From positions 1 through 48,789 of the forward strand of contig JAESPD010000027.1 in the NCBI GenBank assembly GCA_016756855.1: a stretch of DNA of 48,789 nucleotides. The letters are read 5' to 3'. The notes below the pieces were generated by a model. It saw only the letters and a program-made list of their open reading frames with translations. It did not search any database and was not told the DNA's origin. Below, in pieces: positions 1-48,789 of this stretch (position 1 is the first letter of the stretch; each line of letters begins with the position of its first letter). The position numbers and the translations under genes were made by a program. The stretch is from a gamma proteobacterium endosymbiont of Lamellibrachia anaximandri (GTDB lineage Bacteria > Pseudomonadota > Gammaproteobacteria > Chromatiales > Chromatiaceae).

Positions 1-115
1 CGTCATGCTTCTTGCGCGAGAAACGCTCTTCCTGGGCGGCTGCTGTGACCTTTCCGTCTTGGACCAGGGCCGCCGCGCTATCGTGATAAAACGCTGAAAT
101 TCCTAAAATGTTCAT
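1..115 (-). CDS. Carbamoyltransferase, 5' end only (cut by window edge)
   Basis: The minus strand from 115 encodes the first 38 residues of a NodU/CmcH-type carbamoyltransferase, beginning [16 protein letters not shown], and stays open to the left edge. These codons are identical in DNA to the start of the complete gene whose ATG is at 21133. Bases 1-127 equal 21019-21145 exactly, and the two copies diverge at base 128. The family O-carbamoylates sugars or secondary metabolites using carbamoyl phosphate. The fragment may be a second gene copy with a different upstream region. It may instead be an assembly-graph overlap, because exactly 127 bases is a common k-mer length. Everything downstream of residue 38 lies outside the window. 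Confidence 0.75.
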
Positions 116-127
116 TCCCGAACTCTA
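1..127. repeat. 127-bp exact direct repeat of 21019-21145
   Basis: Comparing the two stretches base by base gives a perfect match from 1 to 127. The match stops at 128 (a versus g at 21146). It covers the carbamoyltransferase start codon, 38 codons and 12 bases upstream. The left limit of the repeat is the window edge, so its true length is unknown. Confidence 0.95.
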
Positions 128-660
128 AGATATTAAAATTATAATGATCAGAAGGCTTGCTGAGTGGTGATCGAGGCAGCTATGGCTTCCGTTGACGGAT
201 CGGCGGGCAAAGGCGGAAATTTTCCAAACCTGTAGGCGCTCACTTCTTAATTTCGTAATCCCAAATAGATTCCTCGCCCGATACCCTGGATAACAAGCCC
301 GCGCAGTTTAGCATCTTTCTACTGCATGACAACACTCTGCGAACGGGATCCTGGCCTGGTCAATCTGTGTTTACATGAGTTTGCTAAGTTAGGTAAAAGG
401 CCACCTTCTATCAACTTGATAAATAGTGTAGGTGCCGAGGAATAAAAATCCTATTTCGATCATTCGATTCCCCTGAAATCCTAAAACACAAACTTTTTGA
501 ATACTGTGGACAGGCTCACATCGGGGACTTTAGAATGGATATTAATATAAGGGGGATCGGCTACGCAGCCATGGGCAATACGCAAAAAATTGAGGGTATG
601 ACTCCCCAATGATTCAGGTGGATCTGTTCTATTGAAATTCTCCGTTAATCATTCCAACTA
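128..660. other. Intergenic region without a recognisable gene
   Basis: This stretch of 533 bases lies between the divergent carbamoyltransferase fragment and an SGNH hydrolase gene. It is AT-rich and I see no coding frame with support on either strand. On the minus strand a TATAAT-like hexamer occurs near 138-143 and could serve the carbamoyltransferase, but no good -35 partner is visible. It probably carries the promoters of the two divergent genes. Confidence 0.5.
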
Positions 661-1371
661 ATGAAAAATGGCAAACAGACATACAGACGGCTGTTCTATA
701 TATACTTGTTGCTGCTTCATATCATCCTGGTTCTGCTCTTTCTCAAGTCGGATTTTATGGAGTCGTATGTAGGGAAACGCTTTAAGCAGGAATTGACGCC
801 GTATTATCATGCCTTAGTTGCCTTTCAATCCCGTGTCGATGCGAGTCTGAATGCTGGATATACCCTTTTTATCGGGGATAGCCAGATACAGGGATTGTGC
901 GTGACTTGTGTTGAAGACAAATCGGTAAACTATGGGATCGCTTCAGATACCACCGTAGGTGTTCTAAGTCGGTTGCCGGAATATAAATCTCTTGATAAAG
1001 CGCGTGCTGTGGTTCTTCAGGTGGGTGTCAATGATCTGCCCAGGCGGGCTGACAATGATGTCGTTTCCAATTACCAAGCTATCCTGAATAGGCTGCCCGA
1101 TGATTTGATTATTGTATTGGCGGCAATTTTTCCCATCGACAGCGCCTTGGCAGAAAACTCGTCTCGGAGTAACCGGCGCATAAAATCCCTGAATATGAAG
1201 TTGAAAAAACTCTGTGGCAGTGATCCGCGCTGTCGTTACATTGATAGTGGTGGCAGGTTACAGGATAATAGCGGGAATTTAAGAACCGATTATCATTTGG
1301 GGGATGGTGTTCATTTGAACCCAGCCGGATATCGTGTCTGGATCAATGAGCTGAAGCCGCAGCTGGACTAG
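661..1371 (+). CDS. SGNH/GDSL-family hydrolase-like protein with N-terminal membrane anchor
   Basis: A 236-residue protein with one hydrophobic segment at about residues 11-28, which should anchor it with the rest outside the cytoplasm. The SGNH blocks are visible: FIGDSQ holds the probable nucleophile Ser, GVNDL fits block III, and DGVHLNPAGY fits the C-terminal Asp-x-x-His block. Such proteins often add or remove acyl groups on extracellular polysaccharides. The next gene, an acyltransferase 37 bases downstream on the same strand, supports a role in sugar O-acylation, though the substrate is unknown. No clear ribosome binding site precedes the ATG. The gene is visibly more AT-rich than the core genes to the right, which suggests acquisition by transfer. 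Confidence 0.75.
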   Translation: MKNGKQTYRRLFYIYLLLLHIILVLLFLKSDFMESYVGKRFKQELTPYYHALVAFQSRVDASLNAGYTLFIGDSQIQGLCVTCVEDKSVNYGIASDTTVGVLSRLPEYKSLDKARAVVLQVGVNDLPRRADNDVVSNYQAILNRLPDDLIIVLAAIFPIDSALAENSSRSNRRIKSLNMKLKKLCGSDPRCRYIDSGGRLQDNSGNLRTDYHLGDGVHLNPAGYRVWINELKPQLD

Positions 1372-1408
1372 CTGGTGGATTCGTCACTCCAAATTTTAGG
1401 ATTGAAAT

Positions 1409-2485
1409 ATGCAAATCAAGGATAAGCAGCGCTACTATGAAATTGATTTGCTGCGTTTTCTTGCAGCCGTGGCCGTGGTGTTTTTTCACTATACGTTTCG
1501 GGGGTTCGCAGCCAATGATATGAGCATCTTATCGTTCCCTGTATTAGCGGAAGTCTTCAAATATGGAGCTTTAGGTGTAGACCTGTTCTTTATTATCAGT
1601 GGCTTTGTGATCCTGATGACTGCAGTCAACAAGGATTACACCGCATTTGTAATTTCCCGAATTACTCGAATCTATCCCGCGTTTTGGGCAAGTGTTACCC
1701 TGACGGCTTTAGTAATCGTATTTATCGGTGGTGATAGATACCAGGTTACTTTGTCACAGTATATCTACAATCTTCCAATGGTCAGTGGCTTCCTCGATAT
1801 TAAATTTGTCGATGGTGTGTATTGGAGTCTGTTGGTAGAAATTAAATTCTATTTTTTGATTTTCCTGCTGGTCCTGACCAATAAGCTTAAGTGGATCAAG
1901 TATTTTCTTGGTTTGTGGCTTGTTTTGACATTGGTGAATGTTTTTCATGAAATGGGTGGGGCACTTGGTTTTTTCTTTTTTCCCAAGTGGTCGGCTTACT
2001 TTATTGCAGGAGCGATGTACTTCATAATCCGGCAGGAGGGGCCAAGTATCTACAAAGTGGCCGTGATCGTCTTGTGTCTCTACATATCGCTTTTTCAAGC
2101 TTTTGAGAGAGCCGATGTAGCGAGCGTGCAATTTAATACTCACTTTTCGAGGGTTACGACAGGTATTGTGATCAGCGGATTTTATGTGCTGTTTGGTTTT
2201 ATCGCTATGGGTAAGACCAGATTGATAAACAAGAAAGTCTTTATCTTTTATGGCGCCTTGACCTATCCACTTTATCTCATCCACCAAAATATCGGTTTTA
2301 TGATTTTTAATTCGCTTGGGGAGATTGTGAATAAATATGTTCTTCTTGTGGGTGTGATTGCTTTGTCGCTCTACCTCGCTTTTTTGATTAACAAGCATGT
2401 AGAACGGCGCTTTGGCAGGCCGTTTAAAAATCTGCTGACTGTTGGTGTTGAAAGGTTGACTCCAGCGACGGAGAAAGCGAGGTAG
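1409..2485 (+). CDS. Membrane acyltransferase, acyltransferase-3 (OafA-like) family
   Basis: A 358-residue, largely hydrophobic protein with about ten predicted membrane helices. The N-terminal segment EIDLLRFLAAVAVVFFHYTF is the family signature, with the conserved His near residue 27 thought to act in acyl transfer. A second family-typical region, VYWSLLVEIKFY, follows around residues 138-149. These enzymes move acetyl or other acyl groups from the cytoplasm onto surface sugars. The neighbouring SGNH protein (661-1371) is a natural partner, because free-standing acyltransferase-3/SGNH pairs are common in O-antigen and exopolysaccharide modification. Composition is AT-rich like the preceding gene. 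The gene ends 29 bases before a strong hairpin terminator shared with the opposing tRNA-Lys. Confidence 0.85.
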   Translation: MQIKDKQRYYEIDLLRFLAAVAVVFFHYTFRGFAANDMSILSFPVLAEVFKYGALGVDLFFIISGFVILMTAVNKDYTAFVISRITRIYPAFWASVTLTALVIVFIGGDRYQVTLSQYIYNLPMVSGFLDIKFVDGVYWSLLVEIKFYFLIFLLVLTNKLKWIKYFLGLWLVLTLVNVFHEMGGALGFFFFPKWSAYFIAGAMYFIIRQEGPSIYKVAVIVLCLYISLFQAFERADVASVQFNTHFSRVTTGIVISGFYVLFGFIAMGKTRLINKKVFIFYGALTYPLYLIHQNIGFMIFNSLGEIVNKYVLLVGVIALSLYLAFLINKHVERRFGRPFKNLLTVGVERLTPATEKAR

Positions 2486-2514
2486 GGTAGCGGTGCTACA
2501 TGTTGCCGCACAAA

Positions 2515-2552
2515 AATAAGGGGGGCGGATGAGTATCATCCGCCCCCTTATT
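2515..2552. terminator. Bidirectional rho-independent terminator
   Basis: AATAA-GGGGG-CGGATGA pairs with TCATCCG-CCCCC-TTATT around a three-base loop (GTA), with a single extra G bulged. The A/T flanks give a U-tract in both directions. It sits between the acyltransferase (+) and tRNA-Lys (-) and should stop both transcripts. Confidence 0.85.
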
Positions 2553-2562
2553 TTATTGAGTA

Positions 2563-2638
2563 TGGTGGGTCGTGCAGGGATCGAACCTGCGACCACCTGA
2601 TTAAAAGTCAGATGCTCTACCAACTGAGCTAACGACCC
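2563..2638 (-). tRNA. tRNA-Lys (anticodon TTT)
   Basis: The minus strand gives a complete 76-base cloverleaf starting GGGTCGTTAGCTCAGTTGGT and ending with an encoded CCA. The acceptor stem GGGTCGT pairs with ACGACCC. The T loop GGTTCGATCC is canonical, and the anticodon loop CTTTTAA gives anticodon UUU, for lysine AAA/AAG codons. Its 3' end faces the AT-rich SGNH/acyltransferase pair, a classic position for integrated DNA. Confidence 0.97.
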
Positions 2639-2739
2639 GCAATTTGGGAGGGGGAATGTTACCCTAACTTGCTATTGGAGTGAAGAGCCAATAGCCTATT
2701 TTTTTGGCGAAACTTTTTCGGGTGATTCTGCAGGGAGAA

Positions 2740-3378
2740 TCAGGCATTTGGCGTTGCCGGTGGTGTCGGGGACGTTGGAATCAGCGCCACTTCATCACCA
2801 TCTTCCAACAGGGTAAATGACTCGGAAAACTGTTTGTTGACAGTGGTTCGGATCAGTTTATCCTCGAACATGGCGGCATAATCAGATTTACGCACGCGCA
2901 GTAGTTTGAGAAGCGACTCTATATTGGTGACTGAGGGAGGGAGAATCATCTCTTCAGTCTGTTTGCCCAATTTGTTGACCAGCCAAGAGAAGTAGAAGAT
3001 TTTGATGCGGCGCTCGGTAGATGGATCGGTATTCCGCTCATAACCAACCGCTTCCAGACGAGCAAGGTAGTCTTGCCAATTCTGCAGGTGATTCTTTCCC
3101 AGGTCGTAGAGAGTCTCCCATGAGAAAATGCCCGTGTCGTGCCCATCGTCAAAGATCGGGCGAATGGCGTACTGACCCTGGGGTTCAATCTTATCGATAT
3201 TCACATTTTCCTTTCCAGTGACTGGCGCCGGATCAGCTTTTACCTCGGCCGCAGTGGAAAAAACCCGCAAATATTCACAGGGCAGTTCAAAGCTTGCTCC
3301 GTCGGAAAAGCGTAATGCCAGCAGGCGTGATTTTTTGTGGAGACTGATTTCAACGGGGTAGGGGGATTCTGTACTCAT
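2740..3378 (-). CDS. DUF971 (gamma-butyrobetaine hydroxylase-like N-terminal domain) fused to a MoaD/ThiS-like domain
   Basis: The chosen ATG at 3378 gives 212 residues; a longer TTG-started frame to 3447 has no family support. Residues about 5-110 are a DUF971 domain, with PCEYLRVFST and the signature YAIRPIFDDGHDTGIFSWE. This fold forms the N-terminal part of gamma-butyrobetaine and trimethyllysine hydroxylases. Residues about 125-205 resemble MoaD/ThiS beta-grasp proteins (IKIFYFSWL... ending LLEDGDEVALIP). The C-terminus lacks the Gly-Gly needed for sulfur carriage and ends in a Pro/Thr-rich tail, so thiocarboxylate chemistry is unlikely. The gene lies 80 bases downstream of a TauD-like dioxygenase on the same strand, effectively the second half of a split hydroxylase. 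Its function is unknown. Confidence 0.7.
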   Translation of the reverse strand: MSTESPYPVEISLHKKSRLLALRFSDGASFELPCEYLRVFSTAAEVKADPAPVTGKENVNIDKIEPQGQYAIRPIFDDGHDTGIFSWETLYDLGKNHLQNWQDYLARLEAVGYERNTDPSTERRIKIFYFSWLVNKLGKQTEEMILPPSVTNIESLLKLLRVRKSDYAAMFEDKLIRTTVNKQFSESFTLLEDGDEVALIPTSPTPPATPNA

Positions 3379-3458
3379 GATTCTGCCCGGTACGGGATAT
3401 ATGTTGCAGGGGGGCGGATGTTGGCACAGATTGGTCGTTCTCTTCAACCTGCCTCTGT

Positions 3459-4343
3459 TCAGGTTTCCTTGATTCGGTCAAAATACCTGGCGCGGTAGAG
3501 TAGGCGCTGCTGTCCGTGATCTTCGAATCCGCTCCGGGTGTGCAGGACGTTATTGCTGACAAGTCCCTGACCTGCCTGAAGTTTTCCCCGGTAGTGCCAA
3601 GCTGTGCTGGTTTTAAGGGTCTGTTTGAGAAAATCCACGGCTTCATCCAGCAAGGGAATCTCTCCCCATTCGATACTGCGGGTACGGTCTGTGTAGCGCA
3701 TGTGCAGGTGGCCATTCGGGTAGACTGCGAAAACCGGGCCGCTGCGGGCTGGGCGCAACTCTTTCCCTTCTACAATATTGGCTGGAATCGTCATTGCCCT
3801 GGGATGCATGAGGGCGCGAATGAAGTCGGGATTCTTATCGCGGACCAACAGATAGACGATTTCGTGATCCAGCAGATCATTTTCACCACCTTCCGCTGCA
3901 GGATTGACACAGTGCAGCAGCAGACCGTGGATCTGATGATCCAGTGGATTGTAGTATCCGTCAGTATGCCAGGCGATCGGGCGGGTAGTGTAGGGGATAT
4001 ATCCCTGATGCAGTGCATCCGACTGGACGGTAAGCGAGGTGATTGCGTCTTCATCCGCGCACATATTGTGGTCCAGGTGTTCCAATCCGAAACGGCGGCC
4101 CAAATCGCGAATTATATTCTTGTCAGAGTCGTGCCCGGAGAGGCCGGCCCAGATGGCCATATTAGCCTTGCGGCAGAGACGGTGGATCTCCTGATATTCA
4201 GATTCGCTCAGGTTTCGTGGATCCTTTATCTCCACTACCAGATCCCCAAGGGACTCAGGATAGTCCTTGAGTTTTGCCTCCCGCCAGGCCGTGTAAGCGC
4301 TCTTCTGATCCAGATCGAATGGATTTTCCGCTGCTATGTTCAT
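3459..4343 (-). CDS. TauD/TfdA-family Fe(II)/2-oxoglutarate-dependent dioxygenase
   Basis: A 294-residue cytoplasmic enzyme. The iron facial triad is visible as H126-x-D128 (in AWHTDGYYNPL) and H268 (in NNVLHTRSGF). R280 is the likely 2-oxoglutarate carboxylate ligand (QRLLYRARYF). The family hydroxylates small molecules such as taurine, gamma-butyrobetaine or carnitine precursors using O2 and 2-oxoglutarate. The adjacent downstream gene supplies a DUF971 domain, the N-terminal domain of gamma-butyrobetaine hydroxylase, so the two products may form a complex. The substrate cannot be told from sequence. The 112-base gap upstream is shared with the divergent ubiT gene. Confidence 0.85.
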   Translation of the reverse strand: MNIAAENPFDLDQKSAYTAWREAKLKDYPESLGDLVVEIKDPRNLSESEYQEIHRLCRKANMAIWAGLSGHDSDKNIIRDLGRRFGLEHLDHNMCADEDAITSLTVQSDALHQGYIPYTTRPIAWHTDGYYNPLDHQIHGLLLHCVNPAAEGGENDLLDHEIVYLLVRDKNPDFIRALMHPRAMTIPANIVEGKELRPARSGPVFAVYPNGHLHMRYTDRTRSIEWGEIPLLDEAVDFLKQTLKTSTAWHYRGKLQAGQGLVSNNVLHTRSGFEDHGQQRLLYRARYFDRIKET

Positions 4344-4379
4344 AAAAAGCGATTCTCGCAGATTGCACTGACTATTGGT

Positions 4380-4393
4380 ATGATCTGAATGAT
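4380..4393. promoter_or_regulatory. Degenerate FNR/ANR-like box upstream of ubiT
   Basis: ATGAT-CTGA-ATGAT matches the FNR consensus TTGAT-N4-ATCAA at 7 of 10 positions. It lies about 63 bases before the ubiT start, similar to the better box at 9435-9448 ahead of the ubiU/ubiV operon, and the two share the core ATGATCTGAAT. Weak alone, it is supported by the known FNR control of ubiT and ubiUV in E. coli. Confidence 0.35.
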
Positions 4394-4455
4394 TGACATC
4401 TCCATACCTTCAGTTTGTAGGGAAGCGTAATTATCACATTGAATGAGCACTACTC

Positions 4456-4938
4456 ATGATGCAAGCCATAGCAAAACGCCCGCGTCTGCCAAGACCTCTC
4501 TCCCTGCCGCTTCGTCTGGTACCTGAGCGAGCGCACAGCCTGGTTTTGGGCAAGATGCTGAATTATCTTTTTGCCACTGAACGTGCAGAGGGTGAATTGG
4601 ACTTCCTGGAAGACCGGATTGTACGCATCCAGGTGACCGATGCGAGCTTGAGTTATGCCCTCTCTCTGCGAGACGGTCTCATCGCTGGTGTGAATGGAGG
4701 TGAGCCTGCGAATCTCACAATCAGTGGGACTGTTTACGACTATATGCTGCTGATTACCGGTCGAGAAGATCCAGACACGCTCTTTTTTCAGCGGCATCTG
4801 CTGATGGAAGGGGATACCGACCTCGGGGTGCATCTGAAAAATATGCTGGCGGCCGTGGATCTGGATGCGCTTCCTGTTCCACAGGCATTTCGGCCGATGA
4901 TGGATCAATGTCTCTCTTTCTATGAAAGATTGGCCTGA
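4456..4938 (+). CDS. ubiT: UbiT, SCP2-domain accessory factor for O2-independent ubiquinone synthesis
   Basis: A 160-residue protein with a single SCP2-type lipid-binding domain spanning roughly residues 35-145. The stretch FFQRHLLMEGDTDLGVHLKN is characteristic of UbiT (YhbT). In E. coli UbiT works with UbiU and UbiV to make ubiquinone without oxygen, probably by binding isoprenoid intermediates; UbiU and UbiV are encoded nearby on the opposite strand (5938-7829). Two adjacent ATG codons start the frame and there is no strong ribosome binding site, so the start is uncertain by one codon. The gene is convergent with murI, 63 bases away. A degenerate FNR-like box lies upstream at 4380-4393. 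Confidence 0.88.
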   Translation: MMQAIAKRPRLPRPLSLPLRLVPERAHSLVLGKMLNYLFATERAEGELDFLEDRIVRIQVTDASLSYALSLRDGLIAGVNGGEPANLTISGTVYDYMLLITGREDPDTLFFQRHLLMEGDTDLGVHLKNMLAAVDLDALPVPQAFRPMMDQCLSFYERLA

Positions 4939-5001
4939 CGATCTTTCCGTCTTGCTGGCTGCCTAAGCTTAATGGTGCGCATGGCGCCGCCGACCGTAGA
5001 A

Positions 5002-5790
5002 TCAAACGGGTAGTGGATTGACCTGGTTGGGGTCTCCCCAGAGTCGGGAGATCAATCTTGCGGTTCGCTCCGGTGAGCCGCTGCTCCAGAATTGTGTGTT
5101 GCCGCCGGTTTTCGCCATTCCAAGCAGGTTGTTTGATCGGAGACGTCGCCTGAGTTCCTGGGCAACGGCAAGTCCCGTATCGATGACCTGGATCCCCTCG
5201 CCGGCATAAATTCCGATAGCCTCTTTGAGAAAGGGGAAATGGGTGCAGCCCAGAACCAGGGTGTCGGCTCCCCGCTTGAGCAGCGGTTTGACCTGGTCTG
5301 CCACGATCTGCCGGGTTTCTGGGCTATCGTGTTCCGCGTGTTCGACCTGTTCCACCCAGCCGTTGCAGGGCTGGACGATGACTTCTGCGCCGTTTCCGTA
5401 TTGATCCAGCAGTGCCTGAAATTTTTCGCTGCCGAGGGTGCCCTCTGTCGCGAGAATTGCCACCACACCGCTACGGCTCTCTTTGATGCCTGGTTTTACC
5501 CCCGGTTCCATGCCGATGATAGGGACGGGGAATTCGCTCCTCAGGAGAGAAACTGCGGCAGCGGTTGCTGTGTTGCAGGCGACGACGACTGCCTTTGCTC
5601 CCTGCTGCTCAACCAGAAAACGGGTGATGGCAATTGCCCGTTGCACTACGTATCCGCTGGTTTTTGAACCGTATGGGAGATGCCCGCTGTCTGCGACATA
5701 GAGCAGATCTTCCGTCGGCATCAGTTCGTGGATATGGCTGAGCACAGAGAGGCCGCCAATGCCTGAGTCGAAGATACCGATGGGGGGCAT
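5002..5790 (-). CDS. murI: Glutamate racemase
   Basis: A 262-residue enzyme interconverting L- and D-glutamate for peptidoglycan. The N-terminal motif PIGIFDSGIGGLSV, the first catalytic Cys at C72 (VACNTATAAA) and the second at C182 (LGCTHFPF) are all present, and the length is normal. It sits downstream of ubiV on the same strand, separated by 147 bases that hold a large inverted repeat array (5799-5946). It may therefore be read from its own promoter rather than from the ubi operon. The start ATG at 5790 has no obvious ribosome binding site. Confidence 0.95.
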   Translation of the reverse strand: MPPIGIFDSGIGGLSVLSHIHELMPTEDLLYVADSGHLPYGSKTSGYVVQRAIAITRFLVEQQGAKAVVVACNTATAAAVSLLRSEFPVPIIGMEPGVKPGIKESRSGVVAILATEGTLGSEKFQALLDQYGNGAEVIVQPCNGWVEQVEHAEHDSPETRQIVADQVKPLLKRGADTLVLGCTHFPFLKEAIGIYAGEGIQVIDTGLAVAQELRRRLRSNNLLGMAKTGGNTQFWSSGSPERTARLISRLWGDPNQVNPLPV

Positions 5791-5798
5791 GAGGCTAA

Positions 5799-5946
5799 AA
5801 AGGTTAAAGGTTAAAGGTTAAAGGCAAAAGGAGGCCGTGCCACCGGATAAGCCAAACGTTGTCGTTATTAAAATTCATAAAATACTTGCACATAACAAAC
5901 ACCGACACATATTCTGAATACCTTTAACCTTTAACCTTTAACCTTT
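5799..5946. repeat. 26-bp perfect inverted repeat built of tandem heptamers
   Basis: Three and a half copies of GTTAAAG run in tandem at 5799-5824, and their exact reverse complement (CTTTAAC copies) occupies 5921-5946. The arms pair perfectly over 26 bases around a 96-base AT-rich spacer. The right arm overlaps the last codons and stop (5938-5940) of ubiV. The structure could terminate or stabilise the ubi transcript. It is an unusual element rather than a standard terminator. Confidence 0.9.
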
Positions 5947-6828
5947 CAATCTTTCCATCCCCGCGCCTCCATGCCAGTAACCATCGCAGGTTCCCAGGGG
6001 AACATAACGGTCGAGCGGGGGAGGGGGTTCGTCCTGTAATGCCTGGTGGAATGCCTCGACGATGCATCCGGTATGTTGAGATTGCGGGCTGATGCGCAGG
6101 ACGTCCACGTCAAGCCGTTTTATCTCCGCAGTTTCCGGTAACAGGTTGCAGGTGAGGGAGGAGACTGTCTGGATGCCGTTCAGGGCGAGGAACGGCTTTT
6201 TCTCCTGGGTGGAGAGGAGACGGCCGTCGGGGTAATCCAGGCATTTGTACTGGCAGTCATCCTTCGGGAGATTATGTGAACGGGCGGTAAAACAGCGGGC
6301 TGAAAGCGTCAGCGGCATCCGTCCAAAGGCAAAGATTTCAGTTTCCACCCCTTCGGGTCGTTCGGCCTGCATCTCCGCGAGCGTCTCCTTGGAGAGCTCA
6401 ATCGGCATTACCCATCGCTTCAGGCCTTTGTTTGCCAATACCTGCAGGGTCGCTGGATTGTAGATATTGACTGTCGGACCGGTGACAAAGGGGACGCCCT
6501 GTTTGATGAGCAGTTGTACCGCCCCCATATCGTTGGCCTCGACCATAAACCGGCTATTTTCACAGAGACGGCGCAGGGTCAGCATCTCAGACTCCGCCTC
6601 CAGCAGCGACAGGGTGGAAAGCACCACCTCTTTTCCTGCGCTGCTCAGCCGGTCGGCCAGATCAAACCAGTCTTCGGTACGCAGGCTGCGGCGTTTTGAG
6701 CAGACCGTTTCACCGAGATAGACGATGTCTACCGGCATCTCCGCCACTTCTGCATAGAAGTCGAAGATATCGTCACGCGACCAGTAAAAGAGATTGGGAC
6801 CAAGAGAGAGTCGTGGGTTGCTGCTCAT
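5938..6828 (-). CDS. ubiV: UbiV, U32-family iron-sulfur protein for O2-independent ubiquinone hydroxylation
   Basis: A 296-residue member of the peptidase-U32-like family. The four [4Fe-4S] ligands known in E. coli UbiV have counterparts here: C43, C180, C193 and C197 (SARC...DDCQYKC). UbiV forms a complex with UbiU that hydroxylates the ubiquinone ring anaerobically, with prephenate as the oxygen donor in E. coli. The ATG lies only 5 bases after the ubiU stop codon, so the two are translationally coupled. The C-terminus (MERLKG) is encoded within a heptamer repeat array that continues past the stop. Confidence 0.93.
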   Translation of the reverse strand: MSSNPRLSLGPNLFYWSRDDIFDFYAEVAEMPVDIVYLGETVCSKRRSLRTEDWFDLADRLSSAGKEVVLSTLSLLEAESEMLTLRRLCENSRFMVEANDMGAVQLLIKQGVPFVTGPTVNIYNPATLQVLANKGLKRWVMPIELSKETLAEMQAERPEGVETEIFAFGRMPLTLSARCFTARSHNLPKDDCQYKCLDYPDGRLLSTQEKKPFLALNGIQTVSSLTCNLLPETAEIKRLDVDVLRISPQSQHTGCIVEAFHQALQDEPPPPLDRYVPLGTCDGYWHGGAGMERLKG

Positions 6829-6833
6829 AGTGA

Positions 6834-7829
6834 TTACTGCCAGGGACGATAGTAGGGGCCGAGAGTGGTGGTGGCGCCTTCCGACACCTTGCCCAATTCA
6901 CGATTCCATTCGGCCCGGGCGGAGAATCTGTCAGGATTCTGCTTACAGGCATCGATTGCCTGGCGCCAGACTCGCGTGACCTGCGCCACATAGGCAGGAC
7001 TGCGTTGCCGTCCCTCGATCTTGATTGCCTCGATGCCGGCTGTTTGCAGTTCAGGTAGCAGCTCCAGCGTATTGAGAGAGGTGGGTTCCTCGATAGCGTA
7101 GAAGGTATTCTCGCCAACCTCAAAACGCCCCTTGCATATGGTTGGATAGCCTGCCTGCTCTTTTTTTCCATAACGATCAGTCAGGACATCGCCCAGGCGG
7201 GACTCCATGCCCTGAGGGGTCTCTTTGTAGGTGACGAATTTGGCTGGAGAGCAGGCCCCGCAGGTGTTGGGGGATTCTCCGGTGACATAGGATGAGAGGA
7301 TGCAGCGACCCTCCACCATCACGCAGAGGCTGCCAAAACCAAAAATCTCGATGCCGACAGGGCTGTTCTCCACCACGTTTTTCACCTGGCTGAGGGAGAG
7401 TACCCGGGGCAGCACAGCACGTTTGATGCCGAAGTTTTCCTGATAGAAACGCAGTGCCTCATAATTTGTACTTGAGGCCTGTACCGATAGGTGCAGGTTG
7501 AGATCCGGCCAGCGGTTACTGGCGTAGTCGAGTACACCGATATCCGCGCAGATCAGCGCATCCACGCCGAGACGGGCGGCAGTGTCCACAGCAGCCTGCC
7601 AGCGTTCCCAGCCATCCGGGCGTGGATAGGTGTTGATTGCCAAAAAGACCCGAACGCCTTTGCGACGCGCATAGACGATGCCGTCGGTAGCCCGCTTCTC
7701 GTTGAAATTCAGGCCCGGGAAATGGCGGGCATTGGTATCGTCCCGCAGGCCGATATAGACCGCATCAGCGCCGTTGTCCACGGCAGCTTTGAGTGAAGGC
7801 AGGTTGCCGGCAGGGCAGACCAGTTCCAT
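6834..7829 (-). CDS. ubiU: UbiU, U32-family iron-sulfur protein, partner of UbiV
   Basis: A 331-residue U32-family protein starting MELVCPAGNLPSLKAAVDNG. Cysteines C169, C176, C193 and C232 coincide in number with the [4Fe-4S] ligands of E. coli UbiU. A ribosome binding site (GAGGA) precedes the ATG at 7829. The product pairs with UbiV in the oxygen-independent hydroxylation steps of ubiquinone synthesis. The gene follows two radical SAM genes on the same strand with a 27-base gap. The operon is headed by a strong FNR-like box at 9435-9448, consistent with anaerobic induction. Confidence 0.95.
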   Translation of the reverse strand: MELVCPAGNLPSLKAAVDNGADAVYIGLRDDTNARHFPGLNFNEKRATDGIVYARRKGVRVFLAINTYPRPDGWERWQAAVDTAARLGVDALICADIGVLDYASNRWPDLNLHLSVQASSTNYEALRFYQENFGIKRAVLPRVLSLSQVKNVVENSPVGIEIFGFGSLCVMVEGRCILSSYVTGESPNTCGACSPAKFVTYKETPQGMESRLGDVLTDRYGKKEQAGYPTICKGRFEVGENTFYAIEEPTSLNTLELLPELQTAGIEAIKIEGRQRSPAYVAQVTRVWRQAIDACKQNPDRFSARAEWNRELGKVSEGATTTLGPYYRPWQ

Positions 7830-7856
7830 ATTCGATTCCTCAGAGTGAAATATTTG

Positions 7857-8771
7857 CTATGCGACTTGTCGGCCGCTGGTACGGCGCTGACGCAATTCCT
7901 GTTCGATTGCGTTCAATACGCGCCATTTTTCCGCGCACCATGCGGGAGCCAGCAGGATATCTCTGGTGGCTGTGCCGGTGAGGCGGTGCCAGACAACGTC
8001 AGGGGGTGTCATCTCCACTAGATCTGCAGCAATAGACACATACTCATCCATAGCCATCGGCTGATAGCCACCCGCTCTCCAGGTGTTGGCCAATTGAGTA
8101 CCTTTTACCACATGCAGAGGATGTAGCTTGAGTCCATCGGTGCCCAATTCGAGCACCCGGTGTAGCGACTCATGGCAGTGGTGCGCCGACTCTTCGGGAA
8201 GCCCGGCAATCAGGTGGGTGCAGACCTTGATGCCGAGCTGTCGGGCGGCGAGAAGGGTTTTCCTGTACTCCGCAAAACCATGCCCCCTGTTGACCCGCTG
8301 TAGGGTATCGTCAAAAGCGGATTGCAGACCCAATTCCAGCCAGATCTCGGCGCCTTCATCCTGGTATCCTGCAAGCAGCTCAAGCACGGCTGTCGGCACA
8401 CAGTCAGGACGGGTGCCGATGGAGAGTCCGACTACATCCGTCTCTGCCAGCGCATCATCATAGAGCCGTTTGAGCCGACCGATTTCGTCATAGGTGTTGG
8501 TGTACGCTTGGAAATAGGCGATGTATTTCCGTGCACCGGTGCGCTTTCGGATAACCCTGCGACCGGCTTCTATCTGTGTGGCGATAGGCTTGGCTTGGCG
8601 GCCATTAGGGCTGAAGGAGACGTTATTACAAAAGGTACAGCCGCCGATGCCCTTGGTACCGTCGCGGTTGGGGCAGGTGAAGGCGGCATCGATGGCGATC
8701 TTGTGCACTCGTTCACCGTAGCGGTGCAGCAGATACTGACCGAAGGTGTTGACTTGATCCGCTAACGTCAT
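7857..8771 (-). CDS. Radical SAM protein, TIGR01212 (YhcC-like) family
   Basis: The ATG at 8771 gives 304 residues. It lies 4 bases after the upstream stop and has GAGG overlapping that stop, which argues for translational coupling; a longer frame to 8858 would overlap the upstream gene deeply. The radical SAM cluster ligands are C33, C45 and C48, spaced C-x11-C-x2-C as expected for this family rather than the usual C-x3-C-x2-C. It carries further family-typical segments (ELGLQSAFDDTLQRVNRGH; GLKLHPLHVVKGTQL). The precise reaction of YhcC-type proteins is not established. Its location directly upstream of ubiU suggests co-expression under low oxygen. Confidence 0.88.
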   Translation of the reverse strand: MTLADQVNTFGQYLLHRYGERVHKIAIDAAFTCPNRDGTKGIGGCTFCNNVSFSPNGRQAKPIATQIEAGRRVIRKRTGARKYIAYFQAYTNTYDEIGRLKRLYDDALAETDVVGLSIGTRPDCVPTAVLELLAGYQDEGAEIWLELGLQSAFDDTLQRVNRGHGFAEYRKTLLAARQLGIKVCTHLIAGLPEESAHHCHESLHRVLELGTDGLKLHPLHVVKGTQLANTWRAGGYQPMAMDEYVSIAADLVEMTPPDVVWHRLTGTATRDILLAPAWCAEKWRVLNAIEQELRQRRTSGRQVA

Positions 8772-8775
8772 CGCC

Positions 8776-9375
8776 TCAGCCGACCCGGTCCAGAACGCGC
8801 CGGCGGAAGTTGACGCCAAGTTCCTGGGCAAGGGTTTCACAGGCCTGTATATCCACACCCTCCAGTCCGTCGATGGCAGTGGCGGTAACCTCGGAGATGA
8901 AGCGCGGGGCGGCTTTCAGAAACTCCAACATCGCCTCATAAGAACCCGGCAGATTGGGGCAGCAGTGTAAATCATAGACTGCTTTATTCTGTGCGTTCAT
9001 CGAGACAGAGAGGGCATCGACGCACTCACCCAGAGCCGGCAGGGTGTCTTTTTTATGTACAAGGTTGGATAGTCCGTCGGTATTGACCCGCACACGTGTG
9101 CCCCGGGCCTTGACTGCACGAGCCACGTCCAGCAACACATTCAGCCGCAGGGTGGGCTCGCCGAAACCGCAGAAGACAACCTCGTCGTACTGTTCCGGAG
9201 CGCCGATGGCGTCGATTACCTCCTCTGCGCCAGGACGGTGGTTCATGGTGAGATCGAACTCATGCACCTGCATGCTGCCCTGAGTTTTAGGGCAGAAGGC
9301 GCACTCCAGGGTGCAACGGTCAGTGATGCTGACGTAACGGCTGTTGCCGATTGTATAGGCGATCTGTTGAGTCAC
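8776..9375 (-). CDS. TatD-associated-type radical SAM protein (short, ~200 residues)
   Basis: A 199-residue protein read from a GTG start at 9375. The radical SAM motif C-x3-C-x2-C is at CTLECAFC near residues 22-29, and a glycine-rich segment (VVFCGFGEPTLR) binds SAM. The whole resembles the short radical SAM proteins often found next to TatD nucleases, although no tatD is in this window. It is the first gene of the run leading to ubiU and ubiV. The start lacks a clear ribosome binding site. The substrate is unknown. Confidence 0.8.
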   Translation of the reverse strand: MTQQIAYTIGNSRYVSITDRCTLECAFCPKTQGSMQVHEFDLTMNHRPGAEEVIDAIGAPEQYDEVVFCGFGEPTLRLNVLLDVARAVKARGTRVRVNTDGLSNLVHKKDTLPALGECVDALSVSMNAQNKAVYDLHCCPNLPGSYEAMLEFLKAAPRFISEVTATAIDGLEGVDIQACETLAQELGVNFRRRVLDRVG

Positions 9376-9434
9376 AAGTGGATAAGTTGTCTATGCTAAA
9401 CCGACGTATCCTATCGGCTCGTCCGGGCTGAACA

Positions 9435-9448
9435 ATGATCTGAATCAA
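9435..9448. promoter_or_regulatory. FNR/ANR-like box at the head of the radical SAM-ubiU-ubiV operon
   Basis: On the minus strand the sequence is TTGAT-TCAG-ATCAT, matching TTGAT-N4-ATCAA at 9 of 10 positions. A TAGGAT hexamer lies about 30 bases from its centre toward the gene, the spacing of a class II FNR promoter centred near -41. The box is 60 bases upstream of the GTG at 9375. Anaerobic activation of ubiUV by FNR is known in E. coli, which fits. Confidence 0.65.
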
Positions 9449-9452
9449 GCAT

Positions 9453-10928
9453 TTAGCGGGTCAGTTCCTGCATGGCACGACGGCATCTGGCTTTGAAATT
9501 ATTGAACTGATCCGTATTCAGGCTCCCGCCAGCGCAGCCCGCGTCAGCATAGAATACACCAATTGGCTTGTCTTTGATGAAGATGGATATGATGAAAAAG
9601 CCACTGCTGCAGACGACTCGAACGACCGATTCCGGGATCGAAGGCAGGTATTTTACCAGGTTGTCCGGGTTCAGCCACAAGGCTTGGGGTTTCTTTATCA
9701 ATATTGAAAAGAGATTGGGGGAGTGCAGGTCGACCTCGAAGGGTTTTAATGAAGCGCCGTAGCTATTGTCCACGACAAATCGTGCCTTCAGTGTTTTTCG
9801 GTCTGGGGAGAGCATGGCGAACATAGCCCTCTCCAGACCGTGCTCATCACACAGGGCATGGAGGGTGCGGGTCAGAAGCGCCTGTAAGGGATTGGTTTTT
9901 GGTTTTGCCTGTGGTGATTTGCCGTCAGTGGGAGGAGGTTTCACTGCCGGACGATTTCCCTGGGGTTGCTCGATCTTTGTCACTGGCAGCTGGGGTTTTA
10001 CCTTCCTCGTTACGCCGGTCTGGAGCAACCTGAATGCAGGTAGCGGCAGGGGAAGTGACTGCAACTGGTTGGCTGCAGTTACAGCCAGTTGATGCAGGTA
10101 GGTGGATGCTTGTGCTTCACTGATGCCGATGAATTCAGCCAGCAGCTCCAGTTTGTCACTGGCATCATGGCTGTTCCAGTCCGAGGCCGTGGCTCTGGCA
10201 ACAGCAGCAGCCATCATCACTGTCAGAGGGCGTGGCTGATAGCTGCTGAAGAGGCCTTGGGACTCTTGTACCAGCTCTGGAAGTTCCCAACGGTTGCCCA
10301 GTCCCAAGTTCAACTCTTCCAAGGTGAATCCCAGTACTTCCAGCGCGGCATCCTCGTGCCCGTCACCCTGTCTGATGCGCGCCTGCATATTTTTCATGGT
10401 GTCGGGCTCTGCGACCCAGAGCGCCATTTCGCCAATATCGTGCAGCAGCGCGGCATTGGCAAATGCTTCCGGATGGCGATGTCCCAAACGTTCTGCGAGA
10501 TTTGCAGCATAGATGGCGGCATGTGCGGCTCTGCTGTAGCAATCGAGGAGTCCGTGTCTCGGTGGAGCCTTGAGCAGATCTTCAAGAACCGGCAACTCAC
10601 GAGTCGTGCGTTCGATGGCTTCCATACCGAGCAAGGGGATGGCATTGGCGATTTTTGTAACGGGCTCTCGCGATTTGTTCGGTAAGCCATTGAGTTGTCG
10701 GAAGATGGCCAGACTGAATCCAGGGTCGCGTTCTATCAGTTTACTGATGGCGGCGTGACTGCCTGAAACGCTGTTCAGTACCTCTCTAACCTGTTTTAGA
10801 GTGTGCCTCAGTGCCGGTAGTGGGTCAGTATGGAGACGGCGTACCCAGTCATTGACGGAATCGGACATCGCGCTTGAGGTTCCTGCGGTTGGAATTGTCT
10901 GTATTCTAGCGGTTGGAGTTGTTTGCAT
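9453..10928 (-). CDS. HDOD-domain signalling protein with C-terminal sensor-like domain
   Basis: Up to 491 residues. The N-terminal half (about 25-240) is an HDOD domain: LPALRHTLKQVREVLN begins it, and HDIGEMALWV around residue 160 is its degenerate HD-like centre. A Pro/Lys-rich linker follows (about 320-350). The C-terminal 140 residues look like a GAF-type or related regulatory domain. HDOD proteins take part in signalling cascades, for example in motility and biofilm control, but the partners here are unknown. A second ATG at 10868 (MSDSVNDWVRR) may be the real start, because the extra N-terminus is a low-complexity repeat of T/P/I residues and neither site has a strong ribosome binding site. 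Confidence 0.8.
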   Translation of the reverse strand: MQTTPTARIQTIPTAGTSSAMSDSVNDWVRRLHTDPLPALRHTLKQVREVLNSVSGSHAAISKLIERDPGFSLAIFRQLNGLPNKSREPVTKIANAIPLLGMEAIERTTRELPVLEDLLKAPPRHGLLDCYSRAAHAAIYAANLAERLGHRHPEAFANAALLHDIGEMALWVAEPDTMKNMQARIRQGDGHEDAALEVLGFTLEELNLGLGNRWELPELVQESQGLFSSYQPRPLTVMMAAAVARATASDWNSHDASDKLELLAEFIGISEAQASTYLHQLAVTAANQLQSLPLPLPAFRLLQTGVTRKVKPQLPVTKIEQPQGNRPAVKPPPTDGKSPQAKPKTNPLQALLTRTLHALCDEHGLERAMFAMLSPDRKTLKARFVVDNSYGASLKPFEVDLHSPNLFSILIKKPQALWLNPDNLVKYLPSIPESVVRVVCSSGFFIISIFIKDKPIGVFYADAGCAGGSLNTDQFNNFKARCRRAMQELTR

Positions 10929-11003
10929 ACTAATGGAGCGGCGGAGGAGAGGGAATCTTTATGCTTTATTCTCCTGCTCCCTAACCTGCAGAAATTGCGC
11001 TGG

Positions 11004-11032
11004 TTGCGGAGAATCCCCCCTCTATGTAAAAT
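11004..11032 (+). promoter_or_regulatory. Sigma-70-type promoter for the rpsF operon
   Basis: TTGCGG (11004-11009) and TAAAAT (11027-11032) are separated by exactly 17 bases. The predicted start is near 11039, leaving a leader of about 80 bases before rpsF. No comparable promoter lies nearer the gene. Confidence 0.6.
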
Positions 11033-11039
11033 GCGCGGT

Positions 11040-11120
11040 TTTCCCGGTGCCCGATATCCGGGTGCCACTCCTTGCTTCACCGCAAATGCGGGAGGCTGCC
11101 TATGACCGAAAGGAGAAACA
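11040..11120 (+). promoter_or_regulatory. Structured 5' leader of rpsF, possible S6:S18 autoregulatory site
   Basis: The leader contains a small hairpin, CCCGG-loop-CCGGG, at about 11043-11066, followed by a GC-rich segment before the ribosome binding site AAAGGAG. In many bacteria the S6:S18 complex binds a hairpin in this position to repress its own operon. I cannot confirm the consensus bulge by eye, so this is a positional suggestion only. Confidence 0.3.
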
Positions 11121-11594
11121 ATGAGGCACTATGAAGTTGTGTTTCTGGTCCATCCGGACCAGAGCGAGCAGGTCCCTGCCATGATCGAGCGTTATCGCGC
11201 TGGTATCGAAGCCACAGAGGGTGTGATACACCGTTTGGAGGACTGGGGGCGTCGTCAGATGGCCTATCCCATCAACAAAATCCACAAAGCGCACTATGTA
11301 ATGATGAACATAGAGTGCGGCAGAGAAGCACTGAATGAGCTTGAGAGCGCATTTCGCTTCAATGATGCGGTATTGCGCAACATGATTATCTGTCGCGATG
11401 AAGCCGTCACTGAGCCCTCGCACCTGGCCAAGTCCCAGGATGAAGGCGAAGAGTCTTCCGGTGATAAGCGCAGAGAGTCTGCCGGTGATAAGCCTAGAGA
11501 GTCTGCCGGTGATAAGCCTAGAGAGTCTGCGGGTGATAAACCCAGCGAGTCTACGGGCGAGAAGCCCGAAGAAGCTTCTGCGGACGCAAAATAA
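11121..11594 (+). CDS. rpsF: 30S ribosomal protein S6 with tandem-repeat C-terminal tail
   Basis: A 157-residue protein. The first 100 residues are ordinary S6 ([38 protein letters not shown]), which binds S18 and 16S rRNA in the platform of the 30S subunit. The tail is unusual: five consecutive octapeptides of the type ESAGDKPR are encoded by 24-base tandem repeats (11451-11570), then EASADAK. E. coli S6 also has an acidic tail, to which RimK adds glutamates, but not this repeat. A strong ribosome binding site (AAAGGAG) precedes the ATG. The gene heads rpsF-rpsR-DUF2232-rplI. Confidence 0.96.
11451..11570 (+). repeat. Five 24-bp tandem repeats inside rpsF
   Basis: Units start at 11451, 11475, 11499, 11523 and 11547. 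Units 2 and 3 are identical (GAGTCTGCCGGTGATAAGCC plus TAGA), and the outer ones carry a few substitutions. The unit length is a multiple of three, so copy-number change would keep the reading frame. Confidence 0.95.
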
Positions 11595-11623
11595 CTCACA
11601 GGATTATCAAGAGGATATAGACT

Positions 11624-11848
11624 ATGGCGCGTTATTTTCGTCGTAAAAAGTACTGCCGTTTTACTGCTGAAGGCATCACAGAGATCGATTACAAGGATCT
11701 CAATCTGCTGAAAGCCTACGTTAGCGAGAGCGGCAAGATTGTGCCGAGCCGGATTACCGGTACCAAGGCTAAGTATCAACGTCAGCTGGCTACTGCCATC
11801 AAGCGGGCTCGCTTCCTGGCGTTGCTGCCATACACTGACGCGCACTGA
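11624..11848 (+). CDS. rpsR: 30S ribosomal protein S18
   Basis: A 74-residue S18 of normal length ([17 protein letters not shown]... [20 protein letters not shown]). It forms a heterodimer with S6 in the platform of the 30S subunit. GAGG lies upstream at suitable distance. It follows rpsF by 29 bases with no priB gene between them. Confidence 0.98.
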
Positions 11849-11879
11849 GGTATCTGACTAACCAGCAGGAGAAGTCTGA

Positions 11880-12782
11880 ATGAAGGGGTTGGCATCCTTT
11901 GTGATGCGGGGGCCTTCCCAGGCGGTGATGGTAACCACCGTGCTGGCGATGCTCTCTTTGATACTGCCCCTGCTTGGGATTTTGAGTGCGGCGGCCGTGG
12001 GTCTCGTGACTCTGCGTCAAGGGGCGAGTGCAGGACTGAAGATCAGTCTGTTTGCGACCATCGCTTGCGGAGCCATGATGTGGGTTGCATTTGGTAATCC
12101 TCTGCCGTCATTGGGTTTTCTGTTACTCCAGTGGTTACCGCTTTGTCTGCTGGGGGTGATGCTGAGACGCAATCGCTCTTTAAGCCTGACGATTCAGACG
12201 GCACTGGCTTTCGGAGTGCTGGCCATTGTGGCGCAGTACCTGATGTTCGGCGACCCGGTGGCTCAGTGGAAAGAGCAGCTTCAGCCGCTGGCTGAGCAGT
12301 TTGAGCAAGCCGGTCTGTTCGACTCGACCCAGAGTGGGGAAGTGGTCGAACGCATGGCGGGATGGATGGCCGGAGTGATTGCGGCCGGCATCTTCCTGCA
12401 ACTGGCGTTCAGTCTCTTTCTGGCGCGATGGTGGCAGGCCCTGCTGTTCAACCCGGGAGGGTTCCAGGAGGAGTTTCACCGCTTCCGGCTGCAGAAAGCT
12501 TTCGCGGTGCTCGGTATCCCCGTATTGGTGGTGCTGCTGGTGCCTGCGGAACAGACGCCTGAGCTGGCACGCTACCTGGGGTTGCTGTTGATGGCAATTC
12601 TGTTTCTGCAGGGGCTGGCGGTGGCGCATGGCAGCCTGGCTGGGCGATCTTCGGGGCGGCTCTGGCTGGTTGGTTTGTACTTTTTGTTGATTGTTTTGAT
12701 GCCACAGTTCGTGATGGTTTTGACGACCATTGGATTGATGGACATCTGGGTAGATTTTCGTGTTCGGTTTGCAAAGAAATGA
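11880..12782 (+). CDS. DUF2232 multi-pass membrane protein
   Basis: A 300-residue integral membrane protein with about eight hydrophobic segments, preceded by a good ribosome binding site (AGGAGAA). It belongs to the DUF2232/YybS-like group, regularly placed between rpsR and rplI in gammaproteobacteria. Its function is not known. It is in the same operon as the ribosomal protein genes, with 31- and 45-base gaps on either side. Confidence 0.8.
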   Translation: MKGLASFVMRGPSQAVMVTTVLAMLSLILPLLGILSAAAVGLVTLRQGASAGLKISLFATIACGAMMWVAFGNPLPSLGFLLLQWLPLCLLGVMLRRNRSLSLTIQTALAFGVLAIVAQYLMFGDPVAQWKEQLQPLAEQFEQAGLFDSTQSGEVVERMAGWMAGVIAAGIFLQLAFSLFLARWWQALLFNPGGFQEEFHRFRLQKAFAVLGIPVLVVLLVPAEQTPELARYLGLLLMAILFLQGLAVAHGSLAGRSSGRLWLVGLYFLLIVLMPQFVMVLTTIGLMDIWVDFRVRFAKK

Positions 12783-12827
12783 AAACCGGCTGAGAAAGAC
12801 ATTTGACCTTATTTAAGGGTGAGAACA

Positions 12828-13277
12828 ATGGAAATTATTCTGTTGCAGAAAGTTGATAACCTGGGAAACCTGGGTGACAAAGTAAACGTGAAGTCAGGCT
12901 TTGGTCGGAACTTCCTTATTCCTTCCGGCCGTGCCGTACCGGCTACTGTTGATAATCTGGCGGCTTTTGAGGCGCGTCGTGCTGAGCTGGAAAAGGATGC
13001 TGCCGAAAAGCTGGCTTCAGCCGAATCCCGCAAAGAGAAGCTGGAGACGCTCTCCATCAGCATCAGCCAAAAGGCGGGTGATGAGGGCAAGCTCTTTGGT
13101 TCCGTCGGTACTGCCGATATTACAGCCGCTGTCGAGGCTGCAGGTGGCGAGATTTCGAAGCAGGAAGTTCGTCTGCCGAACGGCCCCTATCGTGTTGCTG
13201 GCGAATATGAGGTGGACATCCATCTGCATACCGACGTCAACGCGGTTATCAAGCTGACGATCGTTCCCGAAGAGTAA
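12828..13277 (+). CDS. rplI: 50S ribosomal protein L9
   Basis: The ATG at 12828 gives 149 residues starting [19 protein letters not shown], the classical L9 N-terminus; a start 9 bases earlier adds MRT and is less likely. The N-terminal rRNA-binding domain, the long connecting helix (about 42-75) and the C-terminal domain are all present. L9 binds 23S rRNA near the L1 stalk. A GC-rich hairpin terminator follows at 13299-13329. Confidence 0.97.
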
Positions 13278-13298
13278 GCTCTCTCGGCGTTTTAGCAC

Positions 13299-13329
13299 TG
13301 CCCCGGCCGGTCACGCACTCGCCGGGGCA
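13299..13329 (+). terminator. Probable terminator after rplI
   Basis: TGCCCCGGC and GCCGGGGCA form a perfect 9-bp stem around a 13-base loop, followed by a T-rich but interrupted tract. It separates the ribosomal protein genes from dnaB, which begins 78 bases further on. Confidence 0.6.
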
Positions 13330-13406
13330 TTCGTGTTTGTGGCGTACTGAAAATCGCTCGCCTTGGATGGTAAGATGTCAGCCCGATTACAGCCTGCGTG
13401 AGACAA

Positions 13407-14813
13407 ATGTCTGAACCCGACTATCCACAAGAGATTGCCGATTATCCGGATCATGCCGCTGAAGCCCTGAAGGTACCGCCACATTCGATTCAGGGTGAAC
13501 AGTCGGTATTGGGGGCGCTGATGCTCGATAATGCTACCTGGGATCAGGTAGCAGACCTGGTGGTGCAGGATGATTATTATCGCAAGGAGCATCGACTGAT
13601 CTTCGGGGCTATTGCCTCGCTTGCAGAGAATAGCCAGCCTTTTGACGTAGTTACCCTGGCCGAGACCCTGGAGCAACAAGGGGTCTTGGAGGATGCGGGC
13701 GGTCTGCCCTACCTGGTTCGTCTGGTTGAAGAGACTCCCAGCGCGGCTAATATCAAGTCCTACGCCCGTATCGTGCGTGAATACTCTGTGATGCGGCACT
13801 TGATCTCCGTCGGTACGGAGATTTCAGATAGCGCCTTTCATCCACAGGGCCGGGACTCGGCAGAGTTGCTGGATAATGCCGAGCGCAAGGTTTTCGAGAT
13901 TGCGGAACAGCGCTCCAAAGGCGGCGGGGGGTTCAGTCCGATCAAGTCACTGCTGACCAAGGCAGTAGATCGGATCGAGGCGCTGTTCCAGCAGGACGAA
14001 CCGATCACCGGTGAAAGCACGGGTTTCACCGATTTTGACGCAATGACCTCAGGGCTGCAGCCCGCAGACCTGATTATCGTCGCCGGCCGGCCCTCCATGG
14101 GCAAGACCACTTTTGCCATGAATGTTGCAGAGAATGTGGCGATCAAGGGAAAAAAAGCGGTCGCCGTCTTCAGCATGGAGATGCCGGGGGATTCGCTGGC
14201 GATGCGCATGATGTCCTCCCTGGGACACATCGATCAGCTGCGGGTTCGTACCGGCAAGCTGGAGGATGACGAGTGGCCTCGCCTGACTTCCGCGGTCAGT
14301 ATGTTGGCGGAGACCAAGCTGTTTATCGATGATACCCCTGCCATGTCGCCAACCGAGGTGCGAGCCCGCGCCAGGCGCCTCAAGCGGGAAAATCCCGATC
14401 TGGGGTTGATCGTGCTCGACTATCTGCAGCTGATGCAGGCACCGGGTGAGGGGGATAACCGCACCAATGAGATATCTGCGATCTCCCGCTCTCTCAAGGC
14501 ATTGGCCAAAGAGTTGTCGGTGCCTGTCATGGCGCTGTCACAGCTCAATCGAAGCCTGGAGTCTCGCACCAATAAACGTCCCATCATGTCAGACCTGCGT
14601 GAATCTGGGGCCATCGAGCAGGATGCGGATTTGATCGTCTTCATCTATAGGGATGAGGTCTACAATGAAGACAGTCCGGACAAGGGTTTGGCGGAGATCA
14701 TTATCGGCAAACAGCGTAATGGCCCCATCGGTACCACGCGTCTCACTTTTCTCGGAAAATATACGAAGTTCGAAAACTACATCGATGATGGCTATGGCGA
14801 CGAGGGTTATTGA
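13407..14813 (+). CDS. dnaB: Replicative DNA helicase DnaB
   Basis: The ATG at 13407 gives 468 residues; an in-frame GTG 9 bases earlier is less likely. The N-terminal domain starts near PPHSIQGEQSVLGALMLDN. The RecA-like helicase domain carries Walker A GRPSMGKTT and the Walker B region LIVLDYLQLM, then an Arg/Gln-rich C-terminal motif. DnaB is the hexameric 5'-3' helicase of the replication fork. No intein is present and the length is normal. The stop codon overlaps the start of alr. Confidence 0.98.
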   Translation: MSEPDYPQEIADYPDHAAEALKVPPHSIQGEQSVLGALMLDNATWDQVADLVVQDDYYRKEHRLIFGAIASLAENSQPFDVVTLAETLEQQGVLEDAGGLPYLVRLVEETPSAANIKSYARIVREYSVMRHLISVGTEISDSAFHPQGRDSAELLDNAERKVFEIAEQRSKGGGGFSPIKSLLTKAVDRIEALFQQDEPITGESTGFTDFDAMTSGLQPADLIIVAGRPSMGKTTFAMNVAENVAIKGKKAVAVFSMEMPGDSLAMRMMSSLGHIDQLRVRTGKLEDDEWPRLTSAVSMLAETKLFIDDTPAMSPTEVRARARRLKRENPDLGLIVLDYLQLMQAPGEGDNRTNEISAISRSLKALAKELSVPVMALSQLNRSLESRTNKRPIMSDLRESGAIEQDADLIVFIYRDEVYNEDSPDKGLAEIIIGKQRNGPIGTTRLTFLGKYTKFENYIDDGYGDEGY

Positions 14814-15895
14814 TGGCCTTTGTTCCGCAGGCAACGATTGACCATCGGGCACTGCGACATAATCTGCAAAGGGTTCGTGAGACTGCACCAGAGAGCCGGG
14901 TCTGGGCGGTGATCAAAGCCAATGCCTATGGTCATGGCATGGAGCGAGTCGCTGCAACGCTGCAGGCAGCGGATGGTTTTGCCGTGGCCCGCATCGAAGA
15001 GGCGCAGCGGCTGAGACAGGCTGGTGTAAAAAAGCCGATCCTGATCCTGGAAGGTGTCTTTTCAGCGGAGGATGTCCAGTCTGCATCCGTGAACGGTTTC
15101 CAACTGACTGTCCATCACTTACAACAGGTTGAGTTGCTTGAAACGACGCAACTCAACTTCCCTGTTGAATGTTGGCTAAAAGTGGATACCGGCATGCACC
15201 GCCTCGGATTTTCGCCGAGTCAGCTTAGTGAAGCTGCAACGCGGCTGCAGAAGGTTAATGGGGTGGGTGATCTGCATCTCATGACCCACCTGGCGAACGC
15301 GGATGACCGGAATGATCCGGCCAGTCTGAAACAGTGCGAACGCTTCGACAGGCTTACACTCTCTTCCTACACTGATCTTTCGATCGCCAATTCAGCGGGT
15401 CTGCTGGCCTTTGAAGAGACCCATCGTGACTGGGTCCGGCCTGGCATCATGCTCTATGGTGTCTCTCCCTTTCAGCGCTCCATCGGAACGGATGAGGGGC
15501 TGCAACCTGTGATGACCTTCAGTAGCCGGGTATTGACGCTGAACCACTGCAACGCCGGTGACCGTGTCGGCTATGGCGGTACCTTTGAGTGCCCTGAGTC
15601 GATGCCGGTTGCGGTGATTGGTGTGGGTTATGGTGATGGCTATCCCCGCCATGCAAAGCCCGGTTCGCCGGTCTTGATCCGCAACCAACGGCTGCCCCTG
15701 ATCGGTCGGGTTTCAATGGATATGATCTGCGTCGATGCCAGGGCCTTGCCGGACCTGCAGATTGGAGAGGAAGTTGTGCTTTGGGGCGCAGGTTTGCCGG
15801 TGGAGTTGATTGCGCAATCGTCCGACACCATTGCCTATGAGTTGCTGTGTGGTATTACCGGTCGTGTTGATTTCATCGATGTGGAAAAGGATTAG
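14813..15895 (+). CDS. alr: Alanine racemase
   Basis: A 360-residue PLP enzyme making D-alanine for peptidoglycan. The PLP lysine lies in AVIKANAYGHG near residue 33. The second-base Tyr lies in the C-terminal half (RVGYGGTFECPE), and the family signature IGRVSMDMICVD is present. The ATG at 14813 overlaps the dnaB stop (TGATG), so the pair is translationally coupled, a common gammaproteobacterial order. radA follows after 2 bases. Confidence 0.96.
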   Translation: MAFVPQATIDHRALRHNLQRVRETAPESRVWAVIKANAYGHGMERVAATLQAADGFAVARIEEAQRLRQAGVKKPILILEGVFSAEDVQSASVNGFQLTVHHLQQVELLETTQLNFPVECWLKVDTGMHRLGFSPSQLSEAATRLQKVNGVGDLHLMTHLANADDRNDPASLKQCERFDRLTLSSYTDLSIANSAGLLAFEETHRDWVRPGIMLYGVSPFQRSIGTDEGLQPVMTFSSRVLTLNHCNAGDRVGYGGTFECPESMPVAVIGVGYGDGYPRHAKPGSPVLIRNQRLPLIGRVSMDMICVDARALPDLQIGEEVVLWGAGLPVELIAQSSDTIAYELLCGITGRVDFIDVEKD

Positions 15896-15897
15896 TT

Positions 15898-17274
15898 GTG
15901 GCACAGGGAATAAAGAAGAACAGTAAATCGGTCTATGTTTGCAGCGCTTGTGGAGGCTCCTTTCCCAAATGGGCGGGGCAGTGTCCCGACTGCAAGGCAT
16001 GGAATGTTCTGGAAGAGATGGCAGTAGCGCAAAAAGGGCCGGGCAGTGGCCGTTTTGCAGGTTATTCCGGCGCAGTGAGTCCTGAGATATATTCCCTTGC
16101 CGCAGTGCAGGCGAACCAGGAGATCCGTGTCCCCTCAGGCAGCAAAGAGTTGGATCGGGTGCTTGGCGGAGGATTGGTCTACGGCTCGGTGATACTGCTG
16201 GGGGGAGACCCGGGTATCGGTAAATCCACGCTCCTGATCCAGACGCTGGCACAGCTCTCGGTCTCCATGCAGACGCTCTACGTTTCCGGGGAGGAGTCGC
16301 CTCGCCAGATCGCCCTGCGGGCGCAGCGTCTTGGACTGCCGGTGGATGAGCTTCGCCTGCTGCCTGAGACCTGCGTGGAGCGGATTATCGCCTCTGCGGA
16401 AAAAGAGAAACCGGCAGTCATGGTGGTCGACTCGATTCAGACCATGTTTACTGAACAGTTGCAGTCCGCTCCGGGTTCGGTCTCCCAGGTCAGAGAGGCT
16501 ACCGCGCAGCTGGTTCATTTCGCCAAGCGAAGCGGCACTGCGGTTTTTCTGGTCGGACATGTCACCAAGGAAGGCAATCTGGCAGGTCCCAGGGTACTGG
16601 AGCACATGGTGGATACCGTGCTCTATTTCGAGGGTGAGGCGGGCAGTCAGTTCCGCCTCATCCGTACTATCAAAAACCGTTTCGGCGCGGTCAACGAGCT
16701 GGGTGTGTTTGCCATGACCGAGCGGGGGCTGAAAGAGGTGAGCAACCCCTCGGCGATCTTCCTCTCCCGACATACAGAAGCGGTGCCCGGCAGTGTGATT
16801 CTGGTGACTCGGGAGGGCACCCGGCCGCTGCTGGTGGAGGCGCAGGCACTGGTGGATGAGAGTCCGCTGGCCAATCCTCGGCGCGTTACCCTGGGCCTGG
16901 AACAGAACCGTCTCTCCATGTTGCTCGCGGTGCTGCATCGGCATTGTGGCATCAGCATGTTCGACCAGGATGTCTATGTGAACGTGGTCGGCGGGGTGCG
17001 CATCACCGAGACCGCGGCGGATCTGGCAGTATTGCTGGCGGTGCTTTCCAGTTTTCGCGGCAATTCATTGGAGACAGGCTTGGTGACCTTTGGCGAGGTG
17101 GGTCTGACCGGCGAGATCCGGCCGGTGCCAAATGGTCAGGAACGCCTGCGGGAAGCGGCCAAGCACGGCTTCAAAAGAGCAATCGTACCCAAAGCCAACG
17201 TGCCGAAACAGTTGGTCAAGGGGATTGAGGTCGTGCCGGTGGAACGCCTCTCTGAAGTGCTCGATGCAATCTAA
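15898..17274 (+). CDS. radA: DNA repair protein RadA
   Basis: A 458-residue protein from a GTG start immediately after alr. In order: a C4 zinc finger (CSACGGSFPKWAGQCPDC, about residues 18-35), a RecA-like ATPase with Walker A GGDPGIGKST, the RadA-specific KNRFG motif, and a C-terminal Lon-protease-like domain. RadA is a branch-migration helicase in recombinational repair. All parts are intact. No terminator is obvious after the stop. Confidence 0.97.
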   Translation: MAQGIKKNSKSVYVCSACGGSFPKWAGQCPDCKAWNVLEEMAVAQKGPGSGRFAGYSGAVSPEIYSLAAVQANQEIRVPSGSKELDRVLGGGLVYGSVILLGGDPGIGKSTLLIQTLAQLSVSMQTLYVSGEESPRQIALRAQRLGLPVDELRLLPETCVERIIASAEKEKPAVMVVDSIQTMFTEQLQSAPGSVSQVREATAQLVHFAKRSGTAVFLVGHVTKEGNLAGPRVLEHMVDTVLYFEGEAGSQFRLIRTIKNRFGAVNELGVFAMTERGLKEVSNPSAIFLSRHTEAVPGSVILVTREGTRPLLVEAQALVDESPLANPRRVTLGLEQNRLSMLLAVLHRHCGISMFDQDVYVNVVGGVRITETAADLAVLLAVLSSFRGNSLETGLVTFGEVGLTGEIRPVPNGQERLREAAKHGFKRAIVPKANVPKQLVKGIEVVPVERLSEVLDAI

Positions 17275-17289
17275 ATCTCTTTTAACTCA

Positions 17290-17328
17290 AGTTTCGGAGT
17301 TAGTGCTGATGGTTGGCATGGGGTGTGG
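17290..17328. repeat. Dispersed repeat, copy 1
   Basis: AGTTTCG-15 bases-GTTGGCATGGGGTGTGG, matching copy 2 at 22496-22534 with no gaps at 32 of 39 positions, including an identical 17-base core. It lies between radA and an SGNH gene. It could be a relic of a small mobile or palindromic element. Confidence 0.7.
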
Positions 17329-17419
17329 TTTAAATAACCACTTGCTTGCAGCCGGATAGTTTATTACGGATAATTTCCGGGTTTCTTTGGCCGTAGATGT
17401 GTCAACAAAGAGGTTTTCG

Positions 17420-18574
17420 ATGCGAAGTTTTTTCAAGAATGTGCTTGCAATGGCGATTGGGCTTGGGATTACCCTTCTTGTGCTTGAAGTAGTCCTGCGA
17501 ACTACTCACCTGTTGGATGCACATACCGGCTATTCTGAACCGCATCCCCTCTATGGCTGGAAACTTGCGGCTGGCCGTGACTACTGGGCCGAACTGGAGG
17601 GTGGCCATGCCGAAGGTGTAATCAACAGCTATGGCTGGCGTGACAGGGAGTGGCAGAAAGAGAAAGACGAAGGCGTCTATCGTGTTGCCATAGTGGGGGA
17701 CAGTTTTGTGGAAGCGCTGCAGGTGGAGGAAGAGGTAACTTTCACCAGGGAGGCGGAGCAACTGCTGAATGATGAAGGCCAAAAAGTCGAGCTGATGAAC
17801 TTCGGTCGTTCCGGCGCCACCACGACAGAGGAATTTCTTTTTATTCGCGAAGAGGTCATGGATTTTAAACCCGACCTGGTTGTCGTCGTGTTTTTTCCCT
17901 ATAACGATATCCGGGATATGGACCCTGATCTGACCCATGACACTATACGGCCATTTGCCACCTTTGATGCAGATGGCAATCTGACAATAGATACTTCTTT
18001 TACAGAGACCAGAAGTTACGCTTTGAAATCGGCAATTAACCCGATGAAGCAATCATCGGCACTGGTTAGCTTGATGGCTACACAGTACAACCAGTTGAGA
18101 GGTGCATTTTCCAAGAAGGCCAAGAGTGGCGATGTTAGCAGCCAGGAAGAGTTGTTGATAAAGAAAGGTTTTCTGAGCCTTGCCACGGATTCCCCAGTTC
18201 CTGATTTCGAAAGGGCTTACGCTCTCAATAAACGCATGCTGCACGAGATCAAGGTGCTTGTCGAAAAGGGTGGTGCGAAGTTTCTGTTGATGAACCTTCC
18301 CTTTGCAACCCTGAAGCCGGAGATCGAAGCAGATTATAAGCGGGTGGACGATACATTCGACCACACCTATTTCGATAAGGATCTTGCAAAGTTTGCTCAG
18401 GATGAGGGGATCGATTTTCTCCCGTTGGAAGATTCATTCCGAGTTTTTTGGCAAGCCAATGATCTGGATATACTACCTGGTCATTTCAATGACGTTGGTC
18501 ATCAATTAGCCGGGAAATTGCTTGCAGAAGCAATAAAATCCGTGAAAGTTCGCTCAATGGTAGAAGACCGCTAA
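17420..18574 (+). CDS. Membrane-anchored SGNH-hydrolase-like protein of carbamoyltransferase/SxtJ clusters
   Basis: The ATG at 17420 has a strong ribosome binding site (AAAGAGG) and gives 384 residues; the TTG-started frame to 17387 is less likely. Residues about 8-27 are a membrane anchor. SGNH-type features are IVGDSFVEAL (nucleophile Ser), NFGRSGATTTEE, and GHFNDVGHQLAGKLL (catalytic His region). Related proteins commonly sit in the same operon as carbamoyltransferase, SxtJ and DUF5989 genes, where they probably act on an exported sugar or lipid. Here it faces those genes from the opposite strand across a strong hairpin. Its substrate is unknown. Confidence 0.75.
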   Translation: MRSFFKNVLAMAIGLGITLLVLEVVLRTTHLLDAHTGYSEPHPLYGWKLAAGRDYWAELEGGHAEGVINSYGWRDREWQKEKDEGVYRVAIVGDSFVEALQVEEEVTFTREAEQLLNDEGQKVELMNFGRSGATTTEEFLFIREEVMDFKPDLVVVVFFPYNDIRDMDPDLTHDTIRPFATFDADGNLTIDTSFTETRSYALKSAINPMKQSSALVSLMATQYNQLRGAFSKKAKSGDVSSQEELLIKKGFLSLATDSPVPDFERAYALNKRMLHEIKVLVEKGGAKFLLMNLPFATLKPEIEADYKRVDDTFDHTYFDKDLAKFAQDEGIDFLPLEDSFRVFWQANDLDILPGHFNDVGHQLAGKLLAEAIKSVKVRSMVEDR

Positions 18575-18621
18575 TCCCCGCCCAGTCTTTCGTTTCGTTC
18601 TCTGATTCCAACGAACACTTC

Positions 18622-18662
18622 AGTTAAATCACCCCCCCAGCCATGCTGGAGGTGATTTAACT
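18622..18662. terminator. Bidirectional terminator-like hairpin between convergent genes
   Basis: AGTTAAATCACC pairs perfectly with GGTGATTTAACT, and inside it CCAGC pairs with GCTGG around CAT. It lies between the SGNH gene (+) and the DUF5989 gene (-). A/T pairs at the stem base give a short U-tract in both directions. Confidence 0.75.
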
Positions 18663-18719
18663 GTTGATCATGCACAGAGCGGGGATCTCCCCCCCCGGAC
18701 TCCATGCAGCATCAGCGGT

Positions 18720-18872
18720 TTAAAACAGAGTATAGATAAAAGGCGCGACGGCAGATCCCTGAGACAGCACCACCAGAACGCCGAGCAGGAGCATGATGAT
18801 GATGATGGGCGCAAGCCAGAACTTCTTGCGCTCTTTCATAAAACCGAAAAGGTCTTTGATTAGGTCGATCAT
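18720..18872 (-). CDS. Small DUF5989-type membrane protein
   Basis: A 50-residue protein starting MIDLIKDLFGFMKERKKFWL, with one membrane helix (about residues 21-39) and ending in VAPFIYTLF. The ATG overlaps the stop of the SxtJ-like gene (TAATG). This is the typical companion of carbamoyltransferase and SxtJ genes and corresponds to DUF5989. Its role is unknown; a small subunit or assembly factor is an inference. A longer overlapping frame (18712-18966) is a shadow. Confidence 0.85.
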   Translation of the reverse strand: MIDLIKDLFGFMKERKKFWLAPIIIIMLLLGVLVVLSQGSAVAPFIYTLF

Positions 18873-19276
18873 TAGTAGGGGTTCTCCAAGCTCTTTTTGT
18901 CGGGCGTGTGGCTGTCGATGCGGTAGGATTTGGCATCCGCATCATACTTGCGCCGCATGGGGTCATTGAACAGCCGCATGATCAGACCTGCCGGGAAGAA
19001 CACCAGGAAAAAAATGATGCCGAGGATCAGCGGAGTGGTGATCTTGCTCATCATCAGGCCGAACTTCATCCACACCTTGTAGACGGGGCCTAACGAGTTG
19101 GGAGCCAGCAGTGCCCAGACGGCCAATATCCCAGCCAGAACCCAGGGCCAAAGCGGGATACTGATATCCAGCAGCCAGGGGAAGAAGAGACCGAAGATGA
19201 CTGCGATGATGCCGCCCGTTACCAGGCCGAATTCCCGCAGTCCTTTTTTGTCGAGTTCAGGTATTGTGTGTTCCAT
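18872..19276 (-). CDS. SxtJ-family membrane protein
   Basis: A 134-residue protein with three to four membrane helices (about 17-35, 40-58, 75-100). It ends with a charged cytoplasmic-type tail (RRKYDADAKSYRIDSHTPDKKSLENPY) typical of the family. It lies 9 bases after the carbamoyltransferase and overlaps the next small gene, so the three form one operon. The family takes its name from a saxitoxin-cluster gene, but most members sit beside carbamoyltransferases in polysaccharide-type loci. Biochemical function is not established. Confidence 0.85.
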   Translation of the reverse strand: MEHTIPELDKKGLREFGLVTGGIIAVIFGLFFPWLLDISIPLWPWVLAGILAVWALLAPNSLGPVYKVWMKFGLMMSKITTPLILGIIFFLVFFPAGLIMRLFNDPMRRKYDADAKSYRIDSHTPDKKSLENPY

Positions 19277-19285
19277 TGTTACAGA

Positions 19286-21133
19286 TCAATCCAGTTCGAA
19301 TTCGTCTTTCCAGGAGTCGTCTTTTTCCCACTTGGGCTGTTCCGACTTGGACATCAAGTGGTTTTCAATCACCAGATAGTCCATTTCAGTGCGCATAAAA
19401 CAGCGGTAGGCATCCTCCGGCGTACAGACGATGGGTTCGCCACGGACGTTGAACGACGTGTTGATGACTATCGGGCAATCCGTCTTCGACTCGAAGCTCT
19501 TGATCAGATCGTAATAACGCGGGTTGGTCTCCGGATGTACGGTCTGCAGACGAGCGGAATAATCCACGTGGGTGATGGAGGGGATCTCAGAGCGCGGCAC
19601 GTTGAGTTTTTCGATGCCGAACAGTTGCTGCTGCTGCTCGCTCATCGGGATGCGCTTATCCTCGTGCACCGGCGCCACGATCAGCATATAGGGACTGACG
19701 TGTTTGTCGCTGTCGAACTCAAAGAACTCCGAGACGCGGTCGTGGGCCACAGAGGGGGCAAAAGGGCGGAACGACTCGCGATACTTGATCTTGAGATTCA
19801 TCACCGACTGCATCTTCTTGCTGCGGGGGTCGCCGATGATAGAGCGTCCGCCGAGGGCGCGGGGTCCGAACTCCATGCGCCCCTGCATCCAGCCGACCAC
19901 ATTTTCGCTGTCCAGTATCCCGGCCAGTTTGGGCATCAGCTCACTGTCATCCAGACGTTCATACTTGGCGCCCACTGAATCCAGATAGGCGGTAATCTCA
20001 TCGTCGGCGTAACGGGGACCCAGATAGGAGCCCTGCATGCTGTCGTGCTTATCGACCGTGCGCTCGTTGTCCAGATACTCGTGCCAGACAGACATGGCCG
20101 CACCCAGGGCGCCGCCGGCGTCGCCGGCTGCGGGCTGGATCCAGATATCCTTGAACGGGCCTTCCCGCAACAGACGGCCATTGGAGACGCAGTTGAGGGC
20201 CACGCCGCCTGCCAGACAGAGGTAATCGGTCTGCAGCTCTTTGTGCGCTGTGTTGGCGAGTTTGAGCACGATCTCCTCGGTGACCGCCTGGATGGAGCGG
20301 GCGATATCCATCTCGCGCTGTGTCACCGGAGTCTCCGGAGTACGGGGCGATCCGCCGAACAGCTTGTCCATGTTCTCGTTGGTCATGGTCAGGCCGTTGG
20401 CATAGTTGAAATACTTCATGTCCATGCGGAAGGTGCCGTCTTCCTTCACATCGAGCAGGTTGTCGAGGATCAGGTCGACATAGACGGGCTCCCCGTAGGG
20501 CGCCAGCCCCATCAGCTTATACTCGCCGGAGTTGACCCTGAAGCCGGTAAAATAGGTGAAGGCGGAGTAGAGCAGGCCGAGAGAGTGGGGGAAGTCGATC
20601 TCCCACTGAGGCGTGAGCTTCTTGCCGTCGCCGAGCCAGACCGTGGAAGTGGCCCATTCACCGACGCCATCCAGGCACATGACAGCGGCCTTTTCGAAGG
20701 GGCTGGGATAGAAAGCGGAAGCGGCGTGAGACTGGTGGTGCTGAGTAAACAGCAGACTGGGTATCTCAGTGGGCTTGCACTCCCCGATCTTCGCCAGTTC
20801 CTTCTTGAGAAGATCCTTGAGGAAGAGTTTTTCCCGCAGCCAGACGGGCATAGCCGCAGCGAAAGAGCGAAAGCCGCTGGGCGCGTAAGCGAGATAGGTC
20901 TCAAGCAGACGCTCGAACTTGATCAGGGGTTTGTCGTAGAAAACCACATGATCGACATCGTCGAGGGAGAGGTCCGCATGGTCGAGGCAGAAGCGAACCG
21001 CGTGCTGCGGGAAACGCTCGTCATGCTTCTTGCGCGAGAAACGCTCTTCCTGGGCGGCTGCTGTGACCTTTCCGTCTTGGACCAGGGCCGCCGCGCTATC
21101 GTGATAAAACGCTGAAATTCCTAAAATGTTCAT
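19286..21133 (-). CDS. Carbamoyltransferase, NodU/CmcH family
   Basis: A 615-residue enzyme of full family length. The N-terminal Kae1-like domain contains the metal/active-site motif HHQSHAASAF (near residue 132) and a glycine-rich LAGGVALNCVSNG. The C-terminal domain (about 380-600) has the family signature MEFGPRALGGRSIIGDPR and ends INTSFNVRGEPIVCTPEDA. Such enzymes transfer a carbamoyl group from carbamoyl phosphate, via carbamoyl-AMP, to a hydroxyl of a sugar or secondary metabolite. It is the first gene of an operon with SxtJ and DUF5989 genes. Its first 38 codons recur exactly at bases 1-115, on the same strand. Confidence 0.93.
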   Translation of the reverse strand: MNILGISAFYHDSAAALVQDGKVTAAAQEERFSRKKHDERFPQHAVRFCLDHADLSLDDVDHVVFYDKPLIKFERLLETYLAYAPSGFRSFAAAMPVWLREKLFLKDLLKKELAKIGECKPTEIPSLLFTQHHQSHAASAFYPSPFEKAAVMCLDGVGEWATSTVWLGDGKKLTPQWEIDFPHSLGLLYSAFTYFTGFRVNSGEYKLMGLAPYGEPVYVDLILDNLLDVKEDGTFRMDMKYFNYANGLTMTNENMDKLFGGSPRTPETPVTQREMDIARSIQAVTEEIVLKLANTAHKELQTDYLCLAGGVALNCVSNGRLLREGPFKDIWIQPAAGDAGGALGAAMSVWHEYLDNERTVDKHDSMQGSYLGPRYADDEITAYLDSVGAKYERLDDSELMPKLAGILDSENVVGWMQGRMEFGPRALGGRSIIGDPRSKKMQSVMNLKIKYRESFRPFAPSVAHDRVSEFFEFDSDKHVSPYMLIVAPVHEDKRIPMSEQQQQLFGIEKLNVPRSEIPSITHVDYSARLQTVHPETNPRYYDLIKSFESKTDCPIVINTSFNVRGEPIVCTPEDAYRCFMRTEMDYLVIENHLMSKSEQPKWEKDDSWKDEFELD

Positions 21134-21145
21134 TCCCGAACTCTA
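21019..21145. repeat. Second copy of the 127-bp exact repeat
   Basis: Identical to bases 1-127, covering the first 38 codons and 12 upstream bases of the carbamoyltransferase gene. The upstream sequences differ completely from 21146 onward. Confidence 0.95.
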
Positions 21146-21270
21146 GTGTTTGGTCAGTAAGACCCAGTGAAATGGATGGGCTTGGTTGCGTGCTCCATGT
21201 TACACCAACGAAGCCGTTACCATGATAGCGTGCAATCTATGTATTACTTTAAGTTCGGGCAACTACATAA

Positions 21271-21642
21271 CTAAGCCAGCGCCTCCAGTTCCCTTTCGAG
21301 CAGCTCTGCATCGCCGGTGTTGAGTTCGACCAGGCGTCGAAGATGGGTGATGCTCTCCATATCGATGGTGTTGCAAAGAAAACCGATCGTACCGTCCCCA
21401 ATGTGTGCTTGACTGGCCTGCATCCTGATTCGTGTCTCCGTATCACCAAGTTTGATATCCAACTCAACGGACTGATCCGGTTGGCCGCTCCAGTCAGCTG
21501 GGCAGACCGCCAGCGCCCCTTTTAACGATAGGTCGACCAATGTTGTTTCATATGATTTATCGCCCACCGATATGCGCATTGGCGCATCAAAAAGGACACG
21601 CCTGAAGCGGCGGCGCTCTTCCGATTTTCCTGAAGTGGTCAT
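21271..21642 (-). CDS. PilZ-domain protein
   Basis: A 123-residue single-domain protein. The cyclic-di-GMP-binding PilZ signature is visible as RRRFRRV near residue 12 and DLSLKG near residue 37. It probably binds c-di-GMP and transmits it to motility or exopolysaccharide machinery. The ATG overlaps the stop of the upstream FHA gene by four bases (ATGA), so the pair is translationally coupled. The adjacent flagellar regulon and carbamoyltransferase operon are both plausible targets. Confidence 0.88.
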   Translation of the reverse strand: MTTSGKSEERRRFRRVLFDAPMRISVGDKSYETTLVDLSLKGALAVCPADWSGQPDQSVELDIKLGDTETRIRMQASQAHIGDGTIGFLCNTIDMESITHLRRLVELNTGDAELLERELEALA

Positions 21643-22337
21643 TGTGTCTGGCTCCCTATTTGATGAAATTGCATTTCGGTCCCGCCGACATGGATGAGGT
21701 CGCCATCCTGTAGCAAACGTGATTCTTCTCCAATTTTTTCGTCATTAATGCTGGGTGATACGGGGCCTTCAAGATGGGACAGGAAATAGCCGTCGTTGCG
21801 CAGAGCAATAATGGCGCAGTCGCTACCGGCATGCCCGATACGGGTGAGATTATGATTCAATGGGATGACCCTGCCAATATGGTCGCCGCTCATGATCTGT
21901 AACATGCCTTCATGCGGTAATGAGGAATCAGTAGCGGTAGCCGGGTCGATATTTGGAAAGATGTTCCAGATTTCATCCTCGTCCCCTGTCTTTTTCTCTT
22001 CCTCAGTGATATCGGCTGCTTCGGTACGCAGGTTCCCTCCCGGTTCGAGAGTGTCTTCGGCGTAGGAGAGGGTATGTTTGCCGATCTGAATGACATCCCC
22101 ATGCACAAGATCGGTTGTTTCAACGACCCTGTGATTGATGAGAACCGGATGGTTTTTATCTTGCGCTATGAGATGCGAGCCTGTTTCATCCAAATGGATG
22201 AGTATTTGTTTTGGTGCCAGTGCCAGGCTGTCGATGAAAAACGTGCAGTTGCTATCCCTGCCGATAAGGGTGTCGCCTTGGGCAAGATGGTGGACATCGA
22301 TGATACGGCCTTTGAAAGAGAGGGTTAGCTTGGGCAT
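21639..22337 (-). CDS. Protein with two FHA domains
   Basis: The ATG at 22337 gives 232 residues; a GTG 12 bases earlier is possible. The N-terminal FHA domain spans about residues 5-95 (LIGRDSNCTFFIDS; HGDVIQIGKHTL). An acidic linker follows, and a second FHA-like domain covers about 145-230 (IGHAGSDCAIIA; LLQDGDLIHVGG). FHA domains bind phosphothreonine peptides. No kinase is encoded next to it, so the phosphorylated partner is unknown. It is coupled to the PilZ gene, which suggests a small regulatory module joining phosphorylation and c-di-GMP. Confidence 0.85.
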   Translation of the reverse strand: MPKLTLSFKGRIIDVHHLAQGDTLIGRDSNCTFFIDSLALAPKQILIHLDETGSHLIAQDKNHPVLINHRVVETTDLVHGDVIQIGKHTLSYAEDTLEPGGNLRTEAADITEEEKKTGDEDEIWNIFPNIDPATATDSSLPHEGMLQIMSGDHIGRVIPLNHNLTRIGHAGSDCAIIALRNDGYFLSHLEGPVSPSINDEKIGEESRLLQDGDLIHVGGTEMQFHQIGSQTQ

Positions 22338-22853
22338 GGAATAACTCACTGCAATATACTGCGCTGGGGGATAGTAAAGAGTATTTTTCGGACGGTATCA
22401 ACTACCTGAACTACTGTGAATCAACGTCTCTGGCTTTTGATCTGCCCAGTTTGCCTATAGCAGGGGCCACAGGCGGACCTGATCTCGCGAACCAGAGTTT
22501 CGGGATTCGCGGTAATAGTTGGCATGGGGTGTGGCTTTTCTGAATGTGACAAACATAGGGCGCAACCTGCGCACCACGATTACTCACACTGCGCCAACAT
22601 TTGGATGATGCTGTTTGTTGGCGAATTGCACTTTAAAATTAACGAGATAACTCTTTATCCTAGTGGCGTTTCTTAGTGTGACATATTTTTGACATTCTAC
22701 TGATTTACTGCTTAACTCTGCGTCAAAGGTTGGCATCAAATTAAATTTGTGTCCGAATAATCAATAATCTGAATATAGTTATATCTGGTGACCAGTGATT
22801 TTCTGGCGGCAACTCAATAATTCATCAATTCATCTTAATGGAGTCGGAGTGCA
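22338..22853. other. Intergenic region upstream of fleQ with a small repeat element
   Basis: About 500 bases between the divergent FHA gene and fleQ, with no supported reading frame. It contains copy 2 of the dispersed repeat (22496-22534). Around this, near-matching inverted ends, GTTGGC at 22518-22523 and GCCAAC at 22593-22598, could bound a MITE-like unit of about 87 bases with an internal GGCGCA/TGCGCC hairpin. The AT-rich right half (22600-22850) probably holds the fleQ promoter, though I see no convincing sigma-54 site there. Confidence 0.5.
22496..22534. repeat. Dispersed repeat, copy 2
   Basis: Matches 17290-17328 at 32 of 39 positions with an identical 17-base core, GTTGGCATGGGGTGTGG. 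It is part of a possible short palindromic element reaching about 22601. Confidence 0.7.
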
Positions 22854-24329
22854 ATGGGTGAAGCGGCGGAAAAACTAACTCCTGCGTTTCCTCGACTCTG
22901 TGTCTATCTTGTTGATGAGGATCCCGAGAGGCGTAAATATCTGGAGCATATTCTCAGTTTTCTGGACGGGAATGTTCTGTTCGCCAATAACCCGGAGGAT
23001 ATCCATCAACATATCAAATCGGCAACCGAGGCATGCTCTGCTGTTTTGGTCGGCCCGGATCTGGATCGGGATACCCTCAGTAATTTTGCGAACAAGCTGA
23101 ACGAATTGCACCCCGAGATTCCTCTCTTTCAGACTATTTTGGATGGGAGTGAGTTGTGGCGAGGATTCGAGGGTTGTGGAAACGTAATTGGCTCGCTGAG
23201 TCTCCCCACGCAATATGACAGCCTGATGGGGTTGATCCACAAGGCCCAGGTCTATCAGGAAGCTCACAAAAAGGGCGAAGTCGTTGCGCGGCCGGTCGAA
23301 CTGTTTCGAAGTCTATCCGGCAGTAGTCGGGCGACACGGCAGGTCAATCGCATGATCGAGCAGGTGGCCGATTCTGATGCGACTGTCTTGATATTGGGTG
23401 AGTCGGGGACAGGTAAAGAGGTGGTGGCGCGAAAGCTTCATTTTCACTCCCATCGCCGTGGCAAGGCCTTTGTGCCGGTGAATTGCGGCGCGATCCCTGC
23501 CGATCTGCTGGAGAGCGAACTTTTCGGCCATGAAAAAGGAGCCTTTACCGGGGCAATCAGTGCCCGCAAGGGACGCTTCGAGATGGCCGAAAGCGGTACC
23601 CTGTTTCTTGATGAGATCGGTGACATGAGTATGCCGATGCAGGTCAAGCTGTTGCGTGTTTTGCAGGAGCGTACTTTCGAGCGTGTCGGCAGCAATAAGA
23701 CACTGCACGCGAATGTCCGCATCATTGCGGCGACTCATCGCAATCTTGAGGAAGCGATTGAAGAGGGCAGATTTCGTGAAGATCTATTCTATCGTCTGAA
23801 TGTGTTTCCCATAGAAATGCCACCACTGCGGGATCGGGTGGAGGATATTCCGGTACTGGTCAACGATCTGATTCATCGCATAGAGAATGAGAAGCGAGGG
23901 TCGGTACGTTTGACTCCCGCAGCTGTTGCGGCCCTGAGTCACTATCGATGGCCTGGTAATGTCAGGGAATTGGCGAATCTGATAGAACGGTTGGCAATTC
24001 TCTATCCCTATGGGGTGGTCGACGTGGGCGACCTGCCGGACAAATTCCGGCCTGCGGGTGGAGTGCTCGATACGGTGCAACTGCCCGAAGTGACAATCCC
24101 TGGAGATGAGCCGGACACCACGTTGCACGCACCACGACTGCCTAATGACGGCATCGATCTCAAGGCCCATCTTGGCAACCTGGAGCAGAGTCTGATCCAG
24201 CAAGCCCTCGAAGAGTCGGGCGGTGTCGTCGCGCATGCCGCCAAGCGACTCCACATGCGGCGCACGACATTGGTGGAAAAACTGCGTAAATATGGCCTTC
24301 AACGCCAGCATGAGTCGACGGGAATTTGA
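22854..24329 (+). CDS. fleQ: Flagellar master regulator FleQ/FlrA, sigma-54-dependent activator
   Basis: A 491-residue enhancer-binding protein. It has a degenerate receiver-like N-terminal domain (about 15-135), then an AAA+ domain with Walker A GESGTGKE, the sigma-54 contact loop GAFTGA and Walker [13 protein letters not shown] Fis-type helix-turn-helix closes the C-terminus ([20 protein letters not shown]). FleQ-type proteins activate early flagellar genes and, in pseudomonads, respond to c-di-GMP. The ATG has GGAG at good spacing. It precedes fleS, fleR and the fliE-J genes, whose sigma-54 promoters fit its role. Confidence 0.93.
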
Positions 24330-24382
24330 CGTTCCTTGATGATGGAATCTACAACCCATTGAAATATAACAAATAATAAAAT

Positions 24383-24398
24383 AGGCACGGTTGTTGCT
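24383..24398 (+). promoter_or_regulatory. Sigma-54 promoter upstream of fleS
   Basis: AGGCACG-GTTG-TTGCT fits the consensus TGGCACG-N4-TTGCA/T closely, with the essential GG and GC dinucleotides 10 bases apart. It lies 47 bases before the GTG of fleS and is the expected target of FleQ. Confidence 0.85.
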
Positions 24399-24444
24399 CT
24401 GTATCTGGGTGTCAAGATGACATTCAACTGCAGAGACATAAAAC

Positions 24445-25680
24445 GTGCCAATAAGCCCCTCAACGCCTGAACGTCAACAATCTCTCGAAGCGGCGTTCAA
24501 TCTGTTCAATCAACTATCTGAAGAGCTGACCGGTTCATACCAGCAGTTGCAGCATCAGGTATTACAGTTGAGCAGCGAACTGGCCGCTGCGCGTAGTGAA
24601 CGCACCCTTCAATTGGCGGATAAAGAACGTATTGCCGACCGGTTGGAACGTCTGCTCGAAACGCTTCCAGCGGCTGTGGTCGTGCTTGATGGCGATGAGT
24701 GTGTGCAGGAGTTCAACCCGGCGGCACGGCGTCTGCTGGGTTCCATCAACGAAGGGGATGACTGGCGTGAGTTGCGCCGGCGGTTGTTTCAGATCCCGCA
24801 ACATTCAGGGGATGACCTGCGTCTCTGCAATGGTCGCATTCTCAGCATCTCATCCTGTGACCTTGAGCAAGCGCCTGGGCGTATCCTGGTCATGCTCGAC
24901 GTCACCGAAACCCGCAAGCTGCAGGAGCGCCTGAACCGCCAGGAGAGACTGGGGGCGATGGGAGAGATGTCCGCACAGCTTGCTCATCAGATGCGTACAC
25001 CCCTCAGTTCCGCCTTGCTCTACACCTCCCACCTCTCACGCGACGATCTGACATCCGGTCAACGTCAACGATTTACCGGCAAACTGCGCTCCCGGTTGCA
25101 GCATATGGAACGCCAAATTCGCGACATTTTGATGTTTGCCCGAGGCTCATCGGAAGGCGAAGAGCTCATCTCCCTGTCAGAGCTGCTGGGTGAATTTGCA
25201 GAGGGTATCAGGCCGGAACTGAACGATGTGGCGGTGACACTCAAGATAGAGGATCTCAGTGCTGGGGCAGCCGTGATAAAAGGCCGCCGCGATGCACTGC
25301 TCGGCGTATTGAGCAATTTGACGGACAACGCATTACAACAAGGCGCAAGGCGCATCACGCTGCTGCTGAGGGTTACAGATGATGTGGAATTGCTCTTCAG
25401 TGACAACGGTCCCGGTGTCCCGGCCGAAATCCGAGAACAGATTTTTGACCCTTTCTTTACCAATCGGGCAGGGGGAACCGGTCTGGGTCTGGCTGTGGTG
25501 CAGAACCTGATGCTGAGTCATCATGGCGAGATCTGTCTGACCGACAGCCTGAATGGAGGTGCTTGCTTCCAATTGGCATTTCCTCTGGTTTCTCTCCAAC
25601 AAACAGAACAACAGATAGCCGTTGAATTACCGGTGTTAGGTGCCGGAAGTCCTCTCATTGAGGCGAGGAGATTGTCATGA
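24445..25680 (+). CDS. fleS: Flagellar sensor histidine kinase FleS/FlrB
   Basis: A 411-residue soluble kinase from a GTG start. It has an N-terminal coiled region, a PAS domain (about 65-160), and a dimerisation segment with phosphoacceptor H181 in SAQLAHQMRTPL. The ATPase domain shows an N-box region (NLTDNALQQGAR), G1 (DNGPGV) and G2 (GGTGLGLAVV). There is no membrane segment, as in FleS/FlrB. It phosphorylates FleR, whose gene overlaps it by four bases, to switch on middle/late flagellar genes. A sigma-54 promoter lies at 24383-24398. Confidence 0.92.
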   Translation: MPISPSTPERQQSLEAAFNLFNQLSEELTGSYQQLQHQVLQLSSELAAARSERTLQLADKERIADRLERLLETLPAAVVVLDGDECVQEFNPAARRLLGSINEGDDWRELRRRLFQIPQHSGDDLRLCNGRILSISSCDLEQAPGRILVMLDVTETRKLQERLNRQERLGAMGEMSAQLAHQMRTPLSSALLYTSHLSRDDLTSGQRQRFTGKLRSRLQHMERQIRDILMFARGSSEGEELISLSELLGEFAEGIRPELNDVAVTLKIEDLSAGAAVIKGRRDALLGVLSNLTDNALQQGARRITLLLRVTDDVELLFSDNGPGVPAEIREQIFDPFFTNRAGGTGLGLAVVQNLMLSHHGEICLTDSLNGGACFQLAFPLVSLQQTEQQIAVELPVLGAGSPLIEARRLS

Positions 25681-27029
25681 GTCAGGCAACTGTTCTCATC
25701 GTAGAAGATGATCCTGCTCTGCGTGAAGCACTGATTGATACCCTCGAACTTGCCGGCTATCCGGTAAGGGCGACGGAAGGGGGCAGCGCGGCGTTGGAGA
25801 TATTACGTCAGGAGCCTGTAGGCATAGTGGTGAGCGATGTGCAGATGCGCCCGATGGACGGGCATCGCCTGTTACGCCGGATCAAGGCGGGATATCCCAA
25901 TCTGCCTGTATTGCTGATGACCGCTTTCGGAACGATCGAAAAGGCGGTAGATGCGATGCGTGATGGTGCGGTGGATTATCTGATCAAGCCCTTCGAGGCG
26001 GAGGTGCTGGTGAGTAAAGTCGCGGGGCATATCCTGACTGCCGTGGACAAATTACAGCGTGGTCCAATTGTCGAGGACTTGCGCAGCCGTGAGGTGCTGG
26101 AGCTTGCTCGTCGTGTCTCTCACAGTGAAGCGACGGTGTTGATCAACGGGGAGAGCGGCACAGGTAAAGAGGTGTTTGCCCGTTATATCCACCAGACTTC
26201 AGAACGGCGCGATGGCCCATTCATTGCCATCAACTGTGCGGCTATCCCGGAGAATATGCTGGAAGCCGTCCTGTTTGGCTACGAAAAGGGTGCCTTTACC
26301 GGTGCTTATCAGTCCGCTGCCGGTAAATTCGAGCAGGCTCAGGGTGGTACTCTGCTGCTTGATGAGATCTCTGAGATGAGCATGGCGCTACAGGCAAAAC
26401 TGCTGCGCGTATTGCAGGAACGGGAAGTTGAACGCCTTGGCGGGCGCAAGATGATCGAACTCGATGTGCGGGTTCTGGCCACCACCAATCGCAAACTGCG
26501 TGAGGAGGTTTCCGCCGGTCGTTTTCGCGAGGATCTCTTCTATCGGCTCAATGTTTTTCCTCTGACCCTGCCGCCGTTGCGGGAGCGCAAACGGGACATT
26601 ATTCCCCTGGCCAGACATCTTTTATCCCAGCACCTGCTGCCGGGACAGTCAGTGCCGCCGTTCAGTGAAGCGGCTCAGGTTCAGCTCTTATCCCACGCTT
26701 GGGCCGGGAATGTGCGTGAACTGGAGAATCTGATACAGCGTGCCCTGATCCTCTACAACGGCGAACAGATAGAGGCTGAAGACCTTGCGTTTGAGAGTGC
26801 AGATGACGCTGAAGCACCCAGTGTATCCCCAGCAGCCGAAGCTTCAGCAGGGAGACTGCCGGAGGACCTGCGTTCAGTTGAGGAGCAGATGATCATGGAT
26901 GCCCTCCATGAAGGCGCTGGAAGCCGCAAGCAGGCGGCGGAGCGTTTGGGTATCAGTCAGCGCACGTTGCGTTACAAGATAGCCCGCATGCGCAATGCTG
27001 GCATGGCGATTCCCGGCCGGGCAGGTTGA
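25677..27029 (+). CDS. fleR: Flagellar response regulator FleR/FlrC
   Basis: A 450-residue response regulator. The receiver domain has acidic residues at EDD (10-12), phosphoacceptor D54 in VVSDVQMRP and the conserved Lys in LIKPFE. An AAA+ domain follows with GESGTGKE and GAFTGA, and a Fis-type helix-turn-helix closes the protein (AAERLGISQRTLRYKI). Phosphorylated FleR activates sigma-54 promoters of basal-body and hook genes. The ATGA overlap with fleS and a GAGGAGA ribosome binding site show coupling. The next promoter, at 27031, is a likely target. Confidence 0.94.
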   Translation: MSQATVLIVEDDPALREALIDTLELAGYPVRATEGGSAALEILRQEPVGIVVSDVQMRPMDGHRLLRRIKAGYPNLPVLLMTAFGTIEKAVDAMRDGAVDYLIKPFEAEVLVSKVAGHILTAVDKLQRGPIVEDLRSREVLELARRVSHSEATVLINGESGTGKEVFARYIHQTSERRDGPFIAINCAAIPENMLEAVLFGYEKGAFTGAYQSAAGKFEQAQGGTLLLDEISEMSMALQAKLLRVLQEREVERLGGRKMIELDVRVLATTNRKLREEVSAGRFREDLFYRLNVFPLTLPPLRERKRDIIPLARHLLSQHLLPGQSVPPFSEAAQVQLLSHAWAGNVRELENLIQRALILYNGEQIEAEDLAFESADDAEAPSVSPAAEASAGRLPEDLRSVEEQMIMDALHEGAGSRKQAAERLGISQRTLRYKIARMRNAGMAIPGRAG

Positions 27030-27030
27030 T

Positions 27031-27046
27031 TGGTGCGGAATCTGCA
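27031..27046 (+). promoter_or_regulatory. Sigma-54 promoter upstream of fliE
   Basis: TGGTGCG-GAAT-CTGCA keeps the essential GG-N10-GC and matches most consensus positions. It begins two bases after the fleR stop and lies 41 bases before fliE, so it should drive fliEFGHIJ under FleR control. Confidence 0.8.
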
Positions 27047-27086
27047 TAGAACAGATATATAGATCGATTTGAGTGGGGAGTGAACG

Positions 27087-27404
27087 ATGAGCAACATGGA
27101 TATCAACCAGGTTTTGGCGCAGATGCGGGTGATGGCCGCCCAAGCAGAAAATGCCCCAAAGCCGGTTGAAGAGGCAGGGCAGAGCAACTTTGGCGACCTG
27201 CTGAAAAATTCCATTGATCAGGTCAATGAGACCCAGCATGAGGCGAAGGCGCTTACCACTGCGTTTGAAACCGGTGAAGGGGATGTGGATCTTGCTCAGG
27301 TGATGATCGCAGTGCAGAAGTCGAGCCTATCCTTCGATGCGATGGTACAGGTTAGAAACAAGCTGGTCGAAGCCTATAAAGACGTAATGAATATGCCTAT
27401 CTAG
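27087..27404 (+). CDS. fliE: Flagellar hook-basal body protein FliE
   Basis: A 105-residue protein of typical FliE length, with a disordered N-terminus and the conserved C-terminal helix (QVMIAVQKSSLSFDAMVQVRNKLVEAYKDVM, split here only for reference). FliE links the MS ring to the proximal rod. A strong ribosome binding site, GGGGAG, precedes the ATG. It is the first gene of the flagellar structural operon behind a sigma-54 promoter. Confidence 0.95.
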   Translation: MSNMDINQVLAQMRVMAAQAENAPKPVEEAGQSNFGDLLKNSIDQVNETQHEAKALTTAFETGEGDVDLAQVMIAVQKSSLSFDAMVQVRNKLVEAYKDVMNMPI

Positions 27405-27470
27405 CTGTTACAGCACAAAAAAATACGCAACTGAAAGAAAAGTCAGATTAATCAAGCCGGAATCGTAATC

Positions 27471-29150
27471 ATGGCACTTGCAACAACTGATGAGTCGGGT
27501 AAGGCACTGGAAGTCAACCAGCGTCTTCAGGACAACCCCATCTTCCGCCAAATCGCAGTTATGGTCGGCATTGCCGCCAGCGTAGCGTTGGGTGTGGCAG
27601 TGGTGCTCTGGTCGCAGGCGCCGAACTACAGTCTGCTCTACGGCAATCTGGCGCAGAAAGATGCGATGGAGATCGTTCAGGCACTGCAACAGATAGGCAT
27701 CGAGTATCAGGTGGATCAATCCTCAGGTGCAGTGATGGTGCCATCCGCAGATCTGCAGGAGGCGCGGATGAAACTTGCCGGACAGGGTTTGCCGCATAGT
27801 GACTCTCTCGGTTTTGAACTATTGCAGCAGGATGCCGGTTTCAACACCAGCCGGATGGTCGAGGCAGCTCGTTATCAGCGTGCGATGGAAGGGGAACTGG
27901 CCCGCTCCATTGCCACACTGGCAAATATCGAGACGGCCCGCGTCCATCTGGCAACACCCAAACAGTCGGTGTTTGTGCGGCAGCGCAAAGTGCCCAGCGC
28001 CTCGGTGGTAATCAAACTCTATTCGGGACGGACGCTGGAAAAAGGTCAGGTGGAAGCGATCTCTCATCTGGTGGCGTCCAGCGTACCCGAACTGGATGTA
28101 GCCCAAGTCACTGTAGTGGATCACAAAGGAAAACTACTCAGTGGTGCGGGCAAATCCGCGCAGATGACCATGTCCACCAGCCAGTTTGAATATACCCGCG
28201 AGTTGGAAGCGCATTACAAACAGCGTATCGAAGATATTTTGTCGCCCCTGTTGGGACAGGATAATCTGCGGGCTGAGGTCGCGGCCGAAGTCGATTTTAC
28301 GGTGATTGAACAGACCCAGGAGAGTTACGATCCGGATATGAGTGCGCTGCGTTCCGAGCAGATCAATGAACAGCAGAGTCGATTGAGCGAGATACAGGGA
28401 GTTCCCGGCGCACTGACGAATCAGCCGCCCGCTGCAGGAAATGCGCCAGAGCAGGCAGGTGGAGAAGGGGGTGAAGGAGAGGCTGCGAGCCCGATTAATA
28501 CCAGCAAGCGCGCCACCCGTAACTTTGAGTTGGACAAAACCATCAGTCATACGCGGTTGCCCAGTAATAGCCTGCGTAGGCTTTCGGTGGCAGTGGTGGT
28601 CAACGACAGGGTCGCGCTGGGTGAGGACGGGGTGCCGCAACGGATTCAGCGGACACCGGAAGAGATCACCCGCATCACCAATCTGGTAAAGGAGACAGTT
28701 GGTTTCAAAATTCAGCGTGGCGACAGCGTACAAGTGCTCAATGAGTCTTTCTTTATCCCCGCCCCCCCTGAACCACTGCCTGAACTGGCGATTTGGGAAG
28801 AGGCCTGGTTCTGGGATGCGGTGCGGCAGGCGGGTGGTGTGTTGCTCGTGCTGCTGTTGATCTTCGGTGTACTGAAGCCCACGATGAATCGTCTCACCGC
28901 ACAGGTTGTGACGACTGGGGTGGAAGGTGAAGGTGTTGCCGGTGGTGGCGTGGCAGGTGAAGGGGGGCTCGAAGGCACCCTGGAGGGCGCCGGGGGTGAA
29001 GGCCTCGCCCTGGAGGGGGATGAAACAGTAAAGCTGCCAGGCCCTGGCAGCTATGAAAAAACTATCGATGCCGCGCGCGGTATGATCGAAAATGATCCCA
29101 AGCGTGTGGCGCAGGTCGTGAAGAAGTGGATTGCAGAAGATGCCGGATAA
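27471..29150 (+). CDS. fliF: Flagellar MS-ring protein FliF
   Basis: A 559-residue protein. It has an N-terminal membrane helix (about 25-45) and a periplasmic ring-building domain (NYSLLYGNLAQKDAMEIVQAL; GFNTSRMVEAARYQRAMEGE). A disordered Gly/Glu-rich stretch follows, then a second helix (about 445-465). The cytoplasmic C-terminus that binds FliG contains an unusual Gly/Glu/Val-rich insert at about 485-515. FliF forms the MS ring in the inner membrane. Its end overlaps the fliG start by 11 bases. Confidence 0.97.
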   Translation: MALATTDESGKALEVNQRLQDNPIFRQIAVMVGIAASVALGVAVVLWSQAPNYSLLYGNLAQKDAMEIVQALQQIGIEYQVDQSSGAVMVPSADLQEARMKLAGQGLPHSDSLGFELLQQDAGFNTSRMVEAARYQRAMEGELARSIATLANIETARVHLATPKQSVFVRQRKVPSASVVIKLYSGRTLEKGQVEAISHLVASSVPELDVAQVTVVDHKGKLLSGAGKSAQMTMSTSQFEYTRELEAHYKQRIEDILSPLLGQDNLRAEVAAEVDFTVIEQTQESYDPDMSALRSEQINEQQSRLSEIQGVPGALTNQPPAAGNAPEQAGGEGGEGEAASPINTSKRATRNFELDKTISHTRLPSNSLRRLSVAVVVNDRVALGEDGVPQRIQRTPEEITRITNLVKETVGFKIQRGDSVQVLNESFFIPAPPEPLPELAIWEEAWFWDAVRQAGGVLLVLLLIFGVLKPTMNRLTAQVVTTGVEGEGVAGGGVAGEGGLEGTLEGAGGEGLALEGDETVKLPGPGSYEKTIDAARGMIENDPKRVAQVVKKWIAEDAG

Positions 29151-30189
29151 AAAGATAAAGCCAGCTGCAGCCCCTGTGGAAGAGCCGGAAGCGATTGCCA
29201 AGATAGGCGGCGTACAGCGCTCCGCTATTTTGTTGTTGGCTCTGGGCGAAAAGGATGCCGCCGAACTGCTCAAACATATGGGGCCGAAAGAGGTGCAGGA
29301 TGTTGGTATGGCGATGGCGAGTCTGACGAACGTCACCACCGACCAGATGGAAGCGGTGATGCGCCATTTTGTCTCCACCCTCGAGACACAGACCGCCCTT
29401 GGACTGGGTTCCGACGAATATATCCGCAACATGCTTACCAATGCCCTCGGTGAAGATAAAGCGGGTGGCGTGATCGACCGGATTTTGCTGGGCCGAAACA
29501 GCAAGGGCCTGGAACAGCTGAAATGGATGGACCCCCGTTCCATTGCTGAATTGATTCGGCTGGAGCACCCGCAGATTATCGCCATCGTGCTCTCATTTTT
29601 AGATGCCGATCAGGCGGCACAGGTACTGAGCCAATTTCAGGAGAAGGTCAGAACTGATGTCATTATGCGCATTGCGTCCCTGGATGGCATCCAGCCTGCG
29701 GCACTACAGGAGTTGGACGAGATACTGGAGAAGCAGTTTTCAGGCGCCTCCAATGTCAAAACATCCAACCTTGGCGGTGTCAAAACCGCTGCAGAGATTC
29801 TGAATCTGCTGGATGGCGCGGTGGAGAGCAAGGTCATGGAGCAGATCATGGATACTGATACCGATCTGGGTCAGGAGCTTCAGGACAACATGTTTGTGTT
29901 TGATAATTTGATCGATGTCGACGACAGGGGTATTCAGACCCTGCTGCGCGAAGTGGCTTCTGAACAATTGCTGCTCGCGCTGCGTGGTGCGGAAGAGGGA
30001 CTCAAAGACAAGATCTTCAAGAATATGTCCAAGCGGGCGGCTGAAATGCTCAAGGATGATCTGGAAGCAGCAGCACCCGCTAAACTCAGTGATGTGGAAG
30101 GATCGCAGAAAGAGATTTTGCAGGTAGCGCGTCGCCTGGCCGATGCCGGTGAGATTATGCTTGGAGGTGGTGGTGAAGAGTTCCTCTAA
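29140..30189 (+). CDS. fliG: Flagellar motor switch protein FliG
   Basis: The ATG at 29140 gives 349 residues; a TTG-started frame 9 bases earlier is less likely. All three FliG domains are present: the N-terminal FliF-binding domain (RSAILLLALGEKDAAELLKHM), the middle domain with the EHPQ motif (RLEHPQIIAIVLSFL), and the charged C-terminal torque domain (LLREVASEQLLLALRGAEEG). FliG receives torque from the stators and switches rotation direction. It overlaps fliF upstream and fliH downstream. Confidence 0.97.
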   Translation: MPDKKIKPAAAPVEEPEAIAKIGGVQRSAILLLALGEKDAAELLKHMGPKEVQDVGMAMASLTNVTTDQMEAVMRHFVSTLETQTALGLGSDEYIRNMLTNALGEDKAGGVIDRILLGRNSKGLEQLKWMDPRSIAELIRLEHPQIIAIVLSFLDADQAAQVLSQFQEKVRTDVIMRIASLDGIQPAALQELDEILEKQFSGASNVKTSNLGGVKTAAEILNLLDGAVESKVMEQIMDTDTDLGQELQDNMFVFDNLIDVDDRGIQTLLREVASEQLLLALRGAEEGLKDKIFKNMSKRAAEMLKDDLEAAAPAKLSDVEGSQKEILQVARRLADAGEIMLGGGGEEFL

Positions 30190-30862
30190 GATTCTGTCCG
30201 ACAAAGAGACGGATACGGTTCGCCAATGGTTACCACCCGACGTGGGGGGAGGTGGAAGCTCGCAGACGTTTCAGAAATCGATTCAGCCACCGGATGCGCC
30301 GCCCACAGCGGCTGAACTGGAGGCAGTTCAACAGCAAGCTTACGAAGAGGGTTTTGAAAAGGGCAAGGAAGAGGGCTTTGAATTCGGTCACAGGGAGGGA
30401 CTGGAGCAGGGGCGGGATCAACTGCGGGAATATGCCATGCAGATGGATCGGCTGCTCTCCACTTTAGATCAGCCGCTACGGAACCTGGACAACAAGGTCG
30501 AAGATGAGCTGGTGACTCTGGTGATCTCAATGGTCAGGCAGTTGGTGCGCCGTGAGGTGAACAGCGATCCCGGCCAGATAGTGGGCGTGGTGCGAGAAGC
30601 CCTTGCCCTGTTGCCGGTCTCTTCACGCAATGTACGTCTTCAGCTCCACCCGGAAGATGCCGAGTTGGTTCGGGATATCTATTCGCTGGGCGAGAACGAT
30701 CTTGGCTGGAAAATCATTGAAGATCCGGTGATCAACCGCGGCGGCTGCAAAGTGGTGACCGAGACGTCCCAGATCGATGCAACCCTGGAGTCGCGACTTG
30801 CCAACCTGATTGCCCCGCTGCTGGCGGGTACGCGCACCATCGATGAAGAGGAGGTGGAGTAG
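30173..30862 (+). CDS. fliH: Flagellar assembly protein FliH
   Basis: The GTG at 30173, with GGAGG five bases upstream, gives 229 residues and a 17-base overlap with fliG; the ATG at 30143 is a poorer choice. The N-terminal half has the glycine/acid repeat helix typical of FliH (GFEKGKEEGFEFGHREGLEQ). The C-terminal domain binds and restrains the FliI ATPase. It acts in the cytoplasm in the flagellar export apparatus. fliI follows directly. Confidence 0.9.
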   Translation: MKSSSKILSDKETDTVRQWLPPDVGGGGSSQTFQKSIQPPDAPPTAAELEAVQQQAYEEGFEKGKEEGFEFGHREGLEQGRDQLREYAMQMDRLLSTLDQPLRNLDNKVEDELVTLVISMVRQLVRREVNSDPGQIVGVVREALALLPVSSRNVRLQLHPEDAELVRDIYSLGENDLGWKIIEDPVINRGGCKVVTETSQIDATLESRLANLIAPLLAGTRTIDEEEVE

Positions 30863-32272
30863 ATGCCTTCTCATCCACCCAAAGCTGACCGGAGTGATAT
30901 CTGGGTCAGCAGACTTCGTGACCATGCCAAACGGATGGGGGAAGGACGCGGCCTGGTGGTCGAAGGCCGTCTGACACGCATGGTGGGACTGACCCTTGAA
31001 TCCGTTGGTTGCCGGGCGGCAATCGGTGGACAGTGTGATGTGGTTAGCTCCAACGGCACACATATTGAGGCCGAGGTGGTGGGATTTGGCGAAGAGAGCC
31101 TCTATCTAATGCCGACTGGCGATATTCGGGGACTTGAGCAGGGCGCGAGAGTTATTCCAACGGGAAGCGTATGTGAGGCGGTAGTGGGTGACCATCTACT
31201 AGGCCGGGTCATTGATGGTGCAGGACGTCCGTTGGATGGAAAAGGGGGGCTGCATGCCGATGAGCGCCGTCCCCTCACCGGACAGACCTTCAATCCTCTG
31301 GCGCGAACGCCCATTCGTGAACCTCTAGATGTTGGCGTACGGGCAATCAATGCGTTACTGAGTGTGGGGCGGGGTCAACGGCTCGGTCTCTTCGCAGGAT
31401 CAGGTGTTGGCAAGAGTGTGCTGCTCGGCATGATGACCCGCTATACCAACGCAGATGTGACCGTCGTGGGTCTGATCGGAGAGCGAGGCCGCGAGGTAAA
31501 AGAGTTCGTTGAAAACAGTTTGGGTGAAGAGGGGTTGAAACGGGCGGTTGTGGTGGCTGTACCGGCGGACAATCCACCACTGCGCCGCATGCATGGTGCC
31601 ATGCTGGCCACCAGCATCGCCGAATACTTCCGGGAGCAGGGCAAGCATGTCCTGTTGCTGATGGACTCTCTCACCCGTTTTGCCCAGGCACAGAGGGAGA
31701 TTGCCCTGGCGATCCATGAGCCACCCGCCACCAAAGGTTATCCCCCTTCGGTATTTGCCAAGCTGCCGCAACTGGTGGAGCGTGCAGGTAACGGTGATAA
31801 AGGGGGCGGTTCAATCACTGCATTCTATACCGTGCTGGCGGAGGGTGACGATCAGAACGACCCTATTGCTGATGCGGCACGGGCGATACTGGATGGGCAT
31901 ATCGTGCTCTCCAGACGATTGGCGGAAGCGGGGCACTACCCTGCCATTGACATTGAGGCATCCATCAGCCGGGCGATGAATGAGATCACCACCTATGGTC
32001 ATCAGGATGCGGCTCGCTCATTCAAACATCTCTACTCGCTCTATCAGCAGAATCGCGATCTCATCAGTGTTGGGGCTTATGAACAGGGCAGTGACGAACA
32101 GATCGATATCGCCATTGCAGCAATGCCGGCCCTGACCGAGTTTCTGCGTCAGGATATGCGTACCCCCGTTAACCTGCGTGAGAGTCTCGATACGCTGGAG
32201 GCACTTTTTCCTTCTGAAGCGGAAGTGGAAATGCCGGGAGATCTGCCCCTGCAACCGGCAGGTCGTGTTTAG
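30863..32272 (+). CDS. fliI: Flagellum-specific ATPase FliI
   Basis: A 469-residue export ATPase related to F1 beta. Walker A is [11 protein letters not shown], and family segments [12 protein letters not shown] and [17 protein letters not shown] are present. It powers unloading of flagellar export substrates together with FliH and FliJ. The ATG directly follows the fliH stop, with GAGGTGGA as ribosome binding site. Length and motifs are normal. Confidence 0.97.
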
Positions 32273-32298
32273 AGAAAAGGACTTAAGGAAAAATAACA

Positions 32299-32730
32299 AT
32301 GTCACCATCAAAACGTTTGAAGCCTGTTCAAAGAGTCGCCAAGTCGCGGGAGCAGACTGCTGCGCGCCAACTTGGAAGATCGAAAAAGTCACTGCACGAA
32401 GAGGAGACAAAGCTGACGCAGTTGAAGCAGTATCACCAGGAGTATCTGACGCGTTTTGAACAGGCGTCCAGTAAGGGCATCTCTGCCGTCCATCTGCAGG
32501 AGTACCGTGCCTTTATCGCCAAACTCGATGGGGCGATAAAACAGCAGGAATCGGTCGTGGCTGCCAGCAAGCAGAACCACTCGGTGAAAAAGGATACCTG
32601 GCGCAGTAAACATACCCGCACCGAAGCGCTTTCCAAAGTTGTCGATCGCTATGAGCGAGCTGAAAAAAAAGAGGAGGAACGTTCAGAGCAGAAAGAGAGT
32701 GATGATCGCAGTCAGAGACGGCCTGATTGA
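32299..32730 (+). CDS. fliJ: Flagellar export protein FliJ
   Basis: A 143-residue, highly charged, almost entirely helical protein, the coiled-coil pattern expected of FliJ. It sits directly after fliI with a good ribosome binding site (AAGGA). FliJ is the central stalk of the FliI ring and activates export. Sequence conservation in this family is low, so the call rests on position, length and coiled coil. Confidence 0.88.
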   Translation: MSPSKRLKPVQRVAKSREQTAARQLGRSKKSLHEEETKLTQLKQYHQEYLTRFEQASSKGISAVHLQEYRAFIAKLDGAIKQQESVVAASKQNHSVKKDTWRSKHTRTEALSKVVDRYERAEKKEEERSEQKESDDRSQRRPD

Positions 32731-32797
32731 TTCGCACCCGGTCTGAAAGTGACTCCCAGGTTGCAAATGATTCTTGTTGTTGAGTCATTGAAAAGGT

Positions 32798-33082
32798 TTA
32801 CTCATATCCCGGCGGTCGCTTCCCCGACAGGATATAGGCGAAGGCGATCACCTCTGCAATAGCGCGATATAGGGCCTCAGGAATCTCATCACCCAATGGG
32901 ACCTGGGACAGCAGGGCGGCCAGTTCTGCATCTTCGTGAAGCGGTACATCGTGTTCCTCCGCCAGTGCCAGAATGCGTTCAGCTAGTTCACCACGTCCCT
33001 TGGCAGTAAGTTTTGGGGCGTTCTCCCCGTCGTAATTGAGGGCAATGGCCAGGTCGGGTTTGCTGTTTTTCTCTTCCTTCAT
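32798..33082 (-). CDS. FlhB-like cytoplasmic domain protein (EscU/YscU/HrcU-type fragment family)
   Basis: A 94-residue protein resembling only the C-terminal cytoplasmic part of the type III export switch protein FlhB (AIALNYDGENAPKLTAKGRGELAERI; EDAELAALLSQVPLGDEIPE). It lacks the membrane part and the NPTH autocleavage site. Such stand-alone FlhB-like proteins are known in flagellar loci and may modulate substrate switching. The start ATG overlaps the stop of the upstream FliK-like gene (ATGA), pairing it with the hook-length regulator that normally contacts FlhB. Confidence 0.88.
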   Translation of the reverse strand: MKEEKNSKPDLAIALNYDGENAPKLTAKGRGELAERILALAEEHDVPLHEDAELAALLSQVPLGDEIPEALYRAIAEVIAFAYILSGKRPPGYE

Positions 33083-34209
33083 GCCTTTTCATCCAGCAGG
33101 GAGAGACCGCGCGGCAGTTGCTCATCACTGTCACTTTTGCCTTGATGTGCTTCCAGTTTTGTGACATCCAAACCGGCTTTTTCCAAGGCGGAGCGCAGTT
33201 TTTCCAGATTGTTTTGAATCAGTGAAGTTGTTTCCGCCTGCTCTGCCCAGAGTACGCTTGAGATTGCCTCTCCCTGCAGGCGTAGCTGTACACGCATGGG
33301 ACCCAGTGGTTCCAGATTCATGCGCAGGGTCAGACTCCAAACCGCATCCTCTTTTTCGCCGCTCTTCCCGGGTTCCTTCTGTAACCGAATCCGGAAAACA
33401 TCCAGTTGTTCGTTATGTCGGATAGGTAGTTCAAACTGCCAGGTCTGTCGTGTCGGGTCCTCTTGCGGTAGAGAGGCGAGTTGATTGGATTGGATACGGG
33501 CCAGACCGCTGTCCAGTTGTTTAAGTAGATCCAGTAGAAACCGCAGCGGGGAATCGGCTGGTAATGGAGTGCCGCTACTATCGGAAGCTGTTAGTGCGGT
33601 GGCGGATTGCTGAGGATTCAGGCCCTTCCCGGGTAGCGGAGTGTTGATCAGTTCAAATAGTCTGAGCAGGTTGAGTTTGAGGTCGGCGGGGTTGCCGCTG
33701 CCCTGCAACAGATGGGCTTCAGTAAAGAGACCGCTGTTTTGCAAAGCTGTCCGCAATTGCTGCTGGAATTGAGGCTGGTCGGTGGAGAGCAGGCGACCGA
33801 CCAATCCATCGATTGCCTGGCGTACATTTCCTGGCGCCGGGTTGCTGCTGGTATTCGACAGTTGGGTGGCAATTTTGTCAAAGAGTTGGGCCAGTGGCTG
33901 CTGGCGGGGGAGAAGCATCTTCAGTGCATTGGCCTGCAGCTGCTCCCGGCTTAGGGTCGTGAGCAGGCGTAACTCTGGAAACTCACCGCCCTTTTCAACG
34001 CTCAGTGTAAGTTGTTGACCGCTTTTTATCGCCACCTGGGTTTGGGCGATCAAACGGGTCACACCGATCTGTAGTTTGAGCTGGCTGTTCTGGGTGTCGC
34101 TCAGTGCCGTCGCCTGCAGTATCTGTCCCGGTTTGAGGCTCTGTATAGGGTTCTCCCGTGGCAGTACGTTGGGTAGCGGCAGGACAATATTGGAACCGGA
34201 TATGCGCAT
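33079..34209 (-). CDS. FliK-like hook-length control family protein
   Basis: The ATG at 34209 gives 376 residues; a GTG frame to 34254 is possible. The N-terminal half is Gln/Leu-rich and low in conserved features. The C-terminal part (about 255-355) matches the FliK C-terminal domain, with LTLRMNLEPLGPMRVQLRLQ at its centre. In flagellar export this domain tells FlhB to switch substrate. Because it is paired with an FlhB-like fragment and lies away from the main flagellar operon, it could be the main FliK or a paralogue. Confidence 0.75.
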   Translation of the reverse strand: MRISGSNIVLPLPNVLPRENPIQSLKPGQILQATALSDTQNSQLKLQIGVTRLIAQTQVAIKSGQQLTLSVEKGGEFPELRLLTTLSREQLQANALKMLLPRQQPLAQLFDKIATQLSNTSSNPAPGNVRQAIDGLVGRLLSTDQPQFQQQLRTALQNSGLFTEAHLLQGSGNPADLKLNLLRLFELINTPLPGKGLNPQQSATALTASDSSGTPLPADSPLRFLLDLLKQLDSGLARIQSNQLASLPQEDPTRQTWQFELPIRHNEQLDVFRIRLQKEPGKSGEKEDAVWSLTLRMNLEPLGPMRVQLRLQGEAISSVLWAEQAETTSLIQNNLEKLRSALEKAGLDVTKLEAHQGKSDSDEQLPRGLSLLDEKA

Positions 34210-34328
34210 TTGTGATTCTGCTGAAATCGTCGTTGGGAAAAGTATATGCCACACGAATGTTTCTGGCAGTGAAAACTATTCAACTCCTCAGGATTGTTGC
34301 CGATAATCCTACGGAATACCCGGAAAAA

Positions 34329-35135
34329 ATGGACGATATGACCGATCAGACAGTAGACAAGATCCACCTCTGGTTTCTGCGCAGTGAGGGCATCAAACGA
34401 GGTCCCTACCCTAGCGGGCGTATCCGGCGCATGCTGCTTCAGGAAGAGATCGGATTGGATGTGGAGATCAGTGCGGATCGCCGTAACTGGAAACCCATAG
34501 GAGAGGTTCCGGAGGTGGTTCCCCTGCAACTGCGGGCAGCAAGCGGTGATGCCTCTGCGCAAAGAACTCTGGAAGTGCGTGATCAAACCGATATTTTATC
34601 TGCTGATAGATCAACACGAAAATTTCCCTTACTGGCTATGATTGTCAGTCTGCTGGTCTTGGGAGTCGTAGTCGGCCTGTCAGTCTGGTCCGGGATGCCC
34701 AGGGGGATGGATGATCCCCAGTGTGATTTACCCGCTGCACCAGGGGTTAATTGGCGTAGTTGCCTCTTGTTGGCTGTGGATGTGGGATCGGCCAGCCTGA
34801 GAGGGGCGACGCTGAACAGTGCGGTGCTGCGAAAGGCCAAACTGACTGCTACGGATCTCCGTGAGGCCGATATGGGTTATGCCGATCTTCGATATGCGGA
34901 TCTCAGTTATGCGCTGCTGGAGAGAGTCTCTCTGATCGGCGCAAATCTTCAGGGTGCTGATCTGACAGAGGCCGACTTCACCAATGCGGATCTGCGTTTT
35001 GCCGACCTGCGTGGTGCCCGAATGCAGGGCGCGGCACTGGAAGGTGCCAGGCTTGATGAAACGATTTGGGTCGATGGAGTGGCCTGTCGCACCGGTTCTG
35101 TCGGCAAGTGTCTACGCAAGGGGGCTGGGCCGTAG
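34329..35135 (+). CDS. Membrane-anchored pentapeptide-repeat protein with N-terminal GYF-like domain
   Basis: The ATG at 34329 gives 268 residues; 34338 is an alternative. Residues about 10-65 look like a GYF-2-type domain (HLWFLRSEGIKRGPYPSGRI; RRNWKPIGEV). A membrane helix lies at about 99-122. After it come some 18 pentapeptide repeats of the A(D/N)Lxx type (YADLRYADLSYALL; GANLQGADLTEADFTNADL), which fold as a right-handed quadrilateral helix. The repeats would lie in the periplasm if the GYF-like domain is cytoplasmic. No enzymatic function can be assigned. Confidence 0.7.
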   Translation: MDDMTDQTVDKIHLWFLRSEGIKRGPYPSGRIRRMLLQEEIGLDVEISADRRNWKPIGEVPEVVPLQLRAASGDASAQRTLEVRDQTDILSADRSTRKFPLLAMIVSLLVLGVVVGLSVWSGMPRGMDDPQCDLPAAPGVNWRSCLLLAVDVGSASLRGATLNSAVLRKAKLTATDLREADMGYADLRYADLSYALLERVSLIGANLQGADLTEADFTNADLRFADLRGARMQGAALEGARLDETIWVDGVACRTGSVGKCLRKGAGP

Positions 35136-35162
35136 GCCCGATCAAGCTTGCGGATCGGGCAA
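35132..35162. repeat. REP-like palindromic element, copy 1
   Basis: GTAGGCCCGATCAAGC-TTGCGGATCGGGCAA, with GCCCGATC pairing GATCGGGC. It begins at the stop of the pentapeptide gene and probably also acts as its terminator. It resembles enterobacterial REP units and matches copy 2 (37138-37169). Confidence 0.75.
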
Positions 35163-35221
35163 TCCGGGATTGCAACGAAGGAGTGAGCCGCCGGTTCCGC
35201 AAACTTGAAGCGGCCTATGCA

Positions 35222-35800
35222 TTAATTAGGAAACACCTCGGTTTCGTAGCGATGGATCTCCAAGGTCTCCGACCAGTGGCTTTCAGGCAGACCGGCCTTG
35301 CGTTTCAGATGCCGAAGGAAATCCTCGGCTTTCGGTAGTGACTCCCAGACAGAAGGAAGAAAGGTGCCTCTGGCCATCCCGTCCACCAGGATGAGTCCGT
35401 CGATCCCAGGGCGCAACTGCTGAATCAGGTCGCTCTCGGATTCGAAGGGGAGGGGTTCAGCCGGTGTAAGCACAGAGAGGTGGATCACGAGTTCGTCATA
35501 TTCATGGGGCGACAGCGGCGGAAATCGGGGATCGCGAAAGGCGGCAGAATAGGCATTTTCCGCCACATCCTCGATCAGTGGCTTCATTGCCTCCAGGTGT
35601 CCAATGCAACCGCGCAGTCGACCACGCTTGTTTAATGTCACAAAGCTGGCGCGAATTGCCTGCAACTCTGCACTGTAATCTGCAGCCTCGACAGGCAATG
35701 ATCTGCCTTTCTCCAAACCGTTTCGGATCGATGCATGGGCGACCTCTAACAGCGTTTTCCAGCCATTGTCGCTGAGGTTTTTTTTCGGTTCGATAGACAT
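35222..35800 (-). CDS. amrA: AMMECR1-domain protein (AmmeMemoRadiSam system protein A)
   Basis: A 192-residue protein filling one AMMECR1 domain, with the hallmark motif RLRGCIGHLEA near residue 67 and the segment FRDPRFPPLSPHEYDELVIHLSVL. In many prokaryotes it is encoded with a Memo-family protein and a radical SAM protein; neither is beside it here. The biochemical role of AMMECR1 proteins is still unclear. The ATG has a GGAA-type ribosome binding site. The gene is convergent with the pentapeptide-repeat gene. Confidence 0.9.
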   Translation of the reverse strand: MSIEPKKNLSDNGWKTLLEVAHASIRNGLEKGRSLPVEAADYSAELQAIRASFVTLNKRGRLRGCIGHLEAMKPLIEDVAENAYSAAFRDPRFPPLSPHEYDELVIHLSVLTPAEPLPFESESDLIQQLRPGIDGLILVDGMARGTFLPSVWESLPKAEDFLRHLKRKAGLPESHWSETLEIHRYETEVFPN

Positions 35801-35938
35801 TCTGGTTTTCCAATAAGGTGTGATTTTCTCTGCCGTCTAATAGAACCATGGGTCGATTTTTTTCAAAAAGCAAGGCTGGATAAGCCTGAGAACATCCGCC
35901 ATAATCCGCCTCCCCATTCACCAGTCTGGCGTGCTCAT

Positions 35939-36850
35939 ATGTGGTTTAAAAATCTTCGTATCTACCAACTTCTTAAACCCTTCGCGCTGTCGGAGGAAGA
36001 GCTGCAGATACAGTTGGCGGAACGGGAGTTTCGAAGTTGCGGCAGCATGGAACCTGCCACACTCGGCTGGACATCGCCGCTGGGCAGGCGATCGGAGCGT
36101 CTGGCCCATGAAGTGAACGGCAGCATCATGCTCTGTCTGCGGCAGGAGGAGAAGGTACTGCCCGCGTCAGTGGTCCGGGAGATGGTTGAAGAGAAAGCCA
36201 TATTGATTGAAGAGGCGGAAGCACGCCAGGTCTCCCGGCGGGAGAAGGGCGAGATTCGGGAGGAGATCATCCAGGATTTGATGCCCAGGGCGTTCACCAA
36301 ATCGGCAAGGATCTACGCCATGATCGACCGGACCAGCGGCTGGATTCTGGTCGACGCTGCCTCGGCCAACAAGGCGGAAGCACTGCTGGGACTGCTCCGG
36401 GAGACCCTGGGAACCCTGCCGGTTCGCCCTTTGGATGTTGCAGTCGCTCCGCCCTCCGTGATGACCGAGTGGGTGCGCCGCCCGGAACAGTATGGAGACT
36501 TTCTCCTGCAGGACAGCTGTGAACTCCAGGATGCCTCAGACGAGAAGGCGATTGTGCGCTGCAAGGGACATGATCTGGGTGCACAGGAAGTGCTCAACCA
36601 CCTGGATGCGGGAAAACAGGTGGTCAAATTGGCGGTAGAGTGGAATGAGCGGCTCTCCTGCATGATTGAATCAGATCTTGCGCTAAAGCGGATAAAGTTC
36701 CTGGATATCATCCAGGAGGAGGCCGCTGATAGTGTGGCTGAGGATGATATTGCGCGGTTTGATGTCGACTTTTCCCTGATGGCCCTGGAGTTTCGCCGTT
36801 TTCTGCCTCGCCTGCTGGAACTCTTCGGCGGCGTACAGGATGAAAATTAA
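35939..36850 (+). CDS. rdgC: Recombination-associated protein RdgC
   Basis: A 303-residue protein with the typical RdgC start MWFKNLRIYQLLKPF and conserved segments GWTSPLGRRSERLAHEVNG and EIREEIIQDLMPRAF. RdgC forms a ring-shaped dimer on DNA and limits RecA activity; in some bacteria it also helps pilin variation. Length and sequence are intact. It is followed by a non-coding region with a strong terminator and a possible small RNA. Confidence 0.96.
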   Translation: MWFKNLRIYQLLKPFALSEEELQIQLAEREFRSCGSMEPATLGWTSPLGRRSERLAHEVNGSIMLCLRQEEKVLPASVVREMVEEKAILIEEAEARQVSRREKGEIREEIIQDLMPRAFTKSARIYAMIDRTSGWILVDAASANKAEALLGLLRETLGTLPVRPLDVAVAPPSVMTEWVRRPEQYGDFLLQDSCELQDASDEKAIVRCKGHDLGAQEVLNHLDAGKQVVKLAVEWNERLSCMIESDLALKRIKFLDIIQEEAADSVAEDDIARFDVDFSLMALEFRRFLPRLLELFGGVQDEN

Positions 36851-36952
36851 GGGACTTTGATGACGTTTCGTCCAGATCAATTCCTTAGTGAAATGCAGGG
36901 TTTATTGATCTGCGTCATATTGGAGTCAATTAAGAATGGCTAATATTGCCTC

Positions 36953-37054
36953 CAGCTACACGCGGATTGGTCGTTTCCGTGGATAAGCGCTAGTCTGCGG
37001 GTGAGCAAACTCGATCCTTTTAGCCTCCTGGATCGGTTCTCACCCGCTTTTTTT
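36953..37054 (+). ncRNA. Candidate small RNA with C-rich apical loop
   Basis: A possible promoter (weak ATTGGA, 16 bases, TAATAT at 36941-36946) would start a transcript of about 100 bases ending at the U-tract at 37054. It could fold as CACG(C)GGA/TCCGTG near 36960-36985, then a long terminator hairpin whose 12-base loop contains GCCTCCT, complementary to Shine-Dalgarno sequences. It may equally be only the 3' end of the rdgC mRNA. Confidence 0.3.
36997..37054 (+). terminator. Strong rho-independent terminator
   Basis: GCGGGTGAG pairs perfectly with CTCACCCGC, and an inner stem CGATCC/GGATCG encloses the loop TTTTAGCCTCCT. Eight T residues follow at once. It ends rdgC or a separate small transcript. 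Confidence 0.9.
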
Positions 37055-37137
37055 TGCGCATAAAAAACGGCCTCGGCATACCTGCCAGATTCCGTTCTTT
37101 CCAGGCCATAATCACCCGGATTCCTACCAACTCACAG

Positions 37138-37169
37138 TAGGCCTGATCAAGCGTAGCGGATCAGGCAAA
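37138..37169. repeat. REP-like palindromic element, copy 2
   Basis: GTAGGCCTGATCAAGCGTAG followed by CGGATCAGGCAA, with GCCTGATC pairing GATCAGGC. Compared with copy 1 (35132-35162) a C-G pair is replaced by T-A, keeping the stem. It lies just past the 3' end of the epimerase gene. Confidence 0.75.
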
Positions 37170-37174
37170 ATCTG

Positions 37175-38182
37175 CTAGTGGCCATAGTACTCCTTGAACC
37201 ACTTGGCGAAGGCCGCTACACCATCTTCAAGCTTGGTGTCAGGTTTGTAACCCGTGTCCTTAATCAGGCTGTCCACATCGGCATAGGTGGCAACCACGTC
37301 GCCGTCCTGTAGTGGCAACATGTTCAGTTCGGCTTTCTTGCCAAGACTCTCTTCCAGCAGCTCAATGTAGCGCATCAGCTCTGTCGGGTTATTGCTGCCG
37401 ATGTTGTAGAGACGATAGGGCGCTTTACTGCTGGCGGTGTCCGGGTGATCGCTGTCCCAGTCGGGATTTGGCTGGGCCGGACGATCCAGCACCTGAATCA
37501 CGCCTTCAACGATATCGTCGATGTAGGTGAAATCCCGTTGGTGCTTGCCATAGTTGAAGACATCGATGGGTTCGCCCTTCATGATCTTTTGGGCAAATTT
37601 GAGCATTGCCATGTCGGGACGGCTCCAGGGTCCATAGACGGTGAAGAAGCGCAAGCCGGTGGTGGGCAGGCGATAGAGATGGCTATAGGTGTGGGCCATC
37701 AACTCATTGGCCTTTTTGGTGGCTGCATAGAGACTCACCGGGTGATTCACATTGTCGTGAACCGAAAAGGGCATGGAGGTATTGGCGCCGTAGACAGAAC
37801 TGCTGGAGGCGTAGACCAGGTGTTCGACGCCGTTATGACGACACCCTTCGAGAATGTGTCCGAAGCCCATCAGGTTTGAATCAACATAGGCCAGCGGATT
37901 TTCGATGGAGTAGCGAACTCCCGCCTGGGCTGCCAGATTGACTACGCCGTTGGGCTTGTATTTGGCGAAACAGTCTGCAATGCCTTGGCGATCTTCCAGT
38001 TCGAGCCGCAGATCGGTGTAGTTCGGGTGATCCAGGGTACGGGCCAGGCGAGCCTTCTTTAGTTCTACGTCGTAATAGTCGTTGAGGCAGTCGATGCCGA
38101 TGACCTCGTCACCACGATCCAGCAGCCGCAGTGCCAGAGCTGAACCGATGAAACCGGCGCTGCCAGTTATCAATACCTTCAT
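37175..38182 (-). CDS. NAD-dependent epimerase, probably UDP-glucuronate 4-epimerase type
   Basis: A 335-residue extended SDR enzyme. The NAD site is GSAGFIGSALALRLLDRGD at the N-terminus, and the catalytic YxxxK is YAATK near residue 150. Segments such as FFTVYGPWSRPDMAMLKF, IDVFNYGKHQRDFTYIDDI and YNIGSNNPTELM are typical of UDP-glucuronate 4-epimerases (CapI/LpsL-like). It converts UDP-glucuronate to UDP-galacturonate for surface sugars. A good ribosome binding site (AAGGAAC) precedes the ATG. It is the last of three nucleotide-sugar genes on this strand. Confidence 0.88.
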   Translation of the reverse strand: MKVLITGSAGFIGSALALRLLDRGDEVIGIDCLNDYYDVELKKARLARTLDHPNYTDLRLELEDRQGIADCFAKYKPNGVVNLAAQAGVRYSIENPLAYVDSNLMGFGHILEGCRHNGVEHLVYASSSSVYGANTSMPFSVHDNVNHPVSLYAATKKANELMAHTYSHLYRLPTTGLRFFTVYGPWSRPDMAMLKFAQKIMKGEPIDVFNYGKHQRDFTYIDDIVEGVIQVLDRPAQPNPDWDSDHPDTASSKAPYRLYNIGSNNPTELMRYIELLEESLGKKAELNMLPLQDGDVVATYADVDSLIKDTGYKPDTKLEDGVAAFAKWFKEYYGH

Positions 38183-38220
38183 TGGGGAGTTCCTTTTCGT
38201 AAACTAGCGCTAAATTGGGA

Positions 38221-39249
38221 TCAGCTTAGATCGTCGACGTACCAGTCCATCGCTTCATCAAGACCGGGTCCGATCTTGTGAGTCGGCTCATATCCCAGCA
38301 ATGTTTCTGATTTGGAAATATCGGCCAGAGAGTGCAGAACATCCCCGGCGCGGAAATCCCTGTAGGTAGGAGAGGACTCTTTGAGATGAGGAAAGCGCTT
38401 TTCCAGCAGTATACGGATCTCTTCGTACAAATCGGTCAATGTAGTACGGTCGCCGACGGCAACATTATAGACTTGGTCGACCGCATCAGGGTTTTCTGTG
38501 GTTGCGCCCAACAGATTGGCCTGTACGGCGTTGTCGATATAGCAGAAATCCCGGCTCGTTTTACCGTCACCATTGATGAAGACCTCTTCATCCTTGATCA
38601 TGGCATCGACCCACTTGGGTATGACGGCTGCGTATGCCCCATTAGGGTCCTGACGTTGCCCAAAAATATTGAAATAGCGCAGGCCGATGGTCTTGAAATC
38701 GTAGCAACGGGCAAATACGCTGGCATATTGTTCGTTGACTACCTTGGTGACCGCATAGGGAGAGAGCGGGTTGCCGATCTTGTCTTCAACCTTGGGCAGA
38801 CCTGGGTGGTCGCCATAGGTGGAACTGGAGGCCGCGTAGACAAACCGTTTGACGCCGGCATCACGAGCCGCCACTAGCATGTTCAGATAGCCGGTGATGT
38901 TGTTCTCATTGGTGGTGATCGGATCATCCAGGGAGCGGGGTACCGATCCGAGGGCTGCCTGATGCAGCACGTAATCAACACCCTCACAGGCTTTTTTACA
39001 ACCATCCAGAGAGCGGATATCACCTTCGATGAAAGTGAAGTTGTTCCACTGAGCTTCCGAGACCTGTTCCTGCACCTTGTCGAAATTGTAGCGATGCCCA
39101 GTACAGAAGTTATCCAGGCCGACAACGGACTGGTTGAGCTTCAACAGGGTTTCCAACAGGTTAGAGCCGATGAAACCGGCAACGCCAGTCACGAGCCAAG
39201 TGGACTGGTTGCTTTCCATGTGTTGTTTGAGCTTATCGTAGCTATTCAT
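38221..39249 (-). CDS. UDP-N-acetylglucosamine/glucuronate 4-epimerase, WbpP/TviC type
   Basis: A 342-residue extended SDR enzyme. The N-terminal NAD motif is [16 protein letters not shown], the catalytic YxxxK is YAVTK near residue 163, and [21 protein letters not shown] is diagnostic of the WbpP/TviC group. It interconverts UDP-HexNAc or UDP-HexNAcA epimers. Directly upstream lies a TviB/WbpO-type dehydrogenase, the same pairing as in Vi antigen and some O-antigen pathways, which implies synthesis of an acidic amino sugar. The start is uncertain, since no clear ribosome binding site is present. Confidence 0.9.
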
Positions 39250-39278
39250 AAAGTCTGTATTCCAGGTCGTTTTACTGC

Positions 39279-40556
39279 TTACAGACGACCGTCGACATCA
39301 TCCACAGGCAGAAGGTTCTTAACATCGAAGAGCACACCGTCAGGTTTGCACAGGGAGCGGATCTTTTCACTGCCCATCTCGGCAAACTCTTTGTGTGACA
39401 CGGCCAATATAACGGCATCATAGTGCCCTTCCTTTAGCGTATCGATGGTGCGAATGCCATATTCGTGCTCGGCTTCGTCAGGATTGACCCAGGGATCATA
39501 GACGTCCACAGAAGTGCCGTAGTCCTGGAACTCTGCAACTATATCCACCACGCGGGTATTGCGAAGATCCGGACAGTTCTCCTTGAAGGTGAGGCCCAGA
39601 ACCAGTGCCTTGCTGTCGGTGGAGGCGGTACCGCGTTTCATCATCATCTTGATGACAGAGTGAACCACATAGGCGCCCATGCCATCGTTGAGCCGGCGAC
39701 CCGCAAGGATGATCTCCGGCTGGTAGCCGATCGATTGCGCCTTGTGTGTCAGGTAGTAAGGGTCGACACCGATGCAGTGACCGCCAACCAAGCCGGGGCG
39801 GAAGGGGAGAAAGTTCCACTTGCTGCCGGCAGCCTCAAGTACCTCCAGGGTATCGATACCGAGACGATTGAAGATCAGTGCCAGTTCGTTGATCAGGGCA
39901 ATATTCACATCGCGCTGGGTGTTTTCGATGACCTTTGCTGCCTCGGCAACCTTGATGCTGCTGGCCTTGTGGGTGCCAGCAGTAATGATGCTGCGGTAGA
40001 GTTCATCGACGAAATCCGCCACCTCGGGCGTGGAGCCTGAGGTCACTTTCTTAATGGTGGGCAGGCGGTGCTCCTTGTCGCCGGGATTGATGCGCTCAGG
40101 GCTGTAGCCGACGAAGAAGTCCTTATTGAAGGTCAGGCCGGAATCCGCTTCCATGATCGGTACGCAATCCTCTTCGGTGGCACCTGGATAGACTGTGGAC
40201 TCGAAGATGGCGATATCGCCGGGTTTGATCACCTTGCCCAGCGCATGGCTGGCGCCGATCAGCGGCGAAAGGTCTGGCTGTTTATGCTCGTTGATCGGGG
40301 TGGGGACTGTGACGATAAAGACGTTGCACTCTTTGAGGTCATCCAGATTGCTGGTGTAAGTAAGGTGGGGCACCTTTACGAGTTCTTCGGGCTCCACTTC
40401 CAGAGAGCTGTCGCGGCCCTCTTTCAATTCCTGAACCCGTGCCTCGTTGATGTCGAGACCAATAGTAGGAAATTTCTTTCCGAACTCCACTGCAAGTGGC
40501 AGTCCTACGTAACCGAGGCCAAGCACGCCGATACGTGTCTTCCTGAGGTCGAACAT
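39279..40556 (-). CDS. UDP-N-acetyl-hexosamine 6-dehydrogenase, TviB/WbpO type
   Basis: A 425-residue nucleotide-sugar dehydrogenase. The N-terminal NAD motif is [20 protein letters not shown], and the catalytic Cys is in [21 protein letters not shown]. The C-terminal UDP-binding domain is complete. It oxidises a UDP-HexNAc to the uronic acid in two NAD-dependent steps. It is the first of the three-gene set (dehydrogenase, 4-epimerase, UDP-glucuronate epimerase) that supplies acidic sugars for a capsule or O-antigen. No glycosyltransferases lie in the window. Confidence 0.92.
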
Positions 40557-40743
40557 GTTGAATCCCTATGATTTAAGCTGTTGAAAACAAAGAGTGATTT
40601 AGTAATTCTATTAGTGTGCCAAGCGCACAACAAAACAGCTGAATCATAGCGCGAGAAATGGGGAAACGCGAGTGTTTTGTCCGGGGTTTTCAAAACAGTT
40701 AACAACTCCTTGCCTTCCTCACACGTTTTGCTTCTTTGAACGG

Positions 40744-41547
40744 TCAGTCGGTGATTATTCCTGAGCGTCGCAGCTGTGAGAGTGTCTTAGCCTGCTCGCT
40801 CTCATCCGCATAGAGGACAACGACCCTGAAACGCTGTTCGGGCAGTTTGAACCAGTCAAACCGCAGGTCGGGAAAGCGCTTCTGCAGCGATCTCACATAG
40901 GCCTCGACCCGGTAGGGGCGGTTGAATTCGATGAGCGCCCGTCTCTTTTCCGTTGAATAGGGCTGTTGTGGTTCGGTGGATTTGCGGCGGTTGATATCCG
41001 TCACATAGGTGAGGTGACGATAGATATAGCGGCTGTACCACTCTGCGCCGTCTGGTATGTCCTCCCCGGTTTTGGATATCCGGCCGGGGCCATAATTGTA
41101 GGCAGCCAGTGCCAAGTGCAGGTCGTTGTTATAGCGTGCAAGCAGTTCTTTGAGGTATCGGGTGCCCGCATCCACATTTCGACAGGGGTTGTAGAGGTCT
41201 GCAATCCTGTTGATTCCTAGATGTTTCGCGGTGCCCGGCCATTGGATCTGCATCAGACCATGTGCATTTGCGTGGGAGCGGGCTGCAGGATCGAAATCGC
41301 TTTCACCCCGTGAGACTGCCAGCAGAAGGGTCAATGGCAGGCCGTGATTTGCTGCGGCCCGGCGGAAACAGTGCAGATAGGGGAAGCGTTTGCTCGGCTC
41401 TCTGCTGTCTGCGGGAGACAGGTAGTTTTTCCAACTCTCTGAAAGGGTTGTTGTCCTGATTTTCGCAGCACTGCTGACGAGCTGGGAAAAGACCATTCCA
41501 GCCAGCAGGCAGAGCAGGAGGATTCTATTCCTATTTATCTGGGTCAT
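40744..41547 (-). CDS. Lytic transglycosylase (SLT domain) with SPOR-like C-terminus
   Basis: A 267-residue exported protein with a signal sequence or anchor at residues 8-27. The SLT domain spans about 55-180, with catalytic E82 in AVSRGESDFDPAARS, then the HGLMQIQWPGTAKHLG and LALAAYNYGPGRI motifs. The last 75 residues (RALIEFNRPYRVEAYVRSLQ; FRVVVLYADESEQAKTLSQL) have the alternating strand/helix pattern of a SPOR-like domain. It cleaves peptidoglycan glycan strands in the periplasm. It is the last gene of the seven-gene envelope operon, starting 17 bases inside the end of the preceding gene. Confidence 0.88.
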   Translation of the reverse strand: MTQINRNRILLLCLLAGMVFSQLVSSAAKIRTTTLSESWKNYLSPADSREPSKRFPYLHCFRRAAANHGLPLTLLLAVSRGESDFDPAARSHANAHGLMQIQWPGTAKHLGINRIADLYNPCRNVDAGTRYLKELLARYNNDLHLALAAYNYGPGRISKTGEDIPDGAEWYSRYIYRHLTYVTDINRRKSTEPQQPYSTEKRRALIEFNRPYRVEAYVRSLQKRFPDLRFDWFKLPEQRFRVVVLYADESEQAKTLSQLRRSGIITD

Positions 41548-42043
41548 GGGATGCCTGCTCTATTTCGAGGCCGCTTGCGGCAGCAATTTGTGTGAGGGCG
41601 ATGGTGCGGTCAGCTTCACCCCAATGCGCAAAATCCACCTGATATCTGCCCGATTCGATCTGCTGGACACGCATTTGGCGTCCTGTCAGGCGTTCAATAC
41701 GACTGGCAAATCCGTTGGCGGAACGTTCACTGTGGAATGGGCTCCAGAACGGCTGCCATTGTTGGTCGATTGCCTGAAGCTCGATATTGGATATTGGTGG
41801 CTCTTCAGTCGTGGTGGGTCTGTCGACCGGGATTGGCGGATCTTCCAATTCGTGGTCACCTGCCGTTGGGGTGGAGAGTGCTGCCTCATCCGATAGGTTG
41901 GGTGTTGCTGGAACACTTTGCGACGGCATTTGAGTGGGTAGGGTGCTGCTGGAGATTTGCCGAGTCGGTGTCGGATTGAAAACCAGCCCCAGGAGGAAAA
42001 CTGCCACCCCGAAACCTGTAATAAGTCCAATAAGTCTTGCCAT
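41531..42043 (-). CDS. Single-pass membrane protein with SPOR-like periplasmic domain
   Basis: The ATG at 42043 gives 170 residues; another ATG at 42055 lies two bases after the upstream stop. A membrane helix (residues 3-21) is followed by a Pro/Thr/Ser-rich linker (about 25-85). A C-terminal domain of about 75 residues follows (WQPFWSPFHSERSANGFASR; YQVDFAHWGEADRTIALTQI). The layout of anchor, linker and compact C-terminus matches SPOR proteins, which bind denuded peptidoglycan, though the match is by pattern only. It sits between the large lipoprotein and the lytic transglycosylase. Confidence 0.6.
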   Translation of the reverse strand: MARLIGLITGFGVAVFLLGLVFNPTPTRQISSSTLPTQMPSQSVPATPNLSDEAALSTPTAGDHELEDPPIPVDRPTTTEEPPISNIELQAIDQQWQPFWSPFHSERSANGFASRIERLTGRQMRVQQIESGRYQVDFAHWGEADRTIALTQIAAASGLEIEQASHDPDK

Positions 42044-42057
42044 GATATCTCTCATTC

Positions 42058-43584
42058 CTAATAAATATTAATCAATGAGTTATGAGTATTAATTAATGTA
42101 ATATCTCTTGATGTCCATGCAACGTTCGAAGCGTGCTCCAGCATCAGCTGATCAAGCTTCTGCAACCAACTCATGAGTTCTTCAGCGTCGAGTTGAGGAT
42201 CTTCGTAACCGTGGCAACTCTCCGGCAGGAGGGCGAGATGAGCGGCGACCACCCCCGCGCTACGATTATCATTGGTGATTATCGCGTAGTAGGTCTCCCG
42301 TTCGGATTGATCATCACCATGCAGCACGCCCTCCACGCCTCGCCGGTGCCGTGAAGGCAGGCGCAGGGTCTTTCCATTGGAATTCCGGGAAGATCTCACT
42401 CCAAGATGTTGGCACTCTGATGGGGCGAGACGAAACAGTGCACCGTCGCCACGCTTTTTGAAGAAAAACCCCCGGCTCTGCGCAGACGCAGCTATCTCCA
42501 AGGCAAAGCACCCCTGCTTGGGAATGACCGCCTGCCCATTGAGCACGCGCTCTCCTGAGCGCCAGGGATGGCGTGTGCCGCAAAGCGAGAGTTTTCTCGG
42601 TGTGATGATCTGGAGGACGCCGGCACTTTTTGCCACTCTCTCCGGCCTCTTTTTCTGGGCAGGGACGGCCTCGGCGATTGTGGCCTGTGCGGGACCAGAC
42701 AGAAGATAGGTACTGACACTGATATCCGGCAATGCCGAAGCAGCCTCGGCAGGTTGGGCCAGAATCCAGAACTGCTGCAGATTTCCTGAGATCCGGTGAG
42801 TTTTTCCTTTTATCGTCAGATCGGCATCAGCCTGTTTTTGTTCAATATGAACATCACCAAAACGGGCAAGATAGTGAGTGAGCAGTTCCATGGTTGTACG
42901 CGACTGCGCTTCACCACCTTCATAAGGCTGAATATGAAGTTTGGGATTTTGAACAGGCAACTGTTTAAGACGGCAGTAGAGGTCATCAGCCAGTTGTCTG
43001 GCCATAAGATCCGGCTGTCCCTGAACAAAAGGCAGCATTCGCAGACCTCGAAGTGACTCATCCAGATGCACAGTGCGCAGCAATTCCGCCTGCTGGCGGG
43101 ATGCCTCTCCCTGCCACTGTCGGCTGAACCCGGAGACCCAGCTGTTCTGTTGCAGATCCAATGCCCTGAGGGTCAGATTCAACTGCCGACTGCTGTCGAG
43201 TCTGAGGTCCAGGCCGATGAAATAGTGGATCGGCTGTTCACCATCACAGGGCTTAGTGGGTCTATCCTGGTGACTCCAATGCTTGTCCCGTTGTTGTCGG
43301 GCCAGATGGATACCCGCAGTCGCCAGTAGTTCGGCGTTGATTTTGTCGCGGATGTCCCGTGTCAGCTGGTCCATTTTTGGTTGAATCGCACCGTCCTTCA
43401 GTCTGCCCAACAGTATGGGTTCTCCCTGGAAACGGGGATGCTGGCGGAGTTGTGTCTTGAGATAGGGGATAAGATCCTGCTCAACCCACTGGTCAAGGGT
43501 GGATTGTGATGCGAGTCTGGTCGGTTGGGTGACACAACCACTCAGGCTTATCAGAAGAAGAGTAAGACAGATTGATCTAAACAT
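42058..43584 (-). CDS. Large lipoprotein of unknown function
   Basis: The ATG at 43584, with a strong AAAGGAGA ribosome binding site, gives 508 residues. The lipobox LISLSGC places the lipidated Cys at residue 17. Residues about 25-220 look like a CsgG/LpoB/FlgO-type alpha-beta domain. A region about 320-440, with repeated short strands and G/R-rich turns (LSLCGTRHPWRSGERVLNGQ; GFFFKKRGDGALFRL), faintly resembles DUF4384; both are pattern impressions. It begins 8 bases inside the end of the ExbD-like gene. It is probably attached to the outer membrane. I cannot assign a function. Confidence 0.65.
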   Translation of the reverse strand: MFRSICLTLLLISLSGCVTQPTRLASQSTLDQWVEQDLIPYLKTQLRQHPRFQGEPILLGRLKDGAIQPKMDQLTRDIRDKINAELLATAGIHLARQQRDKHWSHQDRPTKPCDGEQPIHYFIGLDLRLDSSRQLNLTLRALDLQQNSWVSGFSRQWQGEASRQQAELLRTVHLDESLRGLRMLPFVQGQPDLMARQLADDLYCRLKQLPVQNPKLHIQPYEGGEAQSRTTMELLTHYLARFGDVHIEQKQADADLTIKGKTHRISGNLQQFWILAQPAEAASALPDISVSTYLLSGPAQATIAEAVPAQKKRPERVAKSAGVLQIITPRKLSLCGTRHPWRSGERVLNGQAVIPKQGCFALEIAASAQSRGFFFKKRGDGALFRLAPSECQHLGVRSSRNSNGKTLRLPSRHRRGVEGVLHGDDQSERETYYAIITNDNRSAGVVAAHLALLPESCHGYEDPQLDAEELMSWLQKLDQLMLEHASNVAWTSRDITLINTHNSLINIY

Positions 43585-44422
43585 TCCCTTGTCTCCTTTC
43601 CAGTTTGACACGGCCCAGGGCATCGATAATGAGCAGACCACCACTGGACTCCTGCATTAATTGTTGAATTTTTCCCTGCAACAGATGGGGCAGTTCCACG
43701 CCCCAAACGACCTGTGTTCCTGCTGAAGTGACGGGCCGTTGTCGGAAGGCCTGCAGGACATCACCGGGTACTGTTTCAGGCATCATTTCATGGTAGCGTC
43801 GGGGAGAGGGCGAAACATGAAACACGTTTTTTCCATTGGAAAAAGTAAGCTTCCAGGTTGTTTCCGGGCCTAGAGCATAGAGTTTAATACTCTCGTTTTG
43901 AACAAGGTGTTTTAAAGCCAGATCTGAGGAGAATCTCAGTTCAAATCCTGGTTCTTCATCTTTAGTGGTGTCTGTCTCCTGCGCCTCGATAGGAGTGACG
44001 GTTTGAGGTTTTTTCTTTAACTGCTGATCCAGGGTCGATAGATCTTTCCGACGCTGTTTAATCTTTAGATTCAATGCAGAGAGTTGCTGCTGTTTCTGTT
44101 GAGACTGTGCCGTCAGCACCTTCTGTTCGTCAGAAATCCTGCGATGTTTTTGCTGTTGTTGTTCGAGATCTGTATGAAGTTGCTCCAGAGAGGCGATGAG
44201 GGTCTGCTGCACCTGTTCCAATCGACTGTTGTCGGCTTTCTCTTCAACGATTTTGGGTTCTTCCGAAGCGGCCTGCGGCAGTGACTGCACCAAGGCAAAG
44301 ATCGCCATCAGACAAAAGCCGAGAATTGCCATAAAGCGCATCACATCGGCCTGCAGTTCATCCGTGCCACCAGATCCTGCATGGGGATCAGCGCTGTAGA
44401 TTTGTGAGTGCCAGAGGTTCAT
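43577..44422 (-). CDS. ExbD/TolR-like membrane protein with long coiled coil
   Basis: The ATG at 44422 gives 281 residues; the longer frame to 44566 would lie deep inside the preceding gene. A short cytoplasmic tail leads to one membrane helix (about 27-48). At its entry is ADVMRFMAILGF, closely similar to the IDVM motif of ExbD that carries the proton-path Asp (here D26). A Gln/Lys-rich coiled coil covers about 65-135, and an unfamiliar C-terminal domain of about 130 residues follows. It overlaps the ExbB-like gene by 35 bases. This size and architecture differ from ExbD, TolR and MotB. Confidence 0.65.
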   Translation of the reverse strand: MNLWHSQIYSADPHAGSGGTDELQADVMRFMAILGFCLMAIFALVQSLPQAASEEPKIVEEKADNSRLEQVQQTLIASLEQLHTDLEQQQQKHRRISDEQKVLTAQSQQKQQQLSALNLKIKQRRKDLSTLDQQLKKKPQTVTPIEAQETDTTKDEEPGFELRFSSDLALKHLVQNESIKLYALGPETTWKLTFSNGKNVFHVSPSPRRYHEMMPETVPGDVLQAFRQRPVTSAGTQVVWGVELPHLLQGKIQQLMQESSGGLLIIDALGRVKLERRQGNV

Positions 44423-45065
44423 CCCGATTCTCTTGGTGGTGGCTGATTTGTTGCAAGTGGCTGTCGATGCGATCCAATGAGGTCTGTACTGCCGTGTTGT
44501 GCTGCTCGGCCAAATGGCTGTAGTAGCGCTGTAGCTCACCACCAACGGCAACTGCCTTGACGACACGCATCAGATAGCCGCCAATGCCGCCGAATATGGT
44601 GGTGGAGAGCGCGAGCAGGATCCCTCCATCGACCAATCGTTGAAGAATGACGAAGGCACCGAGTTGCGCTGCGCTCTCAGGATTGCCGAGAGCGGAGAGC
44701 AGGGCACTGCGCATTCCGATGGCGGTCCAGATCACGCCAATGCCGAAAAACAGCCCGATCCAGATATCGGTCAGGTGTGCCGCCTGGACGATCCTGTCGA
44801 TGGATTGTCCTGCAGTAATGCGTTGCCGCAGGGTGCGCAGACTCAGCAGAAACAGCAGGAATACCAGGGTGAAAGGCCAAATAGCCATGCCCATATTGCG
44901 GCTGCTCCAGCTAAACAGGTTTTGCAAGCCTTCCAGGGATTCGGCTGAGATTGTCACCAGGTTTTGGGCCGACAGCAGCCACAATAGCAGGCTGCCAAGA
45001 CTCAAGGTGATAAACAAACCCAGCAGAACCCCCTTCAGAAAGCGACTGAGATACCCCCTTTTCAT
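44388..45065 (-). CDS. ExbB/TolQ/MotA-like membrane protein
   Basis: The ATG at 45065 gives 225 residues; the frame to 45173 runs through the neighbour's stop region. There are four membrane helices, at about 11-32, 55-77, 103-125 and 143-170. The last two resemble the proton-channel domain of ExbB/TolQ/MotA, with IGVIWTAIGMRSALL matching the third ExbB segment and VDGGILLALSTTIFGGIGGYLM the fourth. A cytoplasmic helical tail follows. With the overlapping ExbD-like gene it should make a proton-conducting motor. Divergence from known families is considerable. Confidence 0.65.
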   Translation of the reverse strand: MKRGYLSRFLKGVLLGLFITLSLGSLLLWLLSAQNLVTISAESLEGLQNLFSWSSRNMGMAIWPFTLVFLLFLLSLRTLRQRITAGQSIDRIVQAAHLTDIWIGLFFGIGVIWTAIGMRSALLSALGNPESAAQLGAFVILQRLVDGGILLALSTTIFGGIGGYLMRVVKAVAVGGELQRYYSHLAEQHNTAVQTSLDRIDSHLQQISHHQENRDEPLALTNLQR

Positions 45066-45081
45066 CGCTTCTCTTCCCGCG

Positions 45082-45627
45082 CTAATTAGCGCTGCAGGCG
45101 GTGCAGGTGGCTTCCAGCACCAGTTCCGTCTCTTGCAGCAGTCGGTCAGCGCGCTGATAACTACCGGTATCACGGCTGATCTTTACCAGGCCGCGCTCCT
45201 TGTCGAGTAGCTCCCGTTCCATGTTTGCCAGCACCTCCTGTTGTTTTGGACAGGTCAGGCTGCAGTTGTTGTAGTCCCCCATCAGGGAGACATATTTGAC
45301 GTTGAAATAGCGGTTGTAGATCGACTTTGCCTGCTGCTTGCTCAACAGACCCGCCTGATTTGACCAGAGTAGAAATTCGCTGAACTTCTCTTTGTTCGCA
45401 GGTTTTGGATCGCTCTCGGCAATATTCATCAGACGCCCAAGGTAGGCATCGAACTGGAAGCTGCATACATCACTCAAATCACTCTTCGACTGGCTTACGG
45501 CGACATCCAGGTCGTGACCCTGTGGCGGGATGCAGGCGTTGGCCTTTACCGGCTGGGTGTCGCAACCGGCGGTGAATGAAACGGTGGCAAAAAGAGCCGC
45601 TGTGATCAGTACTTTTGTGCTATTCAT
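45082..45627 (-). CDS. Cysteine-rich lipoprotein of unknown function
   Basis: A 181-residue protein with a lipoprotein signal; SFTAGC puts the lipidated Cys at residue 22. The mature part has six further cysteines (ACIPP, VCSFQF, NCSLTCP, TCTACSAN), which suggests disulfides or metal binding in the periplasm. Much of it is helical. The GGGAGA ribosome binding site is good. It lies 12 bases after the first gene of the operon and 16 bases before the ExbB-like gene. I do not recognise a family. Confidence 0.6.
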   Translation of the reverse strand: MNSTKVLITAALFATVSFTAGCDTQPVKANACIPPQGHDLDVAVSQSKSDLSDVCSFQFDAYLGRLMNIAESDPKPANKEKFSEFLLWSNQAGLLSKQQAKSIYNRYFNVKYVSLMGDYNNCSLTCPKQQEVLANMERELLDKERGLVKISRDTGSYQRADRLLQETELVLEATCTACSAN

Positions 45628-45639
45628 GGTGTTTCTCCC

Positions 45640-46485
45640 TTAGAGGCTGAGTGGGCTCTGGTACGCTGTGCTGTCTGCAGTGGTTGGAGGCGCCGCAAGG
45701 GGCATTTCACTCTCCGGATCACCAAACAGGATGCCCTTGACCCCGTTTACCACCTCCAGCATCTCAGGCGTGATGGTGCCGAAGGATTGGTTGAGTTGGC
45801 CCATGAGGGTGGCTCTGCTGATCTCCTGTCGGGTGCGGGCGATCAGATCGGAGGTCTCTTCCATGTCCAGGTATATGTCGGAGGCGATGACCGCCATGGA
45901 TGAACCCTGCGACGATGAGCTGTTGGAGACCAGTTTGTAATACTGGCTGAAGCGGTCGCTGAGCCGCATGCCGGAGCGCCCACGCAGGTTGGGCCGGGTC
46001 TGTGATGCCTGCTTGCCGGACTGCCCGCCGAGCAGGTTCTCCTGCAGGGACCAGGGTGTCATGCCATTCCCCAACTCCTTGCGAAGACGTTTCGCCAGAC
46101 TCTTGCGGGTCGTCTCCACCGCCTGCTCCATGGTGGGCAGGTTGCTCTCCATGATGTTCAGCATTTCGAGATAGGTTGCTCCAAGTTGCTTGTTCAACTG
46201 GGCACAGCCGGGATCGTCATCCGCCTCTTCGCATTTACTGTCGATGATCAGTTGCTGCTGTTGATCCAGACGGGATATCACCTCCTGCAACCCGCTCTCC
46301 ATCTCTTTGGCAACGCTGCCGGTGTGGCGAATGTCCTCGAGTACCGTGGTGGGGAAGAGCTTGAGGGTAGGGGTGTTGGCTGCCTGGGTCGGGATGGCGA
46401 ACAGCAACATCCAGGCCAAAACAAGTGCCGAAAACGGCTGCAAGCCGGTTGAATCTGATAGGTTGAATTTGCTTGGGGTGCTCAT
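45640..46485 (-). CDS. Secreted, mostly helical protein of unknown function
   Basis: A 281-residue protein with a signal peptide ending near residue 35 (IPTQA-A). The mature part has long helical stretches (KEMESGLQEVISRLDQQQQL; YLEMLNIMESNLPTMEQAVE), a Gly/Gln/Ser-rich middle and a Pro-rich end. Two cysteines (KCEEADDDPGCAQL) could form a disulfide. A very strong ribosome binding site (AGGAGGGA) precedes the ATG at 46485, marking it as the first gene of the operon. The family is not recognised. Confidence 0.6.
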   Translation of the reverse strand: MSTPSKFNLSDSTGLQPFSALVLAWMLLFAIPTQAANTPTLKLFPTTVLEDIRHTGSVAKEMESGLQEVISRLDQQQQLIIDSKCEEADDDPGCAQLNKQLGATYLEMLNIMESNLPTMEQAVETTRKSLAKRLRKELGNGMTPWSLQENLLGGQSGKQASQTRPNLRGRSGMRLSDRFSQYYKLVSNSSSSQGSSMAVIASDIYLDMEETSDLIARTRQEISRATLMGQLNQSFGTITPEMLEVVNGVKGILFGDPESEMPLAAPPTTADSTAYQSPLSL

Positions 46486-46630
46486 GGTTTTATCCCTCCT
46501 GATTGAGCGGTGACCCTTGTCATCCTCGAATGGCGATTTAGGATCTCTGTTGGAGATTGTGGAGGCTGTTAACTGAACGGAGCCTGAACGGTGTTCAGAA
46601 ATAGCGTGGTCACGTATATTTCACCGCACT

Positions 46631-48346
46631 ATGCCAAACCTGGAAACCACAACCCGACCCGAGACATCAGCGATTGCACTGGTGACCCTGCATGCAGGCT
46701 ACAGCCACTCCTCATTGGCGCTGCAGTCGATTGCCGCTTTCTGTCGCGGCGAGCCTTTCCACGACGAGATCCACCTGTTTGAACCGCTGGTCAATGTGAA
46801 TCACCAGCAGCTGATCGAATCGCTGGTGGCGTTGGCGCCGGCGGTGATCGGATTCTCGACCTATCTCTGGAACATCCAGGCGTCCATCAGACTGACACGG
46901 TTACTGAAGCAGCTTCTGCCGGAGTCGCTTTTTGTTTTCGGTGGTCCCGAAGCGGGACCGCGAGGCGCTGAGTTGTTGGGCAGAGTGGATGCAATCGATT
47001 TCATTGTGGACGGGGAGGGTGAAGCTGCTTTTCGTGATCTGGTGCGCTGGCGTCTTTACGGCGAGGGTGATCTTTCCGAAATATCGGGGCTGATCTGGCG
47101 CAAAGGCGGAACGATAGAGACCAATCTGATACAGATGCTGCCGGTGGAGGCGATTTCCTCACCGATTGCCCTGGGTTTGACGGATTTCACCAAGCCATTG
47201 GTTTACTGGGAGACCTCCCGTGGTTGTCCCTATCGCTGTACCTTCTGCACCAGTGCCACCGACAGGCTGCGTGCATTTCCTGTGAAGAGGGTGGAAACCG
47301 AACTCCAGATGCTAGAGGGGCTTGAGGCCAAAACAGTGAAACTGCTCGATCGCAGTTTCCATCTCGGAAAAAAGCGCACAGTAGAGCTTCTGCAGCGATT
47401 CGCCCATACGCCGGAGAGTCTGCGTTTCCATCTGGAGCTGAATCCGGACCGGATCTCCCCCGAGGCAATGGCGGTATTTCGCCAGGCAGTACCAGGGAAG
47501 TTCCAGTTTGAGATCGGACTGCAGACCCTGAGCGAGCCGGTGCTTGATGCCATCGACAGGCAGATGGATATCCCCAAGGCACTGGCGAATATTCGTGAGT
47601 TGGTCGAACTGAAAAAACACCCGGTCCATCTCGACCTGATCATAGGGCTGCCGGGAGAGGATGCAGCACAATGCAGTGACTCCCTGAACCGTGTATTTCG
47701 GCTCCATCCTGGCCATCTTCAGCTGGGCGCCTTGAAAATGCTGCCTGGTACACCCCTACAGATGCAGGCGGGGCCGTTGGGTTATCGTTGGGACAGGGAG
47801 CCGCCCTATGAAGTGCTCTCACACCCACTGCTCACTTTTCAGGAATTATCGCGGTTTAAGCTCTACGCGGAGTTGCTGGAACGTCTTTGGAATAGCGACT
47901 ACCTGGCTCATACACTGATGTGGCTGGTACCGCGCTATTTTGACGATGAGATCGTTGCCTGTTTCGATGCATTGTTAGTCGCGACGGGTGAGCGACTGGC
48001 TCGTGAAAATCTGCAGCCTGACCGGTTATTCGGTCTGGTCGTAGATTTCCTCGAGCCCATGCTGACTGGAGACCCCCGGTTACAGGAGTTGCTGCTCTGG
48101 GACTACAGTCGATTCAGTCTGGTCAATGGCAAGACACCATCCTGGATCGCTGAGCATCTACATGAGTGTGGAAAATTCGTGGTGCAGGGCAGTCGGCGCC
48201 AGTTGCCGATACTGTCACTCTCCAGCGAGGCGGCAGAGATCATCAGCCGCCGTGCCTTGGAGCCGACTGCAGCAGGTCGATATGCAGTCTGGCCGCGACA
48301 GCACAAAAAAGGCAAACCAGTGGAAATTTTTAAGGTGCATATGTAA
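46631..48346 (+). CDS. B12-binding-domain radical SAM protein (DUF4080 type)
   Basis: A 571-residue protein. The N-terminal B12-binding-like Rossmann domain covers about 15-150 (VTLHAGYSHSSLALQ; VIGFSTYLWN; VFGGPEAGPR). A radical SAM domain follows, with cluster motif C-x3-C-x2-C (RGCPYRCTFC) and ELNPDRISPE and GLPGEDAAQ segments. The C-terminal DUF4080 domain (about 380-550) is complete. The usual cobalamin-dependent B12 histidine motif is not evident. Substrate unknown. It is divergent from the envelope operon, with 145 bases between them. Confidence 0.88.
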   Translation: MPNLETTTRPETSAIALVTLHAGYSHSSLALQSIAAFCRGEPFHDEIHLFEPLVNVNHQQLIESLVALAPAVIGFSTYLWNIQASIRLTRLLKQLLPESLFVFGGPEAGPRGAELLGRVDAIDFIVDGEGEAAFRDLVRWRLYGEGDLSEISGLIWRKGGTIETNLIQMLPVEAISSPIALGLTDFTKPLVYWETSRGCPYRCTFCTSATDRLRAFPVKRVETELQMLEGLEAKTVKLLDRSFHLGKKRTVELLQRFAHTPESLRFHLELNPDRISPEAMAVFRQAVPGKFQFEIGLQTLSEPVLDAIDRQMDIPKALANIRELVELKKHPVHLDLIIGLPGEDAAQCSDSLNRVFRLHPGHLQLGALKMLPGTPLQMQAGPLGYRWDREPPYEVLSHPLLTFQELSRFKLYAELLERLWNSDYLAHTLMWLVPRYFDDEIVACFDALLVATGERLARENLQPDRLFGLVVDFLEPMLTGDPRLQELLLWDYSRFSLVNGKTPSWIAEHLHECGKFVVQGSRRQLPILSLSSEAAEIISRRALEPTAAGRYAVWPRQHKKGKPVEIFKVHM

Positions 48347-48389
48347 GAAGGCCAAGCGCCAGGGGCACAGAAGTCAATCCCAATCGATT

Positions 48390-48474
48390 TTACATATCTG
48401 ACCAAACAGCATATTCATTGCCACTAGGGTCACAAAAATGGAAACGACGGCCGCCTGGAAATGAAAAGATTGGT
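48390..48474 (-). pseudogene. C-terminal remnant of a glyoxalase/VOC-family gene
   Basis: Reading the minus strand toward the stop at 48390-48392 gives PGGRRFHFCDPSGNEYAVWS-DM, the typical end of a VOC (glyoxalase/bleomycin-resistance) protein. The frame is lost upstream at about 48474, where IS66-like terminal sequence begins. The 5' part has been removed or displaced by the insertion element and is not in the window. Confidence 0.7.
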
Positions 48475-48789
48475 GTAACTATTCAGCCCATTCTGCCATG
48501 CCCATGGATATTAGGCCTCATCCATTTTCATAAAGCCTGGATTCTGTCCTTTAAAAAGCAATGCCAATGCATCGGTAGCCGTCATGCCATGCTTACGGCA
48601 GGTTGACAGGTAACTGCGAACCCGACAAAAGATCTTCGCCCCCTCCATAGACCGGAAGCAACCAGAGATCTTTTGCTGCACCTTGGTCATACGTAGATCA
48701 TTCTCACCCTGATTGTTGGTAAAAGGAACAATCTCATTTTCCATGAAACGCAGGACATCTTGTTCGAAGTCGCGCAATCTCTCCAGCAG
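48473..48789 (-). mobile_element. IS66-family insertion sequence, one end (cut by window edge)
   Basis: The element contains the transposase C-terminus (48511-48789) and ends near 48473, where GTGTAACTATTCAGCCC may be the terminal inverted repeat. The end was placed by the break in the VOC reading frame, not by a second repeat copy. The rest lies beyond the right edge. Confidence 0.6.
48511..48789 (-). CDS. IS66-family transposase, C-terminal part
   Basis: About 92 residues open to the right edge. The segment VPFTNNQGENDLRMTKVQQK, the SGCFRSMEGAKIFCRVRSYL block and the RKHGMTATDALALLF end are characteristic of the IS66 transposase C-terminus, with the final catalytic Glu in NNQGEND. The N-terminal and DDE core parts lie outside the window. 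It belongs to the insertion that truncated the VOC gene. Confidence 0.9.
   Translation of the reverse strand: MLERLRDFEQDVLRFMENEIVPFTNNQGENDLRMTKVQQKISGCFRSMEGAKIFCRVRSYLSTCRKHGMTATDALALLFKGQNPGFMKMDEA

Follow-up and report, generated by a model that had tools for sequence, protein, structure and literature searches.

A conserved seven-gene envelope operon that may encode an ion-driven complex with its own lytic transglycosylase

Seven adjacent genes (g1 to g7) in the window, which is the whole 48,789-nucleotide stretch of endosymbiont DNA that was analysed, form a conserved unit, and we estimate a probability of roughly 50% that they encode one motor-driven envelope complex coupling ion flow to local peptidoglycan remodelling. 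The seven-gene set is apparently undescribed, while its motor core is recognisable; the initial annotation could name no described system with this set, and none was likewise among the papers listed in a literature search. According to the available part of PMC12204202, the work of known motors of this type ranges from flagella and gliding through nutrient uptake and outer-membrane stability to type I secretion and phage defence. If the proposal is true, a motor operon with its own wall-cutting enzyme would allow a direct test of whether ion-driven force controls peptidoglycan breakdown, and six families that have no usable database model would gain a common context and exact residues to mutate.

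Operon layout

The open reading frames g1 to g7 all lie on the minus strand between positions 40744 and 46485, with gaps of 16 bases or less and three overlaps, and their coordinates confirm the arrangement reported in the initial annotation. With the preferred starts, three junctions leave 12, 16, and 2 bases between genes, and the other three overlap by 35, 8, and 17 bases. Shorter starts were preferred for g3 (45065), g4 (44422), and g5 (43584) because of ribosome-site-like sequence and agreement with relatives, and signal peptides and lipoboxes were assigned by eye and by pattern. The features are as follows.

g1, 45640..46485, minus strand: secreted protein, 281 aa, with invariant Cys85 and Cys94 and a C-terminal SPL motif
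g2, 45082..45627, minus strand: lipoprotein, 181 aa, with lipobox Cys22 and six further invariant cysteines
g3, 44388..45065, minus strand: membrane protein, 225 aa, of predicted ExbB/TolQ/ZorA fold
g3 Thr114, 44724..44726, minus strand: pore position, 36/36 aligned rows, pairs with the GTV threonine of TolQ/ExbB
g3 Thr156, 44598..44600, minus strand: pore position, 36/36 aligned rows
g4, 43577..44422, minus strand: presumed motor partner, 281 aa, with helix 19-47, coiled coil 65-135, and end domain about 159-277
g4 Asp26, 44345..44347, minus strand: start of the membrane helix, 35/35 aligned rows
g5, 42058..43584, minus strand: lipoprotein, 508 aa, with a DUF4384-like C-terminal part; many relatives periplasmic without the lipobox pattern
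g6, 41531..42055, minus strand: membrane-anchored protein, 174 aa, with a variable, often proline-rich linker and a weakly SPOR-like end domain
g6 end domain (residues 98-174), 41534..41764, minus strand: related to the g7 end domain
g7, 40744..41547, minus strand: secreted SLT lytic transglycosylase, 267 aa
g7 Glu82, 41302..41304, minus strand: presumed catalytic acid, 36/36 aligned rows
g7 end domain (residues 203-267), 40747..40941, minus strand: related to the g6 end domain

The nearest gene downstream encodes a TviB-like dehydrogenase, 187 bases away. Upstream, at a distance of 145 bases, a divergent B12-binding radical SAM gene (window positions 46631-48346) adjoins g1 and occupies the same position in the five genomes of the same genus. 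No tRNA was found close to the operon, and promoter and terminator scans gave no excess over shuffled sequence. Elsewhere in the window (22854-32272) lie flagellar genes, namely a FleQ/sigma-54 type regulator, fliF, and a T3SS/flagellar ATPase.

Conservation and distribution

A scan with g1 only, using one genome per species across 84,980 species, yielded 112 relatives, and the locus counts that follow refer to the best 80 of these 112. All seven genes were present in the same order and on one strand in 53 of the 56 loci that offered at least 6.9 kb of room, and profiles of the other genes detected the complete set in 59 of the 80 loci. Among loci with room for the gene concerned, g2 was found in 77/77, g3 in 74/74, g4 in 68/68, g5 in 61/63, g6 in 55/58, and g7 in 54/56. 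The three exceptions among the 56 are two loci with a run of N at or soon after g4 (L078 and L103) and one without g6 (L083). This co-occurrence is far beyond chance and defines a conserved unit; the earlier expectation that the genes travel together is thus supported by the neighbourhood check.

The record taxonomy places 76 of the 80 loci in Pseudomonadota, 22 of them in Woeseiaceae, and the four other loci, which carry no taxonomic label, belong to tubeworm symbionts. In the genome sets searched, g3 was found in 14 of the 210 genomes of the window's order (the window's own included), in 6/369 genomes of a class-wide draw, and in 1/398 of a phylum-wide draw, namely the window's own, as well as in 9/23 genomes of one further family and 1/5 of another. 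All seven genes were matched in 10 of 13 near relatives within the order; two of the remaining three are short contigs (L028 and L030), and L031 has no g6 match. One genome contains two g3 copies (G550:C82 and G550:C144). A tree of the joined families strongly supports the placement of the window next to a Motiliproteus MAG, with Chromatiales-like rows around them. Pairwise distances among the seven genes correlate at 0.84 to 0.92 over 35 loci, a comparison made without an outside control gene, and these correlations show no more than a shared history. No flanking gene is common to all lineages.

Matches to known families

Only g7 among the seven window proteins passes a curated cut-off (Pfam SLT, PF01464, E 1.2e-27). 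The NCBIfam models listed, of transglycosylases for g7 and of coiled coils for g4, all stayed below cut-off, and the sole PADLOC matches were coiled-coil ones of g4. Pfam scans covered every member of the g3, g4, g5, g6, and g7 families, with 35 or 36 members per family. The sequence profiles of g1, g3, g4, and g5 gave no credible match among PDB sequences; the best of all, between g1 and Abl interactor 2 (E 0.016), matches helices and was not trusted. An all-against-all comparison of the seven families recovered the link between g6 and g7 alone. The absence of tonB, pal, and tolB noted earlier is borne out by Pfam and NCBIfam, in which none of the seven window proteins matches TolB, Pal, CpoB, or TonB, and the same holds for an OmpA-like domain in g4 (no Pfam match) and for a zorC/D-like gene in the set.

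The motor proteins g3 and g4

The AlphaFold2 model of g3 (pLDDT 89.3) has the ExbB/TolQ/ZorA fold. Its search against solved structures is topped by ExbB and TolQ, and ExbB/TolQ/ZorA entries account for 20 of the 50 matches listed, including ranks 1, 2, 4, 5, and 7. ZorA (8vvi) superposes at 2.8 A rmsd over 98 residues with 17% identity; no other motor match listed has a lower rmsd or a higher identity. At the profile level, g3 against ExbB/TolQ/MotA outscores 150/150 block-shuffled controls, and against a MotA_ExbB protein encoded next to a vWA gene it outscores 100/100. Thr114 and Thr156 are invariant (36/36) and, in a profile alignment, pair with the TolQ threonines of the same genome. The corresponding pore threonines, ExbB Thr148 and Thr181 and TolQ Thr145 and Thr178, are called essential in a published source available in excerpt. 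With this fold at the top of the structural matches and both pore threonines kept, the initial description of g3 as ExbB/TolQ/MotA-like is upheld.

The family profile PF01618 matches 0/36 g3 members at E 0.1, and a search of the whole genome with it found eight other places, g3 not among them. These places include tolQRA-like, exbBD-like, and motAB-like clusters (labels assigned by eye); therefore, the seven-gene set would be an addition to the genome's motors and not a replacement. Also in the same genome (locus L008, C181), a MotA_ExbB gene is directly followed by a gene whose product, judged by eye, combines a membrane helix with a coiled coil and a vWA-like segment. No other single motor protein is as similar to g3 as the MotA_ExbB protein of this locus, and the pair is like the TolQ and vWA pairs described in the available part of PMC12204202.

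In its model, the partner protein g4 has a membrane helix followed by a coiled coil and a folded end domain set apart from them, and its shaft is coiled-coil or proline-rich across the family. Asp26 is found in 35/35 rows, inside the single N-terminal membrane helix that the model places at residues 19-47, and Arg29, one turn later, is found in 34/35 rows; an Arg29-type residue is absent from all eight B subunits compared. The g4 helix compared with the ExbD, TolR, and MotB helices of its own genome gave a probability of 0.45%, equalled by 108 of 150 shuffled controls, a comparison with little power for so short a helix. No solved fold was matched by the end domain among the matches listed, where coiled coils dominate. 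Coiled-coil models such as SMC and DRT also matched g4, by composition and not by kinship. Thus, the layout of an ExbD-like protein that had been proposed for g4 is retained, with its aspartate-bearing helix and coiled coil, but no ExbD homology was detected in the helix or the end domain, and g4 is presumed to be the B-type partner of g3 by layout only.

MotA has four helices, and g3 shares this number with it. The two differ in the segment between the second and third helix, which is short in g3, and no MotA entry occurs among the 50 structural matches listed for g3, an absence that excludes nothing. On the B side, Asp26 of g4 recalls the conserved aspartate of the MotB helix (PMC9389320, available part), although g4 differs in having no OmpA-like match.

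The common end domain of g6 and g7

The SLT domain is present in 36/36 g7 members, and Glu82, Ser83, Met99, Gln100, Tyr150, Asn151, and Tyr152 each occur in 36/36 rows. We take these residues to fill the SLT active-site roles as in an active SLT enzyme, and their pattern is as would be expected of one. The initial assignment of g7 as an SLT lytic transglycosylase is supported by its domain and catalytic residues.

The g6 protein consists of a short N-terminal membrane helix, a variable linker, and a small end domain, and this end domain is matched to that of g7 with a probability of 97% (E 1.6e-10, equalled by 0/120 shuffled controls). Comparison with a SPOR profile gave 32% for g6 (0/120 controls equal) and 7% for g7 (1/120). 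Pfam SPOR was touched by 3/36 g6 members (best E 0.038) and 1/36 g7 members (E 0.032), all below the cut-off, for which E values of 0.03 or worse were counted as below. The SPOR-like reading suggested earlier for g6 is thus weak there and very weak in g7, and the Pfam cut-off is not reached. In its plan of helix, linker, and SPOR-like end domain, g6 resembles the SPOR division proteins FtsN, DedD, DamX, and RlpA, from which both families differ by these sparse Pfam matches.

The envelope proteins g1, g2, and g5

The most conserved of the seven is g1, at 63% mean column identity, with two invariant cysteines (Cys85 and Cys94) and an SPL or SPM motif in the last eight residues of 74/79 relatives. 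Seven cysteines are invariant in g2 (36/36), one of them within the lipobox. Under the +2 rule, the residue after the lipid cysteine decides the target membrane. In g2 this residue is Asp in the window and Ala in 43/78 relatives; therefore, its destination membrane may differ between lineages. The description of g5 as a lipoprotein fits the window's lineage but not the family in general, where the simple lipobox pattern occurs in only 18/62 relatives. In a profile comparison its C-terminal part resembles DUF4384 (65% over 78 aligned columns, 0/100 controls equal), and Pfam DUF4384 matches 2/36 members (best E 0.0024). An LpoB-like N-terminus was also considered for g5 and dismissed, with a probability of 0.14% and 24/80 shuffled controls equal.

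Proposed machine and alternatives

We propose that g3 would build an inner-membrane ring of the ExbB/TolQ/ZorA type, into which g4 would insert its single Asp-bearing helix in the manner of the B subunit of an ion-driven motor, with its shaft and end domain extending into the periplasm. Motion may then be handed to g6, anchored in the inner membrane, and to g1 and g5 in the periplasm; the membrane-bound partners would be the lipoprotein g2 and, in lineages where it too is a lipoprotein, g5. The common, weakly SPOR-like end domain probably brings g6 and g7 to one peptidoglycan site, where g7 would cut glycan strands. The site of action is perhaps the division site, beside Tol-Pal; this is plausible by analogy because tol-pal mutants accumulate denuded glycans and form chains, as described in the available part of PMC12288456, and such glycans are the substrate class expected for a SPOR domain together with a transglycosylase. 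In its most specific form, to which we give somewhat less than an even chance, the operon would encode an undescribed ion-motive-force machine with seven conserved parts of its own, in which a ring protein of compact four-helix build and a partner without kinship to ExbD, TolR, or MotB mechanically drive or steer peptidoglycan cutting through the end domain common to g6 and g7.

It is also conceivable, though unlikely, that the motor drives an apparatus for secretion, adhesion, or gliding-like movement across the envelope or at the surface, and that g7 only clears the wall for its assembly, as in flagella and secretion systems. Trans-envelope machines often come with dedicated SLT genes, five of the components here have no known domain or a weak one only, and the best NCBIfam score of the g7 SLT domain came from a flagellar-assembly transglycosylase model, under its cut-off. 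However, no secretin, ATPase, channel, or adhesin gene was recognised in the set with Pfam or NCBIfam, and the end domain common to g6 and g7 points to a joint wall site rather than simple clearing. A static bridge that joins the inner membrane to peptidoglycan and the outer membrane, in which motor-derived or motor-like g3 and g4 no longer conduct ions, is rather improbable. Arg29 could neutralise Asp26, and the lack of detected ExbD homology in g4 would fit such a bridge, whereas the invariance of Asp26 and of the two pore threonines is in keeping with a functional ion path, even if invariance alone is no proof.

The resemblance to Tol-Pal (TolQ-TolR-TolA-TolB-Pal-CpoB) lies in the TolQ-type fold of g3 and in the combination, within one operon, of an inner-membrane motor, an anchored linker protein, and periplasmic and lipid-anchored parts; the plan of g6, with its helix, often proline-rich linker, and small end domain, is also TonB-like. 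A divergent Tol-Pal or Ton system is nonetheless very unlikely. An SHLS-like motif is present within the first 30 residues of 0/60 g6 proteins, and in that respect g6 is neither a TonB nor a TolA. The set further differs in having no TolB, Pal, CpoB, or TonB match and in including a lytic transglycosylase, g3 begins with a helix that TolQ lacks, neither helix profile nor end-domain fold relates g4 to TolR, and the same genome has its separate tolQRA-like cluster. Phage defence of the Zorya type appears scarcely credible, despite ZorA being the tightest structural match to g3 among the motor matches listed and ZorB being, like g4 in outline, a B partner with a long shaft. Here the set carries a wall enzyme in place of effectors, with no nuclease or zorC/D-like gene; PADLOC gave no credible family, and the seven proteins had no Zorya match at E 1. 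Moreover, g1 had no match in phage, plasmid, or viral-contig collections, and the operon is chromosomal and uniform, its seven-gene make-up being stable in the roomy loci counted above.

Additional genes at the loci

A secreted protein of about 110 to 135 residues is encoded directly after g7 in 18 of the best 80 loci (L057, L074, L083, L094, L096, L098, L100, L104, L107, L111-L114, and L116-L120), and relatives of it also occur just before g1 in some loci. One such upstream relative has a glycine-zipper match (Rick_17kDa_Anti, E 0.00011) just under the cut-off, whereas the small family after g7 lacks the glycine zipper that its longer relatives have. The window has no match to the profile of this protein, which is likely an eighth component that was lost or moved in the window's lineage. 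Loci of the Woeseiaceae type, such as L052 and L055, have a divergent feoB-like gene, recognised by eye, just upstream of g1, and the sequence cluster of this gene is represented in 25 of the best 80 loci.
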